DNA from: Haloplasmatales bacterium 4B
GTDB taxonomy: Bacteria; Bacillota_I; Bacilli_A; Haloplasmatales; Haloplasmataceae
Reading direction: 5' to 3'
NCBI GenBank assembly: GCA_003586005.1
Contig: NSKI01000009.1
Span: 1 to 64,000, forward strand
Length of the DNA: 64,000 nucleotides
Shown here: one piece after another, positions 1 through 64,000 of the stretch
How the letters are laid out: each line of letters opens with the position of its first letter
Position numbering within the stretch: the first letter of the stretch is position 1
The notes under the pieces: model-generated
Database searches by the model: none
The model's input: the letters and a program-made list of their open reading frames with translations, nothing else
What the model was told of the DNA's origin: nothing
Program-made: the position numbers and the translations under genes

Positions 1-557
1 ATCTGACTAGATTATATCAAAAAAAGAATTGTAATAACCGACATTTTTAACCGCGATTTTCCTACAATTCTATTGTGCCATATACAAAAAATTTTTATAG
101 GATAGTAATTGTTTGATTTATAAATCCCTTTTAACAAACATTAGCGTAAAATTAGAGAGAATAACATCCAAACATAAATGGAGACGATTGTGAGGATAGA
201 GAGGAAATAGATTGATATTAAATGATTTAGAGGTTATTAACTGAAAATTGAGCATATTTTTTGTTCCCTCAGATTAGAAAGTTTGGGGGAATTTGCTTTA
301 AGGGGTAGTAGTTAGGTAGTCAAATTCTTAATTTAATATACAAGTCTACTAAAAACCCATAGATATATGATGAACGTATTGTACTATTAGATGTACAAAT
401 GTATAATTAGGTAAGATGAAGGGATGGGGACGTTAAGTTAGCATTTAGTATACCAAACTTTCGAAACATCTATTAAGTAAAATTAAGAGGTACTTGTATG
501 TCTTGCCATAAGGTGGATTGTAACTAAAAACTATAAATTAATGGAGGATGAATTATT
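1..557. other. Intergenic region, no gene seen
   Basis: I find no convincing coding stretch on either strand here; all frames are broken by stops. The only structured element I can support is a promoter-like pair with an inverted repeat near 379-407, upstream of the broken M81 gene. The rest is AT-rich sequence that could be the eroded remains of older genes, but I recognise nothing in it. Confidence 0.5.
379..407 (+). promoter_or_regulatory. Candidate promoter with TTGTAC/GTACAA inverted repeat
   Basis: TTGTAC (379-384) and TATAAT (402-407) are separated by 17 bases. The -35 box is the left arm of an inverted repeat TTGTAC...GTACAA whose right arm lies in the spacer, a possible operator. 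It would drive the M81 pseudogene starting at 558. The distance to the gene (about 150 bases) is long, so a leader or a chance match is possible. Confidence 0.4.
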
Positions 558-1707
558 ATGAAAAGAATTTTAGTTGCAGCAATGCACCATGAGTCTAATT
601 CTTTTAACCCAATTATAACGTGTAAAAAAGATTTCAATGTAATATATGGAGATGATATTTTTAACAATTTACGAGATAATGATTCTGTGACAGGTATTAT
701 CAAGACTTTACAGGAAGTAGGATACGAAATAATACCTACTGTATTTGCTAGAGCTGTCCCTAATGGCGAGATTGATTATAATTTTTATATTAAAATAAAA
801 AACGAATCATAAAACGAGCAAAGGCTGCTCAAGAAGGGGCCCCAATAGATGCTATAACACTTTCATTGCACGGATTTATGAGAGTTAAAAAACAGGGAGA
901 GGCAGAAGGATATTTTATTGAAGAATTGAGAAGTATATTCCCTGATATTCCTATTTTCTCATCCCTTGATATGCACACCTCTATGACCAGTAGAATGCAT
1001 AGCAATTGTGATGGATTTGTAGGCTATAAATGTGCACCACATACGGATTGCTTTGAAACAGGCGAACATGCTGCAAAAATGACAATAAATACCCTAGAAA
1101 ATAACGCAAATGCAAAATCAGCTTGGGTGAGGGTACCTATTTTAATAGCTGGAGAACAATCATCAACTTCTGTAGAGACTATGATCGAACTTATACGTGC
1201 ACTGAGAGAGTGTGAAAGAAAAGAAGGATTAATGGCTGCTTCATATTTAATGGGTTTTTCTTGGGCAGATAATGAAGATGGTTCCATTGCTGTTTATGTA
1301 GTCGCCGATGGTGATCTTGAATTAGCGCAAAAAGAGGCAGTGAAATTAGCAGAACTTATTTGGGCTAAAAAAGATAATTTTAGTTTTCAAACAGAGACCT
1401 ATCATGAAAAAGAAGCTTTGGATGTTGTTTTTGAGGCAGTAAAAGAAGGTGAATTACCTATTTATATTTCTGATAGTACTGATTTTTTAAAATTAATAAT
1501 GTCCGACAATCGAACTGATACCCTTAGAAAACCAATAATATATGGTGGTATATATGACCCAATAGCTACAAAACAATGCGAAGGGCGGGTAGGCGAGGTA
1601 ATAACACTTACATTTGGTGCGAAATTTGATACTGCTACTTCATCTCCTATTACTACAACTGGAATAGTAAAGGCTTATATTAAGAATTGGTCTAGAAAAG
1701 GGAAGAT
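558..1707 (+). pseudogene. Broken M81 family (MlrC-like) metallopeptidase
   Basis: The first piece (558-812, 84 residues, starting MKRILVAAMHHESNSF) and the second (866-1711) are consecutive parts of one M81/MlrC-like protein: the N-terminal HHESN metal-ligand region, then SLHGFMR, SSLDMHTSMT and HTDCFETGEHAA, which are family hallmarks (DUF1485 domain), then the start of the C-terminal domain at PIYISDSTD. A frame break lies at about 800-866. The usual glycine/asparagine-rich DNPTAG segment after ISDS is lost, and the C-terminus is missing: coding homology stops where an IS110 remnant begins. A strong ribosome binding site (GGAGG at 543) remains. Members of this family act as zinc hydrolases on cyclic or small peptides and amides; this copy is very likely non-functional. 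Confidence 0.8.
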
Positions 1708-2013
1708 TTAGCTGGTCTATCATTAAAAGAAAATTCCAGTGAAATAAAAAAAGGAAAGCATCGCATTTCCAAACGAGGTAGACTAGGTCTAAGAAAGACC
1801 TTTAGATCCATAGCAATTAAACTCGTCAGATTTAACGAAACTTTCTAATACTTACATAAATATTATGCCACAGATAGAGAAAGAAAACTAACCAAAAAAG
1901 TTTTTTTAAATGCATTAACAAATAAATTTATCAGAATAATGTTAAGTTATCAAGAGTTATCTCAATTTCTAAGATTGTCACAGAAATTTGCGATAACATT
2001 AGAAAAAAAATAG
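1708..2013 (+). mobile_element. IS110-family transposase C-terminal remnant
   Basis: In one frame from the end of the M81 pseudogene, the translation reads LAGLSLKENSS, then GKHRISKRGRLGLRKTF, then YLHKYYATDRERKLTKK and NALTNKFIRIMLSY. This is the C-terminal (PF02371-type) region of IS110/IS116/IS902 transposases. One in-frame stop sits about 50 residues in, and there is no N-terminal DEDD domain, so the element is dead. It directly abuts and truncates the M81 gene. IS110 elements lack clear terminal inverted repeats, and I see none. Confidence 0.75.
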
Positions 2014-2032
2014 AGTGAAGGGGAGAGTTGAT

Positions 2033-2713
2033 ATGATACCAATATATATGGGGATATACGAGAATTTAGTTTCAAAACTTGATAGGAAAGAATATGACTA
2101 TGGTGACATGTTGCCAACTGAAAAAGAACTTTGTAAGGTATATAAAATAAGTCGTATGACAATCAATAAAGTACTTCAAATGTTGCAGCAAGAAGGACGC
2201 GACATAAGAACAACTGGAAAAGGCACATTTGTTAATGAACCGCAAGTAGATAAGGATATTTTTAAGTTGGCTTCTTTTTCCGAAGGAGCTAGACTTTTAG
2301 AATATCGAATGATATTTGATGTTGATGAGAAAATAAGAGAACGCCTCGAACTAGAAGAAATAGATTTTGTGCGAAATATTAAGCGAGTATTTATGGTAGA
2401 TGGGGATCCTATTGCATTAGATATAGATCGAATTTCTTCTAAAATTGGTGAAAAACTTAATGTAGAAAAACTAAAAGATTCTATATACTCCTATTTTGAA
2501 GAATGCTTACAAGTTAATAAATCACATTCAGATTTTACAATTAAATCTACAGATGCTACAAAAGAAATAGCTATATATTTACACATACAAGTGGGAGATC
2601 CTATTCTATATATGAAACATGTTACATATACAAAAAAAGGAATGTCATTTGAATATTGCCATTCGTACTACCGTGCAGACAAATATTCATTAAACATTAG
2701 GGCATACCGATAA
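2033..2713 (+). CDS. GntR/HutC-family transcriptional regulator
   Basis: A 226-residue regulator with an N-terminal winged helix-turn-helix (about residues 5-70: PIYMGIYENL, then GDMLPTEKELCKVYKISRMT, then the beta-wing GRDIRTTGKGTFV) and a C-terminal UTRA ligand-binding domain (about 85-225). The start at 2033 is chosen because GGGGAG lies 8 bases upstream; an in-frame GTG at 2015 precedes the binding site. It sits 1 base before a HAD hydrolase and upstream of nagA, so it is probably a NagR/DasR-like sensor of glucosamine-6-phosphate or GlcNAc-6-phosphate controlling the operon. The wing reads GRDIRT where the family usually has GLIRR, a small oddity. The effector is inferred from context only. 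Confidence 0.88.
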   Translation: MIPIYMGIYENLVSKLDRKEYDYGDMLPTEKELCKVYKISRMTINKVLQMLQQEGRDIRTTGKGTFVNEPQVDKDIFKLASFSEGARLLEYRMIFDVDEKIRERLELEEIDFVRNIKRVFMVDGDPIALDIDRISSKIGEKLNVEKLKDSIYSYFEECLQVNKSHSDFTIKSTDATKEIAIYLHIQVGDPILYMKHVTYTKKGMSFEYCHSYYRADKYSLNIRAYR

Positions 2714-2714
2714 T

Positions 2715-3491
2715 ATGAAAAAGAAACTATTAGCTTTTGATATAGATGGAACACTTGTCAATCCAGTGACACATAAAATCCCCGATTCTGCTTTACAAGC
2801 ATTAGAAATCTTAAAACAACAAGGACATATCGTTGGAATAGCAACAGGTAGAAATAAAACACAATTACAAAAAGTAATTGATCCCCAAAGATTTGATTTT
2901 ACCATTTTATGTAATGGTGGATATGCAGAAGTAGATGGGACTCCTGTAATTACTAATATGTATACTTTAGATGAAAAAAATACAGTAATTGAGCAATTAG
3001 AAAGATTTCACTTAGAATATGGTATTACAACACATGAACATTTGTATGCGGTAAATCCAGACTCAGATAATGTGCAAAAAGTAATTCAAGCATTTGATGT
3101 ATATACTCCATATAAGGAAAAAGATTTTACTAACATAGATGTGTATCAATTTTTAGTCTATGAAGACACTAAAACGATTCCATTACTCTCATTAAAAGAA
3201 GAAGATTATATCATTCATTCCTATGGTTGGTTTGGATATGATATTGATTTAAGGAATGTTTCAAAAGGAACTGCATTACAAATATTAATTAAGTATTTTT
3301 CGATAGATATTAGTGATTGTTTTGCTTTTGGAGATGGGGATAATGATGCGCACTTCTTGAAAGTATCGGGTACAGGAATAGCTATGAAAAATGGTTCTGA
3401 AAAAGCAAAAGAAAACGCAGATTTTATAACAACAGATGTTGAAGATGATGGGATTTACAATGCTCTAAAAGTATACGGATTTATAAAGTAG
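2715..3491 (+). CDS. Cof-type HAD-IIB family phosphatase
   Basis: 258 residues with all haloacid dehalogenase motifs in order: motif I FDIDGTLV near residue 8, with the Asp nucleophile and the second Asp; motif II GIATGR near residue 40; motif III lysine near KGTALQIL; and motif IV FGDGDNDAHFL near residue 205. A C2-type cap lies between motifs II and III, giving the HAD-IIB/Cof subclass, whose members dephosphorylate sugar phosphates and similar small molecules. It lies between the GntR regulator (1-base gap) and nagA (8-base gap), so it is co-transcribed and probably acts on a hexose- or amino-sugar phosphate. The exact substrate cannot be read from sequence. Confidence 0.9.
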   Translation: MKKKLLAFDIDGTLVNPVTHKIPDSALQALEILKQQGHIVGIATGRNKTQLQKVIDPQRFDFTILCNGGYAEVDGTPVITNMYTLDEKNTVIEQLERFHLEYGITTHEHLYAVNPDSDNVQKVIQAFDVYTPYKEKDFTNIDVYQFLVYEDTKTIPLLSLKEEDYIIHSYGWFGYDIDLRNVSKGTALQILIKYFSIDISDCFAFGDGDNDAHFLKVSGTGIAMKNGSEKAKENADFITTDVEDDGIYNALKVYGFIK

Positions 3492-3499
3492 GTGAGAAA

Positions 3500-4636
3500 A
3501 TGATATTAAAAAATGCGACAATAGTAAATGCTCTTTCGACGCTTGAACATGGATATATAAAAATACAAAATGGAAAAATTGTCGAAGTAGGAACTGATTG
3601 TAGAGAAGATGGTATCGATTTACAAGAAAATTATGTGTTGCCAGGATTCATCGATATGCATATCCATGGGACTAATGGTGTTGATGTTATGGATGGAACA
3701 GTAGAAGCTTTAGATATTATGACATCAAATTTAATAAAAGAGGGGACAACTTCGTTTTTACCTACAACACTTACGATGTCTAAAGATAAAATTAAACATG
3801 CAATTCAAAATGTTGTTAAATATAGAGGAAACCCAAAAGGATCAAAGATTCTAGGAATTCATTTAGAAGGTCCATTTGTTAATAAAAAATTTAAAGGTGC
3901 ACAAAACGAGTCCTATATTCAACAGCCAACAATCTCTTATTTACAAGAACTTCTAGATCTTGCTGATGGAAAAATAAAAAATATTACTTATGCATGTGAA
4001 GAAGCACCATTAGAATTTACAAAATTTCTTGTTGAAAACAAGATTATTCCAAGTGTTGGGCATAGTTCTGCCACAATGGAAGAAGTGTTAAATCATGTGA
4101 ATTATGGTTTGAAGAATGTAACCCATTTTCATAACGGACAATCTCCACATAATCATAGATTTCCTGGTGTTGTAAGTGCTGGTTTCTATAGTGATGAACT
4201 CACTACAGAAATGATTGTAGATGGTGTTCATTTGCACAAAGATGTTGTGAAGATGACTCATAAAATTAAGACCAAAGACCGAATTTTATTGATTACAGAT
4301 TCAATGATGGCAAAAGGATTGGGAAACGGGTCTTATACACTTGGTGGATTAAATGTCGTTAAAACAGATACTGAAGTTAGAGCAGAAAGTGGTTCACTTG
4401 CAGGTAGTATTCTGAAAATGTCAGATGCGGTAAAAAATATGCTTGCATTTACCGAATGTTCTATAAATGAAATTGTTTCAATGACATCATATAACCAAGC
4501 AAAACAACTTAAAATTGATGATCAATTAGGGAAAATAGAAGCAGGTTATACAGCAGATTTAGTTGTCCTTGACAAAACGTTCCAATTGATTCAAACCATT
4601 CGTGAAGGAATAACTGTTTACTCCAGCACATTCTAA
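3500..4636 (+). CDS. nagA: N-acetylglucosamine-6-phosphate deacetylase
   Basis: 378 residues, the usual length for NagA, an amidohydrolase that converts GlcNAc-6-phosphate to glucosamine-6-phosphate and acetate in the cytoplasm. Visible hallmarks are the N-terminal beta-sandwich, DMHIHGTNGVDVMDG near residue 52, the metal-binding Glu in GIHLEGPF near 117, metal-binding His in GHSSAT (~186) and THFHNG (~207), and the catalytic Asp in LITDSMMA (~265). The ribosome binding site is AGGTGAG just upstream of ATG 3500. Operon partners are the GntR regulator and HAD hydrolase; no nagB is in the window. Following this gene is a sugar-phosphate kinase remnant, hinting that the operon was once longer. 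Confidence 0.95.
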   Translation: MILKNATIVNALSTLEHGYIKIQNGKIVEVGTDCREDGIDLQENYVLPGFIDMHIHGTNGVDVMDGTVEALDIMTSNLIKEGTTSFLPTTLTMSKDKIKHAIQNVVKYRGNPKGSKILGIHLEGPFVNKKFKGAQNESYIQQPTISYLQELLDLADGKIKNITYACEEAPLEFTKFLVENKIIPSVGHSSATMEEVLNHVNYGLKNVTHFHNGQSPHNHRFPGVVSAGFYSDELTTEMIVDGVHLHKDVVKMTHKIKTKDRILLITDSMMAKGLGNGSYTLGGLNVVKTDTEVRAESGSLAGSILKMSDAVKNMLAFTECSINEIVSMTSYNQAKQLKIDDQLGKIEAGYTADLVVLDKTFQLIQTIREGITVYSSTF

Positions 4637-4951
4637 ATTTTATTGGGTACTAGTGGGGAAGCATTAAAGAAAGGTATTAAAATGGAATTTGTCTCTTTTG
4701 GTAAAAATGGCGCCCTAGTATTTAATGATAATCACATGTACAAAGTAATAATACCAGTTATAAAAGCTATGAACCCAGAGGAATCAGGAGATTTTATGTT
4801 AGTTGGGTTTGTAGTATCTTTGAAAAGAAATTATGAATTTAAATATTTGTTAAAATTTCCCTCAACTTGTGGAATGGCTAATGCTATGGAAACTGAAACT
4901 GGGAAAATTGATATAGATAATATAAATCTACTTATTAGAAATGCGAGGTAG
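4637..4951 (+). pseudogene. PfkB-family (FruK/LacC-like) sugar-phosphate kinase remnant
   Basis: An open stretch of about 100 residues whose first part (LLGTSGEALKKGI) matches the 'DTSGEAL' segment of 1-phosphofructokinase/tagatose-6-phosphate kinase. It then jumps directly to the VSFGKNGALVF strand and the C-terminal ATP-binding region (ESGDFMLVGF in place of the usual GSGDSMVAGF, then CGMANAMETETGKID). The N-terminal half and roughly 50 residues between the two blocks are missing, and the catalytic loop has lost its first glycine. The stretch lacks a good start and begins immediately after the nagA stop. I read it as a deletion-scarred kinase fragment, not a functional protein. Confidence 0.7.
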
Positions 4952-5114
4952 CCAGATTATCGGTTATAATAAAATAGAAAATCCAACTATGTAAAAAGTA
5001 ATATAAAAAAAATAAATGGATAAATTTAGTAATAAGCTAAATATAGAATAAAGTAATAGTTAATAATGGATGGAAATTGAGAGTTGAAGTTATCAACTAT
5101 TGGAAGTGATAAAA

Positions 5115-5846
5115 ATGAATAAGTCATTAAAAAGAGTGTTTGTGACCACATTTATAATAATTGAATTCACAATGTATGTATTATTTATGTTTATTACAGA
5201 TGATGTTCCGGTAATAAAATTACAGTATGCAGGAATTATATTGTGTGTTTGTTTTAGTTTTATAATTTATAACAACTTAATAAATACTTGGACCGTTCGT
5301 ACTGCTTTATTTTTTACAGCTATCGCAGATTTATTTTTATTAATAATGGTTGGCTATGAATTAATAGGTGTTATCGTATTTAGTATTGTTCAACTTATTT
5401 ATGGAATTAGGCTAATGTTTATGGATAATCGTAAACTTAAGCTTTATGAGTCAATTAATTTGAGACTAGCTTTTATTGTTATATTTCAAATAATTGGTTT
5501 AATTATCGTTAAGAATTATGATCCATTGGCCCTAGTTTCATCTTTTTATCTAGCTAACCTGGTTACGAATGTCTTCTTAGCATTTTACCACATTAAAACA
5601 AATACGATCTTTGCGATTGGTTTATTCTTTTTTCTTTGTTGCGATATTTTTGTGGGGCTAAATAATAGTCAAGGTTATCTTGATATATCAAGAGACTCAA
5701 TTTGGGCTAAATTATTAAATCTTCCAATTGATTTAATGTGGTTTTTCTATTTTCCGTCTCAAGTACTCATTACAATTAGTATCTTAACTTATAAAAGTGA
5801 TTCTAGCTTTACTAGGAATGATGGACGGTTAGGAAAACAGGTTTAA
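5115..5846 (+). CDS. Multi-pass membrane protein, possibly YhhN/TMEM86-like
   Basis: 243 residues, almost entirely hydrophobic, with about 8 predicted membrane segments. The start at ATG 5115 follows GGAAGTG by 6 bases; an upstream TTG at 5100 is less likely. Short patterns such as FTAIADLFLLIMVG (~residues 68-81), FSIVQLIYGIRL and FFFLCCDIFVGL recall the YhhN/TMEM86 (lysoplasmalogenase) family, where conserved aspartates sit in membrane helices after 'F..GD' type motifs, but the match is weak. The gene stands alone, followed by a clear terminator at 5900-5928. Function not assigned. Confidence 0.6.
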   Translation: MNKSLKRVFVTTFIIIEFTMYVLFMFITDDVPVIKLQYAGIILCVCFSFIIYNNLINTWTVRTALFFTAIADLFLLIMVGYELIGVIVFSIVQLIYGIRLMFMDNRKLKLYESINLRLAFIVIFQIIGLIIVKNYDPLALVSSFYLANLVTNVFLAFYHIKTNTIFAIGLFFFLCCDIFVGLNNSQGYLDISRDSIWAKLLNLPIDLMWFFYFPSQVLITISILTYKSDSSFTRNDGRLGKQV

Positions 5847-5899
5847 AGCCACACAAATCGAGAACGACATTTTGCCAATATAGAAATAGTGTTATATAT

Positions 5900-5928
5900 A
5901 GAGGCTGATTTTTTTTAGCCTCTTTTTG
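5900..5928 (+). terminator. Rho-independent terminator
   Basis: AGAGGCT (5900-5906) pairs with AGCCTCT (5917-5923) around a T-rich loop, followed by a T run. It closes the membrane-protein transcript. Confidence 0.8.
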
Positions 5929-6359
5929 CTATATTTGATTGTTTAACAATAATGTAATTATCGATAACAATCTTCAGAAACCAGATTATGGGCGAAAGAA
6001 TAATTTAATGATAATTGTCATCAAATACTGTTTTTCTCAGTTTTTCTTTATATATCAGACATTTTTTTCTTTATTTCTTACTGAAGTAAATCCATAAACA
6101 AAGGTTGTTCCAAGAATGCACAATTTCGCTATTTATAATGCCAATAACTACCAACAATTTTATCTGAAGAGGTATTAAAAATAACAAAAAATGCGAAATT
6201 TACCACAATAGAATGCCTTAAATCGAGAAAACGCCAATCTTTTCTTATGTAAAAATAACCAGGAGTTTTAGGTTTTATCTTATCACAATAATTTGATTAT
6301 GAGGAGAAAAAGTATAAACTAAGCTGTAAGATAAGATAATAAATTAAGAGGTGGACTTT
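5929..6359. other. Intergenic region upstream of the germination operon
   Basis: About 430 bases without a supported gene on either strand. It must hold the promoter of the ger operon. In spore formers such operons are normally read by the forespore sigma factor (SigG), but I see no clean SigG -10/-35 pair. The GTAAGATAAGATAATAA stretch just upstream of the start is AT-rich spacer. An imperfect palindrome TGATAATTGTCATCA (6009-6023) is present but unassigned. Confidence 0.45.
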
Positions 6360-7958
6360 ATGTTTAGGACATTAATTAGAAAATTTAATTATTTAAAATT
6401 AAATTCTTTAAATAACTCTTCTATTAAGAATACCCCAAAAAAAGAAGAAATTCCAAAATCTATAAAAGAAATTAAAAACAAATTGAACCAAACATTTTCT
6501 GAATGTAATGATTTTATTACTCGTGAACTTGAAATAGGAGAAAAACGAGAGATAAAAGTTATTATTGCCTACATAGATGGTCTTGTAGAAAAGAAAATGG
6601 TCGATACAGAAATAATAAAACCAATATTAATAGATTCAAGATTAACAAAACTGAATCAAGAATTTAATAAAAAAACAACAATTGAAATTTTAAAAGAAAA
6701 TATAATAAGTATCAGTGGACTTAACGAAGTCGATGATTTTAATGAAAGTATTCAAAGTATTCTTTCTGGGGATACAATGACTTATATTGATGGAAATAAA
6801 AAAGCATTAAAAGCTGATACAAGAGGTTTTGAATTTAGAGGTGTAGAGGAACCAGATACTGAATCGGTTGTACGGGGTCCTCGGGAAGGCTACACCGAGT
6901 CAATCAGAATAAATACAGCCTTACTACGGAGAAAAGTAAAAAATGCTAATCTTAAATTTGAATCTCTGAAATTAGGGAAACAAACTAATACAGATGTGAT
7001 GGTATGCTACATAAAAGGAATTGCTCATGATGATGTTGTTGAAACAGTCAAAAGGAGATTAAAGAAGATTAATACGGATGCTATTCTTGAATCAGGATAT
7101 ATTGAAGAATTTATTGAAGATGCACCTTTATCTATTTTTCCAACTGTTGGTAATACTGAAAAACCTGATATAACCGCAGCAAAAATATTAGAAGGCAGGG
7201 TGGCAATTTTATGTGACGGAACACCTTTTGTACTTACCGTACCTTATTTGTTTGTTGAATCAATACAAGCAAGTGAAGATTATTACTCTCGATTTATTTC
7301 TTCATCTTTTTTAAGACTTATTAGAATATTAGCATTAGCATCTTCAACATTAACTCCGGCAATTTATGTTGCTTTACTTTGCTTTCATCAGGACATTATT
7401 CCAGCAAAACTGATGATAACTATAGTTTCATCACGTGAAGGTGTTCCATTTTCAGCCTTTATTGAAGCGGCATTAATGATAATAGCATTTGAACTATTAA
7501 GAGAAGCAGGTGTTAGAATGCCGAGACAAATTGGACAAGCCGTTAGTATTGTAGGGGCTTTGGTACTCGGACAATCTGCTGTTGAAGCTGGGTTAATAAG
7601 TAGTATGATGGTAATTGTAATCGCTGTAACTGCTATCACTAGTTTTATTGTTTCTTCAATGGACAGAACTATCCCTTTCTTAAGATTTGCTTTGCTAATA
7701 GGCGCTAATGTGATAGGATTTATGGGTATATTTTTAGTTTCAGAAGTCATACTAATCTATATGTGTTCATTAAGGTCTTTCGGTGTACCTTATTTGGCTC
7801 CGTTTTCTCCTTTAAATGGGATGGACTTGAAAGATACTTTTATTAGAGTACCTGTTTGGGCTATGTTAAAAAGACCGAAAGCATTAACAGAAAATAAAGA
7901 TGGCGGTGAACAGTCTGGATATAGGATGAAAGTCAATTATAGAAAGAAGGAGGATTAA
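6360..7958 (+). CDS. GerA-type spore germination receptor A subunit
   Basis: 532 residues with GerA-family architecture: a long hydrophilic N-terminal half (residues 1-~290, with the conserved GDTMTYIDG and FRGVEEPDTESVVRGPREGY blocks), then 5-6 membrane segments (from ~315), including EAALMIIAFELLREAGVRMP and the VGALVLGQSAVEAGL signature. It is the A subunit of the nutrient germinant receptor in the spore inner membrane. ATG 6360 is chosen because AGAGGTGG lies 5 bases upstream; an in-frame GTG at 6351 is inside that site. The operon continues with the C subunit 7 bases downstream and the B subunits beyond. It marks the organism as an endospore former or a recent ex-sporulator. Confidence 0.93.
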   Translation: MFRTLIRKFNYLKLNSLNNSSIKNTPKKEEIPKSIKEIKNKLNQTFSECNDFITRELEIGEKREIKVIIAYIDGLVEKKMVDTEIIKPILIDSRLTKLNQEFNKKTTIEILKENIISISGLNEVDDFNESIQSILSGDTMTYIDGNKKALKADTRGFEFRGVEEPDTESVVRGPREGYTESIRINTALLRRKVKNANLKFESLKLGKQTNTDVMVCYIKGIAHDDVVETVKRRLKKINTDAILESGYIEEFIEDAPLSIFPTVGNTEKPDITAAKILEGRVAILCDGTPFVLTVPYLFVESIQASEDYYSRFISSSFLRLIRILALASSTLTPAIYVALLCFHQDIIPAKLMITIVSSREGVPFSAFIEAALMIIAFELLREAGVRMPRQIGQAVSIVGALVLGQSAVEAGLISSMMVIVIAVTAITSFIVSSMDRTIPFLRFALLIGANVIGFMGIFLVSEVILIYMCSLRSFGVPYLAPFSPLNGMDLKDTFIRVPVWAMLKRPKALTENKDGGEQSGYRMKVNYRKKED

Positions 7959-7965
7959 TAAATAT

Positions 7966-9144
7966 ATGAAATATGGTGTTAAGAGATATCTATTATTATC
8001 AATTTTATGTTTGTTTTTAATCAATCTAACTGGCTGTTGGGATAATAAAGATATAATTGAATTAGGTATAGTTTCTGCAGTTGGTATAGATAAAACAAGT
8101 GATGATCAGGTTGAAGTGACTATACAAATAATGAAAATTAGTGCAATAAAAGCTAAAGCACAGGGAAGTAGTGAAGAGACATTTTGGACATTTTCTAAAA
8201 AAGGTAATACTGTTTTTGAAGCAATAAGAAGTATACTGACAACAATCGATCATAAGCCATTTTATAATTTTAATGAACTAGTCGTTATTGGAGAAGATCT
8301 AGCTAAAGATGGAGTTATGGATGTTCTTGATTTTTTTGAAAGAGACCATGAAAATAGAGTACAATCATTTGTTTTAATAGCCAAAGGAATATCAGCTAAA
8401 GAAGTATTAAGTGCAAAAACTGATCTAGCTAGTGTACCAGCTTTACATTTAGTAGAAACAATAAAATCGTCTAAAGCATCAACAAGAATAATAGAAATGG
8501 AGTTATTTGATCTTTTAAAGGGTTTTTCCTGTCCTGGAAAAAATCCTGTTGCAGGTGTAATAGAAAAATTGAATAGTGAAGATGATGAATTAAAAATTAT
8601 AAATTTGAGTGTTGAAGGTGGTGCAGTTTTTATAAAAGATAAACTACAAGGATGGATAGAGTCAAAGGATTTAGTAGGTTATCTAATAATAATCAATGAA
8701 TTCAAAAATGGGATTATCAATATACCTAACCCCCACGAAGAAAACAAATTTGTTACGATTGAATTAAAAAAGGTTAATAGTAAAATGGATATAAAATTTG
8801 TGAATAATAAACCAATTATTTTTTTGGATGTCAAAGCAGAAGGAAATATAGGTGAACAGCAAGGACCCGGTGATTTGACAACAAAGGAAATGGTAAAAAA
8901 ATTAGATGAAGGATTGGAAAAAAAGATTGAAGAAGAAGTAACAAAAGTATTTAAGTTAGCACAAGAAGAATACAAAAATGATTTTTTAGGTTTTGGTAAT
9001 ATTATATATAAAAAAAATTTACGCTATTGGAAGAAAGTTAAAGATAATTGGGATAGCGAATTTAGCAATATACCAGTCGATATAAAGATAAAAGCAAAAG
9101 TTTTACAGCCGGGACAAGTAAAAAAAGCATTAGAACCAAAGTAA
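7966..9144 (+). CDS. Ger(x)C family germination receptor lipoprotein (C subunit)
   Basis: 392 residues with a signal peptide ending in the lipobox LTGC (Cys24) followed by WDNKDIIELGIVSAVGID, the standard GerC start. The remainder shows GerC-family landmarks (GNTVFEAIRSI near 85, FNELVVIGE near 103, and a C-terminal domain rich in KLxEGLExxI helices). The protein is tethered to the outer face of the spore inner membrane and completes the A-B-C germinant receptor. It is co-transcribed with the A subunit (7-base gap). Length is normal for the family and no damage is seen. Confidence 0.93.
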   Translation: MKYGVKRYLLLSILCLFLINLTGCWDNKDIIELGIVSAVGIDKTSDDQVEVTIQIMKISAIKAKAQGSSEETFWTFSKKGNTVFEAIRSILTTIDHKPFYNFNELVVIGEDLAKDGVMDVLDFFERDHENRVQSFVLIAKGISAKEVLSAKTDLASVPALHLVETIKSSKASTRIIEMELFDLLKGFSCPGKNPVAGVIEKLNSEDDELKIINLSVEGGAVFIKDKLQGWIESKDLVGYLIIINEFKNGIINIPNPHEENKFVTIELKKVNSKMDIKFVNNKPIIFLDVKAEGNIGEQQGPGDLTTKEMVKKLDEGLEKKIEEEVTKVFKLAQEEYKNDFLGFGNIIYKKNLRYWKKVKDNWDSEFSNIPVDIKIKAKVLQPGQVKKALEPK

Positions 9145-9157
9145 AGAGGTGAATAGT

Positions 9158-9367
9158 ATGGTTATTGCCCTTATTATAGTATTTATACTAATTATTATGG
9201 TTGATATATCTGGATTAATTAAAACAAACAAAAGATTAAAAACAATGATTGTCTATTTCTCATTAATTACAATGGGATTTGTCATTAGTTTACTACAGGT
9301 AATAGATAAAAAACCTGTCAGTCCATCAGTCATTATTGAGAAGATAGTGAAAATATTTATAAAATAG
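9158..9367 (+). CDS. Small membrane protein in germination operon
   Basis: 69 residues with two membrane segments (about 3-22 and 33-52) and a basic tail. The start is ATG 9158, with GAGGTG 6 bases upstream; the in-frame GTG at 9149 overlaps that site. Small two-helix proteins of this kind accompany many ger operons (comparable to the small D subunit of some receptors), so a receptor accessory role is plausible but inferred. The end of this gene is notable: the bases coding its last ~20 residues are repeated ahead of the two intact gerB-type genes (see repeats at 10275 and 11534), showing that the amplified unit began inside this gene. Confidence 0.75.
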   Translation: MVIALIIVFILIIMVDISGLIKTNKRLKTMIVYFSLITMGFVISLLQVIDKKPVSPSVIIEKIVKIFIK

Positions 9368-9375
9368 GTGACAGC
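9305..9375 (+). repeat. Ger spacer repeat, copy 1 (source)
   Basis: The 3' end of the small membrane protein gene plus the ribosome binding site of the gerB-type pseudogene. It shares AAACCTGTCAGTCCATCAGT and the following AAGAT..TGAAAATATTTAT block with copies at 10275 and 11534. Here the sequence is still coding (KKPVSPSVIIEKIVK). Confidence 0.8.
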
Positions 9376-10225
9376 ATGTTAGATAAATTCTAATTTTCGA
9401 TTAGCTGTATTAATCATTGGATTTATATTTAGTTAATCTATAATTTCTAATCCTTCTCTTGCAGCATGAGCTGATGCTTGGGTAGTTGTTGATATTAGTT
9501 AATAATCGGAATTGTATTACTTGGCATCTATTCTTACATATTTATTTTAAACTCTGGAAAAATGCTAATCGATATCTTAATAGATGTATTTGGTAAGAAA
9601 ATGGGGAATATTATTACTGTGTTTATATATTGTATTTTTATTCATCTATTTTAATTCTAAAAAATTACTTCTATTTAATATCATAACTATTTCTTTTCAA
9701 ATACCAATGATTTTTGTCGGAATTGTTTTAGTGTTAGCTAGGGCTTATCGTGTAATAAAAGGTTTAGAAGTAATTGTAAGAGTTATTGAAATTTGGATTC
9801 CAATCATGATTTGCATATCCATTTTCCTGTTTTAGAGCATGGATTTAAGCCGATCCTAAAGACCTCTTTTTACATGATGACTTTTCCATATGGGGAATGG
9901 GTTATATTAAATAAAGATAAATATGTCTTTAAAGTTGCTAGTTTTCCTGTCATTTTTGTAGCTTTTTAATGTTAATAGTAATATTATGATAGAAAAAACT
10001 ATTTATCCTTACTGTATAAATGAAAAGATTGTACCAGATATTCATATAGAGGTTTTTATAGAGATAAACGTTCTATTAGGTGGTGTAACTAAAGGTTATA
10101 TTATATTCTATTACTATGGGAATTTATCAGTTTTTTCAAATTTCATAATTATATACCGTATGTTATGTCTATTTCAGTCTTCGTTATTGCATTAACATTT
10201 TGGCTATTTATAAGTATATTTGATT
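9376..10225 (+). pseudogene. GerB-type germination permease pseudogene (array copy 1)
   Basis: A clear homologue of the intact gene at 10345, aligned base by base from ATG 9376, but destroyed: an early TAA at codon 6 with a short deletion, TAA and TGA replacing GAA and GGA codons around 9435-9470, several frameshifts, and loss of about 200 bases of the 3' end. Two surviving open fragments (9584-9835 and 9986-10195) carry pieces such as KGLEVIVRVIEIWIP and PDIHIEVFIEINVLLGGVTK. The ancestral protein was an APC-superfamily, 10-helix germinant-binding B subunit. The sequence then runs directly into the next spacer repeat. Confidence 0.9.
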
Positions 10226-10274
10226 TAGTGAAGAAAATATTTTTCTGAATAATCTTCAGTTTATGACAATTCAT

Positions 10275-10344
10275 TGACAAAGAACTGTCAGTCCATCAGT
10301 CATTAATGAAAAGATGGTAAAATATTTATTGACAAGGTGATACG
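10275..10344 (+). repeat. Ger spacer repeat, copy 2
   Basis: Non-coding copy of the tail of the small membrane protein gene (CTGTCAGTCCATCAGTCATT and GAAAAGATGGTAAAATATTT) plus the AAGGTGAT ribosome binding site before ATG 10345. It is the junction of the tandem gerB duplication. Confidence 0.8.
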
Positions 10345-11427
10345 ATGTTAGATAAAGTAAAGATTTCTAGTTTTCAATTAGCTGTAGTAATTATCGGATT
10401 TATATTTAGTGAATCTATCATTTCTAATCCCTCTCTTGCAGCAGGAATTGATGGTTGGATAGTTATACTTATTGGCTTAATAAGTGGAATTGTATTGATT
10501 AGTATTTTTTCTTTTATCTCGATACTAAACCCTGGGAAAACTCTAATCAATATTTTGATAGATGTATTTGGTAAAAAAATGGGTAATCTTATTGCTGCGC
10601 TTTATATATGGCATTTTATTCACATTTTATCCTTAGTTTTAGATCACTATTTGGGTTTTATATCATCTACTCTTTATGTTCAAACGCCAATGATTTTTGT
10701 AGCAATTATTTTAACGTTAGTATGCGCTTATTGTGTAAAAAGTGGTTTAGAAGTTATTGCAAGAGTTTCTGAAATATGGATTCCAATCACAATTTTCATA
10801 GCTATTCTCCTGTTTTTGGCATTAATCGGTAGGTATGATGTTAATAATTTTTTTCCTGTTTTAGAGGATGGATTTAAGTCAATCCTAAAGCCCTCTTTAT
10901 ACATGATAATTTTTCCATATGGAGAAATGGTTGTATTTTTAATGGTTTTTCCTCATTTGAATAAACATAAGAATGTCTTTAAAGTAGCTAGCATTTCCAC
11001 CATTTTTGCTAGCTTACTATTATTAATAGTAACATTAAGGGTTATAATGGTTTTAGGTCCTGATATGATAGAAAGAATTACTTATCCTAACTTTATAAGT
11101 GCGAAATTTGTACCAGATATTCATATAGAGGTTTTTATAGCAATAAATGTTCTATTAGGTGGTGTAACTAAAGTTTGTATTTTATTATATTCTATAGTTA
11201 TGGGGGTATCTCAACTATTCAAACTTGATGATTACAAACCGTTTGTTATGCCTATTTCGGTCATCGTGATTGCTTTAACATTTTGGCTATTTGAAAGTTT
11301 TTTTGAACATCAAAGCTGGTCAGAAGAAATATATCCTTACTACTCGCTACCCTTTCAAGTCATTATACCGATTTTTGTTTTGATTTTTTCTATAAGAAAA
11401 AATAAAATGAGATCTTCAAAGAAATGA
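10345..11427 (+). CDS. GerB-type spore germination permease (array copy 2, intact)
   Basis: 360 residues, about 10 membrane helices, GerAB/GerKB family within the APC amino-acid permease superfamily: the germinant-binding B subunit of the receptor. Visible landmarks are the N-terminal KVKISSFQLAVVIIGF, the PGKTLINILIDVFGK loop, KSGLEVIARVSEIWIPITIF, the FPYGEMVVFLMVFPHLNKHK segment, and the amphipathic C-terminal region YPYYSLPFQVIIPIFVLI. The ribosome binding site AAGGTGAT precedes ATG. The gene is one of two intact members of a four-copy tandem array, so the organism may build receptors with alternative B subunits on one A/C pair. Confidence 0.92.
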   Translation: MLDKVKISSFQLAVVIIGFIFSESIISNPSLAAGIDGWIVILIGLISGIVLISIFSFISILNPGKTLINILIDVFGKKMGNLIAALYIWHFIHILSLVLDHYLGFISSTLYVQTPMIFVAIILTLVCAYCVKSGLEVIARVSEIWIPITIFIAILLFLALIGRYDVNNFFPVLEDGFKSILKPSLYMIIFPYGEMVVFLMVFPHLNKHKNVFKVASISTIFASLLLLIVTLRVIMVLGPDMIERITYPNFISAKFVPDIHIEVFIAINVLLGGVTKVCILLYSIVMGVSQLFKLDDYKPFVMPISVIVIALTFWLFESFFEHQSWSEEIYPYYSLPFQVIIPIFVLIFSIRKNKMRSSKK

Positions 11428-11533
11428 AATCAGAATTTCTTTTCATGATTAAAAGAAATAGATATATAAAGTATTCGGTTTTAATGAAGAAATATTTTTC
11501 TGTATAATTTATCTTCAATTTATAACAGTTCAT

Positions 11534-11605
11534 AGACAAAAAACCTGTCAGTCTAGCAGTCATTACTAGATAAGATGGGAAAATATTAATTAACAAGGTG
11601 ATATT
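11534..11605 (+). repeat. Ger spacer repeat, copy 3
   Basis: Third copy of the small-gene tail (AAACCTGTCAGTC..GCAGTCATTA, AAGATGGGAAAATATT) leading into AAGGTGAT and the start of the second intact gerB-type gene. It has diverged slightly more than copy 2. Confidence 0.8.
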
Positions 11606-12685
11606 ATGGTAGATAAAGTAAAGATTTCTAGTTTTCAATTAGCTCTATTAATAATTGGGTCCACACTTGGTTCGGTTACAATTTTTAACCCTGCTTCTGC
11701 TGCAGGAGCTGATGCTTGGATGGTAGTTATTCTTAGTTTAGTAAGCGGAATTGTATTGATTAGCATATATTCCTTTATTTCTATCCTTAATCCAGGGAAA
11801 ACACTTATAGATATTTTGATAGATGTCTTTGGTAAGACTACAGGTAAATTTATAGGTATACTCTATCTATGGTATTTTATTCATCTTTTTTCATTAGCTG
11901 CGGGATCATTTGTAGATTTTAGCGTATCAACTATTTACATTACAACTCCAGCAGCTTTTATAGCAATCGTTTTTGGAATACTAGTTGTTTACAGAGTAAA
12001 AAAAGGTTTAGAAATAATCGCTAGATTTAGTGAATTAGTAATACCTATAATGATGTTGATTATAATATTACTGTTTTTTGTATTAATAAGTAAGTATGAT
12101 GTCAATAATTTTCTTCCTGTATTGGAACATGGATTTAAACCAGTCTTAAAGGCTTCTTTTTTGATGATGACATTTCCTTTTGGAGAATTGGTTGTATATT
12201 TAATGATTTTTCCTCATTTGAATAAACAAAAGAATGTCATTAAAATAGCAAGTATTTCCGTCGTAATTGCTGGATTATTATTATTATTAATAACAGTAAG
12301 TACGTTAATGGTTTTAGGACCAATTATGTTAGAAAGAGTTAAATATCCAACCTTTATAAGTGCAAAGTTTGTCCCAGAAATTCACATGGAAGTATTTACA
12401 GCTATTAATCTAATAATAGGGCTTGCAATCATGGGTTCCATCATAATATATGCTGTAAGTATGGGGGTATCACAAATTTTCAAACTTGATGATTATAAGC
12501 AATTTGTTACGCCTATTACAATAATTGGGTATGCTTTATCATTTTGGATATTTGATAATTCATTTGATCACGATATTTGGTTAAAAGAGGTATATCCATA
12601 TTATGCACTTCCTTTTCAAGTTATTATACCGATATTTGTTTTGATTACCTCTCTGATAAAAAACAAAATGAAGTTTTCCAAATAA
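11606..12685 (+). CDS. GerB-type spore germination permease (array copy 3, intact)
   Basis: 359 residues, same family and layout as the preceding gene: identical KVKISSFQLA start, PGKTLIDILIDVFGKTTG loop, KKGLEIIARFSELVIP, FPFGELVVYLMIFPHLNKQK and YPYYALPFQVIIPIF. The middle helices (GSFVDFSVSTIYITTPAAF versus DHYLGFISSTLYVQTPMIF) and the C-terminal hairpin (DNSFDHDIWLKE versus ESFFEHQSWSEE) differ most, which is where germinant specificity might have shifted. The gene is preceded by spacer repeat copy 3 with the same AAGGTGAT site, and followed directly by an IS3 transposase remnant and a truncated fourth copy. Confidence 0.92.
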   Translation: MVDKVKISSFQLALLIIGSTLGSVTIFNPASAAGADAWMVVILSLVSGIVLISIYSFISILNPGKTLIDILIDVFGKTTGKFIGILYLWYFIHLFSLAAGSFVDFSVSTIYITTPAAFIAIVFGILVVYRVKKGLEIIARFSELVIPIMMLIIILLFFVLISKYDVNNFLPVLEHGFKPVLKASFLMMTFPFGELVVYLMIFPHLNKQKNVIKIASISVVIAGLLLLLITVSTLMVLGPIMLERVKYPTFISAKFVPEIHMEVFTAINLIIGLAIMGSIIIYAVSMGVSQIFKLDDYKQFVTPITIIGYALSFWIFDNSFDHDIWLKEVYPYYALPFQVIIPIFVLITSLIKNKMKFSK

Positions 12686-12712
12686 TTAAAATCTGTATTT
12701 AGGTTAGCACAG

Positions 12713-12905
12713 TTTATTAACAAAAAACGTCTTATGAGGCTTATGGGAATCTCTGCTAAGATTAGACGAAAGAGAAAAGGATACATTAAATCAACACCAC
12801 AAATAACAACTGAGAATGTCTTAAATTAGAATTCAAAGCAGAAGCACCTAATACAAAACGATTAACAGGTGTTACAGAGTATAAAGTGATAGGCATAACC
12901 AAAAA
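12713..12905 (+). mobile_element. IS3-family transposase (orfB) remnant
   Basis: Translation reads INKKRLMRLMGISAKIRRKR, then GYIKSTPQITTENVL, then after a one-base frameshift EFKAEAPNTKRLTGVTEYKV. This is the region between the helix-turn-helix-like HTH_21 segment and the DDE domain of IS150-type IS3 transposases ('NxKRVxRLM...ENxLxRxFxAxxPNxKWxTDIT'). The first catalytic Asp position reads G (LTGVTEY), and the rest of the DDE domain is gone. The element lies between gerB copies 3 and 4 and probably caused the truncation of copy 4. Confidence 0.75.
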
Positions 12906-13007
12906 ACACTTTTTGAAAAAGATATGAATTAAATACAATTTTATAGTGTAAATATTATTATGTGGTTTCTCTAGATTTATATAATGCCTAAATATTGCAA
13001 AGCAATT

Positions 13008-13262
13008 CAAGGTTCAATCATCATATATGCTGCATGTATAAGGGTATCACAAATTTTCAAACTTGATAATTATAAGCCGCTTGTTATGCCTATTTCAATC
13101 ATCGTGATTGCCATGTCATTGTGGGTAATTGATAGTGTTTTTGAACAACTAAGTTGGGGGGAAGAAGTATATCCATACTATGCGCTTCCTTTTCAAGTCT
13201 TTATACCGATTTTAGTATTGATTTTCTCTATAATAAAAAACAAAATGAAAACTTCTAATTAA
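13008..13262 (+). pseudogene. GerB-type permease C-terminal fragment (array copy 4)
   Basis: From about 13008 the translation (GSIIIYAACIRVSQIFKLDN, then YPYYALPFQVFIPILVLIFS and KNKMKTSN) matches the last ~85 residues of the two intact gerB-type proteins. The first eight or so helices are missing. An open frame from ATG 12984 exists, but its first residues are not related to the family and there is no ribosome binding site. It is the distal end of a fourth array copy, cut off by the IS3 remnant just upstream. Confidence 0.85.
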
Positions 13263-13296
13263 TTGTAAAAGGTATGTAAATAGATTAAACAAAAAT

Positions 13297-13335
13297 TACA
13301 CTGTATTTGAAAAATTAGCAGTGTATTTTTATTTC
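13297..13335 (+). terminator. Rho-independent terminator of ger operon
   Basis: TACACTG (13297-13303) pairs with CAGTGTA (13319-13325), followed by TTTTTATTT. It is the likely end of the germination operon transcript. Confidence 0.65.
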
Positions 13336-13473
13336 TGATTATATAATTATATAGTGACAATTTCTGGAATAATAAGTGACTTATCAGGGAATGAATCTCG
13401 TTTATTTTATACAAGCAATAATTTTTTTCTATTCTAAGTTCATGTAAATTTATTTAGTTCTATAAAAAAAGAT

Positions 13474-13502
13474 TTGACAACGTTTTCTTTAGTTGCTATA
13501 AT
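13474..13502 (+). promoter_or_regulatory. Sigma-A-type promoter of GNAT-ribokinase-nucleosidase operon
   Basis: TTGACA (13474-13479) and TATAAT (13497-13502) with an exact 17-base spacer. Because this promoter occupies the beginning of the open frame, the true start of the following acetyltransferase must lie downstream, at 13546. Confidence 0.9.
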
Positions 13503-13519
13503 GGGTTTAAATTATGTGA

Positions 13520-13531
13520 TAAAACGTTTTA
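13520..13531. promoter_or_regulatory. LacI-type operator TAAAACGTTTTA
   Basis: A perfect 12-base palindrome with a central CG, the hallmark of LacI/GalR-family operators, placed about 18 bases after the -10 box, where binding would block transcription. The LacI-family gene at 17434, encoded just after the operon, is the obvious candidate repressor. Confidence 0.7.
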
Positions 13532-13545
13532 CTAAGGAGTTTGCT

Positions 13546-13971
13546 ATGAAAATTGTAGAAAATGCTTTAACTCCTCAAATATTTAGTGAACTGCGAAATA
13601 CAGGTCCATTTATACCTTATGAAGAAGAAGATATAATATATGCTTTAGAACATTCTTTATTTAATGTGGTAATTTATGATGAGCAAAAAGCTGTTGGAAT
13701 TGCCAGACTAATTGGCGATAATCGTTTGACTTTTATTATTAAAGATGTTGTTGTATTGCCTAGGTATCAAAATAGAGGCGTTGGTGATTTACTAATAAAA
13801 CAACTGTTTAAATATATTGAAGCTAATGCTTGTACTAATGCTTATATTGGATTAATGAGTACTCCTCATAAGGAAGGATTTTATGAAAAGTATGGTTTCA
13901 TTCGACGACCGAACGAAAAGTACGGAGCAGGTATGGTTATGTTTTATAAAGGAGGAAAAATAAGTGAATAA
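13546..13971 (+). CDS. GNAT-family N-acetyltransferase
   Basis: 141 residues with a GNAT acetyl-CoA fold: VGIARLIGDN strand, the DVVVLPRYQNRGVGDLLIKQ motif A (acetyl-CoA pyrophosphate loop, about residues 65-85), and the C-terminal FYEKYGFIRRP. ATG 13546 is chosen because AAGGAG lies 5 bases upstream and the longer frame would start in the promoter. It is the first gene of an operon with ribokinase, nucleoside hydrolase and a DcuC-family transporter; the next gene starts 8 bases before its stop, so translation is coupled. The acceptor substrate is unknown; small GNATs are often found beside ribokinases in Firmicutes. Confidence 0.85.
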   Translation: MKIVENALTPQIFSELRNTGPFIPYEEEDIIYALEHSLFNVVIYDEQKAVGIARLIGDNRLTFIIKDVVVLPRYQNRGVGDLLIKQLFKYIEANACTNAYIGLMSTPHKEGFYEKYGFIRRPNEKYGAGMVMFYKGGKISE

Positions 13972-14887
13972 AATAATCGTCTTTGGTAGTGTCAACACTG
14001 ATTTAGTGATTTCATCTCCAAAGATTCCTATAGAAGGCGAAACATTAAAAGGACAAAATTTTTTTACAAGTCCTGGTGGAAAAGGTGCTAATCAAGCAGT
14101 TGCTGCTTCTTTACTTGGTGGTCAAGTAGAACTAATCGGTTGTGTTGGAAATGACTACTTTGGTATTAAATCCTTAGATATTTTAAAGAGTAGTGGAGTA
14201 GGAACTAGTCACATACATCAAATAGAGGGAGCTCAATCAGGAATTGCTATGGTTATAACTGTAAATGGTGATAATCGCATTATTTTAGATAGTGGTGCAA
14301 ACCGACAGTTAAAAGTAGCGCATTTCAAACAATATATTAATCAAACCAATGTATACGGTGATCTATTTGTGACACAATTAGAAAATGATGTAGATGAAAC
14401 AATTGAAGCACTTAAAGTGGCTAAGAAACAGGGAATGACAACAATATTTAACCCTGCCCCAGCGGTACCAATTAACCAAATTGTATATCAAAGTGTAGAC
14501 ATACTTGTGCTCAACCAGAGTGAAGCACAGATTTTAACAGGTATATATCCAACTGAACAAAGTAGCTGTCAAGCGGTTTACAAACACTTGTCTTCATTAG
14601 GCGTTAAGACGGTAATTATTACACTAGGTGCTTTAGGAAGTGTTTTGATAGATGAAACAGATTTTAAAGAAATAAAGGGGTATCTTGTTCCTACCATCGA
14701 TACAACAGGAGCTGGAGATGCGTATATAGGTGCACTGTCTTACGGTATGTCAAACGGTTTTAGTGTTTATGACAGTATGATACTTGCAAGTCAAGTTTCA
14801 GCGCTTGTTGTAATGAAAAGGGGTGCACAAATAGCTATGCCCACATTAAATGAAGTTAGAAATTATTTTAATAAGGAGGACAAATGA
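13964..14887 (+). CDS. rbsK: Ribokinase
   Basis: 307 residues, PfkB family. Visible features: the N-terminal GSVNTDLVI, the GGKGANQAVAASLLGG signature near residue 40, NPAPA near 166, NQSEAQILTG near 186, and the C-terminal TTGAGDAYIGAL with the catalytic base Asp252. These residues are diagnostic for ribokinase, which phosphorylates D-ribose to ribose-5-phosphate in the cytoplasm. The start is GTG 13964 with AAAGGAGG 9 bases upstream, overlapping the GNAT gene. Downstream is a nucleoside hydrolase (4-base overlap), which would release ribose from nucleosides, so the two form a nucleoside-ribose salvage pair. Confidence 0.93.
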   Translation: MNKIIVFGSVNTDLVISSPKIPIEGETLKGQNFFTSPGGKGANQAVAASLLGGQVELIGCVGNDYFGIKSLDILKSSGVGTSHIHQIEGAQSGIAMVITVNGDNRIILDSGANRQLKVAHFKQYINQTNVYGDLFVTQLENDVDETIEALKVAKKQGMTTIFNPAPAVPINQIVYQSVDILVLNQSEAQILTGIYPTEQSSCQAVYKHLSSLGVKTVIITLGALGSVLIDETDFKEIKGYLVPTIDTTGAGDAYIGALSYGMSNGFSVYDSMILASQVSALVVMKRGAQIAMPTLNEVRNYFNKEDK

Positions 14888-15810
14888 TGAATAAAAAACT
14901 TCCAATCATAATTGATACAGACCCTGGCATTGATGATGCAGTTGCAATTGCTGTTGCGCTATTTAGTGAAAAACTAGATGTAAAACTGATTACAACAGTT
15001 GCGGGAAATGTTAGTTTAGAAAAAGTAACAATGAACACTTTAAAACTTTTGAAATTTTGGAATAAAAAAATTCCTGTGGCACAAGGAGCTAGTGAACCTC
15101 TCATAAGACCTTCTATGGATGCTAGTAATGTCCATGGGAATAGTGGGATGGATGGTTACGATTTTGAAGATGGTGATTTATCACTGCTTTTAAAAGAAAA
15201 TGCAGTTGAAGCCATGTATAAAACCATTATGTCTTGTGAAGAGAAAATAACAATTATGCCAATTGGTCCTTTAACGAATATCGCTTTACTCTTAAAAGTA
15301 TATCCTCAAGTGAAAAAGAAAATTGAAGAAATTGTATTAATGGGAGGATCTACAACCCGAGGTAATAAAGGGGTTATGTCAGAGTTTAACATTGCTGTGG
15401 ATCCCGAAGCAGCGAAAATTGTATTCTCTAGTGGAGTCCCTATTGTGATGGCAGGACTTGATGTAGGATGGAAGGCGTTAGTATATCCAGAGGATAGTGC
15501 TCAAATTAAAACGTTCAATCGTACAGGGGATATGCTTTATTCATTGTTCCAACATTACCGTGGAAGAGGACTTAAAAATGGGTTGAAAATGTATGATACT
15601 TGCGCAGTTGCTTATTTATTAAAACCAGAAATGTTTGAAGTAGCTCATACATTTGTTGATATAGAATTAGTTGGGGCCCTAACAGCGGGAACTACTGTTG
15701 TTGATTTAAAGGGGTACTTAAAACAAACAGAAAACGCAAAAGTCTGTGTTGATATTGACCAAGAAATGTTCAAAAATTGGTTGCTTAATGCATTGAAAAA
15801 ATGTATTTAA
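14884..15810 (+). CDS. Inosine/uridine-preferring nucleoside hydrolase
   Basis: 308 residues, IUNH family. The N-terminal calcium-binding DTDPGIDDAVAI (about residues 10-21), NVHGNSGMDG near 80, MPIGPLTNIALLL near 126, the MGGSTTRGN and SEFNIAVDPEAA blocks near 155-178, and the second Asp in MYDTCAVAYLL near 238 are all present. The enzyme hydrolyses ribonucleosides to free base and ribose. ATG 14884 overlaps the rbsK stop; a second ATG at 14887 has better spacing (7 bases) from AAGGAGG and may be the real start. Operon context with ribokinase supports ribonucleoside catabolism; base preference cannot be read. Confidence 0.92.
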   Translation: MMNKKLPIIIDTDPGIDDAVAIAVALFSEKLDVKLITTVAGNVSLEKVTMNTLKLLKFWNKKIPVAQGASEPLIRPSMDASNVHGNSGMDGYDFEDGDLSLLLKENAVEAMYKTIMSCEEKITIMPIGPLTNIALLLKVYPQVKKKIEEIVLMGGSTTRGNKGVMSEFNIAVDPEAAKIVFSSGVPIVMAGLDVGWKALVYPEDSAQIKTFNRTGDMLYSLFQHYRGRGLKNGLKMYDTCAVAYLLKPEMFEVAHTFVDIELVGALTAGTTVVDLKGYLKQTENAKVCVDIDQEMFKNWLLNALKKCI

Positions 15811-15843
15811 AGTGAATATATTAAATTGTATGGAGGAAGAAAC

Positions 15844-17259
15844 ATGGAACAAATTTTAATGTACACATCAGCAATTATAGCTGTAGGACTAGTTATTTTT
15901 ATGCTAATCAAAAAAGCTGATATTAAATTGACGTTATTAGGGGTTGGATTAGTATTATTATATGTTGCTATAATAATGGGTAATTCTGTTACTGATACTA
16001 CAACAGGTGCTGTATTCCTTGATCCATTCCAAGTGGTTGTTGATCAATTCAAAAGAATATTAGCAAGAGCTGGGTTGATTATTTTAATTTTAGGTGGTTA
16101 CTCAAGCTATATGAGTGCAATTGGCGCAAATGAAGTGACTGTCGATGTGTTAACAAAACCACTTAAACGAATTAAATCAGCCTATGTTTTGGTTCCGTTT
16201 GTCTTTTTATTAGGAAATCTATTGTCACTAGTTGTACCAAGTGCTTCAAATTTAGCAATAATTTTACTTGCTACTTTATATCCTGTATTAAAAAAATCAG
16301 GAATGTCTACATTAACAGCTGCTGCTGTCATAGCAACAACAGCAACCGTTATGCCAACACCATTAGGTGGAGATAATGTTGCAATTTCGGAAGAACTAGC
16401 TCAATATGCTGATTTTACTGGGTTAACAGCAACAGAATATGTATTCAGTTATCATGCACTTGTATCAATTCCAACATTAATTTTAATGGCAGTTGTTCAC
16501 TATTTCTGGCAAAAGCATTCAGATAAGAGACAAATTGCTAAGGGAATACAAACAGAAGAAGTGGTAACAGTAGATACATCTAAAGCAGTCGATGTTCAAG
16601 GTGGAGCTCTTTATAAAACAGTATATTCATTACTACCTGTTTTCCCAATTGTATTATTGCTTGTCTTTTATATACTGGGAACTACTACAGGTATAGATGT
16701 GAATTTATCTGTTGAATTATCAGTTTTAGTCAGTTTCGCTTTAGCACTTGTTGCTGAACTGATTCGTAAACGTAATGGTAAAGAAGTATTAAAACATACA
16801 GAAACATTCTTTAAAGGTATGGGGAATGGGTTTGGTATTGTGGCATTATTAGTAGCTGCGTCTGTGTTTGTTTCAGGGCTAAAAAGTATTGGTATGGTAA
16901 GTACTATTCAAGAAACTATGCAAGGTAGTAATAGTCAAGGATTTGTATTGCCATTAATATTGGTCCTATTTACAGCGTTAATTGTTATCTTAAGCGGCAG
17001 TGGAACAGCGTTATTTTATGCTATGGTCCCACTTATGTATGGATTAGCTACCGCAGCAGGAATTAGTGCTTTAGCTGTAACAATCCCAATGGGACTTGCA
17101 GGAAACTTATTACGTGCAGTTTCCCCAGTATCTGCCGTTATAGTTATCGTAGCTGGTACTACAAAACAAAATCCACTTGATATTGTTAAACGTACATCAG
17201 TTCCAATGATTTCAGGGGTTATATTTATGTTTGTATTATCAATGATACTTTTCTTATAA
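15844..17259 (+). CDS. DcuC/YfcC-type anion transporter family protein, probable nucleoside-operon uptake protein
   Basis: 471 residues, about 12 membrane helices, matching the C4-dicarboxylate carrier DcuC family (IT superfamily): helix pairs with LVVPSASNLAIILLATLYPVL near residue 130, TATVMPTPLGGDNVA near 165, and the second re-entrant repeat FTALIVILSGSGTALFYAMVP near 375. ATG 15844 is chosen because GGAGGAAG sits 5 bases upstream. The family is named for dicarboxylates, but the gene is last in an operon for nucleoside hydrolysis and ribose phosphorylation, so it more likely imports a nucleoside here. That substrate is inferred from context only. Confidence 0.8.
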   Translation: MEQILMYTSAIIAVGLVIFMLIKKADIKLTLLGVGLVLLYVAIIMGNSVTDTTTGAVFLDPFQVVVDQFKRILARAGLIILILGGYSSYMSAIGANEVTVDVLTKPLKRIKSAYVLVPFVFLLGNLLSLVVPSASNLAIILLATLYPVLKKSGMSTLTAAAVIATTATVMPTPLGGDNVAISEELAQYADFTGLTATEYVFSYHALVSIPTLILMAVVHYFWQKHSDKRQIAKGIQTEEVVTVDTSKAVDVQGGALYKTVYSLLPVFPIVLLLVFYILGTTTGIDVNLSVELSVLVSFALALVAELIRKRNGKEVLKHTETFFKGMGNGFGIVALLVAASVFVSGLKSIGMVSTIQETMQGSNSQGFVLPLILVLFTALIVILSGSGTALFYAMVPLMYGLATAAGISALAVTIPMGLAGNLLRAVSPVSAVIVIVAGTTKQNPLDIVKRTSVPMISGVIFMFVLSMILFL

Positions 17260-17291
17260 ATAAAAACATATAATTCAAACATACACTTTTT

Positions 17292-17337
17292 AAAAACTGT
17301 GCCTTAATTATGTTCAATTTAAGGTGCGGTTTTTATT
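17292..17337 (+). terminator. Rho-independent terminator
   Basis: AAAAACTGTGCCTTAA and TTAAGGTGCGGTTTTT form a long stem (with G-U pairs) followed by a T run. It ends the ribonucleoside operon. Confidence 0.85.
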
Positions 17338-17433
17338 TGGTCTATTGGTCTATTTATTAAAATTTAAAATCTATATATACTGTTTTTTCTTCTAATTTTT
17401 GTTACAATAATATTTGAAGTGGGTGATGAATAA

Positions 17434-18444
17434 ATGACAACTATTAAAGATGTTGCGAAAGAAGTGGGGGTATCCGTCACAACTGTTTCTTTGGTATTAA
17501 ATCATAAGTCAGTTCGTGTATCACAAGCGACAAGAAAAAAAATATTTGAAGTGGCAAAAAAGCTTAAATATACCCCTAATTTTGCAGCAAGAAGTTTAGT
17601 ATCGAAGGAATCAAAGACAATTGGTCTCATAATTCCAGATATTGAAAATGCGTTTTTCTCAAGTTTATTTAAGTCGATTGAGGATTATGCTCGTTCGCTT
17701 GGTTACATGGTATTATTGATGAATAATAATGATTCCCATCAAACAAACATCGAAGTGATTGATTTATTATTGAGTCGGCATATTGATGGTTTATTACTTG
17801 TTATTTCCAATGAGACTTATCTAGAAAAATATCAGGAAGAAATGAAACATTTACTATTAAATTTGCCAATTCCTTTAGTGATGGTTGACCGAGTATTTGA
17901 TGAGTCCTTTTTTAACAAAGTCTATTTTGATAACCAATTAGGAGGTTATTTAGCGACGAAGCATCTTATTAACCATGGTCACAAGAAAATTGCTTGTATT
18001 ACTGGTCCAAAAGAAACAAAAAGTTCAGAAAAAAGATTAATGGGCTATTACCAAGCGATGAATGAAGCGAATTTAACGATAAATAAGGACATACTATTAG
18101 AAGGAGATTATCACTTTGATAGTGGCAAAAAACGGATGAATGAACTATTAGACAAAGATTTAACCGCGGTTTTTGCCTTTAATGACTTAATGGCTTATGG
18201 TGCCATTCGTTCTATTCACGAAGTGAATAAGAATGTTCCAAAAGATTATTCACTTGTTGGTTATGATCACTTTTTAATAGCGACAATGCTTGATTCACAA
18301 TTAGATTCAATTGAACAAAATAGTAAAATACTTGGTGAAGAAGCATGTAAAATTTTATTTTCTGAAATCAAACATAAAACTGAAAATCTACAAGATATAT
18401 GTTTAAAGCCAGTATTGTTTAGAAGTGGTAGTGTAAATATTTAA
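17434..18444 (+). CDS. LacI-family transcriptional regulator (probable ribonucleoside operon repressor)
   Basis: 336 residues: N-terminal LacI helix-turn-helix (TTIKDVAKEVGVSVTTVSLV, residues 2-21) and hinge helix (NFAARSLVSKESKTIGLIIP, ~47-66), then a periplasmic-binding-like sensor domain ending in VGYDHFLIATMLDSQLDSIEQ. Putative ligand contacts of RbsR-type sensors (for example IPDIENAFFSSL, FNDLMAYGA) are present. The gene is monocistronic, between terminators at 17292 and 18481. Its position after the ribokinase operon and the perfect CG-centred operator at 13520 suggest that it represses that operon in the absence of ribose or a nucleoside. It is not necessarily the regulator of the glucan locus, which has its own LacI gene. 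Confidence 0.9.
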   Translation: MTTIKDVAKEVGVSVTTVSLVLNHKSVRVSQATRKKIFEVAKKLKYTPNFAARSLVSKESKTIGLIIPDIENAFFSSLFKSIEDYARSLGYMVLLMNNNDSHQTNIEVIDLLLSRHIDGLLLVISNETYLEKYQEEMKHLLLNLPIPLVMVDRVFDESFFNKVYFDNQLGGYLATKHLINHGHKKIACITGPKETKSSEKRLMGYYQAMNEANLTINKDILLEGDYHFDSGKKRMNELLDKDLTAVFAFNDLMAYGAIRSIHEVNKNVPKDYSLVGYDHFLIATMLDSQLDSIEQNSKILGEEACKILFSEIKHKTENLQDICLKPVLFRSGSVNI

Positions 18445-18480
18445 AAGTATGATGTTTTCTTTTTTGTTGTTTATATAAGA

Positions 18481-18526
18481 AAAAAAGTGATAAATCGATA
18501 ATTAATGATTTATCACTTTTTTATGA
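18481..18526. terminator. Bidirectional rho-independent terminator
   Basis: AAAAAAGTGATAAATC (18481-18496) pairs with GATTTATCACTTTTTT (18507-18522). With A and T runs on both sides it can stop the LacI gene from the left and the minus-strand glycosidase gene from the right. Confidence 0.9.
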
Positions 18527-18563
18527 AATGATATTTAGAAATATGATTTAATACAATATTTAA

Positions 18564-19823
18564 TTAATTTTTTATTAAACGTTTAGTAAAAAAGGACATT
18601 CCTCTTTTAAAAGCTGTTAATCCGTATATCATAGAACTCCAGTCTATTAGCGTAACAGCTAGTGGGTACCAACGATTTTGTTCTTTTAGATGAAACCAAG
18701 AATAACGATGTAAACCATATTGATAAGAACAACGGAACTTTCGCTCTTCTTCTTTATCATTTGAATTTGTATAAACATCATAAGGAATATGTTGATATAG
18801 GGCGTATAAATCATAAATCCCTTCTGGGTATACTGGTAAAAACCCCGCCACAATATATGCTGAAGCTATATTTCTTGGGGAATCATTAATTTTGTCAGCG
18901 TGATATTCGTTATATAAACCTTTATTACTCCCTGCGCCATACCCCCAGACAAAAGAGGGAACATTTAATTCCTTCCATTTTAAACGATCAGCCATGCAGG
19001 CATTTTTTAAATACTCTGTATATATTGGGCTAGTAGTATATTCAGGAATTAAATAAAAGGGGAATTGATGGACAAAAGATGATAAAAATGAATTTTCCCT
19101 ATCTGTTAATACTGGGATATCAAAATAATATGATTTTGGTAATTTAATAAGTTTATCTTCAGCAAATGTATTAAACCATAAAGCTTTAAGTTCTTCATTA
19201 TCTGGTTCGCATAATTTTGCTAGATAGGAAACCAAAGCATATTCATTAAAAGCATTTAATGGTGCTATGCCTTTACCCTCTTTTGAGATCATATTTATAA
19301 TACCTTTATCTTTATCATGAACGACTATACTCCAGTCAATAGACATTAGCAAATCTTTAGCCATCTTTTCAATGTTAGGGTGAGTGTTTTTGAAGTGGTT
19401 TCCAGCAAAGAGTGCACCAGCAATTAAAAGTGATGTATCAATCGTAGAAAATTCCGAATGAATATTTTCTCCAGTTTCCATATCAACAAAGTGTGCGAAG
19501 AACCCTGATTTCTCATCACGAGCTACCATGCAACCTTTTGTTTGGTTTAATACAGTTTTTAGGGTTGTAATCACTTTCTCCGCTGCTTTATCATCAATTC
19601 CTTCCAAATCAGATACACATAAGCCAATTAGTCCAACGCCCGTTGCTGCTATAGAACATTTATTGTCAGGAATTTCCTCGAAAGTCATAAATGTATCAGC
19701 ATATAATCCCGTTTTAGGGTGCCTTGATGCTTCTAGCAATTTGAGTGAATTAAGATATTGCTGATCAAAGAAATTTTTCACATTATTGGGTAAATTTTTG
19801 TAAAAATCCGTTGTTTGGTTCAT
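18564..19823 (-). CDS. GH144/PF10091-like glycoside hydrolase, cytoplasmic
   Basis: 419 residues with an alpha/alpha-toroid pattern and no signal peptide. Blocks such as GLYADTF, IAATGVGLIGL, SEFSTIDTSLLIAGALFAGNHF (about 125-146), FVWGYGAGSNKGLY and NIASAYIVAGFLPVYPEG match the order of motifs in the PF10091 'glucoamylase-like' family, which includes GH144 beta-1,2-glucanases. It resembles the secreted lipoprotein at 34679, which carries NIDTAIFLNGALFAGEYF and FGMTASDGP. It is divergently transcribed from the glucan operon across a 346-base regulatory region. A cytoplasmic location suggests it acts on imported oligosaccharides. Exact activity is inferred; it could also be a related toroid enzyme with another linkage preference. 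Confidence 0.72.
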   Translation of the reverse strand: MNQTTDFYKNLPNNVKNFFDQQYLNSLKLLEASRHPKTGLYADTFMTFEEIPDNKCSIAATGVGLIGLCVSDLEGIDDKAAEKVITTLKTVLNQTKGCMVARDEKSGFFAHFVDMETGENIHSEFSTIDTSLLIAGALFAGNHFKNTHPNIEKMAKDLLMSIDWSIVVHDKDKGIINMISKEGKGIAPLNAFNEYALVSYLAKLCEPDNEELKALWFNTFAEDKLIKLPKSYYFDIPVLTDRENSFLSSFVHQFPFYLIPEYTTSPIYTEYLKNACMADRLKWKELNVPSFVWGYGAGSNKGLYNEYHADKINDSPRNIASAYIVAGFLPVYPEGIYDLYALYQHIPYDVYTNSNDKEEERKFRCSYQYGLHRYSWFHLKEQNRWYPLAVTLIDWSSMIYGLTAFKRGMSFFTKRLIKN

Positions 19824-19873
19824 ATTAAATATTACTCCTCATTATATTTTCATCAATATTGTAAGATGTGTAT

Positions 19874-19902
19874 ATTATAGTTTCCTTTATATTAAATTTC
19901 AA
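19874..19902 (-). promoter_or_regulatory. Minus-strand promoter for the GH144-like gene
   Basis: On the minus strand, TTGAAA (19902-19897) and TATAAT (19879-19874) are separated by 17 bases. The GH144-like start codon is about 50 bases further on, preceded by GAGGAG. Confidence 0.75.
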
Positions 19903-19995
19903 TAACTATTTTTTATAAATTATTTATTAAGAATAGTCTCTGTAAAAATAATTGAGAAATTCTAATATTTGCCAAAAAATATTTAGACTTTATAA

Positions 19996-20024
19996 TTGAC
20001 AATTATTCCTTCATGTAGTAAAAT
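19996..20024 (+). promoter_or_regulatory. Promoter of the glucan utilisation operon
   Basis: TTGACA (19996-20001), 17-base spacer, TAAAAT (20019-20024). Transcription would start near 20031, right at a LacI-type operator, and would yield a leader of about 140 bases before the GH35 gene. Confidence 0.85.
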
Positions 20025-20027
20025 TAA

Positions 20028-20042
20028 CTCAAACGTTTCAAT
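20028..20042. promoter_or_regulatory. LacI-type operator at the transcription start
   Basis: CTCAAACGTTTCAAT contains a perfect AAACGTTT core (20031-20038) with a central CG and imperfect flanks. It overlaps the predicted start of the glucan operon transcript. A weaker half-related site, AAAACGGTTACA, follows at 20043-20054. Confidence 0.65.
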
Positions 20043-20138
20043 AAAACGGTTACATCAACATAACAAATTGTTATATTCCAATTTTATCTTATGATACTAA
20101 GTAATTAATATCTGGATAAGATTATTTTTTGTAAAATT

Positions 20139-20154
20139 ACTGAATCGTTTCAGT
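20139..20154. promoter_or_regulatory. LacI-type operator before the first glucan gene
   Basis: CTGAATCGTTTCAG (20140-20153) is a near-perfect palindrome with a central CG, just upstream of the GH35 ribosome binding site. With the site at 20028 it could support looping or a roadblock by the LacI protein encoded at 38408, or by CcpA. Confidence 0.65.
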
Positions 20155-20169
20155 ATAGTGGAGGACTTC

Positions 20170-22506
20170 GTGGTAGAGATTAAAAATCAATGTGTTTATA
20201 TAGATGGGAAGCCAATCATTTTAAAAGGTGCTGAATTTCATTATTTTAGATCTGATGCGAATAATTGGGAAACCATATTGAATCAAATAAAAGCATGTCA
20301 TATTAATCTTGTGAGCACTTATATCCCGTGGATGTGGCATGAGCACATTGAAGGAGAAATGGACTTATCAGGAAAACGCAGAAAAGAAACAGATTTAGTT
20401 GCTTTCTTTCAAGCAGTAAAAAATGCAGGAATGTATTTACTAGTTAGACCAGGTCCATACATTATGTCAGAAACAATAAACTCTGGAGTACCTTTGTGGG
20501 TGCTGAAAAAATATCCGGAGGTTGTTTCTAGGAAAGCAAATGGTGAATTCTCTCCAACAAAAGTTGCGAACTATTTGCATCCTAAATTCATTGAACTAGT
20601 AACCAAATGGTACCAATCCGTTTGTCAGGTTATAGCCCCTTATAGTATCGAAAATGGGGGTAACATAATCATGTTTCAATTAGACAATGAAGTGGGAATG
20701 CTACAATGGGTTACAAATCAACCAGATATGAGCGATGAGTCTCTTAAACGATTCGCGCTATTTTTAGAAAATAAGTTTAAAACAATTAATGAATTGAATA
20801 GATATTTTGAGATAGATTTCAAACAGTTTAGAGATGCTGCACAGAGTGTCAAAGAACCAACAGAAAAAAGTTGTTTAAAACTACATGAGACATTTGGCTA
20901 TTTCTTGCGAGAAGATTATGCGAACTATATAAGATTTCTAAAAGATTTAGCTGTTAATAATGGATGCAAAATGCCTTTTGTTGTCAACGTTCATGGATTT
21001 GACCAAAATGATTATTCAAAAAGAGGGAAACAGTATCCGATCGGACTTTCTCAACTATATGAAGTAAGAAAAATTGAGGATTGTCTGCTTGCAGGGGATT
21101 ACTATATTGGTAATATAGTCCCTGACAACTATTATGATGTCGTTTTGGCCAATGAATTCACAAAAGCTATTCAACCTAAAGAACAACCATTGTTCTCAGC
21201 TGAATTTCAAGGTGGATTTCAATATGGAATTCCTAAGTTACAGCCCACAACCTATGATTTAAAAACGAGATTGTGTTTCGCCAATGGAATGAATGCTATT
21301 AATTACTATATGTTTGTGGGTGGATATAATCATGAAGGAATAGGCTTATTAGCACCACGACATGATTGGCAAGCGCCTATCTCAAGTGATGGGAGTTTAA
21401 AAATTCAGTATCATTATATCCATGACTTAATGAAAGTATTTAATGCATATGAAACCGAATTAGTCAAAACAAAATCACGTTACTCTGTTAGTCTAGGATT
21501 TAATCCTGATTATTATATGACTGAGTTTGATAATCAATTTACGAAGTCACGTAAAGAAATGTTTGTGAATTTTAGAAATGACTTTCTTTATGAAGGAGTA
21601 GGTAAGGCAATTATTAATCAGAACATATATCCTGAAGGAATAGACTTACTGGGTTCTGAAATAAATCCCTTAAATGCTTTAATCGTTTTTTCAACTGAAT
21701 ACATGAATCAATCTATTCAATTAAAACTAATTGATTATATTAAACAAGGTGGTCGTTTATTCATATATCCACAAATTCCAATCAAAGATATGAATGGAGA
21801 AAACTGTACATTATTAAAAGACTATCTTGATATTGAGATTGTCGATAAAAAATGGTGGTCTGTTGCTCATATCATGGATTATAGAGATGTTAATGTTGAA
21901 TTTACAGAACTATATAAAGTTAAGGGTAATTGGCAAGTGCTTGGGCTAGATGAGAATAGCAGTTATCCACACACTTGTATAAAGACAATAGATAAAGGAC
22001 AAGTACTCATCTTTGGATGTGCTATGAAAAATGATTACAGTTATAAAGATGAACTGATTAAACAATTACTTGAACAAATAGATGTACATCCTTTAGCTGA
22101 TGTAGACGAATGGGTTACAATCAACATTAGAGAAGATGGAAAAACAAAGTTGTTTTTTATCAATAATCTAGATGAATATGATAAAACCATTACGATTTCT
22201 GAATTAGCACCTCATCCAATTCACATCCCGATGCGCAAAGGTCTGATTTTACCACAACATATGTATGTAACAGAAGATGTGAATATTATCTATTCAACAC
22301 TAGAATTAATTGGTAAAACGATAAAAGGGACTCAATGTGTGCTAGAGTTTAGTCCATTTAATCAAAATGGATTTATAAAAATTGAAATTATAAATCCAAA
22401 TTTTGAAATTTCTTATCAAGGTTTGAATGTTGTTGACAAAAATAACAACCAAATTTTATTAAAAATTAAAGAAAACTCTAAGGAAATTATGATTCAAATT
22501 GGTTAA
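20170..22506 (+). CDS. GH35-like glycoside hydrolase/transglycosidase (copy 1)
   Basis: 778 residues without signal peptide. The N-terminal TIM barrel has GH35 (clan GH-A) landmarks: GAEFHYFR near 24, NLVSTYIPWMWHEHIEGEMD near 55-75, LLVRPGPYIMSE near 95-106, the acid/base candidate Glu174 in FQLDNEVG, and the nucleophile candidate Glu345 in FSAEFQGG. A C-terminal beta region follows. GTG 20170 is chosen because GGAGG lies 5 bases upstream and the N-terminus then aligns with the paralogue at 35968. Most GH35 enzymes are beta-galactosidases, but as I recall a GH35 member from Ignavibacterium album acts on beta-1,2-glucosidic bonds, which fits this operon. It is first gene of the operon. Confidence 0.82.
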   Translation: MVEIKNQCVYIDGKPIILKGAEFHYFRSDANNWETILNQIKACHINLVSTYIPWMWHEHIEGEMDLSGKRRKETDLVAFFQAVKNAGMYLLVRPGPYIMSETINSGVPLWVLKKYPEVVSRKANGEFSPTKVANYLHPKFIELVTKWYQSVCQVIAPYSIENGGNIIMFQLDNEVGMLQWVTNQPDMSDESLKRFALFLENKFKTINELNRYFEIDFKQFRDAAQSVKEPTEKSCLKLHETFGYFLREDYANYIRFLKDLAVNNGCKMPFVVNVHGFDQNDYSKRGKQYPIGLSQLYEVRKIEDCLLAGDYYIGNIVPDNYYDVVLANEFTKAIQPKEQPLFSAEFQGGFQYGIPKLQPTTYDLKTRLCFANGMNAINYYMFVGGYNHEGIGLLAPRHDWQAPISSDGSLKIQYHYIHDLMKVFNAYETELVKTKSRYSVSLGFNPDYYMTEFDNQFTKSRKEMFVNFRNDFLYEGVGKAIINQNIYPEGIDLLGSEINPLNALIVFSTEYMNQSIQLKLIDYIKQGGRLFIYPQIPIKDMNGENCTLLKDYLDIEIVDKKWWSVAHIMDYRDVNVEFTELYKVKGNWQVLGLDENSSYPHTCIKTIDKGQVLIFGCAMKNDYSYKDELIKQLLEQIDVHPLADVDEWVTINIREDGKTKLFFINNLDEYDKTITISELAPHPIHIPMRKGLILPQHMYVTEDVNIIYSTLELIGKTIKGTQCVLEFSPFNQNGFIKIEIINPNFEISYQGLNVVDKNNNQILLKIKENSKEIMIQIG

Positions 22507-22574
22507 TACTAATAATGTTTAGTTATTTCTAAACGAAAATTAGATTAATAATAAATTGGGAGGAAAAAGAAAAC

Positions 22575-23978
22575 ATGAAAAAATTAGTTTATGTTTTATC
22601 ACTAATTGTCTTTGTTGTAGCATTGGCAGCATGTAGTCCTGAGGAAAAAGAAACAACTACCAAGACACCTGCTTGTCCAAATGGTGTTACAACAATTAGT
22701 TACGCTAACTGGAACTTGGGTACTGAAGATGAAAATAATCTTGAAAGAAGAATGATTGCAGAATTCAACGCTCAAGATGAGTGTCGTCAAGTAATTATTG
22801 ACGAAAATATCGACCCAGCTGATTGGGCAGGCTCATTAAACGCTGCAGCTGCTGCAGGAACATTACCAGATGTATTTATGTTGCAAACTGTACCTGCTGC
22901 ATTAGCAAATGATTGGGTACTAGACATATCGTCTTATATAGAAAATGACACTGAGTGGGATGGATTGGCAACTGCATTAACAGAATCAATTACTTATGAT
23001 GATGAAACTTATGCAATCCCATTTGGGATGTTTATGCAAGGTTATTGGATTAACAATGATTTATTTAGACAGCATAATGCTTATGCACCTGAATTTGGAT
23101 TTACTTGGGATGAGTTTGATAATGCAATCTCTGCAATGACAAAACCACTTGAAGGTGTGGTTGGTTTATCTGAGGAAATCTCAATTGTAGATTACTATAC
23201 AGCAGTAAATTCAGATAATTTAGGATGGCACTCATTTGATGGGTCACAATTTAACTTAAATTTTTCTACATATGTTGAAGGTGTAACGAAAGCTAAAAGC
23301 TACTTTGATAACGGTTACGTATTAGATGCACAATCAGCTGAAACAAAAGAAACCTATTTTGATAGCCCAGGATGGTGGGGCGAAGCATGGGACTCAGGTC
23401 ATATCGCGATTGCTTGGGAAGCGACTTGGGCATTACCTCATTTAATCAATGACTTAACATTTGATTGGGATTTCATTGGAATGCCAGGTGGAAAAGTTGT
23501 TTTAATTCCAGATTTCTTAGGTGTGTCAGCAGCAACAGAACATCCTGAATTAGCTTATGAATTTGCTAAATGGATGAGTTTCTCTAAAGAAGGATATTTA
23601 AAACGTATTGAAATTGCTAATGACAATGAAGGAATTGTTGTAAATACATTACCATTAATTGATGATGAAGAAGTTGTAAATGCTTATTTTGATACATTAG
23701 ATGTGCGTGGATTACGCGCTGTGTATGATGATCTAGATGCATCAGCAATCGTTGAAGGAGTTAAAGTTATCCCTGGCTATGTTGATTCTAGATGGAATGC
23801 ACCAACTGGAATTGCCATTGGTACAGAAGGTGAAGAAGGTTATAAAGAAAACGCTTCGATTGGTGACATAATTTGGAATTCATTCCGAGGAAATTTGAAC
23901 TATAGTGACTATGCAGATGCTATTAATACTATAGCTAATCAAAAATATAACGAAGCTGTAGCATCTTTAGACAAATAA
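22575..23978 (+). CDS. ABC transporter sugar-binding lipoprotein (family 1 SBP)
   Basis: 467 residues. A signal peptide with lipobox LAAC (Cys20) marks it as a lipoprotein on the outer face of the membrane. The mature part has family-1 solute-binding features: a short first strand (TISYANWNLG), LPDVFMLQ near 96, a Tyr/Trp-rich cleft (FGMFMQGYWINND, FDSPGWWGEAWDSG, WEATWALPHL) suited to stacking on sugar rings, and a C-terminal lobe returning with YEFAKWMSFSKEGYLKR. AGGAGG-type ribosome binding site upstream. In the glucan operon it probably captures beta-1,2-glucooligosaccharides for the permease pair at 26884/27784. Ligand inferred from context. Confidence 0.9.
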   Translation: MKKLVYVLSLIVFVVALAACSPEEKETTTKTPACPNGVTTISYANWNLGTEDENNLERRMIAEFNAQDECRQVIIDENIDPADWAGSLNAAAAAGTLPDVFMLQTVPAALANDWVLDISSYIENDTEWDGLATALTESITYDDETYAIPFGMFMQGYWINNDLFRQHNAYAPEFGFTWDEFDNAISAMTKPLEGVVGLSEEISIVDYYTAVNSDNLGWHSFDGSQFNLNFSTYVEGVTKAKSYFDNGYVLDAQSAETKETYFDSPGWWGEAWDSGHIAIAWEATWALPHLINDLTFDWDFIGMPGGKVVLIPDFLGVSAATEHPELAYEFAKWMSFSKEGYLKRIEIANDNEGIVVNTLPLIDDEEVVNAYFDTLDVRGLRAVYDDLDASAIVEGVKVIPGYVDSRWNAPTGIAIGTEGEEGYKENASIGDIIWNSFRGNLNYSDYADAINTIANQKYNEAVASLDK

Positions 23979-23999
23979 ACTGCATTGGAGGAGAATTAA

Positions 24000-26894
24000 A
24001 TGAAAAAGGTACTTGCTTTAGTATTAGTTACTTTAGTAGCGATTATTACTTTGATAGCCGCTATCAGAATCGCTAATGAGAAGACACCTAATTCAATCTA
24101 TTCTCCTTCCTTTTTATTAAAAGGAAGTTACGGAATATTACCGGGTTCATATGAAACGTTTTATGAAATCAATCAGGAAGATAATGTTGAGGGCTATCAA
24201 ACAAATTTAAATCAGAATGGCTATGAAGGTAGTTCTTTGTATTTGAATGATGGACAAACGGTAACATATGAACTACATATTTCTGAAGAAGGAGAATATG
24301 AATTAGGTTTTGATTATATGACCTTAGATGATTCAATTGTTCCAATAGAAATGACTATCTTCATTAATGGTGAGAATCAAGTAGGTCGAAACCTAATCAT
24401 CGATAAATATTGGGTCAAAAGTAATGAAGTAAAACGATTTGACAGAAATCTTAATCAAGTCTTACCTCGACAAACACACTATGATGGTTTTATGACACAA
24501 TTTTTTAATGATTTTGAAAATTTACAAGATGAGAATATAAAATTTCATCTTAAAGAAGGTTTGAACAAAATACAAGTGATGGTTTTTAATCAGGATATCT
24601 TGCTTGGTAAAGGTTATCTAGTACAAGATAAAATAATAAAACCATATGATGAATATTTTAATAATGCTACTACAATTAATAAAGAATTTATAGAAATTGA
24701 AGCAGAAGATGTGAGTTATAAAAACGATATCGGAATTATTTTGGGGGTCACTAGAGACGCAAATGTTACCCCTTCAAGCAGTAGTTATAATTTGCTAAAT
24801 CATTTATCAGGTAATAATTTTAATGAACACGGTGATGAAGTGAGTTATCACTTTGAGGTTGAACAATCTGGATACTTTAATATAAGTTTTAAGTACTTAC
24901 AAAAAAGAAAAGCAAATTCTAATATGTTTATGGATATTAAGATTGATAATGAAATTCTTTTTCAAGAATTAAATAACTATTCTATAAGCCCTGCATCTAA
25001 GTGGACTAATACAACCATTGGCAATGAATCTGGGGCGTATCAAATTTATTTAGAAAAAGGACTGCATACCATTTCTTTACTAAATGACGCGTCATCATAT
25101 CAAGAAGAATATGAATTATTACAAAACATTATCGAAGAAATAAATGAATTAACCTTACAAATTAGAAAAGTTACTGGGAATCAAGATGATCCTTATAGGG
25201 AATGGGACTTACCTAAGTATATTCCTAATATTAATGAGACATTAACTGCTTGGGAAGAAGATATTAATGATGTAATTGAATCGATAAAGGCGCTGAATTT
25301 AAATAATAAAACTAATTTTGAAATTAAAAATCTTCAATCAGCTTTAAGAAAAATTAACGAATTGAAACAGGATGTTAATAAAATTCCTAGTCAAATGAAT
25401 TTATTATCAGAAGGATCCAATTCAATCGTTCAGACTTTAACAATCGTGTCCACTTATCTAATCAAACAACCTATCTCCATTGATAAAATTTATATCCATG
25501 GTTCAGAAGTAGAATTACCAAAAGCAAGACAAAATTTCCTTGTTAATCTTTATTTAAAATATGAAGCGGTTATCGCAACATTCTTTAAAAAAGGTGAATT
25601 TAAAAATCATGAGGAAATCGAAGTTTGGGTCAATCGCCCAAGACAAATCGTAAATATTATGCAGCAAATGGTTGATACAACCTTCACTAAAGAAACTGGA
25701 ATAAAAGTGAATTTATCAGTAATGCCTGATGAACAAAAGTTAATTTTAGCAAATGCAGCTGGTTCACAACCAGATGTTGCATTAGGTATTAGTAACTGGA
25801 TTCCTTATGAACTAGCAATTAGGGGAGCTTCGGTTGACTTAAGACAATTTGCAGGTTTTGGAGAATTATTAAATAATTTCCAATCAGGAGCTATATTACC
25901 ATATGTGTTAGATAATGGAGTATATGGCTTACCTGAAACACAAGATTTTCAACTGACATTTTATCGAACTGATATTATGGATTCATTAAATTTACCTGTA
26001 CCTAATACTTATCAAGAAATTAAAAATATATTACCTACATTACAACGTTATGGAATGAATTACTTCCTTCCGTTATCATCAGCTGGTGGATTAAAACCTT
26101 ACGCGGTGACTTCACCATTTATCTATCAATATGGAGGAGATTTCTACTCAAGTGACGGTTTAAGAGCAACAATAAATACTGAAGAATCTGTAACCGCTTT
26201 AAAAATGATGACAGATTTATATACAATTTACTCTCTACCTCTACAAGCGCCAAGTTTTTATGAATATTTTAGAAATGGTAAATTACCTATTGGTGTCGCT
26301 AATTTCACTGAATATAAAAAATTGATTTTTGCCTCACCAGAATTAGCAGGAAAATGGAATATCGCACCTCATCCTGGAGTTCTAGACGAATTTGGAGAGA
26401 TTAATCGGTGGGCAACTGGTTCTGCTCAATCGGTTGTGATGTTTGAAAAATCACATAAACAACAAGAGTCATGGAATTTTATCAAATGGTGGATGTCAAA
26501 AGAAACACAAGTTGATTTCATGCATACTATTCAATCCATTCTTGGTTCTGAATATCTGTGGAATACTGCCAATGTAGAAGCATTTAAGGAATTACCAATA
26601 CCAGAAGAACATAAAACAATTATTTTACAACAGTGGCAATATCTTAAAGAAGTGCCTCGAGTACCAGGAGGTTATATGGTAGAGCGTGAAGTTAGTAATA
26701 TATGGAATAAAGTTGTATTTGATGGGGCAAATTTACGATTAGCCATCGATGATGCAACATTAACAATTAATCGTGAATTAAGAAGAAAGCAAGAAGAATT
26801 TGGTTATATAGAAGGTGATAATGTGGTAAGAGCATATACAGTACCAACCATTGAACTAGTTGAGTCATGGAAAGTGAAAGAAAATGTTGAATAG
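24000..26894 (+). CDS. Large solute-binding protein with N-terminal lectin-like domains
   Basis: 964 residues, about twice the size of a usual solute-binding protein. An N-terminal membrane anchor or signal peptide without lipobox Cys (1-25) is followed by two beta-sandwich modules (~45-215 and ~235-375; the second opens with [11 protein letters not shown], typical of CBM6/35-like domains), a helical coiled-coil linker (~380-470), and a complete family-1 solute-binding domain (~555-935: [34 protein letters not shown]). It would present polysaccharide-binding modules plus an oligosaccharide receptor at the cell surface. Its stop overlaps the start of the permease gene by 11 bases. The partner permease is not certain, since two permease sets follow. 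Confidence 0.82.
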
Positions 26895-27771
26895 AATAAA
26901 AAAAATAAATTCTGCTTACTTATTTATTTTACCTTATTCAACCATGTTCTTAGTCTTTATAGTTCTACCTGTCTTTATTGCTTTCTTGCTTAGCTTTACT
27001 TATTTTAATGCTGTTGAAGCGCCTAAATTTAATAACGTTCAAAATTATATATTTATCCTTACACAGGATAAAGTGTTTATGCAAACCGTCTTACCAAATA
27101 CAATAAAGTTTTCTCTTATTGTTGGTCCTGGAGGGTATATCTTATCTTTTCTTCTTGCTTGGATATTAGCCCAAGTACCGCATAAGTCAAGAACTGTCTT
27201 AGCATTAATGATTTATTCTCCTTCGATGACCGCAGGTGTTGCTATTACTGTTTTATGGCAAGTGATCTTTAGTGGTGATGAGAATGGACTTATCAATGGA
27301 TTTTTATTAAACTATAACCTAATTGGTGAGCCAATTCAGTGGTTACAATCCCCAGACCATTTGATGAAGGTTATGATAATTGTCTCGTTATGGAGTAGTA
27401 TGGGGGTTGGATTCCTAGCAATGCTTGCTGGGGTGCTTAATATTAATAATGAAGTATATGAAGCAGCTTATATTGATGGATTAAGAAATAAATTTCAAGA
27501 AATATTCTATATAACTATACCATCAATGAAACCACAAATGTTGTTTGGAGCTGTCATGTCTATTGTTGGTACCTTTAGTGCAGGTGCAATTGGGGTTCAG
27601 TTATCTGGTGCCAATCCAACACCACAAAATGCAGGTCAATTAATTATTAACCACATTGAAGATTATGGAATCTTAAGATCAGAAATGGGTCTTGCAGCTG
27701 CATTTTCAGTTGTATTATTATTAATTATTTATGGTATTTCAAAATATGTCAATAGAGCATTCAGTGAATAG
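26884..27771 (+). CDS. Sugar ABC transporter permease, MalF type
   Basis: 295 residues with six membrane helices and the EAA loop signature [21 protein letters not shown] (given here as EAAYIDG, about residues 197-203, then ITIPSMKPQ) that contacts the ATPase. N-terminus [19 protein letters not shown] is typical of MalF-type subunits of CUT1 transporters. It overlaps the preceding solute-binding gene by 11 bases and is followed 12 bases later by its MalG-type partner. No ATPase gene is present in the locus, so a shared MsmX/MsmK-type ATPase encoded elsewhere is needed. Confidence 0.9.
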
Positions 27772-27783
27772 GAGGGAAAAGGC

Positions 27784-28653
27784 ATGTCTTATTTTGGAAC
27801 AAAAATTAATCCTAAATACTATCATAAAAGTCAGATTAAATTCTATTTGTTTGTTTTACCACTAGCAATTTTTATGGTTCTACCAATAATTTATATCTTC
27901 GTCACTGCTTTTAAACCAATTGATGAGCTTTTCGCCTTTCCACCTCGTTTCTATGTAGTCAATCCCACACTAGATAATTTTCGAGATTTGGCTGATATGA
28001 CTGAAGGTTCTGGTCTACCTATGGGACGCTATATTTTAAATAGTATTTTAATAACTTTTTTTGTCCTAGCCTTATCATTACTATTTAGTACTATGGCAGG
28101 TTTTGCATTATCAAAGAAAAAATTTAAGGGGAAATCCTTATTGTTTGAAATCAATACGCTTGCAATCATGTTTGTCCCTATTGCAGTGACCATACCAAGA
28201 TTTTTAATTATTAGTGAATTAGGCATCATCAATACTTTTATGGCTCATATCTTACCACTTTTAGCTGTACCGGTAGGATTGTTCTTGGTAAAGCAGTTCA
28301 TTGACCAAATCCCCAATGAATTAATTGAAGCAGCTTATGTGGATGGTGCTAATGATTTTTATATCTATCTTAAAATTATTGTTCCACTGATTAAACCTGC
28401 TGTCGCTACAGTTGCGATTCTAGCGTTTCAATCAACATGGAATAATGTTGAAACTTCAGCATTATTTGTCAATAATGCAGAATTAAAAACATTTGCATTC
28501 TATTTAACAACCTTTGTCACACAATCAAATTCGATTGCTGGAGCTGGGATAGCAGCAGCTTCTTCTATGATTATGTTCTTGCCGAATCTGATTATTTTTA
28601 TCTTTTTACAAGGTAAAATAATGAATACAATGGCACACTCAGGGATTAAGTAA
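27784..28653 (+). CDS. Sugar ABC transporter permease, MalG type
   Basis: 289 residues with six membrane helices. Features are [20 protein letters not shown] after helix 1, the [11 protein letters not shown] loop, and the EAA loop [20 protein letters not shown] (about residues 182-201), followed by the conserved [19 protein letters not shown]. It forms the heterodimeric membrane core with the preceding MalF-type protein for oligosaccharide import. Ribosome binding site GGAGGG lies 6 bases upstream of ATG 27784. Six bases later the NHL-repeat gene begins. Confidence 0.9.
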
Positions 28654-28665
28654 GGGGGAATGAAG

Positions 28666-30675
28666 ATGAAAACATTTAGTAAAATTTTAATTGTATTTTT
28701 TATCCTATTTACACCCCTTGTGAAAGTAAAAGGAGATTCTGCTTATGGTACATTTACATTAGATTCTAAAGGTCAATTTGTACTAACTCAAGAGGCCTAT
28801 AGTGCCTTTAATCTCATTAATTTAGATTTAAAAAATCCAAGTGATTTATTCTTAGATCAGCATCAAAATTTATATGTTGCAGACACAGATAATCATCGTA
28901 TCGTAAAATATAACATCAATACAGAAGAAACTACATTCCTAGGAGAGACAGTTTTAGAAAATCCAACTGGTATCTTTGTTACAAGTAATAATCTCATTTA
29001 TGTTGCTGATTTTTTGAAAGAAGCAGTTGTAGTACTAAATGATGAAGGTGAACTCATTAAAATACTAGAGAGACCTGATGAAATTTATTATGGTGAAGAT
29101 ACTAAATTTAAACCTAGAAAAGTCGCAGTTGATGATAATGAAAATATTTACGTTATTACTGAAGGTGGCGTAAATGGAATTGTACAACTAAACAGTAATG
29201 GAGATTTTCTCGGTTACTTTGGGGCAAACTTAACTAAACCTTCATTCAAAATGATTATTCAACGTGCGATATTTTCAGAAAAACAATTGTCGCAACTTGC
29301 TAAATTAGTACCTCCTTCTCCAACAAACCTTACAATTGATAATCAATCGATTGTTTATCCAATTTATAAAGGTCAATCTAGCGGATCCCTACGAAAACTA
29401 AATTTGAATGGAAATAACGTTTTAAATGTCGATTATAATTCAAGTTCATTTATTGATATTACAATAGATGAATTTGGGAATATTTATACTGTAGATGCAG
29501 AAGAAGAAGGTAATATCAGTATTCATGATAGTTTTGGAAATCTATTATTTCGATTTGGTGAAAAAAACACATTATCTACTAGATTAGGTCAGTTTATTAA
29601 CCCAACTAGTATTGAAGTAGATGACTATGGAAATATTTATGTATTAGATAATAGAACAGGGTCTGTCCAAGTGTTTTCTAGAACCGAATTTGGTCAGTTG
29701 GTATTTCGTGGTGTACAACTATTTAAAGATGGTAAATATTCAGAAAGCCAAGTGATATGGGAAAATGTACTTAAACAAAATCCAAACTTCGCTTTAGCAC
29801 ATATTGGTTTAGGAAAAGCTTATTTGAAACGAGAGCTATATCAAGAAGCTTTACAAGAATTTAGATTAGGTAACTCAATAGGTGATTATTCAGATACTTA
29901 TTGGGAAATCAGAAATATTTGGCTACAACATAATATCATTTATTTAGTTTTGATGTTAGTTGTACTTGCCTTTATATTGAAAATCTATAATAAAAATAAA
30001 GAATCTATTACCATCTATCAAAAATATAAAGCAAAAAAAACGAACCTAATAGAAAGATCTTTTCTAAAGGAATTAAAATATCTAAAGCATATCTTAAAGC
30101 ATCCATCGGATACCTTTTATGATATTAAAAATAAACGAAAGATATCTGTAAAAACTGGAATTTTCTTATATGTGATATTATCAATTGTAATGGTCCTTGG
30201 AACAGTACTAAAAGGTTATATGTTTAGAGGGGAATTACAGGATCTTTCTTTGTTTAATTTAGCTATTTCATTTACCGCACCGCTACTAGTCTTTACGATT
30301 GCGAATCATTTAATGAGTTCCTTACAAAATGGAGAAGGATTTTATCGTGATATCTTTATAGGGACAATTATAAGCTTCTCACCGATCATTTTATTTAGTA
30401 TACCGCTATCTATTGTGACAAACTTTTTAACATTAAATGAAGGCTTTATCTATCATTTTGGTTATAATATTTTACTTGTTTGGTCACTAGTAAATGTCGT
30501 GGTCATGATTAAAGAAATACATAACTATAAAGTGAAAACCTTAATAATAAATATATTACTAACATTATTTACAATCATTATATTAATCGTTTTATTTGTT
30601 ATTATCAACATCTTAACTGTTCAAATGATTCAATTCTTTGATGGGATTATAAAGGAGGTAAAGGTTAATGCGTAA
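28666..30675 (+). CDS. Exported NHL-repeat / TPR / Yip1-like membrane protein
   Basis: 669 residues in three parts. A signal peptide (1-~25) leads into an extracellular beta-propeller of NHL repeats (~45-330: NLYVADTDNHRIVKYN, LIYVADFLKEAVVVLN, NIYVLDNRTGSVQVFS). Then come TPR-like helices (~345-405: ALAHIGLGKAYLKRELYQEA), a membrane helix, and a C-terminal Yip1-type block of about five helices (~490-665). ATG 28666 is favoured over 28660 because of spacing from AGGGGG. Such proteins recur next to DUF5696 and fused permease genes in Firmicutes sugar loci; role unknown, possibly a scaffold at the transporter. It overlaps the next gene by 8 bases. Confidence 0.78.
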   Translation: MKTFSKILIVFFILFTPLVKVKGDSAYGTFTLDSKGQFVLTQEAYSAFNLINLDLKNPSDLFLDQHQNLYVADTDNHRIVKYNINTEETTFLGETVLENPTGIFVTSNNLIYVADFLKEAVVVLNDEGELIKILERPDEIYYGEDTKFKPRKVAVDDNENIYVITEGGVNGIVQLNSNGDFLGYFGANLTKPSFKMIIQRAIFSEKQLSQLAKLVPPSPTNLTIDNQSIVYPIYKGQSSGSLRKLNLNGNNVLNVDYNSSSFIDITIDEFGNIYTVDAEEEGNISIHDSFGNLLFRFGEKNTLSTRLGQFINPTSIEVDDYGNIYVLDNRTGSVQVFSRTEFGQLVFRGVQLFKDGKYSESQVIWENVLKQNPNFALAHIGLGKAYLKRELYQEALQEFRLGNSIGDYSDTYWEIRNIWLQHNIIYLVLMLVVLAFILKIYNKNKESITIYQKYKAKKTNLIERSFLKELKYLKHILKHPSDTFYDIKNKRKISVKTGIFLYVILSIVMVLGTVLKGYMFRGELQDLSLFNLAISFTAPLLVFTIANHLMSSLQNGEGFYRDIFIGTIISFSPIILFSIPLSIVTNFLTLNEGFIYHFGYNILLVWSLVNVVVMIKEIHNYKVKTLIINILLTLFTIIILIVLFVIINILTVQMIQFFDGIIKEVKVNA

Positions 30676-32839
30676 TGTTTATAAAATTGGATTTATCTTT
30701 TTCAGTCTTATCCTCATGATAACTACCTTCAAAACGTTAGCTTTTAATGGACCTATAATCCATGATTCATTACCTGCTGAGTCACAAAATTTCTTGCTCA
30801 AATCAAGCTATTTTACTCATCCGTTAAATAGTTTAGTTTATGAACAACCTAAAATTGATTTATCCCGATATGAAGTGCTACTAGAAAATGATCAATTAAA
30901 AGTATATATAGATAATGAATCGTTGGCATTAAGAATTTTAAATAAAGAGACTCAATATATTTGGATGTCTGATTTAGATAATATTGAAGATGAAAGATTG
31001 AACAAAGACTGGGTTGATTTTGTTCGCTCAGCTGTGTCATTTAGTTATTTAAACAACAAAGATGTTGTGAAATACGATAGTATTTTGGCATCAATTAGGG
31101 ATATAAACATCAAGAAAACTACAACTCCTAATAAAGCACATTTTGACCTTGATTTTACTTATCCAAAAATCAAAATGAGCTTAGAAATTGAACTTTTAGG
31201 GAATTCCTTATCTGTAAAGATTCCAAACGAGTCAATTATAGAATATGGGGACAAACGTTTGTTTAAATTGGAGTTATACCCATTCTTAGGTGCGACTAAA
31301 AACGATGAAATTCCGGGTTATACTTTTATTCCTGATGGTAGTGGAGCACTGGTTCGTTTCCAAAAAAACAATATTATGAAATCAAGTTTTAAGACACGCT
31401 TTTTTGGAAATGATGTTTATATTAATCAGATTAATAATGATATTTTACCATTTAATTTACCTGTTTATGGTATGGTTCATGGTCATAATCAAAATGCGAT
31501 TTTTACAGAAGTGAAAAGGGGTGCAGAATTTGGTGAGTTTATTATGCAATTTGCTGGGAATACTACAGATTTTAATTTTAATTATGTAGATTTTATTTTT
31601 AGAGAAAAATACTTTCAACGTTTAATTGATAATCAAGGCATCACTAATATTACAGAAGATAGATATCTTTATGATATTGAAATTAAACACCATTTTTTAA
31701 GTAATGAAAATGCTAATTATATTGGGATGGCACAAACATACCAAGAGAGTCTATTTGAAAATGAAGATACTATAAAATCTGATGGGACAGATATTCCAAT
31801 GCATTTAGATATCATAGCAGGCAATTCTTATAAATCCATTTTATTTCAAAAATTTGTGAAAATGACTACCTTAGATGAGGTTCTTGAAATAAGAAAACAA
31901 TTAAATGAAAATAATATCAATCAATTATTGTTTACTTATCAAGGATACAACAAAGGTGGATTATCTAAAATCAATGTTACCAATTATGAATTTGATAGAA
32001 GATTAAAAGATGAAGATAACTTAAGAAAATTAGATAATTTTTATTTATACTATCAACCGGTATTAGTACATAAAGAAGAAGCAGATAAAAGTGATTTATT
32101 AAAGAAAATTAGTAGACAATATGTGTTATCAAATCACTTCTATTATAATGATAATTTAAGTGTATTAAATGGCATTGGTGAGGCACTTGATTATGCGACT
32201 GATATCAATTCAAATATTGTATTAGATGGTGCTAGTCATCTACTATATTCAGATTTAGGCAACAATATCACAAGAGAAGAAATGATTAATCGAATAAATG
32301 ATAAAATTGTTGATGATATACCGATGTATACACCATCAAGCTATTTACTGAATAAAACAAGCGACTATTTAAATATTCCAAATAGTTCTAATGAGTATTT
32401 ATTCATCACAGATTCTGTACCATTTATTCAAACTGCTTTAAGAGGTTATGTCGATTATTATTCACAAAACATCAATAATAGTGGTAACAGATCAGTAGAC
32501 ATATTAAGAAATATTGAATATGGTACTTATCCATCGTTTTTAGTTTCTAACAAATCTAGTTATTATCTAAAGAATGATATATTTAGTGATATATTTGGAA
32601 TAGAGTATGATTTGTATCGTGATTTAATAATAGATGATTATCATTATGTGAATAACGCACTAAAATATGTCATAGGTAGTGAAATTATAAATCATGATGT
32701 AGTAAGTGATGGGCTTGTCGTAGTTTCATATGATAATGGAGTTAAGATCATCGTTAATTATAATCAGCAAGAAATGAATTATTCCGAAAACCTTATTAAA
32801 GGGAAGGATTATATCGTAGTAGGTGGTCAATATGAATAG
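30668..32839 (+). CDS. DUF5696-like exported protein
   Basis: 723 residues with an N-terminal signal or anchor (1-~25). The body begins LSRYEVLLENDQLKVYIDNE, LALRILNKETQYIWMSD, then a long all-beta region with IPGYTFIPDGSGALVRF (~210) and VYGMVHGHNQNAIF (~265), followed by an alpha/beta-barrel-like half (LLFTYQGYNKGG, VLDGASHLLYSDLG). I recognise this layout as the DUF5696 family found beside sugar ABC transporters in Paenibacillus-like loci; its biochemical role is unknown, though the fold pattern recalls a glycosidase. It overlaps both neighbours by 8 bases, so it is tightly coupled with the NHL protein and fused permease. Confidence 0.72.
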   Translation: MRNVYKIGFIFFSLILMITTFKTLAFNGPIIHDSLPAESQNFLLKSSYFTHPLNSLVYEQPKIDLSRYEVLLENDQLKVYIDNESLALRILNKETQYIWMSDLDNIEDERLNKDWVDFVRSAVSFSYLNNKDVVKYDSILASIRDINIKKTTTPNKAHFDLDFTYPKIKMSLEIELLGNSLSVKIPNESIIEYGDKRLFKLELYPFLGATKNDEIPGYTFIPDGSGALVRFQKNNIMKSSFKTRFFGNDVYINQINNDILPFNLPVYGMVHGHNQNAIFTEVKRGAEFGEFIMQFAGNTTDFNFNYVDFIFREKYFQRLIDNQGITNITEDRYLYDIEIKHHFLSNENANYIGMAQTYQESLFENEDTIKSDGTDIPMHLDIIAGNSYKSILFQKFVKMTTLDEVLEIRKQLNENNINQLLFTYQGYNKGGLSKINVTNYEFDRRLKDEDNLRKLDNFYLYYQPVLVHKEEADKSDLLKKISRQYVLSNHFYYNDNLSVLNGIGEALDYATDINSNIVLDGASHLLYSDLGNNITREEMINRINDKIVDDIPMYTPSSYLLNKTSDYLNIPNSSNEYLFITDSVPFIQTALRGYVDYYSQNINNSGNRSVDILRNIEYGTYPSFLVSNKSSYYLKNDIFSDIFGIEYDLYRDLIIDDYHYVNNALKYVIGSEIINHDVVSDGLVVVSYDNGVKIIVNYNQQEMNYSENLIKGKDYIVVGGQYE

Positions 32840-34676
32840 AAGAAGAAAAAGTATAGTTGGCTTGTTGTTTGTATCTCCATGGATTATCGGCTTTAGTATC
32901 TTTACATTCTATCCCCTGCTTCACTCACTATATTTAAGTTTTCATAAAGTAAAAATTACCGCTGCAGAGGGGATTGTGCTAACAAAAGTTGGTTTTCAAA
33001 ACTACAGTGATATGTTCCTAAAAGACATTCTATTTCTTGATTACCTTACTAATGAACTTACTACAATGACGATAATGGTACTTGTTATCACAGTTTTTTC
33101 ACTTATTTTTGCCTTGATTCTAAATATGAAAATTAGATTTAAAGGATTGATTAGAACGATTTTCTTTATCCCTGTTGTGATTATATCAGGACCAGTTATT
33201 ACTGAATTAATCGAACAAGGAGCAACACAAGTTATTGATATTACAAATTTTGGTATCGTAAATTTAATAACGGATGCCCTTGGAGATAAATTTTCACTTA
33301 TAATCACCACCATATTTGATAAATTGATATTAATCACTTGGTATTCAGGAATTCAAATTCTTATTTTCTTAGCAGCGTTACAAAAGGTAAGTGGTGAATT
33401 GTATGAAGCAGCAGCAATTGACGGAGCAAGCCCATGGGAAACATTTTGGAAAATTACTTTGCCAACCCTAAAACCGATGATTTTAGTTAATATGATTTAT
33501 ACTTTTATTTTCTTAGCTACATTTTCATTAAATAAGATTGTAATGCATATTAGTGATAATTTATTTAAAATTGATACAGGTTTCGGATATGCCTCAGCGA
33601 TTGCATGGCTTTATTTCATCATCATCTTCTTAATGGTTTTAATTTTAGTTGTGATTTTTAGAGTAGAAATAAAAACATCAATTAATAAATTTAAACAATT
33701 TGGAACATTTAGTTTGCTACACCCAGAACGTTATGAAAATAGAGAATTTTTGTTTTTACAAAAACCAAAAGTATTAAAAGCAAAAAAAATAATATTTGGG
33801 AGGTTGGGAACTGATGGTTGGTTATTTAAATCTTTTATTTATTTGCTAATCTCAAGTATTTTATTTGTTTACATCTACCCATTACTTTTTATGTTACTTA
33901 CTAGTTTGCAGTCAATGGATGATTTGATGAATCCAGGAGTCAATTTAATACCAACAGCACTTTATTTGGATAATTTTGTGAAAAGTATTAAAGTGCTTGA
34001 TTATTTCAATGCATTAAAATCATCATTATTTATCTCAGTAGTCCCATCAATACTTTCTGTATTCTCAACATCTCTTGTAGGGTATGGATTAGCAAGGTTT
34101 CAGTTTAAAGGAAAGAAATTAGTATTTGCATTAATATTAGTAACTTTTATTGTACCTTCACAAGTTTTAATGATTCCAACTTATTTAATGCTTGAAAAAA
34201 TCGGTTTATTAGGGAATGTATTAGCGGTTTTATTACCAGCTACATTTGCTCAAGGAATAAAACATAGTATTTTTATTCTGATTGCTTATCAATTTTATCA
34301 TTCGATTCCTAAAGTATTAGATGAAGCAGCTGAGATTGATGGAGCATCACCATTAATAATCTTTTTTAGAATTGCTTTACCTCTGTCAATTCCAGCTTTA
34401 TTGGTGTCGTTTCTGTTTTCATTTGTATGGTACTGGAATGAGACATTTACAATCTCACTATACTTAGATAACTACAAAACACTGCCAATTCAATTATCGA
34501 AATTCGCTGCTACATTTGAAAAAATCTACCCAATGACTGATTATATAGATAAAGCGAATCGAAGTGTTAAAATGGCAGGAACATTACTAACAATATTACC
34601 AGTTCTATTTGTCTATTTCTTACTACAAAGATGGTTTGTAGAAGGTATCGATAGAACCGGAATTACCGGAGAATAA
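32832..34676 (+). CDS. Fused MalF-MalG sugar ABC transporter permease
   Basis: 614 residues holding two complete permease units in one chain. The first (1-~290) starts KSIVGLLFVSPWIIGFSIF and has the EAA loop EAAAIDGASPWETFWKITLP near 191-210. The second (~330-614) has the EAA loop DEAAEIDGASPLIIFFRIAL near 497-516 and a MalG-like end (YFLLQRWFVEGIDRTGITGE). In most CUT1 importers these are separate genes, as at 26884/27784 here. A basic linker of about 45 residues (LLHPERYENREF, PKVLKAKKIIFG) joins them. ATG 32832 is preferred because AGGTGG lies 5 bases upstream. Likely partner of the 964-residue binding protein or another receptor. Confidence 0.87.
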   Translation: MNRRRKSIVGLLFVSPWIIGFSIFTFYPLLHSLYLSFHKVKITAAEGIVLTKVGFQNYSDMFLKDILFLDYLTNELTTMTIMVLVITVFSLIFALILNMKIRFKGLIRTIFFIPVVIISGPVITELIEQGATQVIDITNFGIVNLITDALGDKFSLIITTIFDKLILITWYSGIQILIFLAALQKVSGELYEAAAIDGASPWETFWKITLPTLKPMILVNMIYTFIFLATFSLNKIVMHISDNLFKIDTGFGYASAIAWLYFIIIFLMVLILVVIFRVEIKTSINKFKQFGTFSLLHPERYENREFLFLQKPKVLKAKKIIFGRLGTDGWLFKSFIYLLISSILFVYIYPLLFMLLTSLQSMDDLMNPGVNLIPTALYLDNFVKSIKVLDYFNALKSSLFISVVPSILSVFSTSLVGYGLARFQFKGKKLVFALILVTFIVPSQVLMIPTYLMLEKIGLLGNVLAVLLPATFAQGIKHSIFILIAYQFYHSIPKVLDEAAEIDGASPLIIFFRIALPLSIPALLVSFLFSFVWYWNETFTISLYLDNYKTLPIQLSKFAATFEKIYPMTDYIDKANRSVKMAGTLLTILPVLFVYFLLQRWFVEGIDRTGITGE

Positions 34677-34678
34677 TC

Positions 34679-35965
34679 ATGAAAAAATTATTAATTTTCT
34701 TAGTATCTATTATCAGTATTGCTTTATTAGTAGGTTGTACTGAAAAAAAGGATGAAAAAACAAACTTAAAATTAAATGAAGCACTAACCTATGAAATGAA
34801 AGGATCTTTTGATTTTTTCTGGAACGAGACTATAGATAAAGATGGTTTAAAAAGTTATGGATTAACCAAAGACCGCACTAATGGAGCTGTCGCAAGCATT
34901 GCTTCAAGTGGCTATGCCCTAACAGCGATTCCTATAGGAATAGAAAATGGCTTTATTACCTATGAAGAAGGTTATGAAAGAGCATTAAAGACATTGCAAA
35001 GCCTCAAGCAATTGGAGCGAGTAAATGGTTTCTATTATCATTTCTATACTTACTTGACAGGTAATAAAACTAGTGGAGTCGAAGTGTCAAACATAGATAC
35101 CGCTATTTTCCTAAATGGAGCTCTTTTTGCGGGAGAATATTTTGGGGAAGAAGTAGCAACAGTCGCAAAAGAAATTTATGATGAAGTGAATTGGCAATGG
35201 TTTTATAATGATTCAAGAAACCAATTCTATATGGCCTGGTATGTTGATAGAGGTTTCCAAGGTGCTTGGGATTTCTACGCTGAACAAATAATGATGTATG
35301 TGTTAGCCTCTGGGTCTGATACTTACCCTGTTGGTAAAGAAGCCTATGATGGATTTATTAAACATGAAGCAACATACAAAGGACATACCTTTATTCATTC
35401 TTGGTTTGGTTCATTGTTTACTTATCAATTCTCTCATGCCTGGATTGATTTTAGAAATATAACAGATAGTGATGGCATAAATTGGTTCAACAATTCAGTT
35501 GAAGCATCACTTGGAAATTATGAATATACTCAAAGCCAAGCAAGTCAGTTTAAAACCTTTAATGAACATATCTTTGGTATGACAGCCTCTGATGGACCAT
35601 TTGGTTATAGTGGTTTTTATGGTGCTGCCCCATCTGGTTATGATAACAAAGCTCATAAAAATGATGGAACCATTCCGCCTGCGGGAGCTTTAGGTTCTAT
35701 CGTTTTTACACCTGAATTATCAATTAATGCAGCAAATTATTTTTATAACGAGATAGGAGATCCAATCAAAGGTAAATATGGCTTTACAGATGCTTATAAT
35801 ATTGATGAAAATTGGTATGCATCAAGTTATATTGGGATTGATAAAGGAATTACATTATTAATGATTGAAAACTACAGAAATGAAACCGTGTGGAAGTATT
35901 TTATGAAAAATGAAAATATTCAAAATGGATTGAAAATACTTGGTTTTACTGAAAGTGAGGAATAA
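34679..35965 (+). CDS. Secreted GH144/PF10091-like glucanase lipoprotein
   Basis: 428 residues with signal peptide and lipobox LVGC (Cys20), so it is anchored outside the cell. The mature enzyme shows the alpha/alpha-toroid motifs of the PF10091/GH144 group: SFDFFWNET and GLTKDRTNG at the start, ASIASSGYALTAIPIG (~72-87), NIDTAIFLNGALFAGEYFG (~138-156), IHSWFGSLFTYQFSHAWID (~238-256) and FGMTASDGPFGYSGFYGAAP (~299-318). GH144 enzymes are endo-beta-1,2-glucanases, and the neighbouring GH94 phosphorylase supports that activity, cutting beta-1,2-glucan to importable sophorooligosaccharides. The PF10091 assignment is strong; the linkage is inferred from context. Confidence 0.85.
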   Translation: MKKLLIFLVSIISIALLVGCTEKKDEKTNLKLNEALTYEMKGSFDFFWNETIDKDGLKSYGLTKDRTNGAVASIASSGYALTAIPIGIENGFITYEEGYERALKTLQSLKQLERVNGFYYHFYTYLTGNKTSGVEVSNIDTAIFLNGALFAGEYFGEEVATVAKEIYDEVNWQWFYNDSRNQFYMAWYVDRGFQGAWDFYAEQIMMYVLASGSDTYPVGKEAYDGFIKHEATYKGHTFIHSWFGSLFTYQFSHAWIDFRNITDSDGINWFNNSVEASLGNYEYTQSQASQFKTFNEHIFGMTASDGPFGYSGFYGAAPSGYDNKAHKNDGTIPPAGALGSIVFTPELSINAANYFYNEIGDPIKGKYGFTDAYNIDENWYASSYIGIDKGITLLMIENYRNETVWKYFMKNENIQNGLKILGFTESEE

Positions 35966-35967
35966 TA

Positions 35968-38376
35968 ATGTCAGTCAACATCAAAGGTAAAAAAATATTT
36001 ATTAATGAAATACCAACAATAATTCAAGCAGGAGAGATACATTATTACAGATTAAAACAAAGCGAGTGGCAAAAAAGAATTGATGATTTAAAAAGTACTG
36101 GTATGAATGCGGTTGCTTCATATATACCATGGGTTTGTCATGAAGAAGAAGAAAATCAGTTTGATTTCGTAGGAAGAACACATGAAGAATTAAATTTAGT
36201 TAAATTCCTACAGATGGTCAAAGATAATGGCTTGTACTTTGTTGCACGACCTGGACCATTTATCATGGCGGAAATGAAGAATGATGGCATCCCTTTTTGG
36301 GTTAGAGAAAAATATCCACATTTAATACCTTTATCATGGGACGGGTTACCTGCAACAACAGTGTCGCTAGATTATTTAAATGAAGATTTTTTACAAGCTG
36401 CAAAGACATGGTATTCAAAAATTATACCTATACTTAAAAATTTCTCTATTAATGATGGAGGTAATCTTATTGCTTGTCAATTAGATAATGAAATAGGAAT
36501 GCTATCTTGGGTTAGCAATAATCCAGATTTAACAGACACTGTATTACATGCTTTTAAAGATTTTATTATTAAGAAGTATGAAAAGTCAGAAGATGCCTAT
36601 CCTTTCATTAATGAAACATTCACAGTATTTAAAGATAAAATACGTAGTCCTCAAGAATCATATGTTGAGAGGTTACATATCGATTTAGGTGAGTACATGC
36701 GAAAAAGAACCTCTCAATATGTAAATATCTTAAAACAATATGCGATTCAATTTGGTTTAACTAATATTCCATTTTTAATTAACATTCATGGGACTGGTGG
36801 TGGACGTGCCTATACTTATCCAATCGGAATTTCACAACTATATCAATCTTATCGACTTGATAACACTTTAATTGCTGGAAGCGATATATATTTTGATGAT
36901 TTAACCGTGCCAATGTTAGTCCATAGTTACATGACAAATATCTTAACCGATTGTGTAAATGGTAATGACCAACCTTTAACTTCTTTAGAGTTTAACTCAG
37001 GAAGCAATAATTTTGGTGATGATTATGGTGGAAGAGTTAAAGCTTCAACGAATAATCTTAGGGTGAGATTATTTATTGGACAAGGAAATCGCATGCTTAA
37101 CTTCTATTTGTTTAATGGTGGAGTGAATTATCGCTTTGATAAAAAAAGATATGATGGAAATGATCGCATAGCTTCAACCGGTGAAGAGCATGGGTATGCT
37201 GCGCCAATTGGACCAAGAGGTGAGAAAACTTATCTATTTGATAAACTAAGTCAAGCGACAAATCTTGTTAATACATATAAGGATAAGTTATCAACGGTGA
37301 AAGTTTTAAATGATCCTGTTAGTTTTGCTTTTATTCCTGATTATTATATGACAGAATTTAGATATCCAAAAAGTGAGAAAATGAGAGAAATTCATGATAA
37401 TATTACTCGTTATCGTGATAAATTCGCATGGGATAGTGTCTGTCGAGCATTATTGTTATTAAATTATCAGTTTGATGCGATTAATATTCAAGATAATGAA
37501 ATAGATTTGAATCATACAAAAGTATTGATTTTACCATCTAGCCGATATATGGCGAAGACTATACAAGATAAAGTTGTTAACTTTCTAAATAAAGGAGGAA
37601 AAGTCCTACTTTTTGGTGAAGTGCCGCTTTATGATTTAGAAGGCAATCCATGTACTATATTAGCTAATGCTTTAGGAGTACAGTTTAACAAAGTAATTAC
37701 TAATAATCTTCAGAAATATATACCTGCAGTTGAATGCACTGGTTTCTTAGATGGACTAAAGGATTATCACATCCATTATAATGTTAGTTATCATTTAACA
37801 AAAGGAAATCCAATTCTTAAATTATATGATACAGAGGAAACAGTTGGATTTGAAATTAATGTTGGCAAAGGATTATTAATTGGGATTACTTCACAATATC
37901 GTTGTCATCTAGAAGCATATGAACGTATATTTGAAAGACTTGGTACTAAAAACAGATTACAGCAAACAGATGTATATCATGGTATATACCTTTTAGCAAA
38001 TAAAAATGAGCAAAATGAACAATTCGTTCATGTCTTAAATTTAGATGATGTGAAAAAAAATATTCTTATTACAGAAGAAGATGGGGCTTTATTTGAAGGT
38101 CATTCAATTGAAGTTGAAGAAAATGATGGTTTACTTTTACCAATTGATATGAAACTAAATCAAGCACATATTTGTTATGCGACTAATGAAATCATCGCAT
38201 TTGATGAAAAAACAATTACATTTAGATTAACAGGTAGTCAAATGGTATGTAAATTAAAATCGAATCAAAAAATTGAGCCAGGACCATTTAAAATCCAGTA
38301 TAAAAATGACATTATTTATATCGTTAAAAATTCTAGACTTTACAATGAGGATACTTTAGTAGTAAAATTTTACTAG
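35968..38376 (+). CDS. GH35-like glycoside hydrolase/transglycosidase (copy 2)
   Basis: 802 residues, paralogous to the operon's first gene and also lacking a signal peptide. Barrel motifs: QAGEIHYYRL near 20, MNAVASYIPWVCHEEEENQF near 50-70, VARPGPFIMAE near 91, acid/base candidate Glu175 in CQLDNEIGM, nucleophile candidate Glu341 in TSLEFNSG. The C-terminal half contains a Rossmann-like segment (VLILPSSRYMAKTIQDKVVN, FLNKGGKVLLFGE) as found in beta-galactosidase trimerisation-type domains, then small beta domains. Two divergent GH35-like enzymes in one operon suggest different oligosaccharide lengths or branched substrates. It starts 3 bases after the GH144-like lipoprotein gene. Confidence 0.82.
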   Translation: MSVNIKGKKIFINEIPTIIQAGEIHYYRLKQSEWQKRIDDLKSTGMNAVASYIPWVCHEEEENQFDFVGRTHEELNLVKFLQMVKDNGLYFVARPGPFIMAEMKNDGIPFWVREKYPHLIPLSWDGLPATTVSLDYLNEDFLQAAKTWYSKIIPILKNFSINDGGNLIACQLDNEIGMLSWVSNNPDLTDTVLHAFKDFIIKKYEKSEDAYPFINETFTVFKDKIRSPQESYVERLHIDLGEYMRKRTSQYVNILKQYAIQFGLTNIPFLINIHGTGGGRAYTYPIGISQLYQSYRLDNTLIAGSDIYFDDLTVPMLVHSYMTNILTDCVNGNDQPLTSLEFNSGSNNFGDDYGGRVKASTNNLRVRLFIGQGNRMLNFYLFNGGVNYRFDKKRYDGNDRIASTGEEHGYAAPIGPRGEKTYLFDKLSQATNLVNTYKDKLSTVKVLNDPVSFAFIPDYYMTEFRYPKSEKMREIHDNITRYRDKFAWDSVCRALLLLNYQFDAINIQDNEIDLNHTKVLILPSSRYMAKTIQDKVVNFLNKGGKVLLFGEVPLYDLEGNPCTILANALGVQFNKVITNNLQKYIPAVECTGFLDGLKDYHIHYNVSYHLTKGNPILKLYDTEETVGFEINVGKGLLIGITSQYRCHLEAYERIFERLGTKNRLQQTDVYHGIYLLANKNEQNEQFVHVLNLDDVKKNILITEEDGALFEGHSIEVEENDGLLLPIDMKLNQAHICYATNEIIAFDEKTITFRLTGSQMVCKLKSNQKIEPGPFKIQYKNDIIYIVKNSRLYNEDTLVVKFY

Positions 38377-38407
38377 TATAAATTGTGATATATAAGGGGG
38401 AAGTATT

Positions 38408-39415
38408 ATGGCAACGTTGAAAGATATCGCTGAAAAATCAGGATTCTCCGTTTCGACGGTCTCATATGCCTTGAATGACCACAGCAGTATACCAGATGAG
38501 ACGAAGAAGAAAATATGGGAAATAGCTAGAGAAGTTAATTATTATCCAAATGCATCAGCGAGAAATTTAAAGAACAATAAAACTAATGTTATTGGAGTTT
38601 TTATCACTGGATTTGAAGGACCGGTGTATCCTCAAGTTTTAGATGGAATTAATATTATACTATCTAATACGCCTTATACACTAATTGTTCAAAACGGAAA
38701 AGAAGCAAAGAAAATGGCTATGCAGCGTCAAGTAGATATCGCAATCACTTTTGATGATACAATATCAGATGATGATTTATTTGCGATTGCTAGTTCTGGC
38801 ATTCCTGTTTTGACTTTAGAAAGGATATTACATCATAAAAATATGTATCATAAAGTGATCAATAATGAATTGGGTATGATTTTAATAACCAATCATTTAA
38901 TTGAACAGGGATATAGAAAATTTATTTTCTTGAGAGGACCGGTTTTATCACATGATAGTGGCATACGGTACAAGACATTTTTAAATATTTTGAAAAGTAA
39001 AAATATCCCATTCAATGAGGCAAGAGATAAATTTTCTGGTGAATTTACAATTCAAAGTGGGTACGACTCGTTTAAACAAATATATGAACAAACAAATATG
39101 GATTTTGAAGTGTTAGTTTGTGGTAATGATGAGATGGCAATAGGTGCAATTCAAGCAGCAAATGATTTTGGTTTAAGTATTCCAGAAGATTTCTCCATAA
39201 CCGGTTTTGATAACATTTTATTGACACAATATTTTTCTCCAAGAATCACAACTGTAGCGATTGATCGTGTTAATTGGGGAAAAGAAGTCGCGAAAATGGC
39301 AATAAATATTTTACAGAATAAAACAATTATAAATAATTCTTATGAAGAAATTTCCTTGATCATTGGGGCAACTACGAAATTAGCGAAAGGAGTACAGTAT
39401 GACTCTCGAGAATAA
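38408..39415 (+). CDS. LacI-family regulator of the glucan operon
   Basis: 335 residues with a LacI helix-turn-helix (ATLKDIAEKSGFSVSTVSYA, residues 2-21), hinge (NASARNLKNNKTNVIGVFIT, ~47-66) and periplasmic-binding-like effector domain (VCGNDEMAIGAIQAANDFGL near 238; ITGFDNILLTQYFSPRITTV near 262). It is embedded in the operon, 31 bases after the GH35 gene, with AAGGGGG as ribosome binding site, and overlaps the GH94 gene by 17 bases. It likely autoregulates the locus through the CG-centred operators at 20028 and 20140, responding to sophorose or a sophorooligosaccharide. Ligand is inferred. Confidence 0.9.
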   Translation: MATLKDIAEKSGFSVSTVSYALNDHSSIPDETKKKIWEIAREVNYYPNASARNLKNNKTNVIGVFITGFEGPVYPQVLDGINIILSNTPYTLIVQNGKEAKKMAMQRQVDIAITFDDTISDDDLFAIASSGIPVLTLERILHHKNMYHKVINNELGMILITNHLIEQGYRKFIFLRGPVLSHDSGIRYKTFLNILKSKNIPFNEARDKFSGEFTIQSGYDSFKQIYEQTNMDFEVLVCGNDEMAIGAIQAANDFGLSIPEDFSITGFDNILLTQYFSPRITTVAIDRVNWGKEVAKMAINILQNKTIINNSYEEISLIIGATTKLAKGVQYDSRE

Positions 39416-42400
39416 CTCAAAGACAGCAGAAATTAAGGAGAATGGAATCGTTTTTCATTTATTAGAATCTGGTGATATCCAATCAATTAATAAAGATAAT
39501 ATCCAGTTAAATCAATATAGAGGTAATTATATTGATGGTACTGTTTCCAATATATATTTACGGATAAAAGAGAATGAACAATATCAATATACACCTTTAA
39601 TTGGTGTGAAATCACCAAGTGAATTTAAAAGTGATGGTCAATGTGCATTATATCAGGGAGTTTTTGAAGATATTTTATATCAACTAAAACTTACTGTTTT
39701 TGATAGTACTTGGTTTTATACATTAGATTTGAAGAATCAAACTAATGAAAAAAGAATTGTGGATGTGTTTTATGGTCAAGATATGAATTTAGCATCTCCA
39801 GGTAATAATGAGGCTTATATTAGTCAATATATAGACCACAAGGCTTTTAAAGAAGAAAATGGCTTTGTAGTCTGTTCAAGGCAAAATATGTTTCAACCTG
39901 CGTATTTACAGATTGGTTCAATGACTAAGAACATTGCTTATGCTACTGATGGCTTTCAATTTTTCGGAAAAAGCTATAAAACAACTAGTCAACCTTTTGC
40001 ATTAAATCAAACTCAATTAGACAATGAGGTTTATCAATATGAATTTGCTTATACTTGTTTACAATCAGAAACTATTGAATTAGTTGATAAAGCTAATGTG
40101 GTTTTTTATGGTTTATATAAAGAAAATCATGAGGAGAAAGTATCAGGAATTGAGTATTTTGATTTAGTAAAAAGAGATTATCAAAAACTATCACAAAATG
40201 AAGTAAATGGAGACTTTCGAAAAGTGTCATTATCAATTGATGGCAATCAAGTCATCAATGGGTCTGATTTAAGTAAAGATGAACTAGGTGCAATATATCC
40301 TGAACGTTATCATGAAGAACATAACGATGGTTTACTTTCATTTTTCTTAAATAATAGATCACATGTTGTGTTAAAAAGGAAAGAAGAACAAGTAGAGCGT
40401 CCTCATGGACATATCCTCTTAAATGGAGATTTAAATATAATTAAAGACAACATTTATGCTACAACCAATTTTATGTATGGTATTTTTAATTCGCAAATTG
40501 TCTGTGGTAATACATCATTTAATAAAATGATTTCAAATGCAAGAAATGCACTAAATTTACTTAAAACAAGTGGACAAAGAATTTATATAAAATTAAATGG
40601 TCGTTATCAAATCTTAAATATGCCATCAGTTTATGAAATGGGTATAAATTATTCAAAATGGATATATAAGCTACCTGATGATATGATTATTGTCACTGTT
40701 TATACGACATTTTTAGATCAAGCGATCAAACTAGAAATAGAATCACAAGATAAATATGATTTTATGCTCACGCATCATATGGTGATGGGTGTTGATGAAT
40801 ATCAACATATAGTTGAATACGATAGAGATGGCAATAGTTTAATTTTTAAAGTAGATAAAGAAACATTAACAGCTAATTATTATCCTAACCTTACTTTCAA
40901 AATAAAATCAGACCAAGAGTTTAATATTATGCATGATGGTGTTTTTTATGAAGACAGTAAAAATAGATGTGAACCATTAGTTAACTTAATTTTTAATCAG
41001 ATGAATCAAGTAAATTTAACTATTTTAGCTGATGTTGATGGAAAAATTGAAGATGTTGATAATAGTAATGTGAATGATGAGCTGGAAAAGTTCATTAACT
41101 ATTACGAAAATAATCTAAATCATTTTAATGTCAACATTGAAAATCAATATCAAGAAGAAGTTGACAAGTTTAATTATTTGGCTTATTGGTACACCCATAA
41201 TGCTTTGATACATTATGCATCACCTCATGGACTAGAACAGTATGGTGGAGCTGCATGGGGAACTAGGGATGTTTGTCAAGGACCATTTGAGTATTTTTTA
41301 GCTACGCAAAAATTTGATGTCTGTAGAAATATATTAAAACGTGTTTATCAACACCAATTCATTGAAAATGGCGATTGGCCACAATGGTTTATGTTTGATA
41401 AATACAGTAATATTCAAGCAGGTGAAAGCCAGGGTGATATTATCGTCTGGCCATTAAGGTCTTTAGCATTGTATATAAAAGCAAGTGGGGATACTTCTAT
41501 TTTAAAAGAAGTATTACCGTACGTTACACTAAAAAACATGACCTTTACCAATGAAAAAGCTACAATTTTAGATCATGTCAAGAAACAATTAGTGCATATC
41601 AAAAGTAATTTCATCTCAAATACAAATTTATCTTGTTATGGTGATGGTGATTGGGACGATACATTACAACCAGCTAACCCTGAATTAAGAAAGAATATGG
41701 TCTCAGGCTGGACAACAGCATTGACTTATGAAGCATTCCAGATTTTTAGTGATTATTTAAGCAAAGATTATGAAGAACTTAAAAAAGAATTATCAGATTT
41801 AAAAGAAAAAATCAAAGTAGATTACTTAAAATATGTTATTAAAGATAAAGTTCCTGCTGGATTCTTATTATTTGATAATGATAATATTAAATATATAGTC
41901 CATCCCGAGGATAAAGAAACTGGAGTTAAGTATCGATTACTTCCATTTAATCGTTGTTTTATTAGTGGTTTATTTGACAAGGATGATGTAAATCATTATT
42001 ATAATTTAGTTAAAAAGCATTTATATCATCCTGATGGTGTTCGTTTAATGGACACAACTGTTAAGTACCAAGGTGGTGTGAACACTTATTTTAAAAGAGC
42101 TGAGCAAGCCGCAAACTTTGGTCGAGAAATAGGATTGCATTATATACATGCACATATCCGTTTCATTGAAGCGATGGCTAATATAGGATATCAAGATGAA
42201 GTATACAAGGGATTAACACGCATTAATCCAATTAATATTCAAGACCATGTTCAAAATGCGGAAGTGAGACAAAGTAACTGTTACTTCTCAAGTTCTGATG
42301 CTAAATTTAATAACCGCTATGAAGCAATGAAGGATTTTAATAAATTAAGAACAGGTGAAGTCGAAGTGAAAGGTGGGTGGAGAGTTTATTCTTCAGGACC

Positions 42401-42713
42401 AGGGATTTATTTAAATCAATTAATATGTAATTTTTTAGGAGTTAAAATCGTTGAAGGTGATTTAGCTCTAGACCCTCAAATTCCAACTTACTTAAATGGA
42501 TTAAGTTTTAGGTATCAGTATTTAAATAAAAATATCGAACTTCATTATAATATCAAAAGTAATCAAAAAATTAACCAAGTGATAGTTAATGGAACTAAAA
42601 TTAATTTTTCTAATCTAGATAATCCTTATCGAGTGGGGGGCGCTATCATTAAGAAAAGTATTTTAGAAAAATTACTAACAGAAGATATGAATAAAATAAT
42701 TATAGAATTGTAA
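39399..42713 (+). CDS. GH94 1,2-beta-oligoglucan phosphorylase
   Basis: 1104 residues, matching the unusually long 1,2-beta-oligoglucan phosphorylase (SOGP) type of GH94 known from Listeria innocua. It begins with large N-terminal beta-sandwich domains (1-~560), followed by the (alpha/alpha)6 catalytic barrel: YGGAAWGTRDVCQGPFEYFL (~614-633), NGDWPQWFMFDKYSNIQAGE (~656-675), GDGDWDDTLQP (748-758, with the general acid expected at Asp753), and the phosphate-binding region near GGVNTYFKRAEQAANFGREI (~890). It converts beta-1,2-glucooligosaccharides plus phosphate to glucose-1-phosphate and a shortened chain. No signal peptide, so cytoplasmic. It is the strongest pointer to the substrate of this locus. 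Start ATG 39399 with AAGGAG upstream. Confidence 0.88.
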   Translation: MTLENNSKTAEIKENGIVFHLLESGDIQSINKDNIQLNQYRGNYIDGTVSNIYLRIKENEQYQYTPLIGVKSPSEFKSDGQCALYQGVFEDILYQLKLTVFDSTWFYTLDLKNQTNEKRIVDVFYGQDMNLASPGNNEAYISQYIDHKAFKEENGFVVCSRQNMFQPAYLQIGSMTKNIAYATDGFQFFGKSYKTTSQPFALNQTQLDNEVYQYEFAYTCLQSETIELVDKANVVFYGLYKENHEEKVSGIEYFDLVKRDYQKLSQNEVNGDFRKVSLSIDGNQVINGSDLSKDELGAIYPERYHEEHNDGLLSFFLNNRSHVVLKRKEEQVERPHGHILLNGDLNIIKDNIYATTNFMYGIFNSQIVCGNTSFNKMISNARNALNLLKTSGQRIYIKLNGRYQILNMPSVYEMGINYSKWIYKLPDDMIIVTVYTTFLDQAIKLEIESQDKYDFMLTHHMVMGVDEYQHIVEYDRDGNSLIFKVDKETLTANYYPNLTFKIKSDQEFNIMHDGVFYEDSKNRCEPLVNLIFNQMNQVNLTILADVDGKIEDVDNSNVNDELEKFINYYENNLNHFNVNIENQYQEEVDKFNYLAYWYTHNALIHYASPHGLEQYGGAAWGTRDVCQGPFEYFLATQKFDVCRNILKRVYQHQFIENGDWPQWFMFDKYSNIQAGESQGDIIVWPLRSLALYIKASGDTSILKEVLPYVTLKNMTFTNEKATILDHVKKQLVHIKSNFISNTNLSCYGDGDWDDTLQPANPELRKNMVSGWTTALTYEAFQIFSDYLSKDYEELKKELSDLKEKIKVDYLKYVIKDKVPAGFLLFDNDNIKYIVHPEDKETGVKYRLLPFNRCFISGLFDKDDVNHYYNLVKKHLYHPDGVRLMDTTVKYQGGVNTYFKRAEQAANFGREIGLHYIHAHIRFIEAMANIGYQDEVYKGLTRINPINIQDHVQNAEVRQSNCYFSSSDAKFNNRYEAMKDFNKLRTGEVEVKGGWRVYSSGPGIYLNQLICNFLGVKIVEGDLALDPQIPTYLNGLSFRYQYLNKNIELHYNIKSNQKINQVIVNGTKINFSNLDNPYRVGGAIIKKSILEKLLTEDMNKIIIEL

Positions 42714-42722
42714 GGTGAAATA

Positions 42723-44921
42723 ATGAACGAAGAACAAATAAGGGATGAGATGAAAAAGATTAAACGTAATCCAATCCCCAAAAGAACTGAGGAAGAAATC
42801 AACTTATTTGTCAAAGATTTAATGTCAAAGATGACTTTAAAAGAAAAAATAGGACAACTGTATCAAACAACTCATGACGGAGCAGCAATAACAGGTCCAA
42901 GTTATGACGCTTCACAAAATAAAAGACTCATAAATGAAGGCATGATTGGCTCATTTTTAGGTTTATATGATAATATGGACATTTATAGATTACAAAAAGA
43001 AGCGGTAGAGCATACAAGACTAGGAATTCCTCTTTTCTTCGCAAATGATATTATTCATGGTTGTCGAACAAGTTTTCCACATAATTTAGCCATGGCTTGT
43101 TCTTGGGATCCTCAATTAATCCAGCAAGCATCTGAGGTGGTTGCTTATGAATCAAGTCATAGTGGTATCAATATGACATTCTCACCAATGTTAGATATTG
43201 TAAGAGACCCTAGATGGGGACGTGTGATGGAAAGCTATGGAGAAGACCCTTACATAGGGCAATTATATGCAAGAGCTTATGTTAATGGCTACCAACAAGG
43301 TGATTTAACGAGTTATGATAGTGTAAGTGCCTGCGCTAAACATTTTATTGGCTATGGACAAGTTGAAGGTGGACGTGAATATAATACGGTAGATATGTCA
43401 GAGCGTGTTCTAAGACAATTTTACTTACCACCATTTGAGGCAGCAGTAGAAGCAGGATGTGAGGCAGTAATGACTTCATTTAATGTGTATGATAGTGTCC
43501 CTTCTACAGCGAATAAATTCTTATTAAGAACGATACTAAAAGATGGTATGAATTTTTCAGGATTTATCATATCTGACTATACATCAAGTAGTGAAATTAT
43601 TGCCCATAAAGTAGCCAAAGATATGAAAGAAGTTGCTAAAAAGTGTATGGAAGCTGGATTAGACCATGAAATGGTCTCAAACGCTTATATCAAACATTTA
43701 GAAACTTTAGTAAATGAAGGGCAAGTTTCTGAACACTTAATTGATGATAGTTGTGGACGTATTTTAAAATTCAAATATAAGATTGGTCTATTTGATAATC
43801 CATATAAAAATGTTTATTTAAATTTTGAAGATTACTGGCTAACAGATGATAATAGAAGGTTAGCTAAGGAAGTAGCATTAAATTCAGTTGTTTTACTAAA
43901 AAATGATGATGTTTTACCATTAAAGTCTAAAAAAATAGCCTTGATTGGACCATTGGCTAAATCTATTCAAGTGATTGGTCCTTGGGGTGGAAAAGCAAGA
44001 GACGAAGATTGTATATCTTTATATGATGGATTGAAAAATAAATTTAAAGATGGAATTGAAATTAATTATTCATTAGGTGTTGATTATCACGAAATGGACG
44101 AGGCAATCTATCAAGAAGCGATTGATTCTGCTAAGCAATCTGATGTGGTTGTTCTTGCCATGGGTGAACAACAATGGATGAGTGGTGAAGCCCAATCGCG
44201 TGCTAATATTGATGTTCCACCCGTCCAATTGAAGTTATTAAAAGATTTGCGTAAACTAGGGAAAAAAATTGTTTTTGTGTTGTTTACAGGCAGACCTTTA
44301 GATTTACGCGTTGTTGAAGAGAACAGTGATGCGATTATCAATGCATGGTTTTTAGGAAATGAAAGTGGGAATGCATTAGCAGATATACTATATGGTGATT
44401 TTAATCCATCTGGGCGCTTAACTATGTCGTTTCCTTATATAGTTGGACAAATTCCTGTATACTACAATCACTTAAATACAGGACGTCCGTATGATCCTAA
44501 TGATTATTATCGAAGTAAATATAATGATATTCCTAATGATCCACTTTATTCTTTTGGGTATGGGTTAAGTTATACTAAATTCTCTTATAACTCTATTCAA
44601 TTTTCTCAAGATGAGGAAGGTGTAACTGTTCAATTTACTATCACAAATGAAGGCGAATATGATGGAGCTGATGTTCCTCAAGTTTATATTGAAGCCAAAT
44701 CATTTAGTGTCTCTAGACCAGTTAATGAGTTAAAAGGGTATAAGAAAGTTTTTCTAAAAGCAGGCGAGTCAAAAAACATTTCAATTAAAGTTAAAAAGAA
44801 AGACTTTGCTTATTATAATATTGAAATGAAAAAAGAAGTTGAAAATGGAGAATACTTGGTGAAACTAGCAAGAAATTCGCAAGATATCATTTTATCAACA
44901 ACAATTTTTTTTGAAAGGTAA
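42723..44921 (+). CDS. GH3 beta-glucosidase (probable sophorose-active)
   Basis: 732 residues with the three-domain GH3 layout: TIM barrel (1-~330: DLMSKMTLKEKIGQLYQ, PLFFANDIIHG, TFSPMLDIVRDPRWGRVMES YGEDP as two adjacent blocks), alpha/beta sandwich (~380-600: VVLLKNDDVLPLKSKKIALI) and fibronectin-III-like domain (~630-732: FTITNEGEYDGADVPQVYIE). The nucleophile is Asp285 in FIISDYTSS. It has no signal peptide, so it is cytoplasmic. It starts 9 bases after the GH94 gene, the same pairing as in Listeria innocua, where the GH3 partner hydrolyses sophorose and short beta-1,2-glucooligosaccharides. It probably finishes degradation to glucose. Confidence 0.9.
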   Translation: MNEEQIRDEMKKIKRNPIPKRTEEEINLFVKDLMSKMTLKEKIGQLYQTTHDGAAITGPSYDASQNKRLINEGMIGSFLGLYDNMDIYRLQKEAVEHTRLGIPLFFANDIIHGCRTSFPHNLAMACSWDPQLIQQASEVVAYESSHSGINMTFSPMLDIVRDPRWGRVMESYGEDPYIGQLYARAYVNGYQQGDLTSYDSVSACAKHFIGYGQVEGGREYNTVDMSERVLRQFYLPPFEAAVEAGCEAVMTSFNVYDSVPSTANKFLLRTILKDGMNFSGFIISDYTSSSEIIAHKVAKDMKEVAKKCMEAGLDHEMVSNAYIKHLETLVNEGQVSEHLIDDSCGRILKFKYKIGLFDNPYKNVYLNFEDYWLTDDNRRLAKEVALNSVVLLKNDDVLPLKSKKIALIGPLAKSIQVIGPWGGKARDEDCISLYDGLKNKFKDGIEINYSLGVDYHEMDEAIYQEAIDSAKQSDVVVLAMGEQQWMSGEAQSRANIDVPPVQLKLLKDLRKLGKKIVFVLFTGRPLDLRVVEENSDAIINAWFLGNESGNALADILYGDFNPSGRLTMSFPYIVGQIPVYYNHLNTGRPYDPNDYYRSKYNDIPNDPLYSFGYGLSYTKFSYNSIQFSQDEEGVTVQFTITNEGEYDGADVPQVYIEAKSFSVSRPVNELKGYKKVFLKAGESKNISIKVKKKDFAYYNIEMKKEVENGEYLVKLARNSQDIILSTTIFFER

Positions 44922-44925
44922 TGAA

Positions 44926-47301
44926 ATGAATCAATATATTTTGGACCAATTTAAAATGAATTTTAAACCACATGCAAATGAGGCAAGTATTATTCAGGGT
45001 AATTATTATCGTTTTACAGTGATGAATGAATATGTAATTCGTATGGAATATTCAGATAAGAATCAATTTGAAGATAGAGCATCACAAGTAATTTTGAATT
45101 GTTGTTTTCCGAAAGTGAATTTTGAAGTTATTGAATCTGATACATCCTTGGAAATCATTACTGATGTATTTCATTTATATTACCAAAAAGGGAAAGAATT
45201 TAATAAAAATACTTTAAAAATCCGTTTGAAAGAAAATAATCAATATTATTTATATAGCGTTAAAGATTCTCAAAACTTACTTTCAACCTCACGTACATTA
45301 GATGATATTGATGGGCAGATTAAATTATCAGAAGGTTTAATATCAAGAAGTGGATATGCTGTTGTAGATGACTCGAAATCTTTAGTGTTTAATGAAGATT
45401 CATGGGTAGAGCCAAGATCAAATGATAATATCGATCTTTATTATTTTGGGTATGGACATCATTATAAAGCTTGTATTCAATTTTTCCATGAAATGAGTGG
45501 AAAAACACCAATGATTCCAAGGTACGCATTTGGTAATTGGTGGAGTCGTTATTATGAATATACTGAAGAGAGTTTAAAAGACTTAATAGTGAATTTTGAA
45601 AGATCTAATATTCCATTATCGGTTTGTGTTATTGATATGGATTGGCATTTAACCCACATCCCTAGTAAGTATGGAATCGGATGGACAGGCTATACATGGA
45701 ATCAACAGTTATTTCCTGACCCAAAAGGAATGTTAGAGTTTATTCATGATAAAAATTTAAAAGTCACTCTTAATTTACATCCTGCTGATGGCATAAGACC
45801 ACATGAAGCTTGTTATAATGATGTTGCAAAATTTATGGGTGTTGATGTAGAGAAAGAAGAACCAATTGAATTTGATTGTGCTAATCCTAAATTTATAAAT
45901 GCTTATTTTAATCTAGTACATCATCCTCTTGAAAAGATGGGTGTTGATTTTTGGTGGATGGATTGGCAACAAGGTGAAACATCTAAAATGGAAGGATTAG
46001 ATCCTTTGTGGATATTAAATCATACACATTTTCTAGACTTAGCACGAGAAAATAATCGGTCACTCTTATTTTCACGTTGGGCTGGACTAGGTTCTCATCG
46101 CTACCCAATTGGTTTTTCTGGTGATACCCACGTTACCTGGGACTCCCTAGACTTTCAACCATATTTCACTGCTACCGCTTCTAATATTGGATATAGTTAT
46201 TGGTCTCATGATATAGGAGGGCATTTTCTTGGAAAAGAAGAAGCAGAACTATATACAAGATGGGTTCAATTTGGGGTGTTCTCACCAATTTTAAGGCTCC
46301 ATAGTTCTAAAAATCCATTTACAAGAAGAGAACCTTGGAACTGGCCAAATGAGACCTTCGAAATTGTCCGTGAATTTATGAAGTTAAGACATAAACTTAT
46401 CCCATATTTATATACTATGTCTTATAGAAACTATGAAGAAAATTTACCTATGATTATGCCTACCTATTATGAAAATGATGAACAATTCGCCTATGAGTAT
46501 AAAAATGAGTATTATTTTGGGACAGAATTATTGGTCGCTCCTATCACTAATCCAATGAATAAAGATTTCAGATATTCACTTCAAAACATTTGGTTACCTA
46601 ATGGTAAGTGGTATGATTTCTTCAATTATAAATCTTTTAATGGTGGAAAAATTTATCAATTACCATATCAAATAAAAAATTATCCAGTATTTGCGAAAGC
46701 TGGGGCTATCATTCCACTTTCTAATGATGAAGGTAATACTTATGATAACCCAAATAATTTAGAAGTTAAAATATTCCCTGGTGCGAATAATCATTTTTCA
46801 ATGTATGAAGATGATTCTCATTCAAATGGTTATTTAAAAGATGAGTATACTAAAATACAATTTGATTTAACTCAATCAAATAAATTGATCAAGTTATCTA
46901 TTTCATTTGATGAACAGTATAATAAATTTGTTGAAAATAGATTGATTACGCTCCATCTTGTGAATATTAATGATGATTTTAACATCAAAGCAAATACCCA
47001 ATATGAGTATTGTTATGAAAATCACCAACTAATGATCACATTTACCAAAGAAACTGAGGAGATTGTTTTTGAAATTTCTCATAATAAAAAAATTGAATAT
47101 ATTCAAATGACGGATATTAAACAATTTATTCATAAAATATTATTTGAGTCAGAAATTGAAATGTACTTAAAAGAACTTGTTTATCGTGCAATTATTCAAT
47201 CTAAAGATCAATCCGAAATGATATCTCGACTCATTTCAATTAGAAACGTTGAAAATAGTGAATTAATTGATTTTGTGTCAGCGATTATCATGAACTTTTA
47301 A
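44926..47301 (+). CDS. GH31 family alpha-glycosidase
   Basis: 791 residues: N-terminal beta-sandwich, GH31 barrel (~195-530) and C-terminal beta domains. Barrel motifs are ARYAFGNWWSR-like RYAFGNWWSRYY (~196), VCVIDMDWHLTH (~234), the nucleophile Asp346 in FWWMDWQQG, the acid/base Asp400 in SGDTHVTWDSL, and GYSYWSHDIGGH (~423). ATG 44926 is chosen; the in-frame TTG at 44911 lies inside the GH3 gene. No signal peptide. GH31 enzymes act on alpha-linkages (alpha-glucose, alpha-xylose), which is unexpected in a beta-1,2-glucan locus and hints at a mixed-linkage or alpha-decorated substrate. It is last gene of the operon, followed by a terminator. Confidence 0.9.
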   Translation: MNQYILDQFKMNFKPHANEASIIQGNYYRFTVMNEYVIRMEYSDKNQFEDRASQVILNCCFPKVNFEVIESDTSLEIITDVFHLYYQKGKEFNKNTLKIRLKENNQYYLYSVKDSQNLLSTSRTLDDIDGQIKLSEGLISRSGYAVVDDSKSLVFNEDSWVEPRSNDNIDLYYFGYGHHYKACIQFFHEMSGKTPMIPRYAFGNWWSRYYEYTEESLKDLIVNFERSNIPLSVCVIDMDWHLTHIPSKYGIGWTGYTWNQQLFPDPKGMLEFIHDKNLKVTLNLHPADGIRPHEACYNDVAKFMGVDVEKEEPIEFDCANPKFINAYFNLVHHPLEKMGVDFWWMDWQQGETSKMEGLDPLWILNHTHFLDLARENNRSLLFSRWAGLGSHRYPIGFSGDTHVTWDSLDFQPYFTATASNIGYSYWSHDIGGHFLGKEEAELYTRWVQFGVFSPILRLHSSKNPFTRREPWNWPNETFEIVREFMKLRHKLIPYLYTMSYRNYEENLPMIMPTYYENDEQFAYEYKNEYYFGTELLVAPITNPMNKDFRYSLQNIWLPNGKWYDFFNYKSFNGGKIYQLPYQIKNYPVFAKAGAIIPLSNDEGNTYDNPNNLEVKIFPGANNHFSMYEDDSHSNGYLKDEYTKIQFDLTQSNKLIKLSISFDEQYNKFVENRLITLHLVNINDDFNIKANTQYEYCYENHQLMITFTKETEEIVFEISHNKKIEYIQMTDIKQFIHKILFESEIEMYLKELVYRAIIQSKDQSEMISRLISIRNVENSELIDFVSAIIMNF

Positions 47302-47326
47302 GTCATACGTTTTTTTAGCATAATTT

Positions 47327-47363
47327 GGTTATCAGTTTAGTTAAAAACTGGTAACCTTTTATT
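47327..47363 (+). terminator. Terminator of the glucan operon
   Basis: GGTTATCAGTTT (47327-47338) pairs with AAACTGGTAACC (47345-47356; one G-U), followed by TTTTATT. It ends the 27 kb operon. Confidence 0.9.
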
Positions 47364-47405
47364 ATTATAATAAAACTAGACAATAAAATTTTTATTGAAA
47401 TAAGG

Positions 47406-47434
47406 TTGACAATTTACCAAGTTTTACTTATAAT
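47406..47434 (+). promoter_or_regulatory. Promoter of the riboswitch-controlled exporter
   Basis: TTGACA (47406-47411), 17-base spacer, TATAAT (47429-47434). Transcription would start near 47441, just at the first base of the aptamer. Confidence 0.9.
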
Positions 47435-47440
47435 TATTTC

Positions 47441-47537
47441 GTTAGAGGGAGTAACTGGCCTTTTCAAAGGGATTAAAGCCGTCAATTCGGAATTTATTTT
47501 CCCGGTTTTAATGACAATGTGTTTTGTGAGACTCTAT
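47441..47537 (+). promoter_or_regulatory. yybP-ykoY-type (Mn2+) riboswitch aptamer
   Basis: The conserved yybP-ykoY elements appear in order: GAGGGAGTA at the 5' side, a hairpin (CTGGCC...), GCCGTCAATTCGG, CCCGGTTTTAATGACA, and the closing TGAGACTCTA. P1 forms between TAGAG (47443-47447) and CTCTA (47532-47536). This aptamer class binds Mn2+ at a conserved cross-helix site and switches on metal exporters. Its 3' strand is shared with the terminator at 47529-47590, giving a transcriptional ON switch. The gene it precedes is a CaCA-family cation exporter, a known kind of target. Confidence 0.88.
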
Positions 47538-47590
47538 AAAAGTATAGAATGAACACTTATTCTATTTTTTTGTAGAGTCTTATTTTTATT
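47529..47590 (+). terminator. Riboswitch expression-platform terminator
   Basis: AGACTCTA (47529-47536), which is the P1 3' strand of the aptamer, pairs with TAGAGTCT (47573-47580). The inner stem ATAGAAT/ATTCTAT extends the hairpin, and TTATTTTTATT follows. Ligand-stabilised P1 would prevent this hairpin and allow readthrough. Confidence 0.88.
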
Positions 47591-47640
47591 CCTTTAATCA
47601 ATAAATAATAATAGTTAAATTTAAAAGGAGAAATATTTAT

Positions 47641-48678
47641 ATGGATAAACTAATTTTTAATAATTTGGACTCATTACATACACTAGTTTTAATTCTAATC
47701 ATAGTAGCAATGTTATATGTCTTGAGTAAGGGTGCTGACATCTTAGTTAATGAAGCGGTAGCTCTTTCCCTTCATATTGGTGTTCCTAAAGTAATTATCG
47801 GTGCAACAATAGTCTCATTAGGTACGACCCTTCCTGAGGCTACAGTATCTGTACTTGCAGCAATAAATGGTAATCCTGATTTGGCATTAGGTAATGCTAT
47901 AGGTTCAATAATTGTTGATACAGGTCTTATTCTTGGTTTATCTGCTCTTGTAGGACGGTTACCTGTTGATAGAGTAGTTGTTTCTCGTCAAGGGAAAATT
48001 CAAGTATGGGCTGTAATTTTGCTTGCGGTTGTAAGTCTACCATTTTTAACAAGTAGCGAAGGAAATATTAGACAGTGGATTGGTTTTCTGTTTTTAATTC
48101 TTTTAATAATTTATATCGCTAAATCTATTAGATGGGGTAAACAAGCAAATTTAGATGCTTCTGAATCTGTGCCTGGTGAAATCTCCGCAGCTGATAATAT
48201 TAAAATTGAAAAAAAGGCAACCATAGTTGTTCAACTACTTAAATTAGCCGCAGGTATCTTTCTAATTATTACATCCTCAAAGATTCTGATACCATCTGTT
48301 GAGATTTCAGCTGTACGTGTTGGTATTCCCCAAAGTATTATTGCTGCAACATTAATTGCTTTTGGAACAAGCTTACCTGAGTTAGTGACAGCGTTGACTG
48401 CTGTGAGGAAAGGTCATGGAGAATTAGCGATTGGTAATATTGTTGGTGCTGATATACTAAACGTCCTTTTTGTAGTAGGTGGTGCAGCAGCTGTTACAAC
48501 AGAAGGTTTACATGTACCTTCGGATTTTTATAAACTTCAAATTCCTGCATTGTTAATAATAATTCTTACCTTTAGATTCTTTTCAAAAGGAAAGATGGCA
48601 GAAATTTCTAAAAAAGAAGGATTTATATTACTTTTCTTATATCTTATTTACCTTACACTAAATTACACATGGCTTTAA
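47641..48678 (+). CDS. CaCA-family calcium/sodium antiporter-like cation exporter
   Basis: 345 residues with about 10 membrane helices arranged as two inverted repeats, each with the alpha-motif of the Ca2+/cation antiporter superfamily: GATIVSLGTTLPEATVSVLA (~55-74) with ALGNAIGSIIVDTGLILG (~83-100), and AATLIAFGTSLPELVTALTA (~238-257) with AIGNIVGADILNVLFVVG (~265-282). A hydrophilic loop (~165-190) separates the halves. Ribosome binding site AAAGGAGA. Control by an Mn2+ riboswitch suggests that it exports Mn2+ (or Ca2+ and Mn2+) when manganese is high. It exchanges across the cytoplasmic membrane, driven by Na+ or H+. Confidence 0.92.
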   Translation: MDKLIFNNLDSLHTLVLILIIVAMLYVLSKGADILVNEAVALSLHIGVPKVIIGATIVSLGTTLPEATVSVLAAINGNPDLALGNAIGSIIVDTGLILGLSALVGRLPVDRVVVSRQGKIQVWAVILLAVVSLPFLTSSEGNIRQWIGFLFLILLIIYIAKSIRWGKQANLDASESVPGEISAADNIKIEKKATIVVQLLKLAAGIFLIITSSKILIPSVEISAVRVGIPQSIIAATLIAFGTSLPELVTALTAVRKGHGELAIGNIVGADILNVLFVVGGAAAVTTEGLHVPSDFYKLQIPALLIIILTFRFFSKGKMAEISKKEGFILLFLYLIYLTLNYTWL

Positions 48679-48804
48679 CATTATAATTTTGCCCAAGGAC
48701 AAATATAAAAGAAATCAAGGATATAGTAAGTTTATAATAGTTTTGAAACACTAATGTTTGTGCTAGATACAATAATGTATTAACAATAAAATGAGGGGGC
48801 TAAA

Positions 48805-49422
48805 ATGTCATATGAAATTGAATTAATTAAAAAAGACCAACTTCAAGTCTCAAAATGGTCAGGGGGTACAACTATCCAGCTTGCTATTTTTCCAAAGAGT
48901 GCTATATATAGTGAAAGGAATTTTAAATGGCGTTTAAGCTCAGCAAGGGTAGAAGTTGAGGAATCCACTTTTACTTCACTTCCCAATATTAAAAGAATAA
49001 TTATGGTTATCGAAGGAAAGTTGTTAATAGAGCATGAAGGTCATTATAAGTCTATCTTAGAACCATTTGATCAAGATTACTTTAGCGGGAATTGGTTAAC
49101 CAAAAGTTATGGAAAAGTGTCTGATTTTAATTTGATGATGAGTGAAGATTGTGAAGGTGAATTAGAGGATCTACACCTTGAAAAAGGCCAATCTAGGATT
49201 ATTTCCTTTAATAAGAAGAGAAAATCATCCCAAAACTTACAAGCTTTATATTGCATTAATGGACAAGCTAAAATAGAAATTTTAACTGATGATATGGTTA
49301 TTTTAAATGAAAGTGATATACTCTTGGTAACATCTAATGATGACATTTCTGACCTAAATCTTGAAATTTTCAATGAAAAAGATAAATTGGTTAATTTAAT
49401 TAGAGCTAACATCCATTATTAA
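48805..49422 (+). CDS. HutD/Ves family protein
   Basis: 205 residues, a bicupin. The N-terminus carries KDQLQVSKWSGGTTIQLAIF (about residues 11-30) and FKWRLSSARVEVEESTFTSL (~40-59), the hallmark blocks of HutD/Ves proteins, followed by LEPFDQDYFSGNW and a second beta-rich half. HutD proteins accompany histidine utilisation genes in some bacteria and may bind a pathway intermediate such as N-formylglutamate; the true role is unsettled, and no hut genes are nearby. Strong ribosome binding site GAGGGGG. The gene appears monocistronic. Confidence 0.85.
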   Translation: MSYEIELIKKDQLQVSKWSGGTTIQLAIFPKSAIYSERNFKWRLSSARVEVEESTFTSLPNIKRIIMVIEGKLLIEHEGHYKSILEPFDQDYFSGNWLTKSYGKVSDFNLMMSEDCEGELEDLHLEKGQSRIISFNKKRKSSQNLQALYCINGQAKIEILTDDMVILNESDILLVTSNDDISDLNLEIFNEKDKLVNLIRANIHY

Positions 49423-49593
49423 TAATAGGTGTTTTATATTGAAATATAATTTATTATTAATTGAAAGCAGAGATTAAAGATCGAAAATAAATTTTCAAAG
49501 TTGAGAGAGTCTTATTATTAAGGATAATATGTAAATATTTACAAACAGCCCTAAAGGATACGTTTAATTAGTTCCTGAAGCTAAGCGGTAACT

Positions 49594-49668
49594 ATGAAAA
49601 AGTTTAAAGAAACTATTCTAAATCATTTACCTAATGGCTTTGAAAAAAACTTTACAGAGGGACTATGA
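49594..49668 (+). pseudogene. Possible DUF1801-type remnant
   Basis: A short frame of 24 codons reads MKKFKETILNHLPNGFEKNF and then stops. This resembles the helix of DUF1801 proteins ('..IRETILxHLPEGFEE..') that precedes the SYGMIxY strand. Nothing recognisable follows, so it is at best a small decayed fragment in the 400-base gap between hutD and pspC. The remainder of this gap shows no gene. Confidence 0.3.
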
Positions 49669-49825
49669 ACGCCTTACTTAGTGAAGTTTATAATGAGTGA
49701 TTAACTATTGTCGATATAAAATCAATTTCAACAAGTGTATAATATTTGCTGGTGAAACATATTCAACTTATGTTAAAATAGGGGTAGTTATATGGGAATT
49801 AAGATACTATAAGGAGGACAACAAG

Positions 49826-50017
49826 ATGGATAAAAAGTTGTATAAATCTAATTCTAATAGAATGATTTCAGGTGTTTGCGGTGGAATGGGTGAATATTTT
49901 AATATTGATGCTACTCTTGTACGCATAGTCTGGGTACTTGTCGCATTACTTTACGGATTTGGAATACTTGCTTACTTAATCTGTATATTAATAATTCCTA
50001 AAAATACTGATTATTAA
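49826..50017 (+). CDS. PspC-domain small membrane protein
   Basis: 63 residues consisting of a single PspC domain: KKLYKSNSNRMISGVCGGMG, EYFNIDATLVRIVWVLVALL, then a hydrophobic helix and IIPKN. The start is ATG 49826, with AAGGAGG 7 bases upstream; the longer in-frame extension back to 49697 has no ribosome binding site. Minimal PspC proteins sit in the cytoplasmic membrane and are linked to envelope-stress responses, though no psp partners are visible here. The gene is complete. Confidence 0.9.
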   Translation: MDKKLYKSNSNRMISGVCGGMGEYFNIDATLVRIVWVLVALLYGFGILAYLICILIIPKNTDY

Positions 50018-50090
50018 TATTATGGAATATTACTTGATGATATAAACAATTAAGAGCAAAAACTTTATTTTCAAGGGAAGGGAATTTTTA

Positions 50091-50282
50091 ATGGATGGAA
50101 CAAGAAGAAATAATATTAAAATAGGTGACGCTGTCAAGATTGTAGAGAAAAAAAATCAAGGTAATGGTAAACTAACAGATGGAGTTGTTAAGAAAATACT
50201 CACTAACTCGGTAGAGCATCACCGTGGGATAAAAGTAATGTTAGAAAATGGAATAGTTGGTAGAGTAAAAGTTATAAAATAA
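50091..50282 (+). CDS. ywbE: YwbE-family protein
   Basis: 63 residues matching the small YwbE (DUF2196) family along its full length: MDGTRRNNIKIGDAVKIVEK, then QGNGKLTDGVVKKILTNSVE, HHRGIKVMLENGIVGRVKVI. It is a soluble SH3/KOW-like beta-barrel protein of unknown function, widespread in Firmicutes. The ribosome binding site is AAGGGAAGGG upstream of ATG 50091. It lies alone between pspC and a DUF6512 gene. Confidence 0.9.
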   Translation: MDGTRRNNIKIGDAVKIVEKKNQGNGKLTDGVVKKILTNSVEHHRGIKVMLENGIVGRVKVIK

Positions 50283-50342
50283 ACCTTTAAAATGTATACT
50301 TAGACTATTGCAAACATATTAATAATTTAGAGGTGATGAATA

Positions 50343-50858
50343 ATGAGCGCAGATATTAAAAAGTGGTTCATTTTAGATACTTTGTTTGTTATTGTGTTTG
50401 GTACTTTACTCCATTTTGTGTATGATTGGTCAGGTAATAATGATGTTGTTGGTATATTTGGTGCTATAAATGAAAGTACTTGGGAGCATCTAAAGTTGTT
50501 ATTTTGGCCTGCTTTTATTTTTTCAATTATTGAATATATTTATATAGGTAAAAACTTTAATAATTATGTTACCGCAAAATGTATTTCTCTGTATTTAGGT
50601 GTTATATTAATTGTTGTTTTATTCTATACATATACGGGGATAATTGGCTATAATCTACTTTTTCTTGATATAGCAATATTTATAATCAGTGTATTAATTA
50701 GTCAGTATTTAGGATATAAAATCATAAATCAAAATAAAGATTTTGGGAAAAGTGTGAATGTGATTTCGTTAATATTTATTGTTGTTCTTGCATTCGCTTT
50801 TATCCATTTCACATTTTATCCACCAGAGATACCATTATTTGAGAACCCTGAAAAATAA
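50343..50858 (+). CDS. DUF6512-like membrane protein
   Basis: 171 residues, five to six membrane helices. The opening KKWFILDTLFVIVFGTLLHF followed by VYDWSGNNDVVGIFGAINES and TWEHLKLLFWPAFIFS is characteristic of DUF6512 proteins, which are short integral membrane proteins of unknown function in Firmicutes. The conserved acidic/aromatic NEStWEHLKLLFWP loop (about residues 42-55) lies between helices 1 and 2. The ribosome binding site is GAGGTGA before ATG 50343. Neighbours give no functional hint. Confidence 0.8.
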   Translation: MSADIKKWFILDTLFVIVFGTLLHFVYDWSGNNDVVGIFGAINESTWEHLKLLFWPAFIFSIIEYIYIGKNFNNYVTAKCISLYLGVILIVVLFYTYTGIIGYNLLFLDIAIFIISVLISQYLGYKIINQNKDFGKSVNVISLIFIVVLAFAFIHFTFYPPEIPLFENPEK

Positions 50859-50882
50859 AAATAGTTTTATTCATAAAAATAG

Positions 50883-50911
50883 TTTTAAATAATATTTAAA
50901 CATGTTATAAT
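50883..50911 (+). promoter_or_regulatory. Promoter of the hflX attenuator leader
   Basis: TATAAT (50906-50911) with a weak -35 (TTTTAA, 50883-50888) at 17 bases. Transcription would begin near 50918, about 24 bases before the first leader peptide. Confidence 0.6.
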
Positions 50912-50941
50912 TTATTTATATTAAGAAATAGAGGTGCAAGG

Positions 50942-50971
50942 ATGTATATTGCAATTATGAGACTTCGATAA
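50942..50971 (+). CDS. Leader peptide 1 (MYIAIMRLR) of hflX
   Basis: A nine-codon frame, M-Y-I-A-I-M-R-L-R, then TAA, with GAGGTG (50931-50936) 5 bases before the ATG and a promoter -10 box 30 bases upstream. The C-terminal MRLR matches the macrolide-dependent ribosome-arrest motif (Arg-X-Arg type) of the ErmD-class leader peptides. It is followed by hairpins at 50997-51026, 51071-51099 and a strong terminator at 51120-51162. I infer that a macrolide-stalled ribosome here changes leader folding and lets RNA polymerase pass the terminator. Confidence 0.72.
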   Translation: MYIAIMRLR

Positions 50972-50996
50972 TTAGTTTACATATTTAACTGAACTA

Positions 50997-51026
50997 AAGT
51001 AAGGTTTTTTTAATTATGCCTTATTT
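50997..51026 (+). other. Leader hairpin between leader peptide 1 and terminator
   Basis: AAGTAAGG (50997-51004) pairs with CCTTATTT (51019-51026). Its loop is T-rich. A copy of ATATTGCAAT within leader 1 (50947-50956) recurs at 51032-51041 and, being self-complementary, could pair with it as an alternative structure. Confidence 0.5.
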
Positions 51027-51070
51027 GGAGAATATTGCAATGAACATTCCTAACCACTAAATGTATTTTT

Positions 51071-51099
51071 TTATAGGCAAAACCTATGAGATTTTTTAT
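51071..51099 (+). terminator. Weak candidate terminator in hflX leader
   Basis: ATAGG (51073-51077) pairs with CCTAT (51083-51087) around CAAAA, with TTTTTT at 51092-51097. The stem is short; it may be a pause site or part of an alternative fold. Confidence 0.4.
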
Positions 51100-51119
51100 T
51101 CTATTTATAGAGCGCTTAT

Positions 51120-51162
51120 AAGAGTTACTGATGGATTATGTTCATTTGTAACTCTTTTTATG
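51120..51162 (+). terminator. Strong terminator upstream of hflX (attenuator)
   Basis: AAGAGTTAC (51120-51128) pairs perfectly with GTAACTCTT (51148-51156), followed by TTTTAT. It stands between leader peptide 1 and leader peptide 2/hflX, so in the absence of antiterminating conditions it should stop transcription before hflX. Confidence 0.85.
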
Positions 51163-51181
51163 TTAATTAAGGAGGGATAAA

Positions 51182-51199
51182 ATGAGGTTAAGAAGATAA
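51182..51199 (+). CDS. Leader peptide 2 (MRLRR) of hflX
   Basis: A five-codon frame, M-R-L-R-R, then TAA, with an excellent ribosome binding site AAGGAGGG ending 5-6 bases before the ATG. The first four residues MRLR are the minimal sequence known to arrest ribosomes carrying erythromycin. Stalling here would place a ribosome over 51190-51210, next to the stem that masks the hflX ribosome binding site, so this leader likely acts at the translational level. Confidence 0.72.
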   Translation: MRLRR

Positions 51200-51202
51200 T
51201 AC

Positions 51203-51275
51203 GCGGATCAGAAAGTATCCTTTAAGTTGGAGAAAAATGATTCCGTGCTAAATTTAAATAAGCAATTTAAAGGAG
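51203..51275 (+). promoter_or_regulatory. RNA stem masking the hflX ribosome binding site
   Basis: TCCTTTAA (51218-51225) is exactly complementary to TTAAAGGA (51267-51274), which contains the hflX Shine-Dalgarno site AAAGGAG. A competing pairing is possible between CGCGGATCA (51203-51210) and TGATTCCGTG (51238-51247). This is the layout of a translational attenuator downstream of a stalling leader. Confidence 0.6.
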
Positions 51276-51284
51276 AGAGATATT

Positions 51285-52541
51285 ATGGAACATAAACAAA
51301 ATGCACTTTTAGTAGGTGTGAATGAATTAAATCAATCTTATTTCGAGGAGTCAATGGAGGAGCTTAGTAATTTAGCAATTGCATGTGAATATAATGTTGT
51401 TGGGAAAATAGTGCAAAATTTGAAAGCTATAAATAAGGTCTTTTATATGGGCTCTGGTAAAGTTAAGGAAGTCGTGACATTAATTGATGAGTTGGATGTC
51501 GATGCGATTATATTCAATAATGAATTAACTCCATCTCAATTGAGAAATTTAGAAAAAACTTTGAAACGAAATATACTAGATAGAACATCAGTAATTTTAG
51601 AAATTTTTAGCAAGCGTGCTAAAACTAGAGAAGCTAAACTTCAAGTTGAAGTGGCAAGACTACAATATATGTTACCTAGATTAATAGGACTAAATGAAGC
51701 AATGGGACGACAAAGTGGAGGAGTAGGTACTAAAAACAAAGGAACTGGTGAAAAACAATTAGAACTTGATCGTAGAAAAATTGAAGGGAAAATCATTGAG
51801 TTAAACAAAGAATTAAAGTTGATAAATAACGAACGACAAACTCAACGTAAAAAACGAAACAAAGCTGAATTACCAGTTGTTGCACTAGTGGGATATACAA
51901 ATGCTGGTAAATCAACACTTATGAATGCTATCATTGATTTTGTTCATAAATCTGAGGATAAAAAGGTTTTGGAAAAAGATATGTTATTTGCAACACTTGA
52001 AACATCGGTTAGAAATATTAAACTGAAAGATAATAAAACGTTTCTTTTAGCTGATACGGTTGGCTTTGTTAGTAAATTACCACATAATTTAGTTAAGGCT
52101 TTTCGTTCAACTCTTGAAGAAGTAAGAGATGCAGATTTATTACTTCACATTATAGATACATCAAACCCAAACTATAAACAACAAATTGAGGTAACAAACG
52201 AAACTTTAAAACAAATTGGAGTAAAAGATACAGCTATAGTTTATGTGTATAATAAATCTGATTTGACGGAAAAGAGTATACCTATTGTTGAAAATGATGA
52301 TGTTTATATTTCTGCAAAGTATAATATCGGTTTAGAAGAATTAGTTGAAGTAATAAAGAGTAAAATATTTAGACAATATTTTGAGTGCCAAATGCTTATT
52401 CCCTATGATCAAGGAAGTATCGTTTCATATTTGAATGAATTTACACATGTAAAATCAGTTAGTTATAGAGATAATGGAACATTGTTAACAATTGAATGTA
52501 GACAAAGAGTGTTTGATCAATATAAACAATTTGTTCAATAA
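51285..52541 (+). CDS. hflX: HflX-type ribosome-associated GTPase
   Basis: 418 residues with HflX domain order: N-terminal ligand-binding domain (1-~95; VGVNELNQSYFEES, YMGSGKVKEV, IIFNNELTPSQLRNLEKTL), a helical coiled-coil with the glycine-rich RQSGGVGTKNKGTGEKQLEL (~144-163), and a C-terminal G domain: G1 GYTNAGKSTLMN (~205), G2 FATLETSVR, G3 DTVGFV (~257), G4 NKSD (~323), G5 SAKYN. HflX splits stalled 70S/50S-bound ribosomes; a Listeria homologue, HflXr, gives macrolide-lincosamide resistance under antibiotic-controlled attenuation. The leader with two MRLR peptides suggests a similar resistance role here. Confidence 0.93.
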   Translation: MEHKQNALLVGVNELNQSYFEESMEELSNLAIACEYNVVGKIVQNLKAINKVFYMGSGKVKEVVTLIDELDVDAIIFNNELTPSQLRNLEKTLKRNILDRTSVILEIFSKRAKTREAKLQVEVARLQYMLPRLIGLNEAMGRQSGGVGTKNKGTGEKQLELDRRKIEGKIIELNKELKLINNERQTQRKKRNKAELPVVALVGYTNAGKSTLMNAIIDFVHKSEDKKVLEKDMLFATLETSVRNIKLKDNKTFLLADTVGFVSKLPHNLVKAFRSTLEEVRDADLLLHIIDTSNPNYKQQIEVTNETLKQIGVKDTAIVYVYNKSDLTEKSIPIVENDDVYISAKYNIGLEELVEVIKSKIFRQYFECQMLIPYDQGSIVSYLNEFTHVKSVSYRDNGTLLTIECRQRVFDQYKQFVQ

Positions 52542-52559
52542 TAAAAGATTTTTGTAAAG

Positions 52560-52706
52560 ATGGTTAATGTAAATAATAGTATACTTTATAAGAAAGTAGG
52601 GAGTATTGATGTCAGTGATTTGTTTGAAATGAGGAAAGACCCAATAATGATTGAATATACAGATTCATTAATAGATAAAATTATTGATGAAATTAAAAAC
52701 GCATGA
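52560..52706 (+). pseudogene. Short ORF, possible acetyltransferase N-terminal remnant
   Basis: A 48-codon frame directly after hflX whose middle, SDLFEMRKDPIMIEYTDSLI, resembles the beginning of GNAT acetyltransferases ('..lyemrsdp.v.kYid..'). Its stop codon lies inside the following terminator stem and there is no good ribosome binding site. It may be a decayed acetyltransferase or a chance frame. Confidence 0.35.
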
Positions 52707-52726
52707 ATTTATCATGCGTTTTAATT
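52696..52726 (+). terminator. Rho-independent terminator after hflX
   Basis: AAAACGCATGA (52696-52706) pairs perfectly with TCATGCGTTTT (52712-52722), followed by AATTT. The A and T runs could serve both strands, also ending the minus-strand small gene that follows. Confidence 0.9.
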
Positions 52727-52747
52727 TATATCTTATTTAGAATATAA

Positions 52748-52957
52748 TTACTTGAAATTTGGCTTTGATAGAATACTTTGACGGTTTTCTAAACGGTCAA
52801 TAGTATCTTCGAAGATTGATATAAACAAATATGACCCAGCTATATTATAGGCTTCATATCCTATTACTAAACCGATAAACAAGTTAAAAGTAAAATTTTC
52901 GTTTAACATTGTAAAACCATAAATTAATGTTAGAACTGCTAAAGTAATCCCTGTAAT
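52748..52957 (-). CDS. Small membrane protein with apparent ATT start
   Basis: On the minus strand an open frame of 69 residues (GITLAVLTLIYGFTMLNENF, then FNLFIGLVIGYEAYNIAGSY, LFISIFEDTIDRLENRQSIL, ending SKPNFK) has two hydrophobic helices and a charged tail. The frame is bounded upstream by TGA, and no ATG, GTG or TTG occurs before the first helix. A perfect AGGAGG (52970-52965) lies 7 bases before an ATT codon (52957-52955). I therefore propose initiation at ATT; otherwise the gene has a mutated start, with translation only from ATG at codon 17. I do not recognise the family. Confidence 0.55.
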   Translation of the reverse strand: MTGITLAVLTLIYGFTMLNENFTFNLFIGLVIGYEAYNIAGSYLFISIFEDTIDRLENRQSILSKPNFK

Positions 52958-53093
52958 TCAAAATCCTCCTATAACTATCTATTTATTTAAGTTTAATGTA
53001 TAATAAAGTTAAGGAAAACTTTATCTCACCATAAAAAATCACTATTAATGAGCTCTTTGATTTATTAATTTTAAAAATGGCTGCTACAACATA

Positions 53094-53294
53094 AATTTAA
53101 GAAAAGAAATTACAAAAATTAGAACAAAATCTAATAATTTCCCAATAGATTTTAAACCTATTCTTAATTTAGATTCTATTAGTGCTGTAAAATCTTCAGT
53201 ATCTGAAGGCTTTGGGCTCTCTTTTTTACCTTGTAGTGCAGTAAAAAAAGTAATTAATTTATTTTTGAAATTAGGTTCAAGGTCATTGTGTTAA
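53094..53294 (+). pseudogene. LysR-family regulator C-terminal remnant
   Basis: One frame reads LRKEITKIRTKSN, then LNLDSISAVKSSVSEGFGLS, then FLPCSAVKKVINLF. This is the late part of the LysR substrate-binding domain ('...ELGSxEAIKxAVxAGLGISFLPxxAV'). The DNA-binding N-terminus and most of the effector domain are absent. It is a dead fragment just upstream of the EFr1-type ferredoxin gene; the region 52980-53093 shows nothing else. Confidence 0.65.
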
Positions 53295-53322
53295 AATAAA
53301 GAAAGATTGGAAAGATTAATTA

Positions 53323-54126
53323 ATGAAAATATTAATATTATATTTTAGTGGAACGGGGAATACTCAATTTATTGCAAGTAAAGTAAATGATGAACTTGAG
53401 AAATTAGAATTTGAGGTTGAATTAGTATCTGTGGAAAAGTTTATGCCTGAAAACACTAATAAATTTGATGTGATAATTATTGGTTATCCAATATATGCTT
53501 GTGATATGCCATTGTTTTTACAAGATTATATGAATAATCTTACTTTGCCTTCAACCAAAAAAGTTATAATGTTTTCTACGATGGGTTTTTATGAAGGCAA
53601 TGCATCGAGAAAGATATTTAGGAGATTTAGGGAAATTGGGCTTGAACCAATTCATTTTGAACGTATAAAAATGCCTGGGTCTGATGGTCTAGTTTTTTTA
53701 AAAAAAGATTCAAAAATTATAAAGAAACTACTAGCAATAAATTACAATAAGTCTGAAAAAATTAATCGAGCTGTAGATAATATCGTTAATAAAGTTCAAA
53801 CATTGACTGCTGAAAAGATACCAACAATAAAATATGGAGGTTTAGTTTTAGGTGGGTTAATGGATGTGACTTTTAAATTAATTGAAGGTAAATTCAAGAA
53901 AAAATTTTGGGTAGATGATAAATGCATTAAGTGTCACCTTTGCGAAACTATCTGTCCAGCTAAAAATATTACTGTAACAGAAGACAAAGTGAATTTTTCA
54001 GATAAATGTTATTTGTGTATGAGGTGTATAAATCAATGTCCTACTGAAGCAATCCAGATTGGTTCAAAAACAAAAGACAAGTTTAGATGGAAGGGACCAT
54101 CAGGAAATTATAAGCCAATTAAATAA
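53323..54126 (+). CDS. EFR1-type flavodoxin-ferredoxin fusion protein
   Basis: 267 residues. An N-terminal flavodoxin-like FMN domain (1-~165) opens with ILYFSGTGNTQFIASKV, the phosphate-binding loop, and has IIIGYPIYACDMP and FSTMGFYEGNA. A C-terminal 2[4Fe-4S] ferredoxin follows (~195-255), with CIKCHLCETICPAK and CYLCMRCINQCPTEAI. This combination is the EFR1 (EFXG/flavodoxin ferredoxin) family, cytoplasmic electron carriers of anaerobes and facultative anaerobes whose partner reductase is usually unknown. ATG 53323 lies after a modest ribosome binding site (GGAAAG). The GNAT gene follows 9 bases later, so they may be co-transcribed. Confidence 0.9.
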   Translation: MKILILYFSGTGNTQFIASKVNDELEKLEFEVELVSVEKFMPENTNKFDVIIIGYPIYACDMPLFLQDYMNNLTLPSTKKVIMFSTMGFYEGNASRKIFRRFREIGLEPIHFERIKMPGSDGLVFLKKDSKIIKKLLAINYNKSEKINRAVDNIVNKVQTLTAEKIPTIKYGGLVLGGLMDVTFKLIEGKFKKKFWVDDKCIKCHLCETICPAKNITVTEDKVNFSDKCYLCMRCINQCPTEAIQIGSKTKDKFRWKGPSGNYKPIK

Positions 54127-54135
54127 GGAGCATAT

Positions 54136-54663
54136 ATGAATTTGACTATTAGACAAGAAACGGATAAGGATATAAATAAGGTGTATAATGTTGTTAAGGA
54201 AGCATTTATATATGAAAAATATTCGGACCATGATGAACAAAACCTCGTCAATCGTTTGAGAAAAAGTAATGCCTTTGTACCTGAACTATCAATCGTTGCT
54301 GAGATGGATGAAAAAATCGTTGGACAGATTCTTTTTACTAGAATTAAAATTGGAAATAATATTTCCCTTGCCCTTGCCCCTCTTTCAGTTTTACCAGTTT
54401 ACCAAGGTAAAGGTATTGGTGGCAGGTTAATTTTAAGAGGACATCGTGTTGCTAAAGAATTGGGATATACCTCCGTTATCATTCTAGGCCATCCATCCTA
54501 TTACCCACGGTTTGGTTATCGCCCTGCTAGTTTGTGGAATATAAAAGCTCCATTTGATGTTCCTGATGATAGCTTTATGGCAATTGAGCTATTACCAAAT
54601 GGTTTAAAAAATGTAAGTGGAATTGTAGAATACGCTAAAGAGTTTTTTATAACCGTTAATTAA
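54136..54663 (+). CDS. GNAT-family N-acetyltransferase (YhbS-like)
   Basis: 175 residues: strand NLTIRQETDKDINKVYNVVK, SIVAEMDEKIVGQILFTRIK, then ALAPLSVLPVYQGKGIGGRL (motif A, about residues 76-95) and ILGHPSYYPRFGYRPAS (~116-132). The LGHPxYYPRFGF-type block is diagnostic of YhbS-like predicted acetyltransferases. Substrate unknown; cytoplasmic. AAGGAG lies 7 bases upstream of ATG 54136, and the gene follows the flavodoxin-ferredoxin gene by 9 bases, so both are probably in one transcript. Confidence 0.9.
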   Translation: MNLTIRQETDKDINKVYNVVKEAFIYEKYSDHDEQNLVNRLRKSNAFVPELSIVAEMDEKIVGQILFTRIKIGNNISLALAPLSVLPVYQGKGIGGRLILRGHRVAKELGYTSVIILGHPSYYPRFGYRPASLWNIKAPFDVPDDSFMAIELLPNGLKNVSGIVEYAKEFFITVN

Positions 54664-54699
54664 TGGAGGTTTTTATTTTGGGCTTTAATATAAACTTTA

Positions 54700-54746
54700 T
54701 TGACATTCATAATATAATGGGATATATTCAATAGATGATTATCTAT
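54700..54746 (+). promoter_or_regulatory. Promoter and operator of the ars operon
   Basis: TTGACA (54700-54705), 17-base spacer, TATATT (54723-54728). Immediately downstream is the inverted repeat ATAGAT-GATT-ATCTAT (54731-54746), a likely ArsR operator that overlaps the transcription start. The position rules out ATG 54735 as the arsR start. Confidence 0.75.
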
Positions 54747-54761
54747 GTGGGTGGTGATTGT

Positions 54762-55073
54762 TTGGGAAATATTTATGATGATAATGCCAAAACTATTAAG
54801 GCAATATCAGATCCTAGTAAGCTTAAGATAGTTGATATTTTATCATGTGGCGAAAAATGTGCAAGTGATTTATTAGAGCATTTTAATTTTACTCAACCAA
54901 CACTTTCTCATCATATGAAGGTGTTAACTGAATGTGGTGTTGTGGATGTTAAAAAAACAGGATTATGGAATCATTATTTTCTAAATAAAGAAAATTATAA
55001 TAAACTAGTCATGTTCCTTGTGAAACTTATGAAAAATAATGAAGGTTGTATTTGTGAAGTAAATTGGAGGTAA
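54762..55073 (+). CDS. arsR: ArsR-family metalloregulator
   Basis: 103 residues, ArsR/SmtB winged helix. The helix-turn-helix is FTQPTLSHHMKVLTECGVVD (about residues 44-63), preceded by LSCGEKCASDLLEHF, whose two Cys (EKCxxD) lie at the start of the alpha-3 region, the As(III)-sensing place in ArsR proteins. A third Cys is in the DNA-binding helix and two more near the C-terminus (GCICE). The start is taken as TTG 54762, after GGTGG; an ATG at 54735 would fall on the operator. It heads an operon with arsC and a decayed ACR3 pump. Confidence 0.85.
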   Translation: MGNIYDDNAKTIKAISDPSKLKIVDILSCGEKCASDLLEHFNFTQPTLSHHMKVLTECGVVDVKKTGLWNHYFLNKENYNKLVMFLVKLMKNNEGCICEVNWR

Positions 55074-55075
55074 AG

Positions 55076-55405
55076 ATGAATAAAATAAAAATTGATATAG
55101 TAGGAAAGACTAATCAAAAATTAAAAAGAATTAATGATGAAATTAGTGAATCAAAAACGATGATGGAATTATATAATGAATTTGTTCAATTCATTTACAG
55201 CAGTGATGTGAAGGATATAGTTGAAACTCATTTCTATGATTTAGAAAAGGACCGAGAATCAAATTATCATATTTTAGGAAATTTAGCCGTTGCAAAAGGG
55301 TTAACATTACCACTTACTTTTATTAATGGCAAGTCTACTTTCCATGGTGGAATCGCTAATAATTCGATTTATCAAGAAATTAAAAAGATTATGAATATGG
55401 GGTAA
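55076..55405 (+). CDS. Small thioredoxin-fold-like protein in ars operon
   Basis: 109 residues: IKIDIVGKTNQKLKRINDEI, MMELYNEFVQFIYSSDVKDI, VETHFYDLEKDRES, then KGLTLPLTFINGKSTFHGGI. The alternating pattern and the 'lPLtFINGkstfhGGI' end look like a thioredoxin-type or ArsD-like fold, but no Cys pair of ArsD is present. It lies between arsR (2-base gap) and arsC (5-base gap), with GGAGG 5 bases before ATG 55076. Possibly an ArsD-like chaperone that lost its cysteines, or a distinct small family. Function not assigned. Confidence 0.65.
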   Translation: MNKIKIDIVGKTNQKLKRINDEISESKTMMELYNEFVQFIYSSDVKDIVETHFYDLEKDRESNYHILGNLAVAKGLTLPLTFINGKSTFHGGIANNSIYQEIKKIMNMG

Positions 55406-55410
55406 TAATT

Positions 55411-55809
55411 ATGAAAAAGGTAGCTTTTATTTGTATCCATAATTCTTGTAGGTCACAAATGGCTGAAGGTTTGGCTAAAGTCTTGGGAAAAGATGTAATT
55501 GAAGTTTATTCAGCGGGAACAGAGAAATATGAAGCAGTAAAACCACTTGCTATAAAAGTAATGGAAGAAGCAAATATTGATATATCTAGTCATCGCCCTA
55601 AATTATTATCAGAAATTCCAAAAGATGTCAACATCCTTATTACTATGGGTTGTGGAGTAGAATGTCCATTTATACCTTGTGATTATCGAGAAGATTGGGG
55701 CTTAACGGACCCATCAGGTGGTCCAATTGAAGACTTTAGAGAAACTAGGGACATAATTAAAGATAAAGTAATAGATTTAATTGAAAGAATTAAAAAAGGG
55801 AAGTTGTAA
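55411..55809 (+). CDS. arsC: Arsenate reductase, thioredoxin-coupled LMW-PTP type
   Basis: 132 residues, the length of Staphylococcus/Bacillus-type ArsC. The catalytic P-loop CIHNSCRS (Cys8-X5-Arg14) is at the N-terminus; SAGTEKYEAVKP follows, and the redox relay cysteines are in MGCGVECPFIPC (about residues 78-89), just before the YREDWGLTDPSG block with the general-acid Asp. The enzyme reduces arsenate to arsenite in the cytoplasm using thioredoxin. Its product must be exported, but the ACR3 gene behind it is broken, so an intact exporter elsewhere is needed for resistance. Confidence 0.93.
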   Translation: MKKVAFICIHNSCRSQMAEGLAKVLGKDVIEVYSAGTEKYEAVKPLAIKVMEEANIDISSHRPKLLSEIPKDVNILITMGCGVECPFIPCDYREDWGLTDPSGGPIEDFRETRDIIKDKVIDLIERIKKGKL

Positions 55810-55810
55810 A

Positions 55811-56182
55811 ATGGAAGTAAAGTTAGGAATATGTTTTTTGAAAAATACTTTACATTATGGGTTTTGTTATGCATGCTAATTTTTTTCTTTCAAAAGAGAT
55901 ATAATTTTAGATAATCCTTTTCTTATTGTTTTACTAGCTATACCGCTTATTTTATAGATATCCCCTATTTTCTTTATTGCCTATTATAATAGTAAACTTT
56001 TAAAATCATCCCATAGCATTGCTGCTCCAGCGGGAATGATAATTAGCTGTCGCTGTAGCTATTGCTTACTTGGTGAGAATTCACCTGTAGTTATAGCAAC
56101 TATTGTCGGTGTTTTAGTTGAAGTTCCTGTAATGTTAATTCTAGTAAAAATTGCTAACAAAACAAGGAATAACTTTATATAA
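55811..56182 (+). pseudogene. ACR3-type arsenite efflux pump pseudogene
   Basis: The start FFEKYFTLWVLLCM is the conserved N-terminus of ACR3. It is joined by a large deletion to the C-terminal part: NPFLIVLLAIPLI, IFFIAYYNSKLL, SHSIAAPAGMI and SPVVIATIVGVLVEVPVMLI, then LVKIANKTRN. Frameshifts and stops separate these blocks, and most of the 10-helix core with the catalytic Cys/Glu helices is gone. The expected full length is about 350 codons; about 120 remain. It follows arsC directly and is the fourth member of the ars operon. Confidence 0.85.
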
Positions 56183-56218
56183 TAGAGTGAATAAATATAT
56201 AAAGTTTAGGGGTGTACA

Positions 56219-56923
56219 ATGGCTATAATAGGGATTATTTCTTTAAATTATACAATAGATGGCTTCCAAAATGTCAGATTGCCATTTACTTATATTAATT
56301 CAATAAAAAATAGTGGGGGCATACCTATTGTAATTCCGGTTATCAATGAGGAAACGTACATTGATAATATTATAAATATTATTGATGGGTTAGTAATTTC
56401 TGGTGGTGATGATATAAATCCTAATTTATATCATGAGGAACTATCAAACTTTTCACAAGGTATAGATGATGAATTAGATGGATTTCAAATCAAGATTATT
56501 GAAAAAGCACTTACTTTAAATTTGCCTATTCTTGGGATATGTCGAGGGCATCAAATAATAAATGTTGCTTTTAATGGTACAATAACACAAGATCTTAGCT
56601 TATTACATACAGAAGTTGAGGTTATTCATGATCAATTAAAAATGGGGATTACTAGAAATCAAAGTGTTCATGAAGTAATATTGTCTAAAGATTCAAAATT
56701 ATGGAATCTATATGGAGATAAACTAAAAACAAATAGTTTTCATCATCAGATAATTGGGAAAGTAGGAAAAGGCTTAAAAGTTACAGGTCAAACAAAAGAT
56801 GGTATAATTGAAGTTATTGAAAGTATGAATCATGATTTTGTTTTAGGTGTTCAGTGGCATCCTGAAAGATCAGGTATTAACAAAGCACTATTTGATTTGT
56901 TTATTAATTATTGTAGAAAATAG
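56219..56923 (+). CDS. Gamma-glutamyl-gamma-aminobutyrate hydrolase-family protein (peptidase C26)
   Basis: 234 residues, class I glutamine amidotransferase fold. The elbow with the nucleophile is LGICRGHQIINVAFNGTI (Cys about residue 103), the oxyanion/active-site entry GLVISGGDDINPNLY (~58-72), and the catalytic His and Glu in GVQWHPERSG (~210). Relatives include PuuD and related enzymes that hydrolyse gamma-glutamyl amides during putrescine or glutamine-type metabolism. The ribosome binding site is AGGGGTG before ATG 56219. It is followed 11 bases later by a GNAT gene. The substrate is unknown. Confidence 0.9.
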   Translation: MAIIGIISLNYTIDGFQNVRLPFTYINSIKNSGGIPIVIPVINEETYIDNIINIIDGLVISGGDDINPNLYHEELSNFSQGIDDELDGFQIKIIEKALTLNLPILGICRGHQIINVAFNGTITQDLSLLHTEVEVIHDQLKMGITRNQSVHEVILSKDSKLWNLYGDKLKTNSFHHQIIGKVGKGLKVTGQTKDGIIEVIESMNHDFVLGVQWHPERSGINKALFDLFINYCRK

Positions 56924-56934
56924 AGGTGAAAACA

Positions 56935-57411
56935 ATGGACTATCAAATTTTACCAATGATTGAGGCTTATGCTAAAACAATTGTGAATTGGGTTTATGAC
57001 CCACCTTTTTCTATATATAATATGGATGGGACAAATGAAGCTGTTGAAGAGTTATTAACGCAAAATTATTATGCTGTTTTAAATGAATTTAATGATGTTT
57101 TTGGGTTCTATTGTATAGGAGAATCAGCTCAAGTTCCTATTGGCGATAAATTTAATGTTTATGATGATAGAAGTTATTTAGACATTGGATTAGGGTTAAA
57201 TCCTAAATATGTTGGAAAAGGGATGGGCGAAGAGTTTATAAATTTAGGAATCTTATATTTTGAAAATAAATATCAAAATAAGCAATTTAGATTAACAGTT
57301 TTAGATTTTAATGAAAGGGCAATCCATCTTTATCAAAAAATTGGTTTCAAAACAATTAATTATTTTAAAGCGGTAAATAGTCGTGTTTTTATAGTAATGC
57401 ATAAGAATTAG
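56935..57411 (+). CDS. GNAT-family N-acetyltransferase
   Basis: 158 residues. Features are TIVNWVYDPPFSIYNMDGTN near the N-terminus, YLDIGLGLNPKYVGKGMGEE (motif A, acetyl-CoA binding, about residues 82-101), and the C-terminal VLDFNERAIHLYQKIGFKTI, the typical 'N.rAi.lY.k.GF' GNAT ending. ATG 56935 is chosen because GAGGTG lies 7 bases upstream; an in-frame start at 56926 is inside that site. It is co-transcribed with the preceding C26-type hydrolase. The acceptor is unknown. Confidence 0.88.
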   Translation: MDYQILPMIEAYAKTIVNWVYDPPFSIYNMDGTNEAVEELLTQNYYAVLNEFNDVFGFYCIGESAQVPIGDKFNVYDDRSYLDIGLGLNPKYVGKGMGEEFINLGILYFENKYQNKQFRLTVLDFNERAIHLYQKIGFKTINYFKAVNSRVFIVMHKN

Positions 57412-57491
57412 ATGTGAAAATTTAATTAACTTATTGAACTGTAGATTGGAATATGTTAATATATGCTTATAAAGTGTGTCGGAGGACAGAT

Positions 57492-57854
57492 ATGATTTTG
57501 TTAAGTGATTTAAAAGTAATAGATACTAATCTAGCTTTAAATTTAATGGGAGGATATGAGCAGATATATCAAAAAGTAATCGATAGTTTTCTAGTTAATC
57601 AAAGCCGATTAGTAGAAGGAATCGAAAAACATTTAGCTACTAAAAATTTAAGAGAGGCTAGAAGATTAGTCCATTCTTGTAAAGGAATTTCTAAAAATAT
57701 TGGTTCAGAACAATTATACATTGTCGCAAAAGAATTAGAACTGGCATTAATATCTGAAAAACAATCACTTATTGATGGTGCTCTAGATGATTTTAAATTG
57801 CTTTTTGAACAAGTGATAGAGGATTTGAAAAAAATTAAATTTGATTTAAATTAA
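57492..57854 (+). CDS. HPt phosphotransfer domain protein
   Basis: 120 residues forming one histidine phosphotransfer domain: a four-helix bundle with NLALNLMGGYEQIYQKVIDS, then the phosphorylatable His in ARRLVHSCKGISKNIGSEQL (His about residue 57, H-x-x-K-G motif), then ELELALISEKQ. No histidine kinase or response regulator is adjacent, so it is an orphan phosphorelay intermediate; in spore formers such proteins could feed Spo0A-type relays, but that is speculation. Start ATG 57492 follows GGAGG by 6 bases; an upstream start at 57453 lacks one. It is followed by a terminator. Confidence 0.85.
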   Translation: MILLSDLKVIDTNLALNLMGGYEQIYQKVIDSFLVNQSRLVEGIEKHLATKNLREARRLVHSCKGISKNIGSEQLYIVAKELELALISEKQSLIDGALDDFKLLFEQVIEDLKKIKFDLN

Positions 57855-57864
57855 ATAATTAATT

Positions 57865-57897
57865 AAAAGCAAGTGTTTTTTCTTCCTTGCTTTTTTT
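57865..57897 (+). terminator. Rho-independent terminator after HPt gene
   Basis: AAAAGCAAG (57865-57873) pairs with CTTGCTTTT (57886-57894) and continues into TTTG. Confidence 0.85.
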
Positions 57898-57924
57898 GTT
57901 AAATAAGATGTATTGGTGATTATA

Positions 57925-58536
57925 ATGGGAAGATATCTAGATAGTAAAATTTATCTTTTTTTTGAGTTTTTAACTAAATTAATGATTATAAATTTATTTT
58001 GGTTTCTCACTACCTTACTAGGAATCGGAATTTTTACAATTATGCCAGCTTCAATAAGTGTGTTTATTCTAATGAAACAATTGATTAAAGGAAGTAGCTT
58101 TCCTATACTATCTTCATTTTGGAAAACTTTTATTAAAGAATATATAAGATCGCAAAAATTATTTTTATTAATTTTGTTAATTGGTGGTTTATTATATTTT
58201 AATGTAACTACATATTATTATAAAATTATTAATGAAAATACATTTATTTCTAATTTAGGTTATATACTAACAATAACTATTATTTTAATAAGTGCTATAT
58301 CCTTAATAAATCTATTTTTAGTATATATCTACTTTCCTAATTTTAAGACTTTAAAAGCTTTAAAATATGCTTTTATCTTTTCAATTTTATTTTTGTATAG
58401 ATCAGTTCTAATATTAATAATATATATTAATATTTATTATCTTTATAAGTATTCCGGAAGTATTTCCATTTTTATTTGTAATTGGGTTTGCAGCCCTTTC
58501 ATATATAACCCTCATAATTCTAGTTCCGAAATATAA
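57925..58536 (+). CDS. YesL/DUF624-like membrane protein with frameshifted C-terminus
   Basis: 203 residues in the open frame, five to six membrane helices, with the DUF624 (YesL) opening IYLFFEFLTKLMIINLFWFL and LLGIGIFTIMPASISVFILM. From about residue 170 the frame turns into a non-hydrophobic, Ser/Cys-rich tail (YKYSGSISIFICNWVCSPF). The +1 alternative frame from about 58435 instead reads FISIPEVFPFLFVIGFAALS, then YITLIILVPKYNRLINHENK, a normal YesL-type last helix ending at a stop at 58562-58564. I conclude that a recent frameshift damaged the end. Start ATG 57925 after weak GTGAT. YesL-family proteins often accompany sugar loci; none is adjacent here. Confidence 0.7.
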   Translation: MGRYLDSKIYLFFEFLTKLMIINLFWFLTTLLGIGIFTIMPASISVFILMKQLIKGSSFPILSSFWKTFIKEYIRSQKLFLLILLIGGLLYFNVTTYYYKIINENTFISNLGYILTITIILISAISLINLFLVYIYFPNFKTLKALKYAFIFSILFLYRSVLILIIYINIYYLYKYSGSISIFICNWVCSPFIYNPHNSSSEI

Positions 58537-58620
58537 CAGGCTTATAAACCATGAAAATAAGTAGAATACTGAATATATTAAATAAAATGAAATAAGATAA
58601 AATAGGTTGTGTAATTATTG

Positions 58621-58649
58621 TTTACAAAGAGGTATTTTAATGTTATAAT
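58621..58649 (+). promoter_or_regulatory. Promoter of the rpsF-ssb-rpsR operon
   Basis: TTTACA (58621-58626), 17-base spacer, TATAAT (58644-58649). A leader of about 70 bases follows (ending in AAAAGGAGGTG); S6-S18 leaders in Firmicutes often carry an autoregulatory element, but I cannot confirm one here. Confidence 0.8.
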
Positions 58650-58724
58650 TTCTAGATGTGGGTTGTATTAATAACTCACTCCTTGCTCATATAAAATGGG
58701 CCATAGACCAAAAGGAGGTGTACA

Positions 58725-59015
58725 ATGATGAAAAAATATGAAATTATGTTTATTATTCGTCCGAATTTAGAAGACGATCAAAGAAAACAAGTAATTGAAT
58801 ATTTCTCAAATGTCCTAACTGAAAAAAATACAGAAATTGTGAAAGTAGATAACTGGGGTATGAAAAACTTAAGTTATGAAATTAATGATTTCCGTAAAGG
58901 TCATTATGTGTTGCTAAACGTAAAAGCTTCAATTGAAGCTATTAATGAATTTGACCGATTAGCACGAATTAGTGAAGACATCATCCGTTATATCATCGTT
59001 AAAGATGAAGAATAA
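58725..59015 (+). CDS. rpsF: 30S ribosomal protein S6
   Basis: 96 residues of a standard bS6: KKYEIMFIIRPNLEDDQRKQ at the N-terminus, NWGMKNLSYEINDFRKGHYV (about residues 44-63), EFDRLARISEDIIRYIIVKD at the end. It binds with S18 to the central domain of 16S rRNA. The start is ATG 58725 (a second ATG is at 58728) with AAAGGAGGTG upstream. First gene of the conserved rpsF-ssb-rpsR operon. Confidence 0.97.
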   Translation: MMKKYEIMFIIRPNLEDDQRKQVIEYFSNVLTEKNTEIVKVDNWGMKNLSYEINDFRKGHYVLLNVKASIEAINEFDRLARISEDIIRYIIVKDEE

Positions 59016-59033
59016 TTAAGGATGTGATGAATA

Positions 59034-59552
59034 ATGTTAAATAAAGTTATTTTAATTGGAAGATTAACGAAGGACCCAGAAATACGGGTAACTACTTCGG
59101 GAATATCTGTTGGTACCTTTTCTCTAGCTGTTAATAGGAATTTTGCTAATGCAAGAGGAGAAAAAGAAACCGATTTCTTTAATTGTGTTTGTTATCGTAA
59201 ATTGGCTGAGATTGTTGGGCGTTATGTTAAAAAAGGTCAATTGATTAGTGTTGAAGGGCGTATACAAAACCGCTCTTATGATGGACAAGATGGGATTAAA
59301 AGGTATATTACTGAAATCATTTGTGAAAATGTTGTTTTTTTAGAGTCTAGAAATCAACAAAATGATTCAGGAAATAAAAATTATAATTCACAACAACAAC
59401 CATCATTTAATACATATCAACAACAACCAAAATTTAATTCTAATAATAGTAACAATAACAATCAATTTAATAATAACTATCCACAACAACAAGACAATTA
59501 CTTTGATGATAATCCAAATGTGGATATATCTGAGGATGATTTACCATTCTAA
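59034..59552 (+). CDS. ssb: Single-stranded DNA-binding protein
   Basis: 172 residues. An OB-fold (1-~107: LNKVILIGRLTKDPEIRVTT, FSLAVNRNF, DFFNCVCYRKLAEIVGRYVK, GRIQNRSYDGQDGIKRYITE) is followed by a flexible Asn/Gln-rich linker (~110-160) and the acidic tip DISEDDLPF that recruits replication and repair partners. The linker is longer and more N/Q-rich than in many relatives, matching the AT-rich genome. It is cotranscribed between rpsF and rpsR and coats single-stranded DNA in replication, repair and recombination. Confidence 0.97.
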   Translation: MLNKVILIGRLTKDPEIRVTTSGISVGTFSLAVNRNFANARGEKETDFFNCVCYRKLAEIVGRYVKKGQLISVEGRIQNRSYDGQDGIKRYITEIICENVVFLESRNQQNDSGNKNYNSQQQPSFNTYQQQPKFNSNNSNNNNQFNNNYPQQQDNYFDDNPNVDISEDDLPF

Positions 59553-59569
59553 AAAGGAGGTAGTAAACT

Positions 59570-59851
59570 ATGGCAATGAATAATGATAGACCACGCCGTA
59601 ATAATAGACAAGGTGGACGTCGCCGTAAAGTATGTAATTTTTGTGTAAGTGAAAAGAAAAGTACTGATCAAAGAGAAAGAAATTATGTAATTGATTATAA
59701 AAATCCTGATTTATTAAGAAAGTTTATCTCTGATCGCGGTAAAATTTTACCTAGACGTGTTACAGGTACTTGTGCAAAACATCAACGTGGATTAACAATT
59801 TCAATTAAACGTGCTAGACACGTTGCGCTATTACCATTTACTAGAGACTAA
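59570..59851 (+). CDS. rpsR: 30S ribosomal protein S18
   Basis: 93 residues: an Arg-rich N-terminus ([20 protein letters not shown]) and the conserved S18 core, [51 protein letters not shown] as two adjacent blocks. The single CxxC (KVCNFCVS) is retained, suggesting a zinc-binding 'C+' version. AAAAGGAGG lies 9 bases before ATG 59570. It is the last gene of the operon. The stop is followed only by half a terminator arm (AAAAACCCGC) before an IS3 remnant begins. Confidence 0.96.
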
Positions 59852-59877
59852 TAATAATAAAAACCCGCAATTTAGTA

Positions 59878-60430
59878 TGATCCCCTTAAAGTAGACAGTA
59901 CAAAAAATGAAGTGTACTAACTACTATTGGGGATCTTTTATTATGGGAAGAAAAGCTAAATTTTGTATCATCAATTCAATTAGCTAAGGAAATTAATGAG
60001 CAATTACAATAGTATGGGTGAAATAGCAATTGATGATAAACTAAAGAATAAAGAGTTTTCTAAAGGGTTAAAGTTACAGGCAATAAATGATTATATAAAT
60101 GGCATAGGATCACTAACAGATATTAAATCAACGCTCATCGACTGGATTTTAAAGATTAGTCATTAAGAAATTAAGTATTAAAATTCGGGGGGTATCTATA
60201 TGACTAAATCAAGAAAAACAGCTTATAAAGAAAGATAAGAGATTGTAACAGCTTAAATTATGGTAAATCTTATAAGTTAACAACTAAATATTTTTTGCAA
60301 CCATATAGTCAAGTTTAACAATTGGACAAGGCGAACAAAGGCTGCATGAGGGTAAGGAAGAAGTAAATTAGAATCTGAATTAAGTAAAACAAAAAAATTA
60401 AATCGAGATAACAAAATCTTTCAAACTAAA
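59878..60430 (+). mobile_element. IS3-family (IS150-like) element remnant
   Basis: TGATCCCCTTAAAGTAGACA (59878 on) is a typical IS3/IS150-type left end, facing TACTATTGGGGATC-like internal sequence. Then orfA traces occur in scattered frames: MGRKAK at 59943, LKLQAINDYINGIGSLTDIK near 60070-60130, DWILKI, and near 60200 TKSRKTAYK; coiled-coil residues of orfA follow near 60370. Multiple stops and frameshifts are seen, and no orfB or right end is recognised. The insertion lies directly after rpsR and separated that operon from downstream genes. The rest up to 60586 is AT-rich with no gene. Confidence 0.7.
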
Positions 60431-60586
60431 AAATATTTTTTTACACAGTCTGCTTGATGGTGAATAGTTTAATTTGGATTTTTTATATATTTAATAATTA
60501 TTTTTATATATAACAATAAAAATATCTTTAAATAATTAAGTAAATATTGTAAAATATTGGTAAATAAATACGATTGGAGAAATAAT

Positions 60587-61159
60587 ATGGGGAGTTGTAT
60601 TTCTGTTGGTTTTGTATTTAAAAATAATGAATCGGATCTTAAAATTCAAGTATTAAAGAGTTTGCTTGAAAAATTATGTATGGCTGATTATTCAATAATT
60701 AGTTATAATGTTTGTTGTGATGTTGACGGAGAAAACTGGATAAAAAAAAGCATAAGATATGAATTTATGACTGATGAAGATTATGAGATTTTAACGGAAA
60801 ACTATTATGGGAATCTATTAATGTTATGTCCTTTAGATGGAATTAATAATCAAGCAGTCAATATTAATCTTTATGAGGGCGAGGGCTACTTTGGTTATTT
60901 AATTGAATTGTTTGAAATCTCAAGGAGAAACACTGATTATGAAAAAATAGAACTAACTTTAGTAGATTTTATTACTAATTGTGAAATTCCATTTACTTAC
61001 GCATTTTGTGAAAAAGAAGGTGAAATTGAATTTTCACCTGATGATTTAAATGTTTCAGAGGCCGATTATAGTATTTTAGTTATTCGAGATCAAAAAGGTG
61101 AATTAAATATTATAAAAGGTAAATACTTAATCGATGGGGAGACATTAAGAAGAAATTAA
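60587..61159 (+). CDS. Hypothetical cytoplasmic protein
   Basis: 190 residues starting MGSCISVGFVFKNNESDLKI, chosen at ATG 60587 with GGAGA 6 bases upstream; the in-frame TTG at 60557 lacks a site. The protein is soluble, acidic and Cys-containing, with an alternating alpha/beta pattern (DYEILTENYYGNLLMLCPLD, YLIELFEISRRNTDYEKIEL, CEIPFTYAFCEKEGEIEFSP). It resembles the style of small immunity or polymorphic-toxin-associated proteins, but I recognise no family and no toxin gene is next to it. It converges with the TauE gene, the two overlapping by 4 bases. Function not assigned. Confidence 0.6.
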   Translation: MGSCISVGFVFKNNESDLKIQVLKSLLEKLCMADYSIISYNVCCDVDGENWIKKSIRYEFMTDEDYEILTENYYGNLLMLCPLDGINNQAVNINLYEGEGYFGYLIELFEISRRNTDYEKIELTLVDFITNCEIPFTYAFCEKEGEIEFSPDDLNVSEADYSILVIRDQKGELNIIKGKYLIDGETLRRN

Positions 61160-61917
61160 ATAAATAGGTTTTGAACAAATAGTAAAATTCCTGTAGAGAT
61201 TAATAAAAATATAAATATTTTTTTAATAGTCTTTTCTTTTAATCTGTGGTCAATTTTAACTCCAATATATATACCAATTATTACTGTTGGTAATAAGAAT
61301 AAAGTCATATTTATTGAATCATGAGTAATAATTGGATTCGGTAGAGTCGAATAATAAATTAAACGAAAGATATTGTCAACTAGAAACACAAAACCAAGGT
61401 TAGCTCGAAACTCACCTCGATTAGTGGTAGTTCTAGAAATATAGGCAACTAATAGAACGCTTATGCCAAAAATCCCAGCTGTTATTCCTGATAATACACC
61501 GATAATTCCTAGTAAGATAGGTTGGGGTTTTTTGTCATAAACTTTTTTTGGACGTGTCCACATTTCAATAGCGATTCCAATAATAAGAATACTAAGGAAA
61601 ATTTTTAGGATATTATCACTTGTATTTGCAAGAAACATAGAGCCAATAATATCACCTGTTAAAAGTAAAATTGATAGTGGAATTACTATTTTTAATGAAA
61701 AACTTAATCTATCTCTTAATATGATAAATGTATTAATTGGTATGCTTAATAATAAATCAACTGGTGTTATTTGTTTGCTTTCTAGTATAAATGAAAATAA
61801 AGGTGTCATAAGAAGAGTATTGCCAAATCCGGCAATTCCCTTAATAACATAAGCAAACAAAGTTGAAAACAATAAATAAATAAGATAAATTAGATCAATT
61901 TCAAATAACTGCATCAA
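61156..61917 (-). CDS. TauE/SafE-family sulfite/organosulfonate exporter-like protein
   Basis: 253 residues on the minus strand, about eight membrane helices in two repeats typical of TauE/SafE (DUF81) proteins. Each half starts with a conserved helix: LFAYVIKGIAGFGNTLLMTP (about residues 18-37) and LLGIIGVLSGITAGIFGISV (~133-152), the second followed by VAYISRTTTNRGEFRANLGF. Family members export small anions such as sulfite, sulfoacetate or 3-sulfolactate, but specificity is unknown here. The gene stands alone and converges with the hypothetical gene at 60587. Confidence 0.88.
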   Translation of the reverse strand: MMQLFEIDLIYLIYLLFSTLFAYVIKGIAGFGNTLLMTPLFSFILESKQITPVDLLLSIPINTFIILRDRLSFSLKIVIPLSILLLTGDIIGSMFLANTSDNILKIFLSILIIGIAIEMWTRPKKVYDKKPQPILLGIIGVLSGITAGIFGISVLLVAYISRTTTNRGEFRANLGFVFLVDNIFRLIYYSTLPNPIITHDSINMTLFLLPTVIIGIYIGVKIDHRLKEKTIKKIFIFLLISTGILLFVQNLFI

Positions 61918-62045
61918 ATCATTCCTACATCTTTTTAATTACAACAATATTATACATAAAAACAGGTAATAATACTATGTGTAAAGTGAAAATAAGAAAA
62001 ATCATTTACCATTATGTTAGGTAGTTATATATAAGGTGTTGATAA

Positions 62046-62074
62046 TTGTTTTATTAAATAATATGTGCTATAAT
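62046..62074 (+). promoter_or_regulatory. Promoter of gdpP
   Basis: TTGTTT (62046-62051), 17-base spacer, TATAAT (62069-62074) with an extended -10 (TGCTATAAT). It lies 39 bases before the gdpP start, preceded by GAGGTG. Confidence 0.75.
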
Positions 62075-62112
62075 ATTGTGAGCGCTAATGGTAGCAAATA
62101 GAGGTGATTCAA

Positions 62113-64000
62113 ATGGAATCCAAGTATAAAAGAAGAATAATATTTGTAGGAATAATTTATTTTCTGATTTTTAGTTATATAGTAGTTAATGCTGCAATAA
62201 ATTTCAATCGCGAAATTTTGTCGTTAAGTATAATTTTAATTTTGATGTTGATTTTTCAAGTGATGTATTTAATTCGCTTTTACTCTCAAGATAGCCAAGC
62301 GAAAACAATAGATGAATTAGGGTATCAAGTTCGAAAAGTAGGTTCAAATACTTTTAATAATTTTCCAGTTGCAATTATGGTTTATAATGATAAATTTGTC
62401 ATTGAATGGGTTAACTATTTTACTCGTAAAATTCTAGGAACGAAAATTGTTGGTAGACATTTAGGCGATATAGATACTACCTTATATGAAAAACTTAGTT
62501 TAGACTATTATATGGTTGAAATAAACGGGAAGATCTTTGAAGTTAAACATTTTCCATTATATCGCACTTTATATTTAATTGAAGTAACAGAAAGAGAATC
62601 TAAAATTAGGAAGTATGAGAGTAAACAATTAGCTGTAGGATATTTAGTTTTGGATAACATGGATGAAGCTATTAGAGATTTGACTGAACAAAAAAGATAT
62701 TTATTTATGGGAAGAGTTAATACAATGTTAATTTCTTATGCGAGTGAACAAAATATTTTTTTGAAGAGTTATGCTGAAGGTCGTTATCTTTTACTTATTG
62801 AACACAATGTATTGCAAAAAATGATTAATAATAAATTTGAGGTTTTGTATAAATTAAGAAAAATATCTGAAACCTTTGATTCTAGTTTAACCCTAAGTAT
62901 CGGAATAGCTTACAATCAAAGCGATTTAGTAAGTTTAAATGACAAAGCACTTGAAGCTCTAGAATTAACTCAAAGTCGTGGTGGAGACCAAGTTGCGTTA
63001 ATGATGGGCGAAAAGGACATCCGCTTTTTTGGTGGGAAATCAAATATTATTGAAAAGAGAAATCGTGTTAGAGCACGAGTTGTAGCCCAAGACTTAGAAG
63101 CTTTAATAGAAAAAGCAGATAAAGTAATTGTTATGGGACATAAAATACCTGATGTTGATAGTTTTGGCGCTTGTATTGGAATGTTAAATATTGCTAGAAA
63201 AAGTGAGAAAGAATGTTTTATTGTTGTTGATACTAAAGAAGTTGATAATACATTAAATAAAGTATTTGCATATTTGAATGATCGTAATAGTTCAATTTTA
63301 AATAAAATTATTTCGCCACAGATTGCTTTAGATTTAATGACATCAAAAACATTATTAATTATCGTCGATACCCAAAATCCAAGTTTAGTTATTGAACCTA
63401 AATTATTAAATAGAACTAAAAGTTTAATGGTCATCGATCATCACCGTCGAGGAACACAATTTATAGAAGCACCTGATGTAATTTATACAGAAATTTATGC
63501 TTCATCGACAGTGGAATTAATATCAGAAATTATAGAGTATTATCCACTTAAGGTTCAGATAAGTGAAATAGATGCGACGGTAATGTTAGCGGGAATAATT
63601 GTTGACACTAATAACTTTACCTATCGAACTGGAAGTCGAACATTTGAAGCAGCATCGTTTTTACGTAAACAAGGTGCCGATACTTTATCAGTACAAACGA
63701 TTTTAAGAGAAAGTTATGAAGAACATATGATTCGTGCTGAATTATTTGAAAAAGTTGAAATAACAAATGATAATATGGCAGTTGTAGTTGCTGATAATAT
63801 TGATAATTTAACCAAAGTTAATTTAGCTCAAACTGCTGATTGGTTATTAATGATTGAAAATGTGAAGGCTTCGTTTGTGATTGGGAAAATTGATGCTAAT
63901 CTAATTGGTGTTAGTTCTAGATCATTTGGTGATGTAAATGTTCAAATAATTATGGAAAAAATGGGTGGCGGTGGTCATTTTAATAATGCAGCTTGTCAAC
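62113..64000 (+). CDS. gdpP: Cyclic-di-AMP phosphodiesterase GdpP (3' end outside window)
   Basis: At least 629 residues; the frame is open to the end of the window. Two N-terminal membrane helices (~10-60), a degenerate PAS domain (~75-160: NFPVAIMVYNDKFVIEWVNY), a degenerate GGDEF domain (~175-300: YLVLDNMDEAIRDLTEQKRY, LTLSIGIAYNQSDLVSLNDK), and a DHH/DHHA1 phosphodiesterase domain with GHKIPDVDSFGACIGM (~342), VDTQNPS, VIDHHRRG (Asp442) and GIIVDTNNFTYRTGSRTFEA. It hydrolyses c-di-AMP to pApA at the membrane, controlling osmotic and wall homeostasis. GAGGTG precedes ATG 62113. In Firmicutes gdpP is usually followed by rplI; here the end is cut off. Confidence 0.95.
   Translation, partial: MESKYKRRIIFVGIIYFLIFSYIVVNAAINFNREILSLSIILILMLIFQVMYLIRFYSQDSQAKTIDELGYQVRKVGSNTFNNFPVAIMVYNDKFVIEWVNYFTRKILGTKIVGRHLGDIDTTLYEKLSLDYYMVEINGKIFEVKHFPLYRTLYLIEVTERESKIRKYESKQLAVGYLVLDNMDEAIRDLTEQKRYLFMGRVNTMLISYASEQNIFLKSYAEGRYLLLIEHNVLQKMINNKFEVLYKLRKISETFDSSLTLSIGIAYNQSDLVSLNDKALEALELTQSRGGDQVALMMGEKDIRFFGGKSNIIEKRNRVRARVVAQDLEALIEKADKVIVMGHKIPDVDSFGACIGMLNIARKSEKECFIVVDTKEVDNTLNKVFAYLNDRNSSILNKIISPQIALDLMTSKTLLIIVDTQNPSLVIEPKLLNRTKSLMVIDHHRRGTQFIEAPDVIYTEIYASSTVELISEIIEYYPLKVQISEIDATVMLAGIIVDTNNFTYRTGSRTFEAASFLRKQGADTLSVQTILRESYEEHMIRAELFEKVEITNDNMAVVVADNIDNLTKVNLAQTADWLLMIENVKASFVIGKIDANLIGVSSRSFGDVNVQIIMEKMGGGGHFNNAACQ

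Follow-up and report, generated by a model that had tools for sequence, protein, structure and literature searches.

Two very short open reading frames, both containing MRLR, lie upstream of an hflX gene in the 64-kb stretch of DNA analysed here (the window), and the question raised by this locus is whether ribosomes stalled on them switch on hflX. A sequence-only reading had proposed that stalling on leader 1 relieves transcription termination and that stalling on leader 2 relieves masking of the hflX ribosome binding site. In a base-by-base check the coordinates of MYIAIMRLR (50942), MRLRR (51182), the 9-bp terminator and the 8-bp anti-Shine-Dalgarno (anti-SD) stem were right. Three features had been missed: a weak hairpin (T1), a switch region at 51034-51049, and the pairing of 51202-51210 with 51238-51247 in a hairpin that rivals the masking stem. 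Our analysis suggests that ribosomes stalled by macrolides probably turn on hflX in two successive steps. The reading that we favour, with reasonable but not high confidence, is an HflXr-type ribosome-splitting GTPase, probably horizontally acquired, under two-step ribosome-mediated attenuation. All features of the hflX region of the window described below are on the + strand.

The hflX gene is located at 51285-52541, with the ATG at 51285 and the stop codon ending at 52541. Its product scored 431.6 bits against TIGR03156 (cut-off 216.75), which places it in the HflX GTPase family. It is the second hflX in the host genome (2.26 Mb, 77 contigs, low GC); the other copy, at C37:118531, is 48% identical to it and has no RxR leader. 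The window HflX showed 52% protein identity to a Listeria HflXr-type chain, and solved structures exist for close HflX homologues. In a phylogeny of 41 HflX proteins, one split (97/95) separated housekeeping HflX from a group containing the Listeria HflXr chain and every included leader-bearing copy. The window hflX was found on the Listeria HflXr side of this split, outside the housekeeping clade, where it formed a clade (95/92) with the copies from genome G050 and from a Paraclostridium plasmid. The rli80-type copies of the window's own family clustered among themselves (99/97), and the window hflX was not with them. Thus the gene is an extra copy beside a housekeeping hflX, groups with Listeria HflXr and is preceded by RLR leaders, here two of them. 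Judging from the tree and the family model, it is probably an antibiotic-resistance (HflXr-type) copy of a ribosome-rescue gene, and the proposal of an HflX resistance device held up to this extent. Elsewhere in the window, at 54735-55809, the translations read as a small cluster of ArsR-type regulator, thioredoxin-like and arsC-like phosphatase ORFs.

Leader 1, MYIAIMRLR-stop, is encoded at 50942-50971 (ATG 50942, stop codon 50969-50971) behind the SD sequence AGAGGTG. Immediately upstream, at 50884-50911, is a candidate promoter, TTTAAA-16-TATAAT with a TG before the -10 hexamer, which matches the consensus at 10 of 12 positions, a match that is not by itself proof of function. Leader 2, MRLRR-stop, is encoded at 51182-51199 (ATG 51182, stop codon 51197-51199) with the SD sequence TAAGGAGGG. 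When 50912-51284 was shuffled with dinucleotides preserved, two mini-ORFs that encode RLR, have an SD sequence and do not exceed 15 codons were obtained in 0 of 20,000 shuffles, and one such mini-ORF in 29 of 20,000. The two leaders are also the only RLR mini-ORFs with an SD sequence on either strand of the window. GGAGG followed by MRLRR-stop was found in the window only, among 392 phylum-level genomes. A looser pattern matched 49 of 395 class-level genomes, a set that overlaps with the phylum-level one; among the listed sequences inspected, the window match alone ended with an in-frame stop codon. A search of hflX upstream regions recovered RxR leaders, and 19 RxR-leader hflX loci were examined, of which the window alone had two RLR leaders. 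A second double-RLR hflX was not found in 80 GTDB loci, 395 class-level genomes, 201 Bacilli, or 148 and 196 Clostridia.

Single leaders on hflX were found in relatives. In four other genomes of the window's family, one RxR leader (MFVKRRIRLVSIIK, MWFVSMNFRPGRIRLTAIVK, MFSIGRMRLSSVNQ and MIIMRLRLEKLQK) precedes a second hflX, and the housekeeping hflX copies of these four genomes have no RxR leader. About nine hflX copies from Bacilli carry similar single leaders, and an RNA segment is common to these and the family copies. A model of 14 rli80-type leaders (R1) was built on sequence only, because RNAalifold gave no consensus structure for this set. R1 recovered the unseen Listeria rli80 leader with E=0.0016 (MRYIRLRFPKNLCN, 14 aa, as in PMC6310831). 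In the window R1 gave no match at E<=10, and the conserved RNA after the stop codon (TAATTGAATAG...CGGGATTGGTCT) was not present. Leader 1 was therefore rejected as an rli80-type RNA, though it is similar in its predicted mode of action. An Rfam scan of the window returned no family. Other kinds of leader were also seen before hflX. Loci L119 and L121 have very short non-RxR leaders with GTG starts, MYIIFL-stop and MWIFFL-stop, respectively, which we take to resemble the MsrD leader MYLIFM. About 310 nt upstream of a resistance-type-group hflX in locus L086 there is a leader with a strong SD sequence, MYYWQIYLSL-stop, which lacks an RxR motif.

In the transcription layer, the main intrinsic-terminator candidate is T2 (51120-51161), which has a 9-bp stem and an upper stem (-17.1 kcal/mol) and a short U tract. 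The stem is formed by nine Watson-Crick pairs between AAGAGTTAC (51120-51128) and GTAACTCTT (51148-51156) and is followed by TTTATG. T2 was absent from a terminator consensus scan, which needs loops of 3-8, and this absence and the short U tract count against the two-step model. The weaker terminator-like hairpin T1 (51069-51101; stem 51069-51091, then TTTTTTATT / TTTTTTATTC; -7.7 kcal/mol) was rejected as a switched terminator, because in transcripts ending at 51098 it formed about equally in all ribosome states.

The switch region at 51034-51049 has two predicted partners. When leader 1 is free of ribosomes, it pairs with an anti-antiterminator arm inside leader 1 (50940-50955; 15 predicted pairs), which is the OFF state. 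In the ON state, AATGAACAT (51039-51047) pairs with its complement ATGTTCATT in the T2 loop (51138-51146), and all nine pairs are Watson-Crick. The antiterminator complement was equalled in 28 of 5,000 spacer shuffles, the 8-nt complement of the leader-1 arm was matched in 348 of 5,000, and both occurred jointly in 2 of 5,000. In folding of nascent transcripts with 3' ends at 51146-51150, the probability of the antiterminator was 0 without a ribosome and 0.82-0.93 when a ribosome occupied leader 1. However, complete T2 was favoured at equilibrium in every ribosome state, even with leader 1 covered, by 3.5-5.2 kcal/mol, which speaks against the two-step model. In the stalled state, a barrier of 13.3 kcal/mol has to be crossed to leave the antiterminator. 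The switch therefore needs the antiterminator to form first and to persist through the decision. In the folding model the layer-1 switch would thus operate kinetically only, which we judge plausible for attenuation. Of the proposal that leader-1 stalling relieves termination, the terminator, antiterminator and ribosome-sensitive anti-antiterminator helices are all present, above the shuffles, and what has been narrowed is the effect itself, to a kinetic one. Without drug, leader 1 would be translated to its stop codon, 51034-51049 would re-pair with the leader-1 start, and T2 would end transcription. A macrolide- or ketolide-bound ribosome would arrest at the MRLR of leader 1, and we infer that this drug-dependent stalling would free 51034-51049 to trap the T2 loop, so that the polymerase reads through.

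On the read-through mRNA, leader 2 would then act as sensor in a translational attenuator of the ErmC type, as in the mobile-looking macrolide operons to which it is related. A covariance model, R2, was made from four leaders of two operons, rlmA-hflX of genome G050 and mef-hflX-rlmN of the Paraclostridium plasmid, with the window left out of training. The R2 element of the window begins at the RLR codons of leader 2, reaches the start of hflX (51185-51287) and scored 36.7 bits, with E=0.0005 in 203 kb and E=0.005 genome-wide, where the next best match had 21 bits. The match covers sequence and hairpin over this whole interval except for the inner helix. No match at E<=0.1 was found in 100 other hflX loci, and in the family of G050 the element was present in 1 of 8 genomes. 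The four training elements have a common 14-bp hairpin just 3' of the leader stop codon, in which two pairs are compensated and 98% of cells are paired, vs 28-44% when the hairpin was slid. Its shuffle control gave 35 of 500, which is weak with four sequences only. By the covariance model, the leader-2 element is homologous to the translational attenuators of these operons. The simplest reading of model and tree together is that the window hflX was probably acquired horizontally together with its R2 element.

In both source operons, the gene that precedes hflX has a homologous R2 element as well. In G050, the hflX leader is MNIRGCIHSIRLRG, and the upstream gene encodes an RlmA-like 23S methyltransferase (NF008300, E=5.7e-50) with the leader MLAYIRLRG; the rlmA-like gene and hflX, each with its own RLR leader, occupy about 2379-7732 of locus L204 (G050:C1:2059000-2069000) and lie between two transposase-like genes, as judged by reading the proteins. 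On the Paraclostridium bifermentans plasmid NZ_CP094938.1 (pHD0315_2-5), which also encodes tetA(P) and tetB(P), the hflX leader is MMVICRGIFFLRLRG, and the upstream gene, with the leader MNAKQAVIIFGI, encodes a Mef(A)-like transporter, whose match to NF000245 (E=1.2e-104) falls short of the curated cut-off. Here mef(A)-like, hflX and rlmN/cfr-like genes, with three leader peptides and a terminator, are found at 150-4330 of locus L203. An extra first leader precedes G050 rlmA (MINLYRMINKLKIIDITPTYILYKYI) and plasmid mef (MKNLYMIINKLNKTHITPTKTY), followed by a terminator-like hairpin of -13.6 and -21.6 kcal/mol, respectively, and then by the R2-type leader. The order of leader and terminator, leader and R2 element, and gene is therefore found in three places including the window, and of these the window is the only one in which it stands directly before hflX and both leaders contain RLR. 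A DNA-level plasmid search with the window leader gave chance matches only, one with the leaders of both operons found the Paraclostridium plasmid only, and viral contigs held no relatives. The first leaders at L203:180-245 and L085:188-268 are homologous and have INKL..ITPT, and their ACTCC can pair either with the SD sequence of the leader itself or with a GGAGT that lies in the loop of the terminator. R2 also matched weakly (26.3 bits, E=0.06) at L203:18905-19000 of the same plasmid, before a small hypothetical ORF.

The anti-SD stem that masks the hflX SD sequence has a core of 8 bp between TCCTTTAA (51218-51225) and TTAAAGGA (51267-51274). It grows to 12 pairs including one G-U (51218-51229 with 51263-51274) when the 51202-51210 arm is blocked. 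An equal 8-nt match was obtained in 58 of 5,000 shuffles, which makes it less striking alone. The stem competes with the unmasking hairpin just 3' of the leader-2 stop codon (51202-51247), in which CGCGGATCA (51202-51210) pairs with TGATTCCGTG (51238-51247). This hairpin is the minimum-energy fold and predominates when no ribosome is present, and its outer part is the hairpin kept with compensatory changes in the relatives. The proposal that leader-2 stalling relieves masking gained from the recognition of the element by R2 and lost from this stronger ribosome-free hairpin and from the dependence on a footprint difference of about 2 nt described below.

Several of these results would also fit a locus in which only leader 1 is active, leader 2 being a decayed attenuator acquired with the gene, so that hflX is under ordinary single-leader transcription attenuation. 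The signs of decay are lost N-terminal codons (leader 2 has 5 codons vs 9-15 in the relatives), the absence of the inner half of the R2 helix, with four non-pairs, and an SD sequence exposed unless a ribosome is on leader 2, the naked RNA being predicted unmasked with an hflX SD opening cost of 1.2-1.4 kcal/mol. The missing inner helix and the open naked RNA also count against the two-step model directly. However, the near-consensus SD sequence of leader 2 is intact, its RLR codons are preserved and line up in register with the RLR codons of the relatives in the covariance-model alignment, the outer hairpin is retained, and the 12-bp masking stem is present. We regard activity of leader 1 alone as unlikely, although it keeps more weight than the other alternatives.

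The footprint computation bears on a second alternative, in which ribosomes on leader 2, whether stalled or terminating, block 51202-51210 and let the masking stem form, making leader 2 a brake or translational decoy. With the 3' edge of the ribosome at 51205 or beyond, the masking stem predominated and the opening cost rose from about 1.3 to about 4-4.5 kcal/mol, as this inverse role demands. A ribosome arrested with Leu3 in the P site is expected to have its edge at 51202-51204, and in this case the hflX SD sequence remained open; the sign of the leader-2 effect hinges on about 2 nt of the ribosome edge. ErmDL arrests when Leu occupies the P site and Arg the A site, short MRLR peptides arrest, and RLR is strictly required for arrest with telithromycin, less so with erythromycin (PMC8298421). 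When applied to the relative L085, this computation predicted that arrest unmasks the SD sequence (3.6 to 0.8 kcal/mol), which argues against a brake, and we consider this role improbable.

In the two-step model that we prefer, an arrested ribosome on leader 2 would favour the hairpin after the stop codon over the stem that masks the hflX ribosome binding site. Folding hints weakly that leader-2 arrest may unmask hflX; it is compatible with arrest keeping hflX open, vs ribosomes that reach the stop codon, but does not reveal a strong switch. HflX would then split and recycle drug-stalled ribosomes, from which resistance would follow. That the MRLR frames and hairpins are coincidental and hflX constitutive is very improbable, since the uncertainty of fold predictions in AT-rich RNA and an anti-SD match that is not rare alone are set against the shuffle statistics, a pattern unique to the window in the genome sets, the R2 homology, and RxR leaders on the second hflX of four same-family genomes with none on the housekeeping copies.

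A further step, which we put forward tentatively and at somewhat less than even likelihood, is that these loci represent an undescribed modular two-step attenuator, in which a transcription-attenuating leader and terminator are followed by a mobile R2 cassette, and which has been placed before rlmA, mef and hflX. On the window hflX it would use the same MRLR sensor twice, so that two independent arrests by drug would be required for full expression, as a threshold or AND gate for resistance. The tandem layout is a testable case for what two successive arrest peptides may provide: lower leakiness, a sharper threshold, or the sensing of different drugs. To our knowledge, drug tolerance through HflX has been described in few organisms, in most cases as a trait encoded on the chromosome. 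The occurrence of hflX with mef on a plasmid and with rlmA between transposase-like genes, that is, of a resistance-type hflX in mobile-looking macrolide operons with its own drug-sensing RNA, speaks for hflXr being a resistance gene that can be transferred.

Several parts of this arrangement are already known: a single RLR leader on hflX, tandem leaders on erm genes, and two-layer control on tlrB. The claim of novelty is confined to the doubled MRLR arrangement, whereas a single RLR leader on hflX had been described (PMC6310831, PMC8632094). In the open-licence literature we found no description of the doubled two-layer form on hflX or of a shared mobile element behind it, and these two, the latter being the R2 element, appear to be new here. 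Listeria monocytogenes hflXr/rli80 (Duval et al. 2018, PMC6310831) resembles the window in having a paralogue, an RLR leader and a terminator/antiterminator. However, rli80 has one leader (MRYIRLRFPKNLCN) and the transcription layer only, whereas the window has two leaders and two layers. The uORFC-6-1 motif, with 51 examples mainly in Bacillales, likewise consists of an RLR upstream ORF and RNA structure before hflX, but its upstream ORF is single (PMC8632094). It is probably the same thing as the rli80-type leaders.

Leader 1 shares its C-terminal MRLR with Mef(E)L (MTASMRLR) and ErmDL (MTHSMRLR), and the mef(E)/mel, erm(K) and erm(D) attenuators also place an MRLR-ending leader before a terminator, which for mef(E) has -18 kcal/mol and five U, close to T2 (PMC4335068). 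They control efflux or methylase genes, and only one leader is present in the mef(E) region, whereas the window has hflX and two leaders (PMC4335068). Bacillus subtilis tlrB/yxjB combines transcription and translation attenuation on one macrolide-resistance gene as in the window, but uses one leader peptide (RYR) for both layers, unlike the separate leader per layer found here (PMC6851288). The ermA, ermB and ermD regions also have two tandem leader peptides; in ErmB, however, the leaders overlap, attenuation is translational, and ErmBL2 (MITQINKYVILIPTSD) lacks RLR (PMC8274638). The operons of Paraclostridium pHD0315_2-5 and G050 are like the window in having a homologous R2 element before hflX and, before the first gene, a leader-terminator-leader order. 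There, the extra leader precedes mef or rlmA and lacks RLR, and hflX has one leader, whereas in the window both leaders carry RLR and both precede hflX itself.
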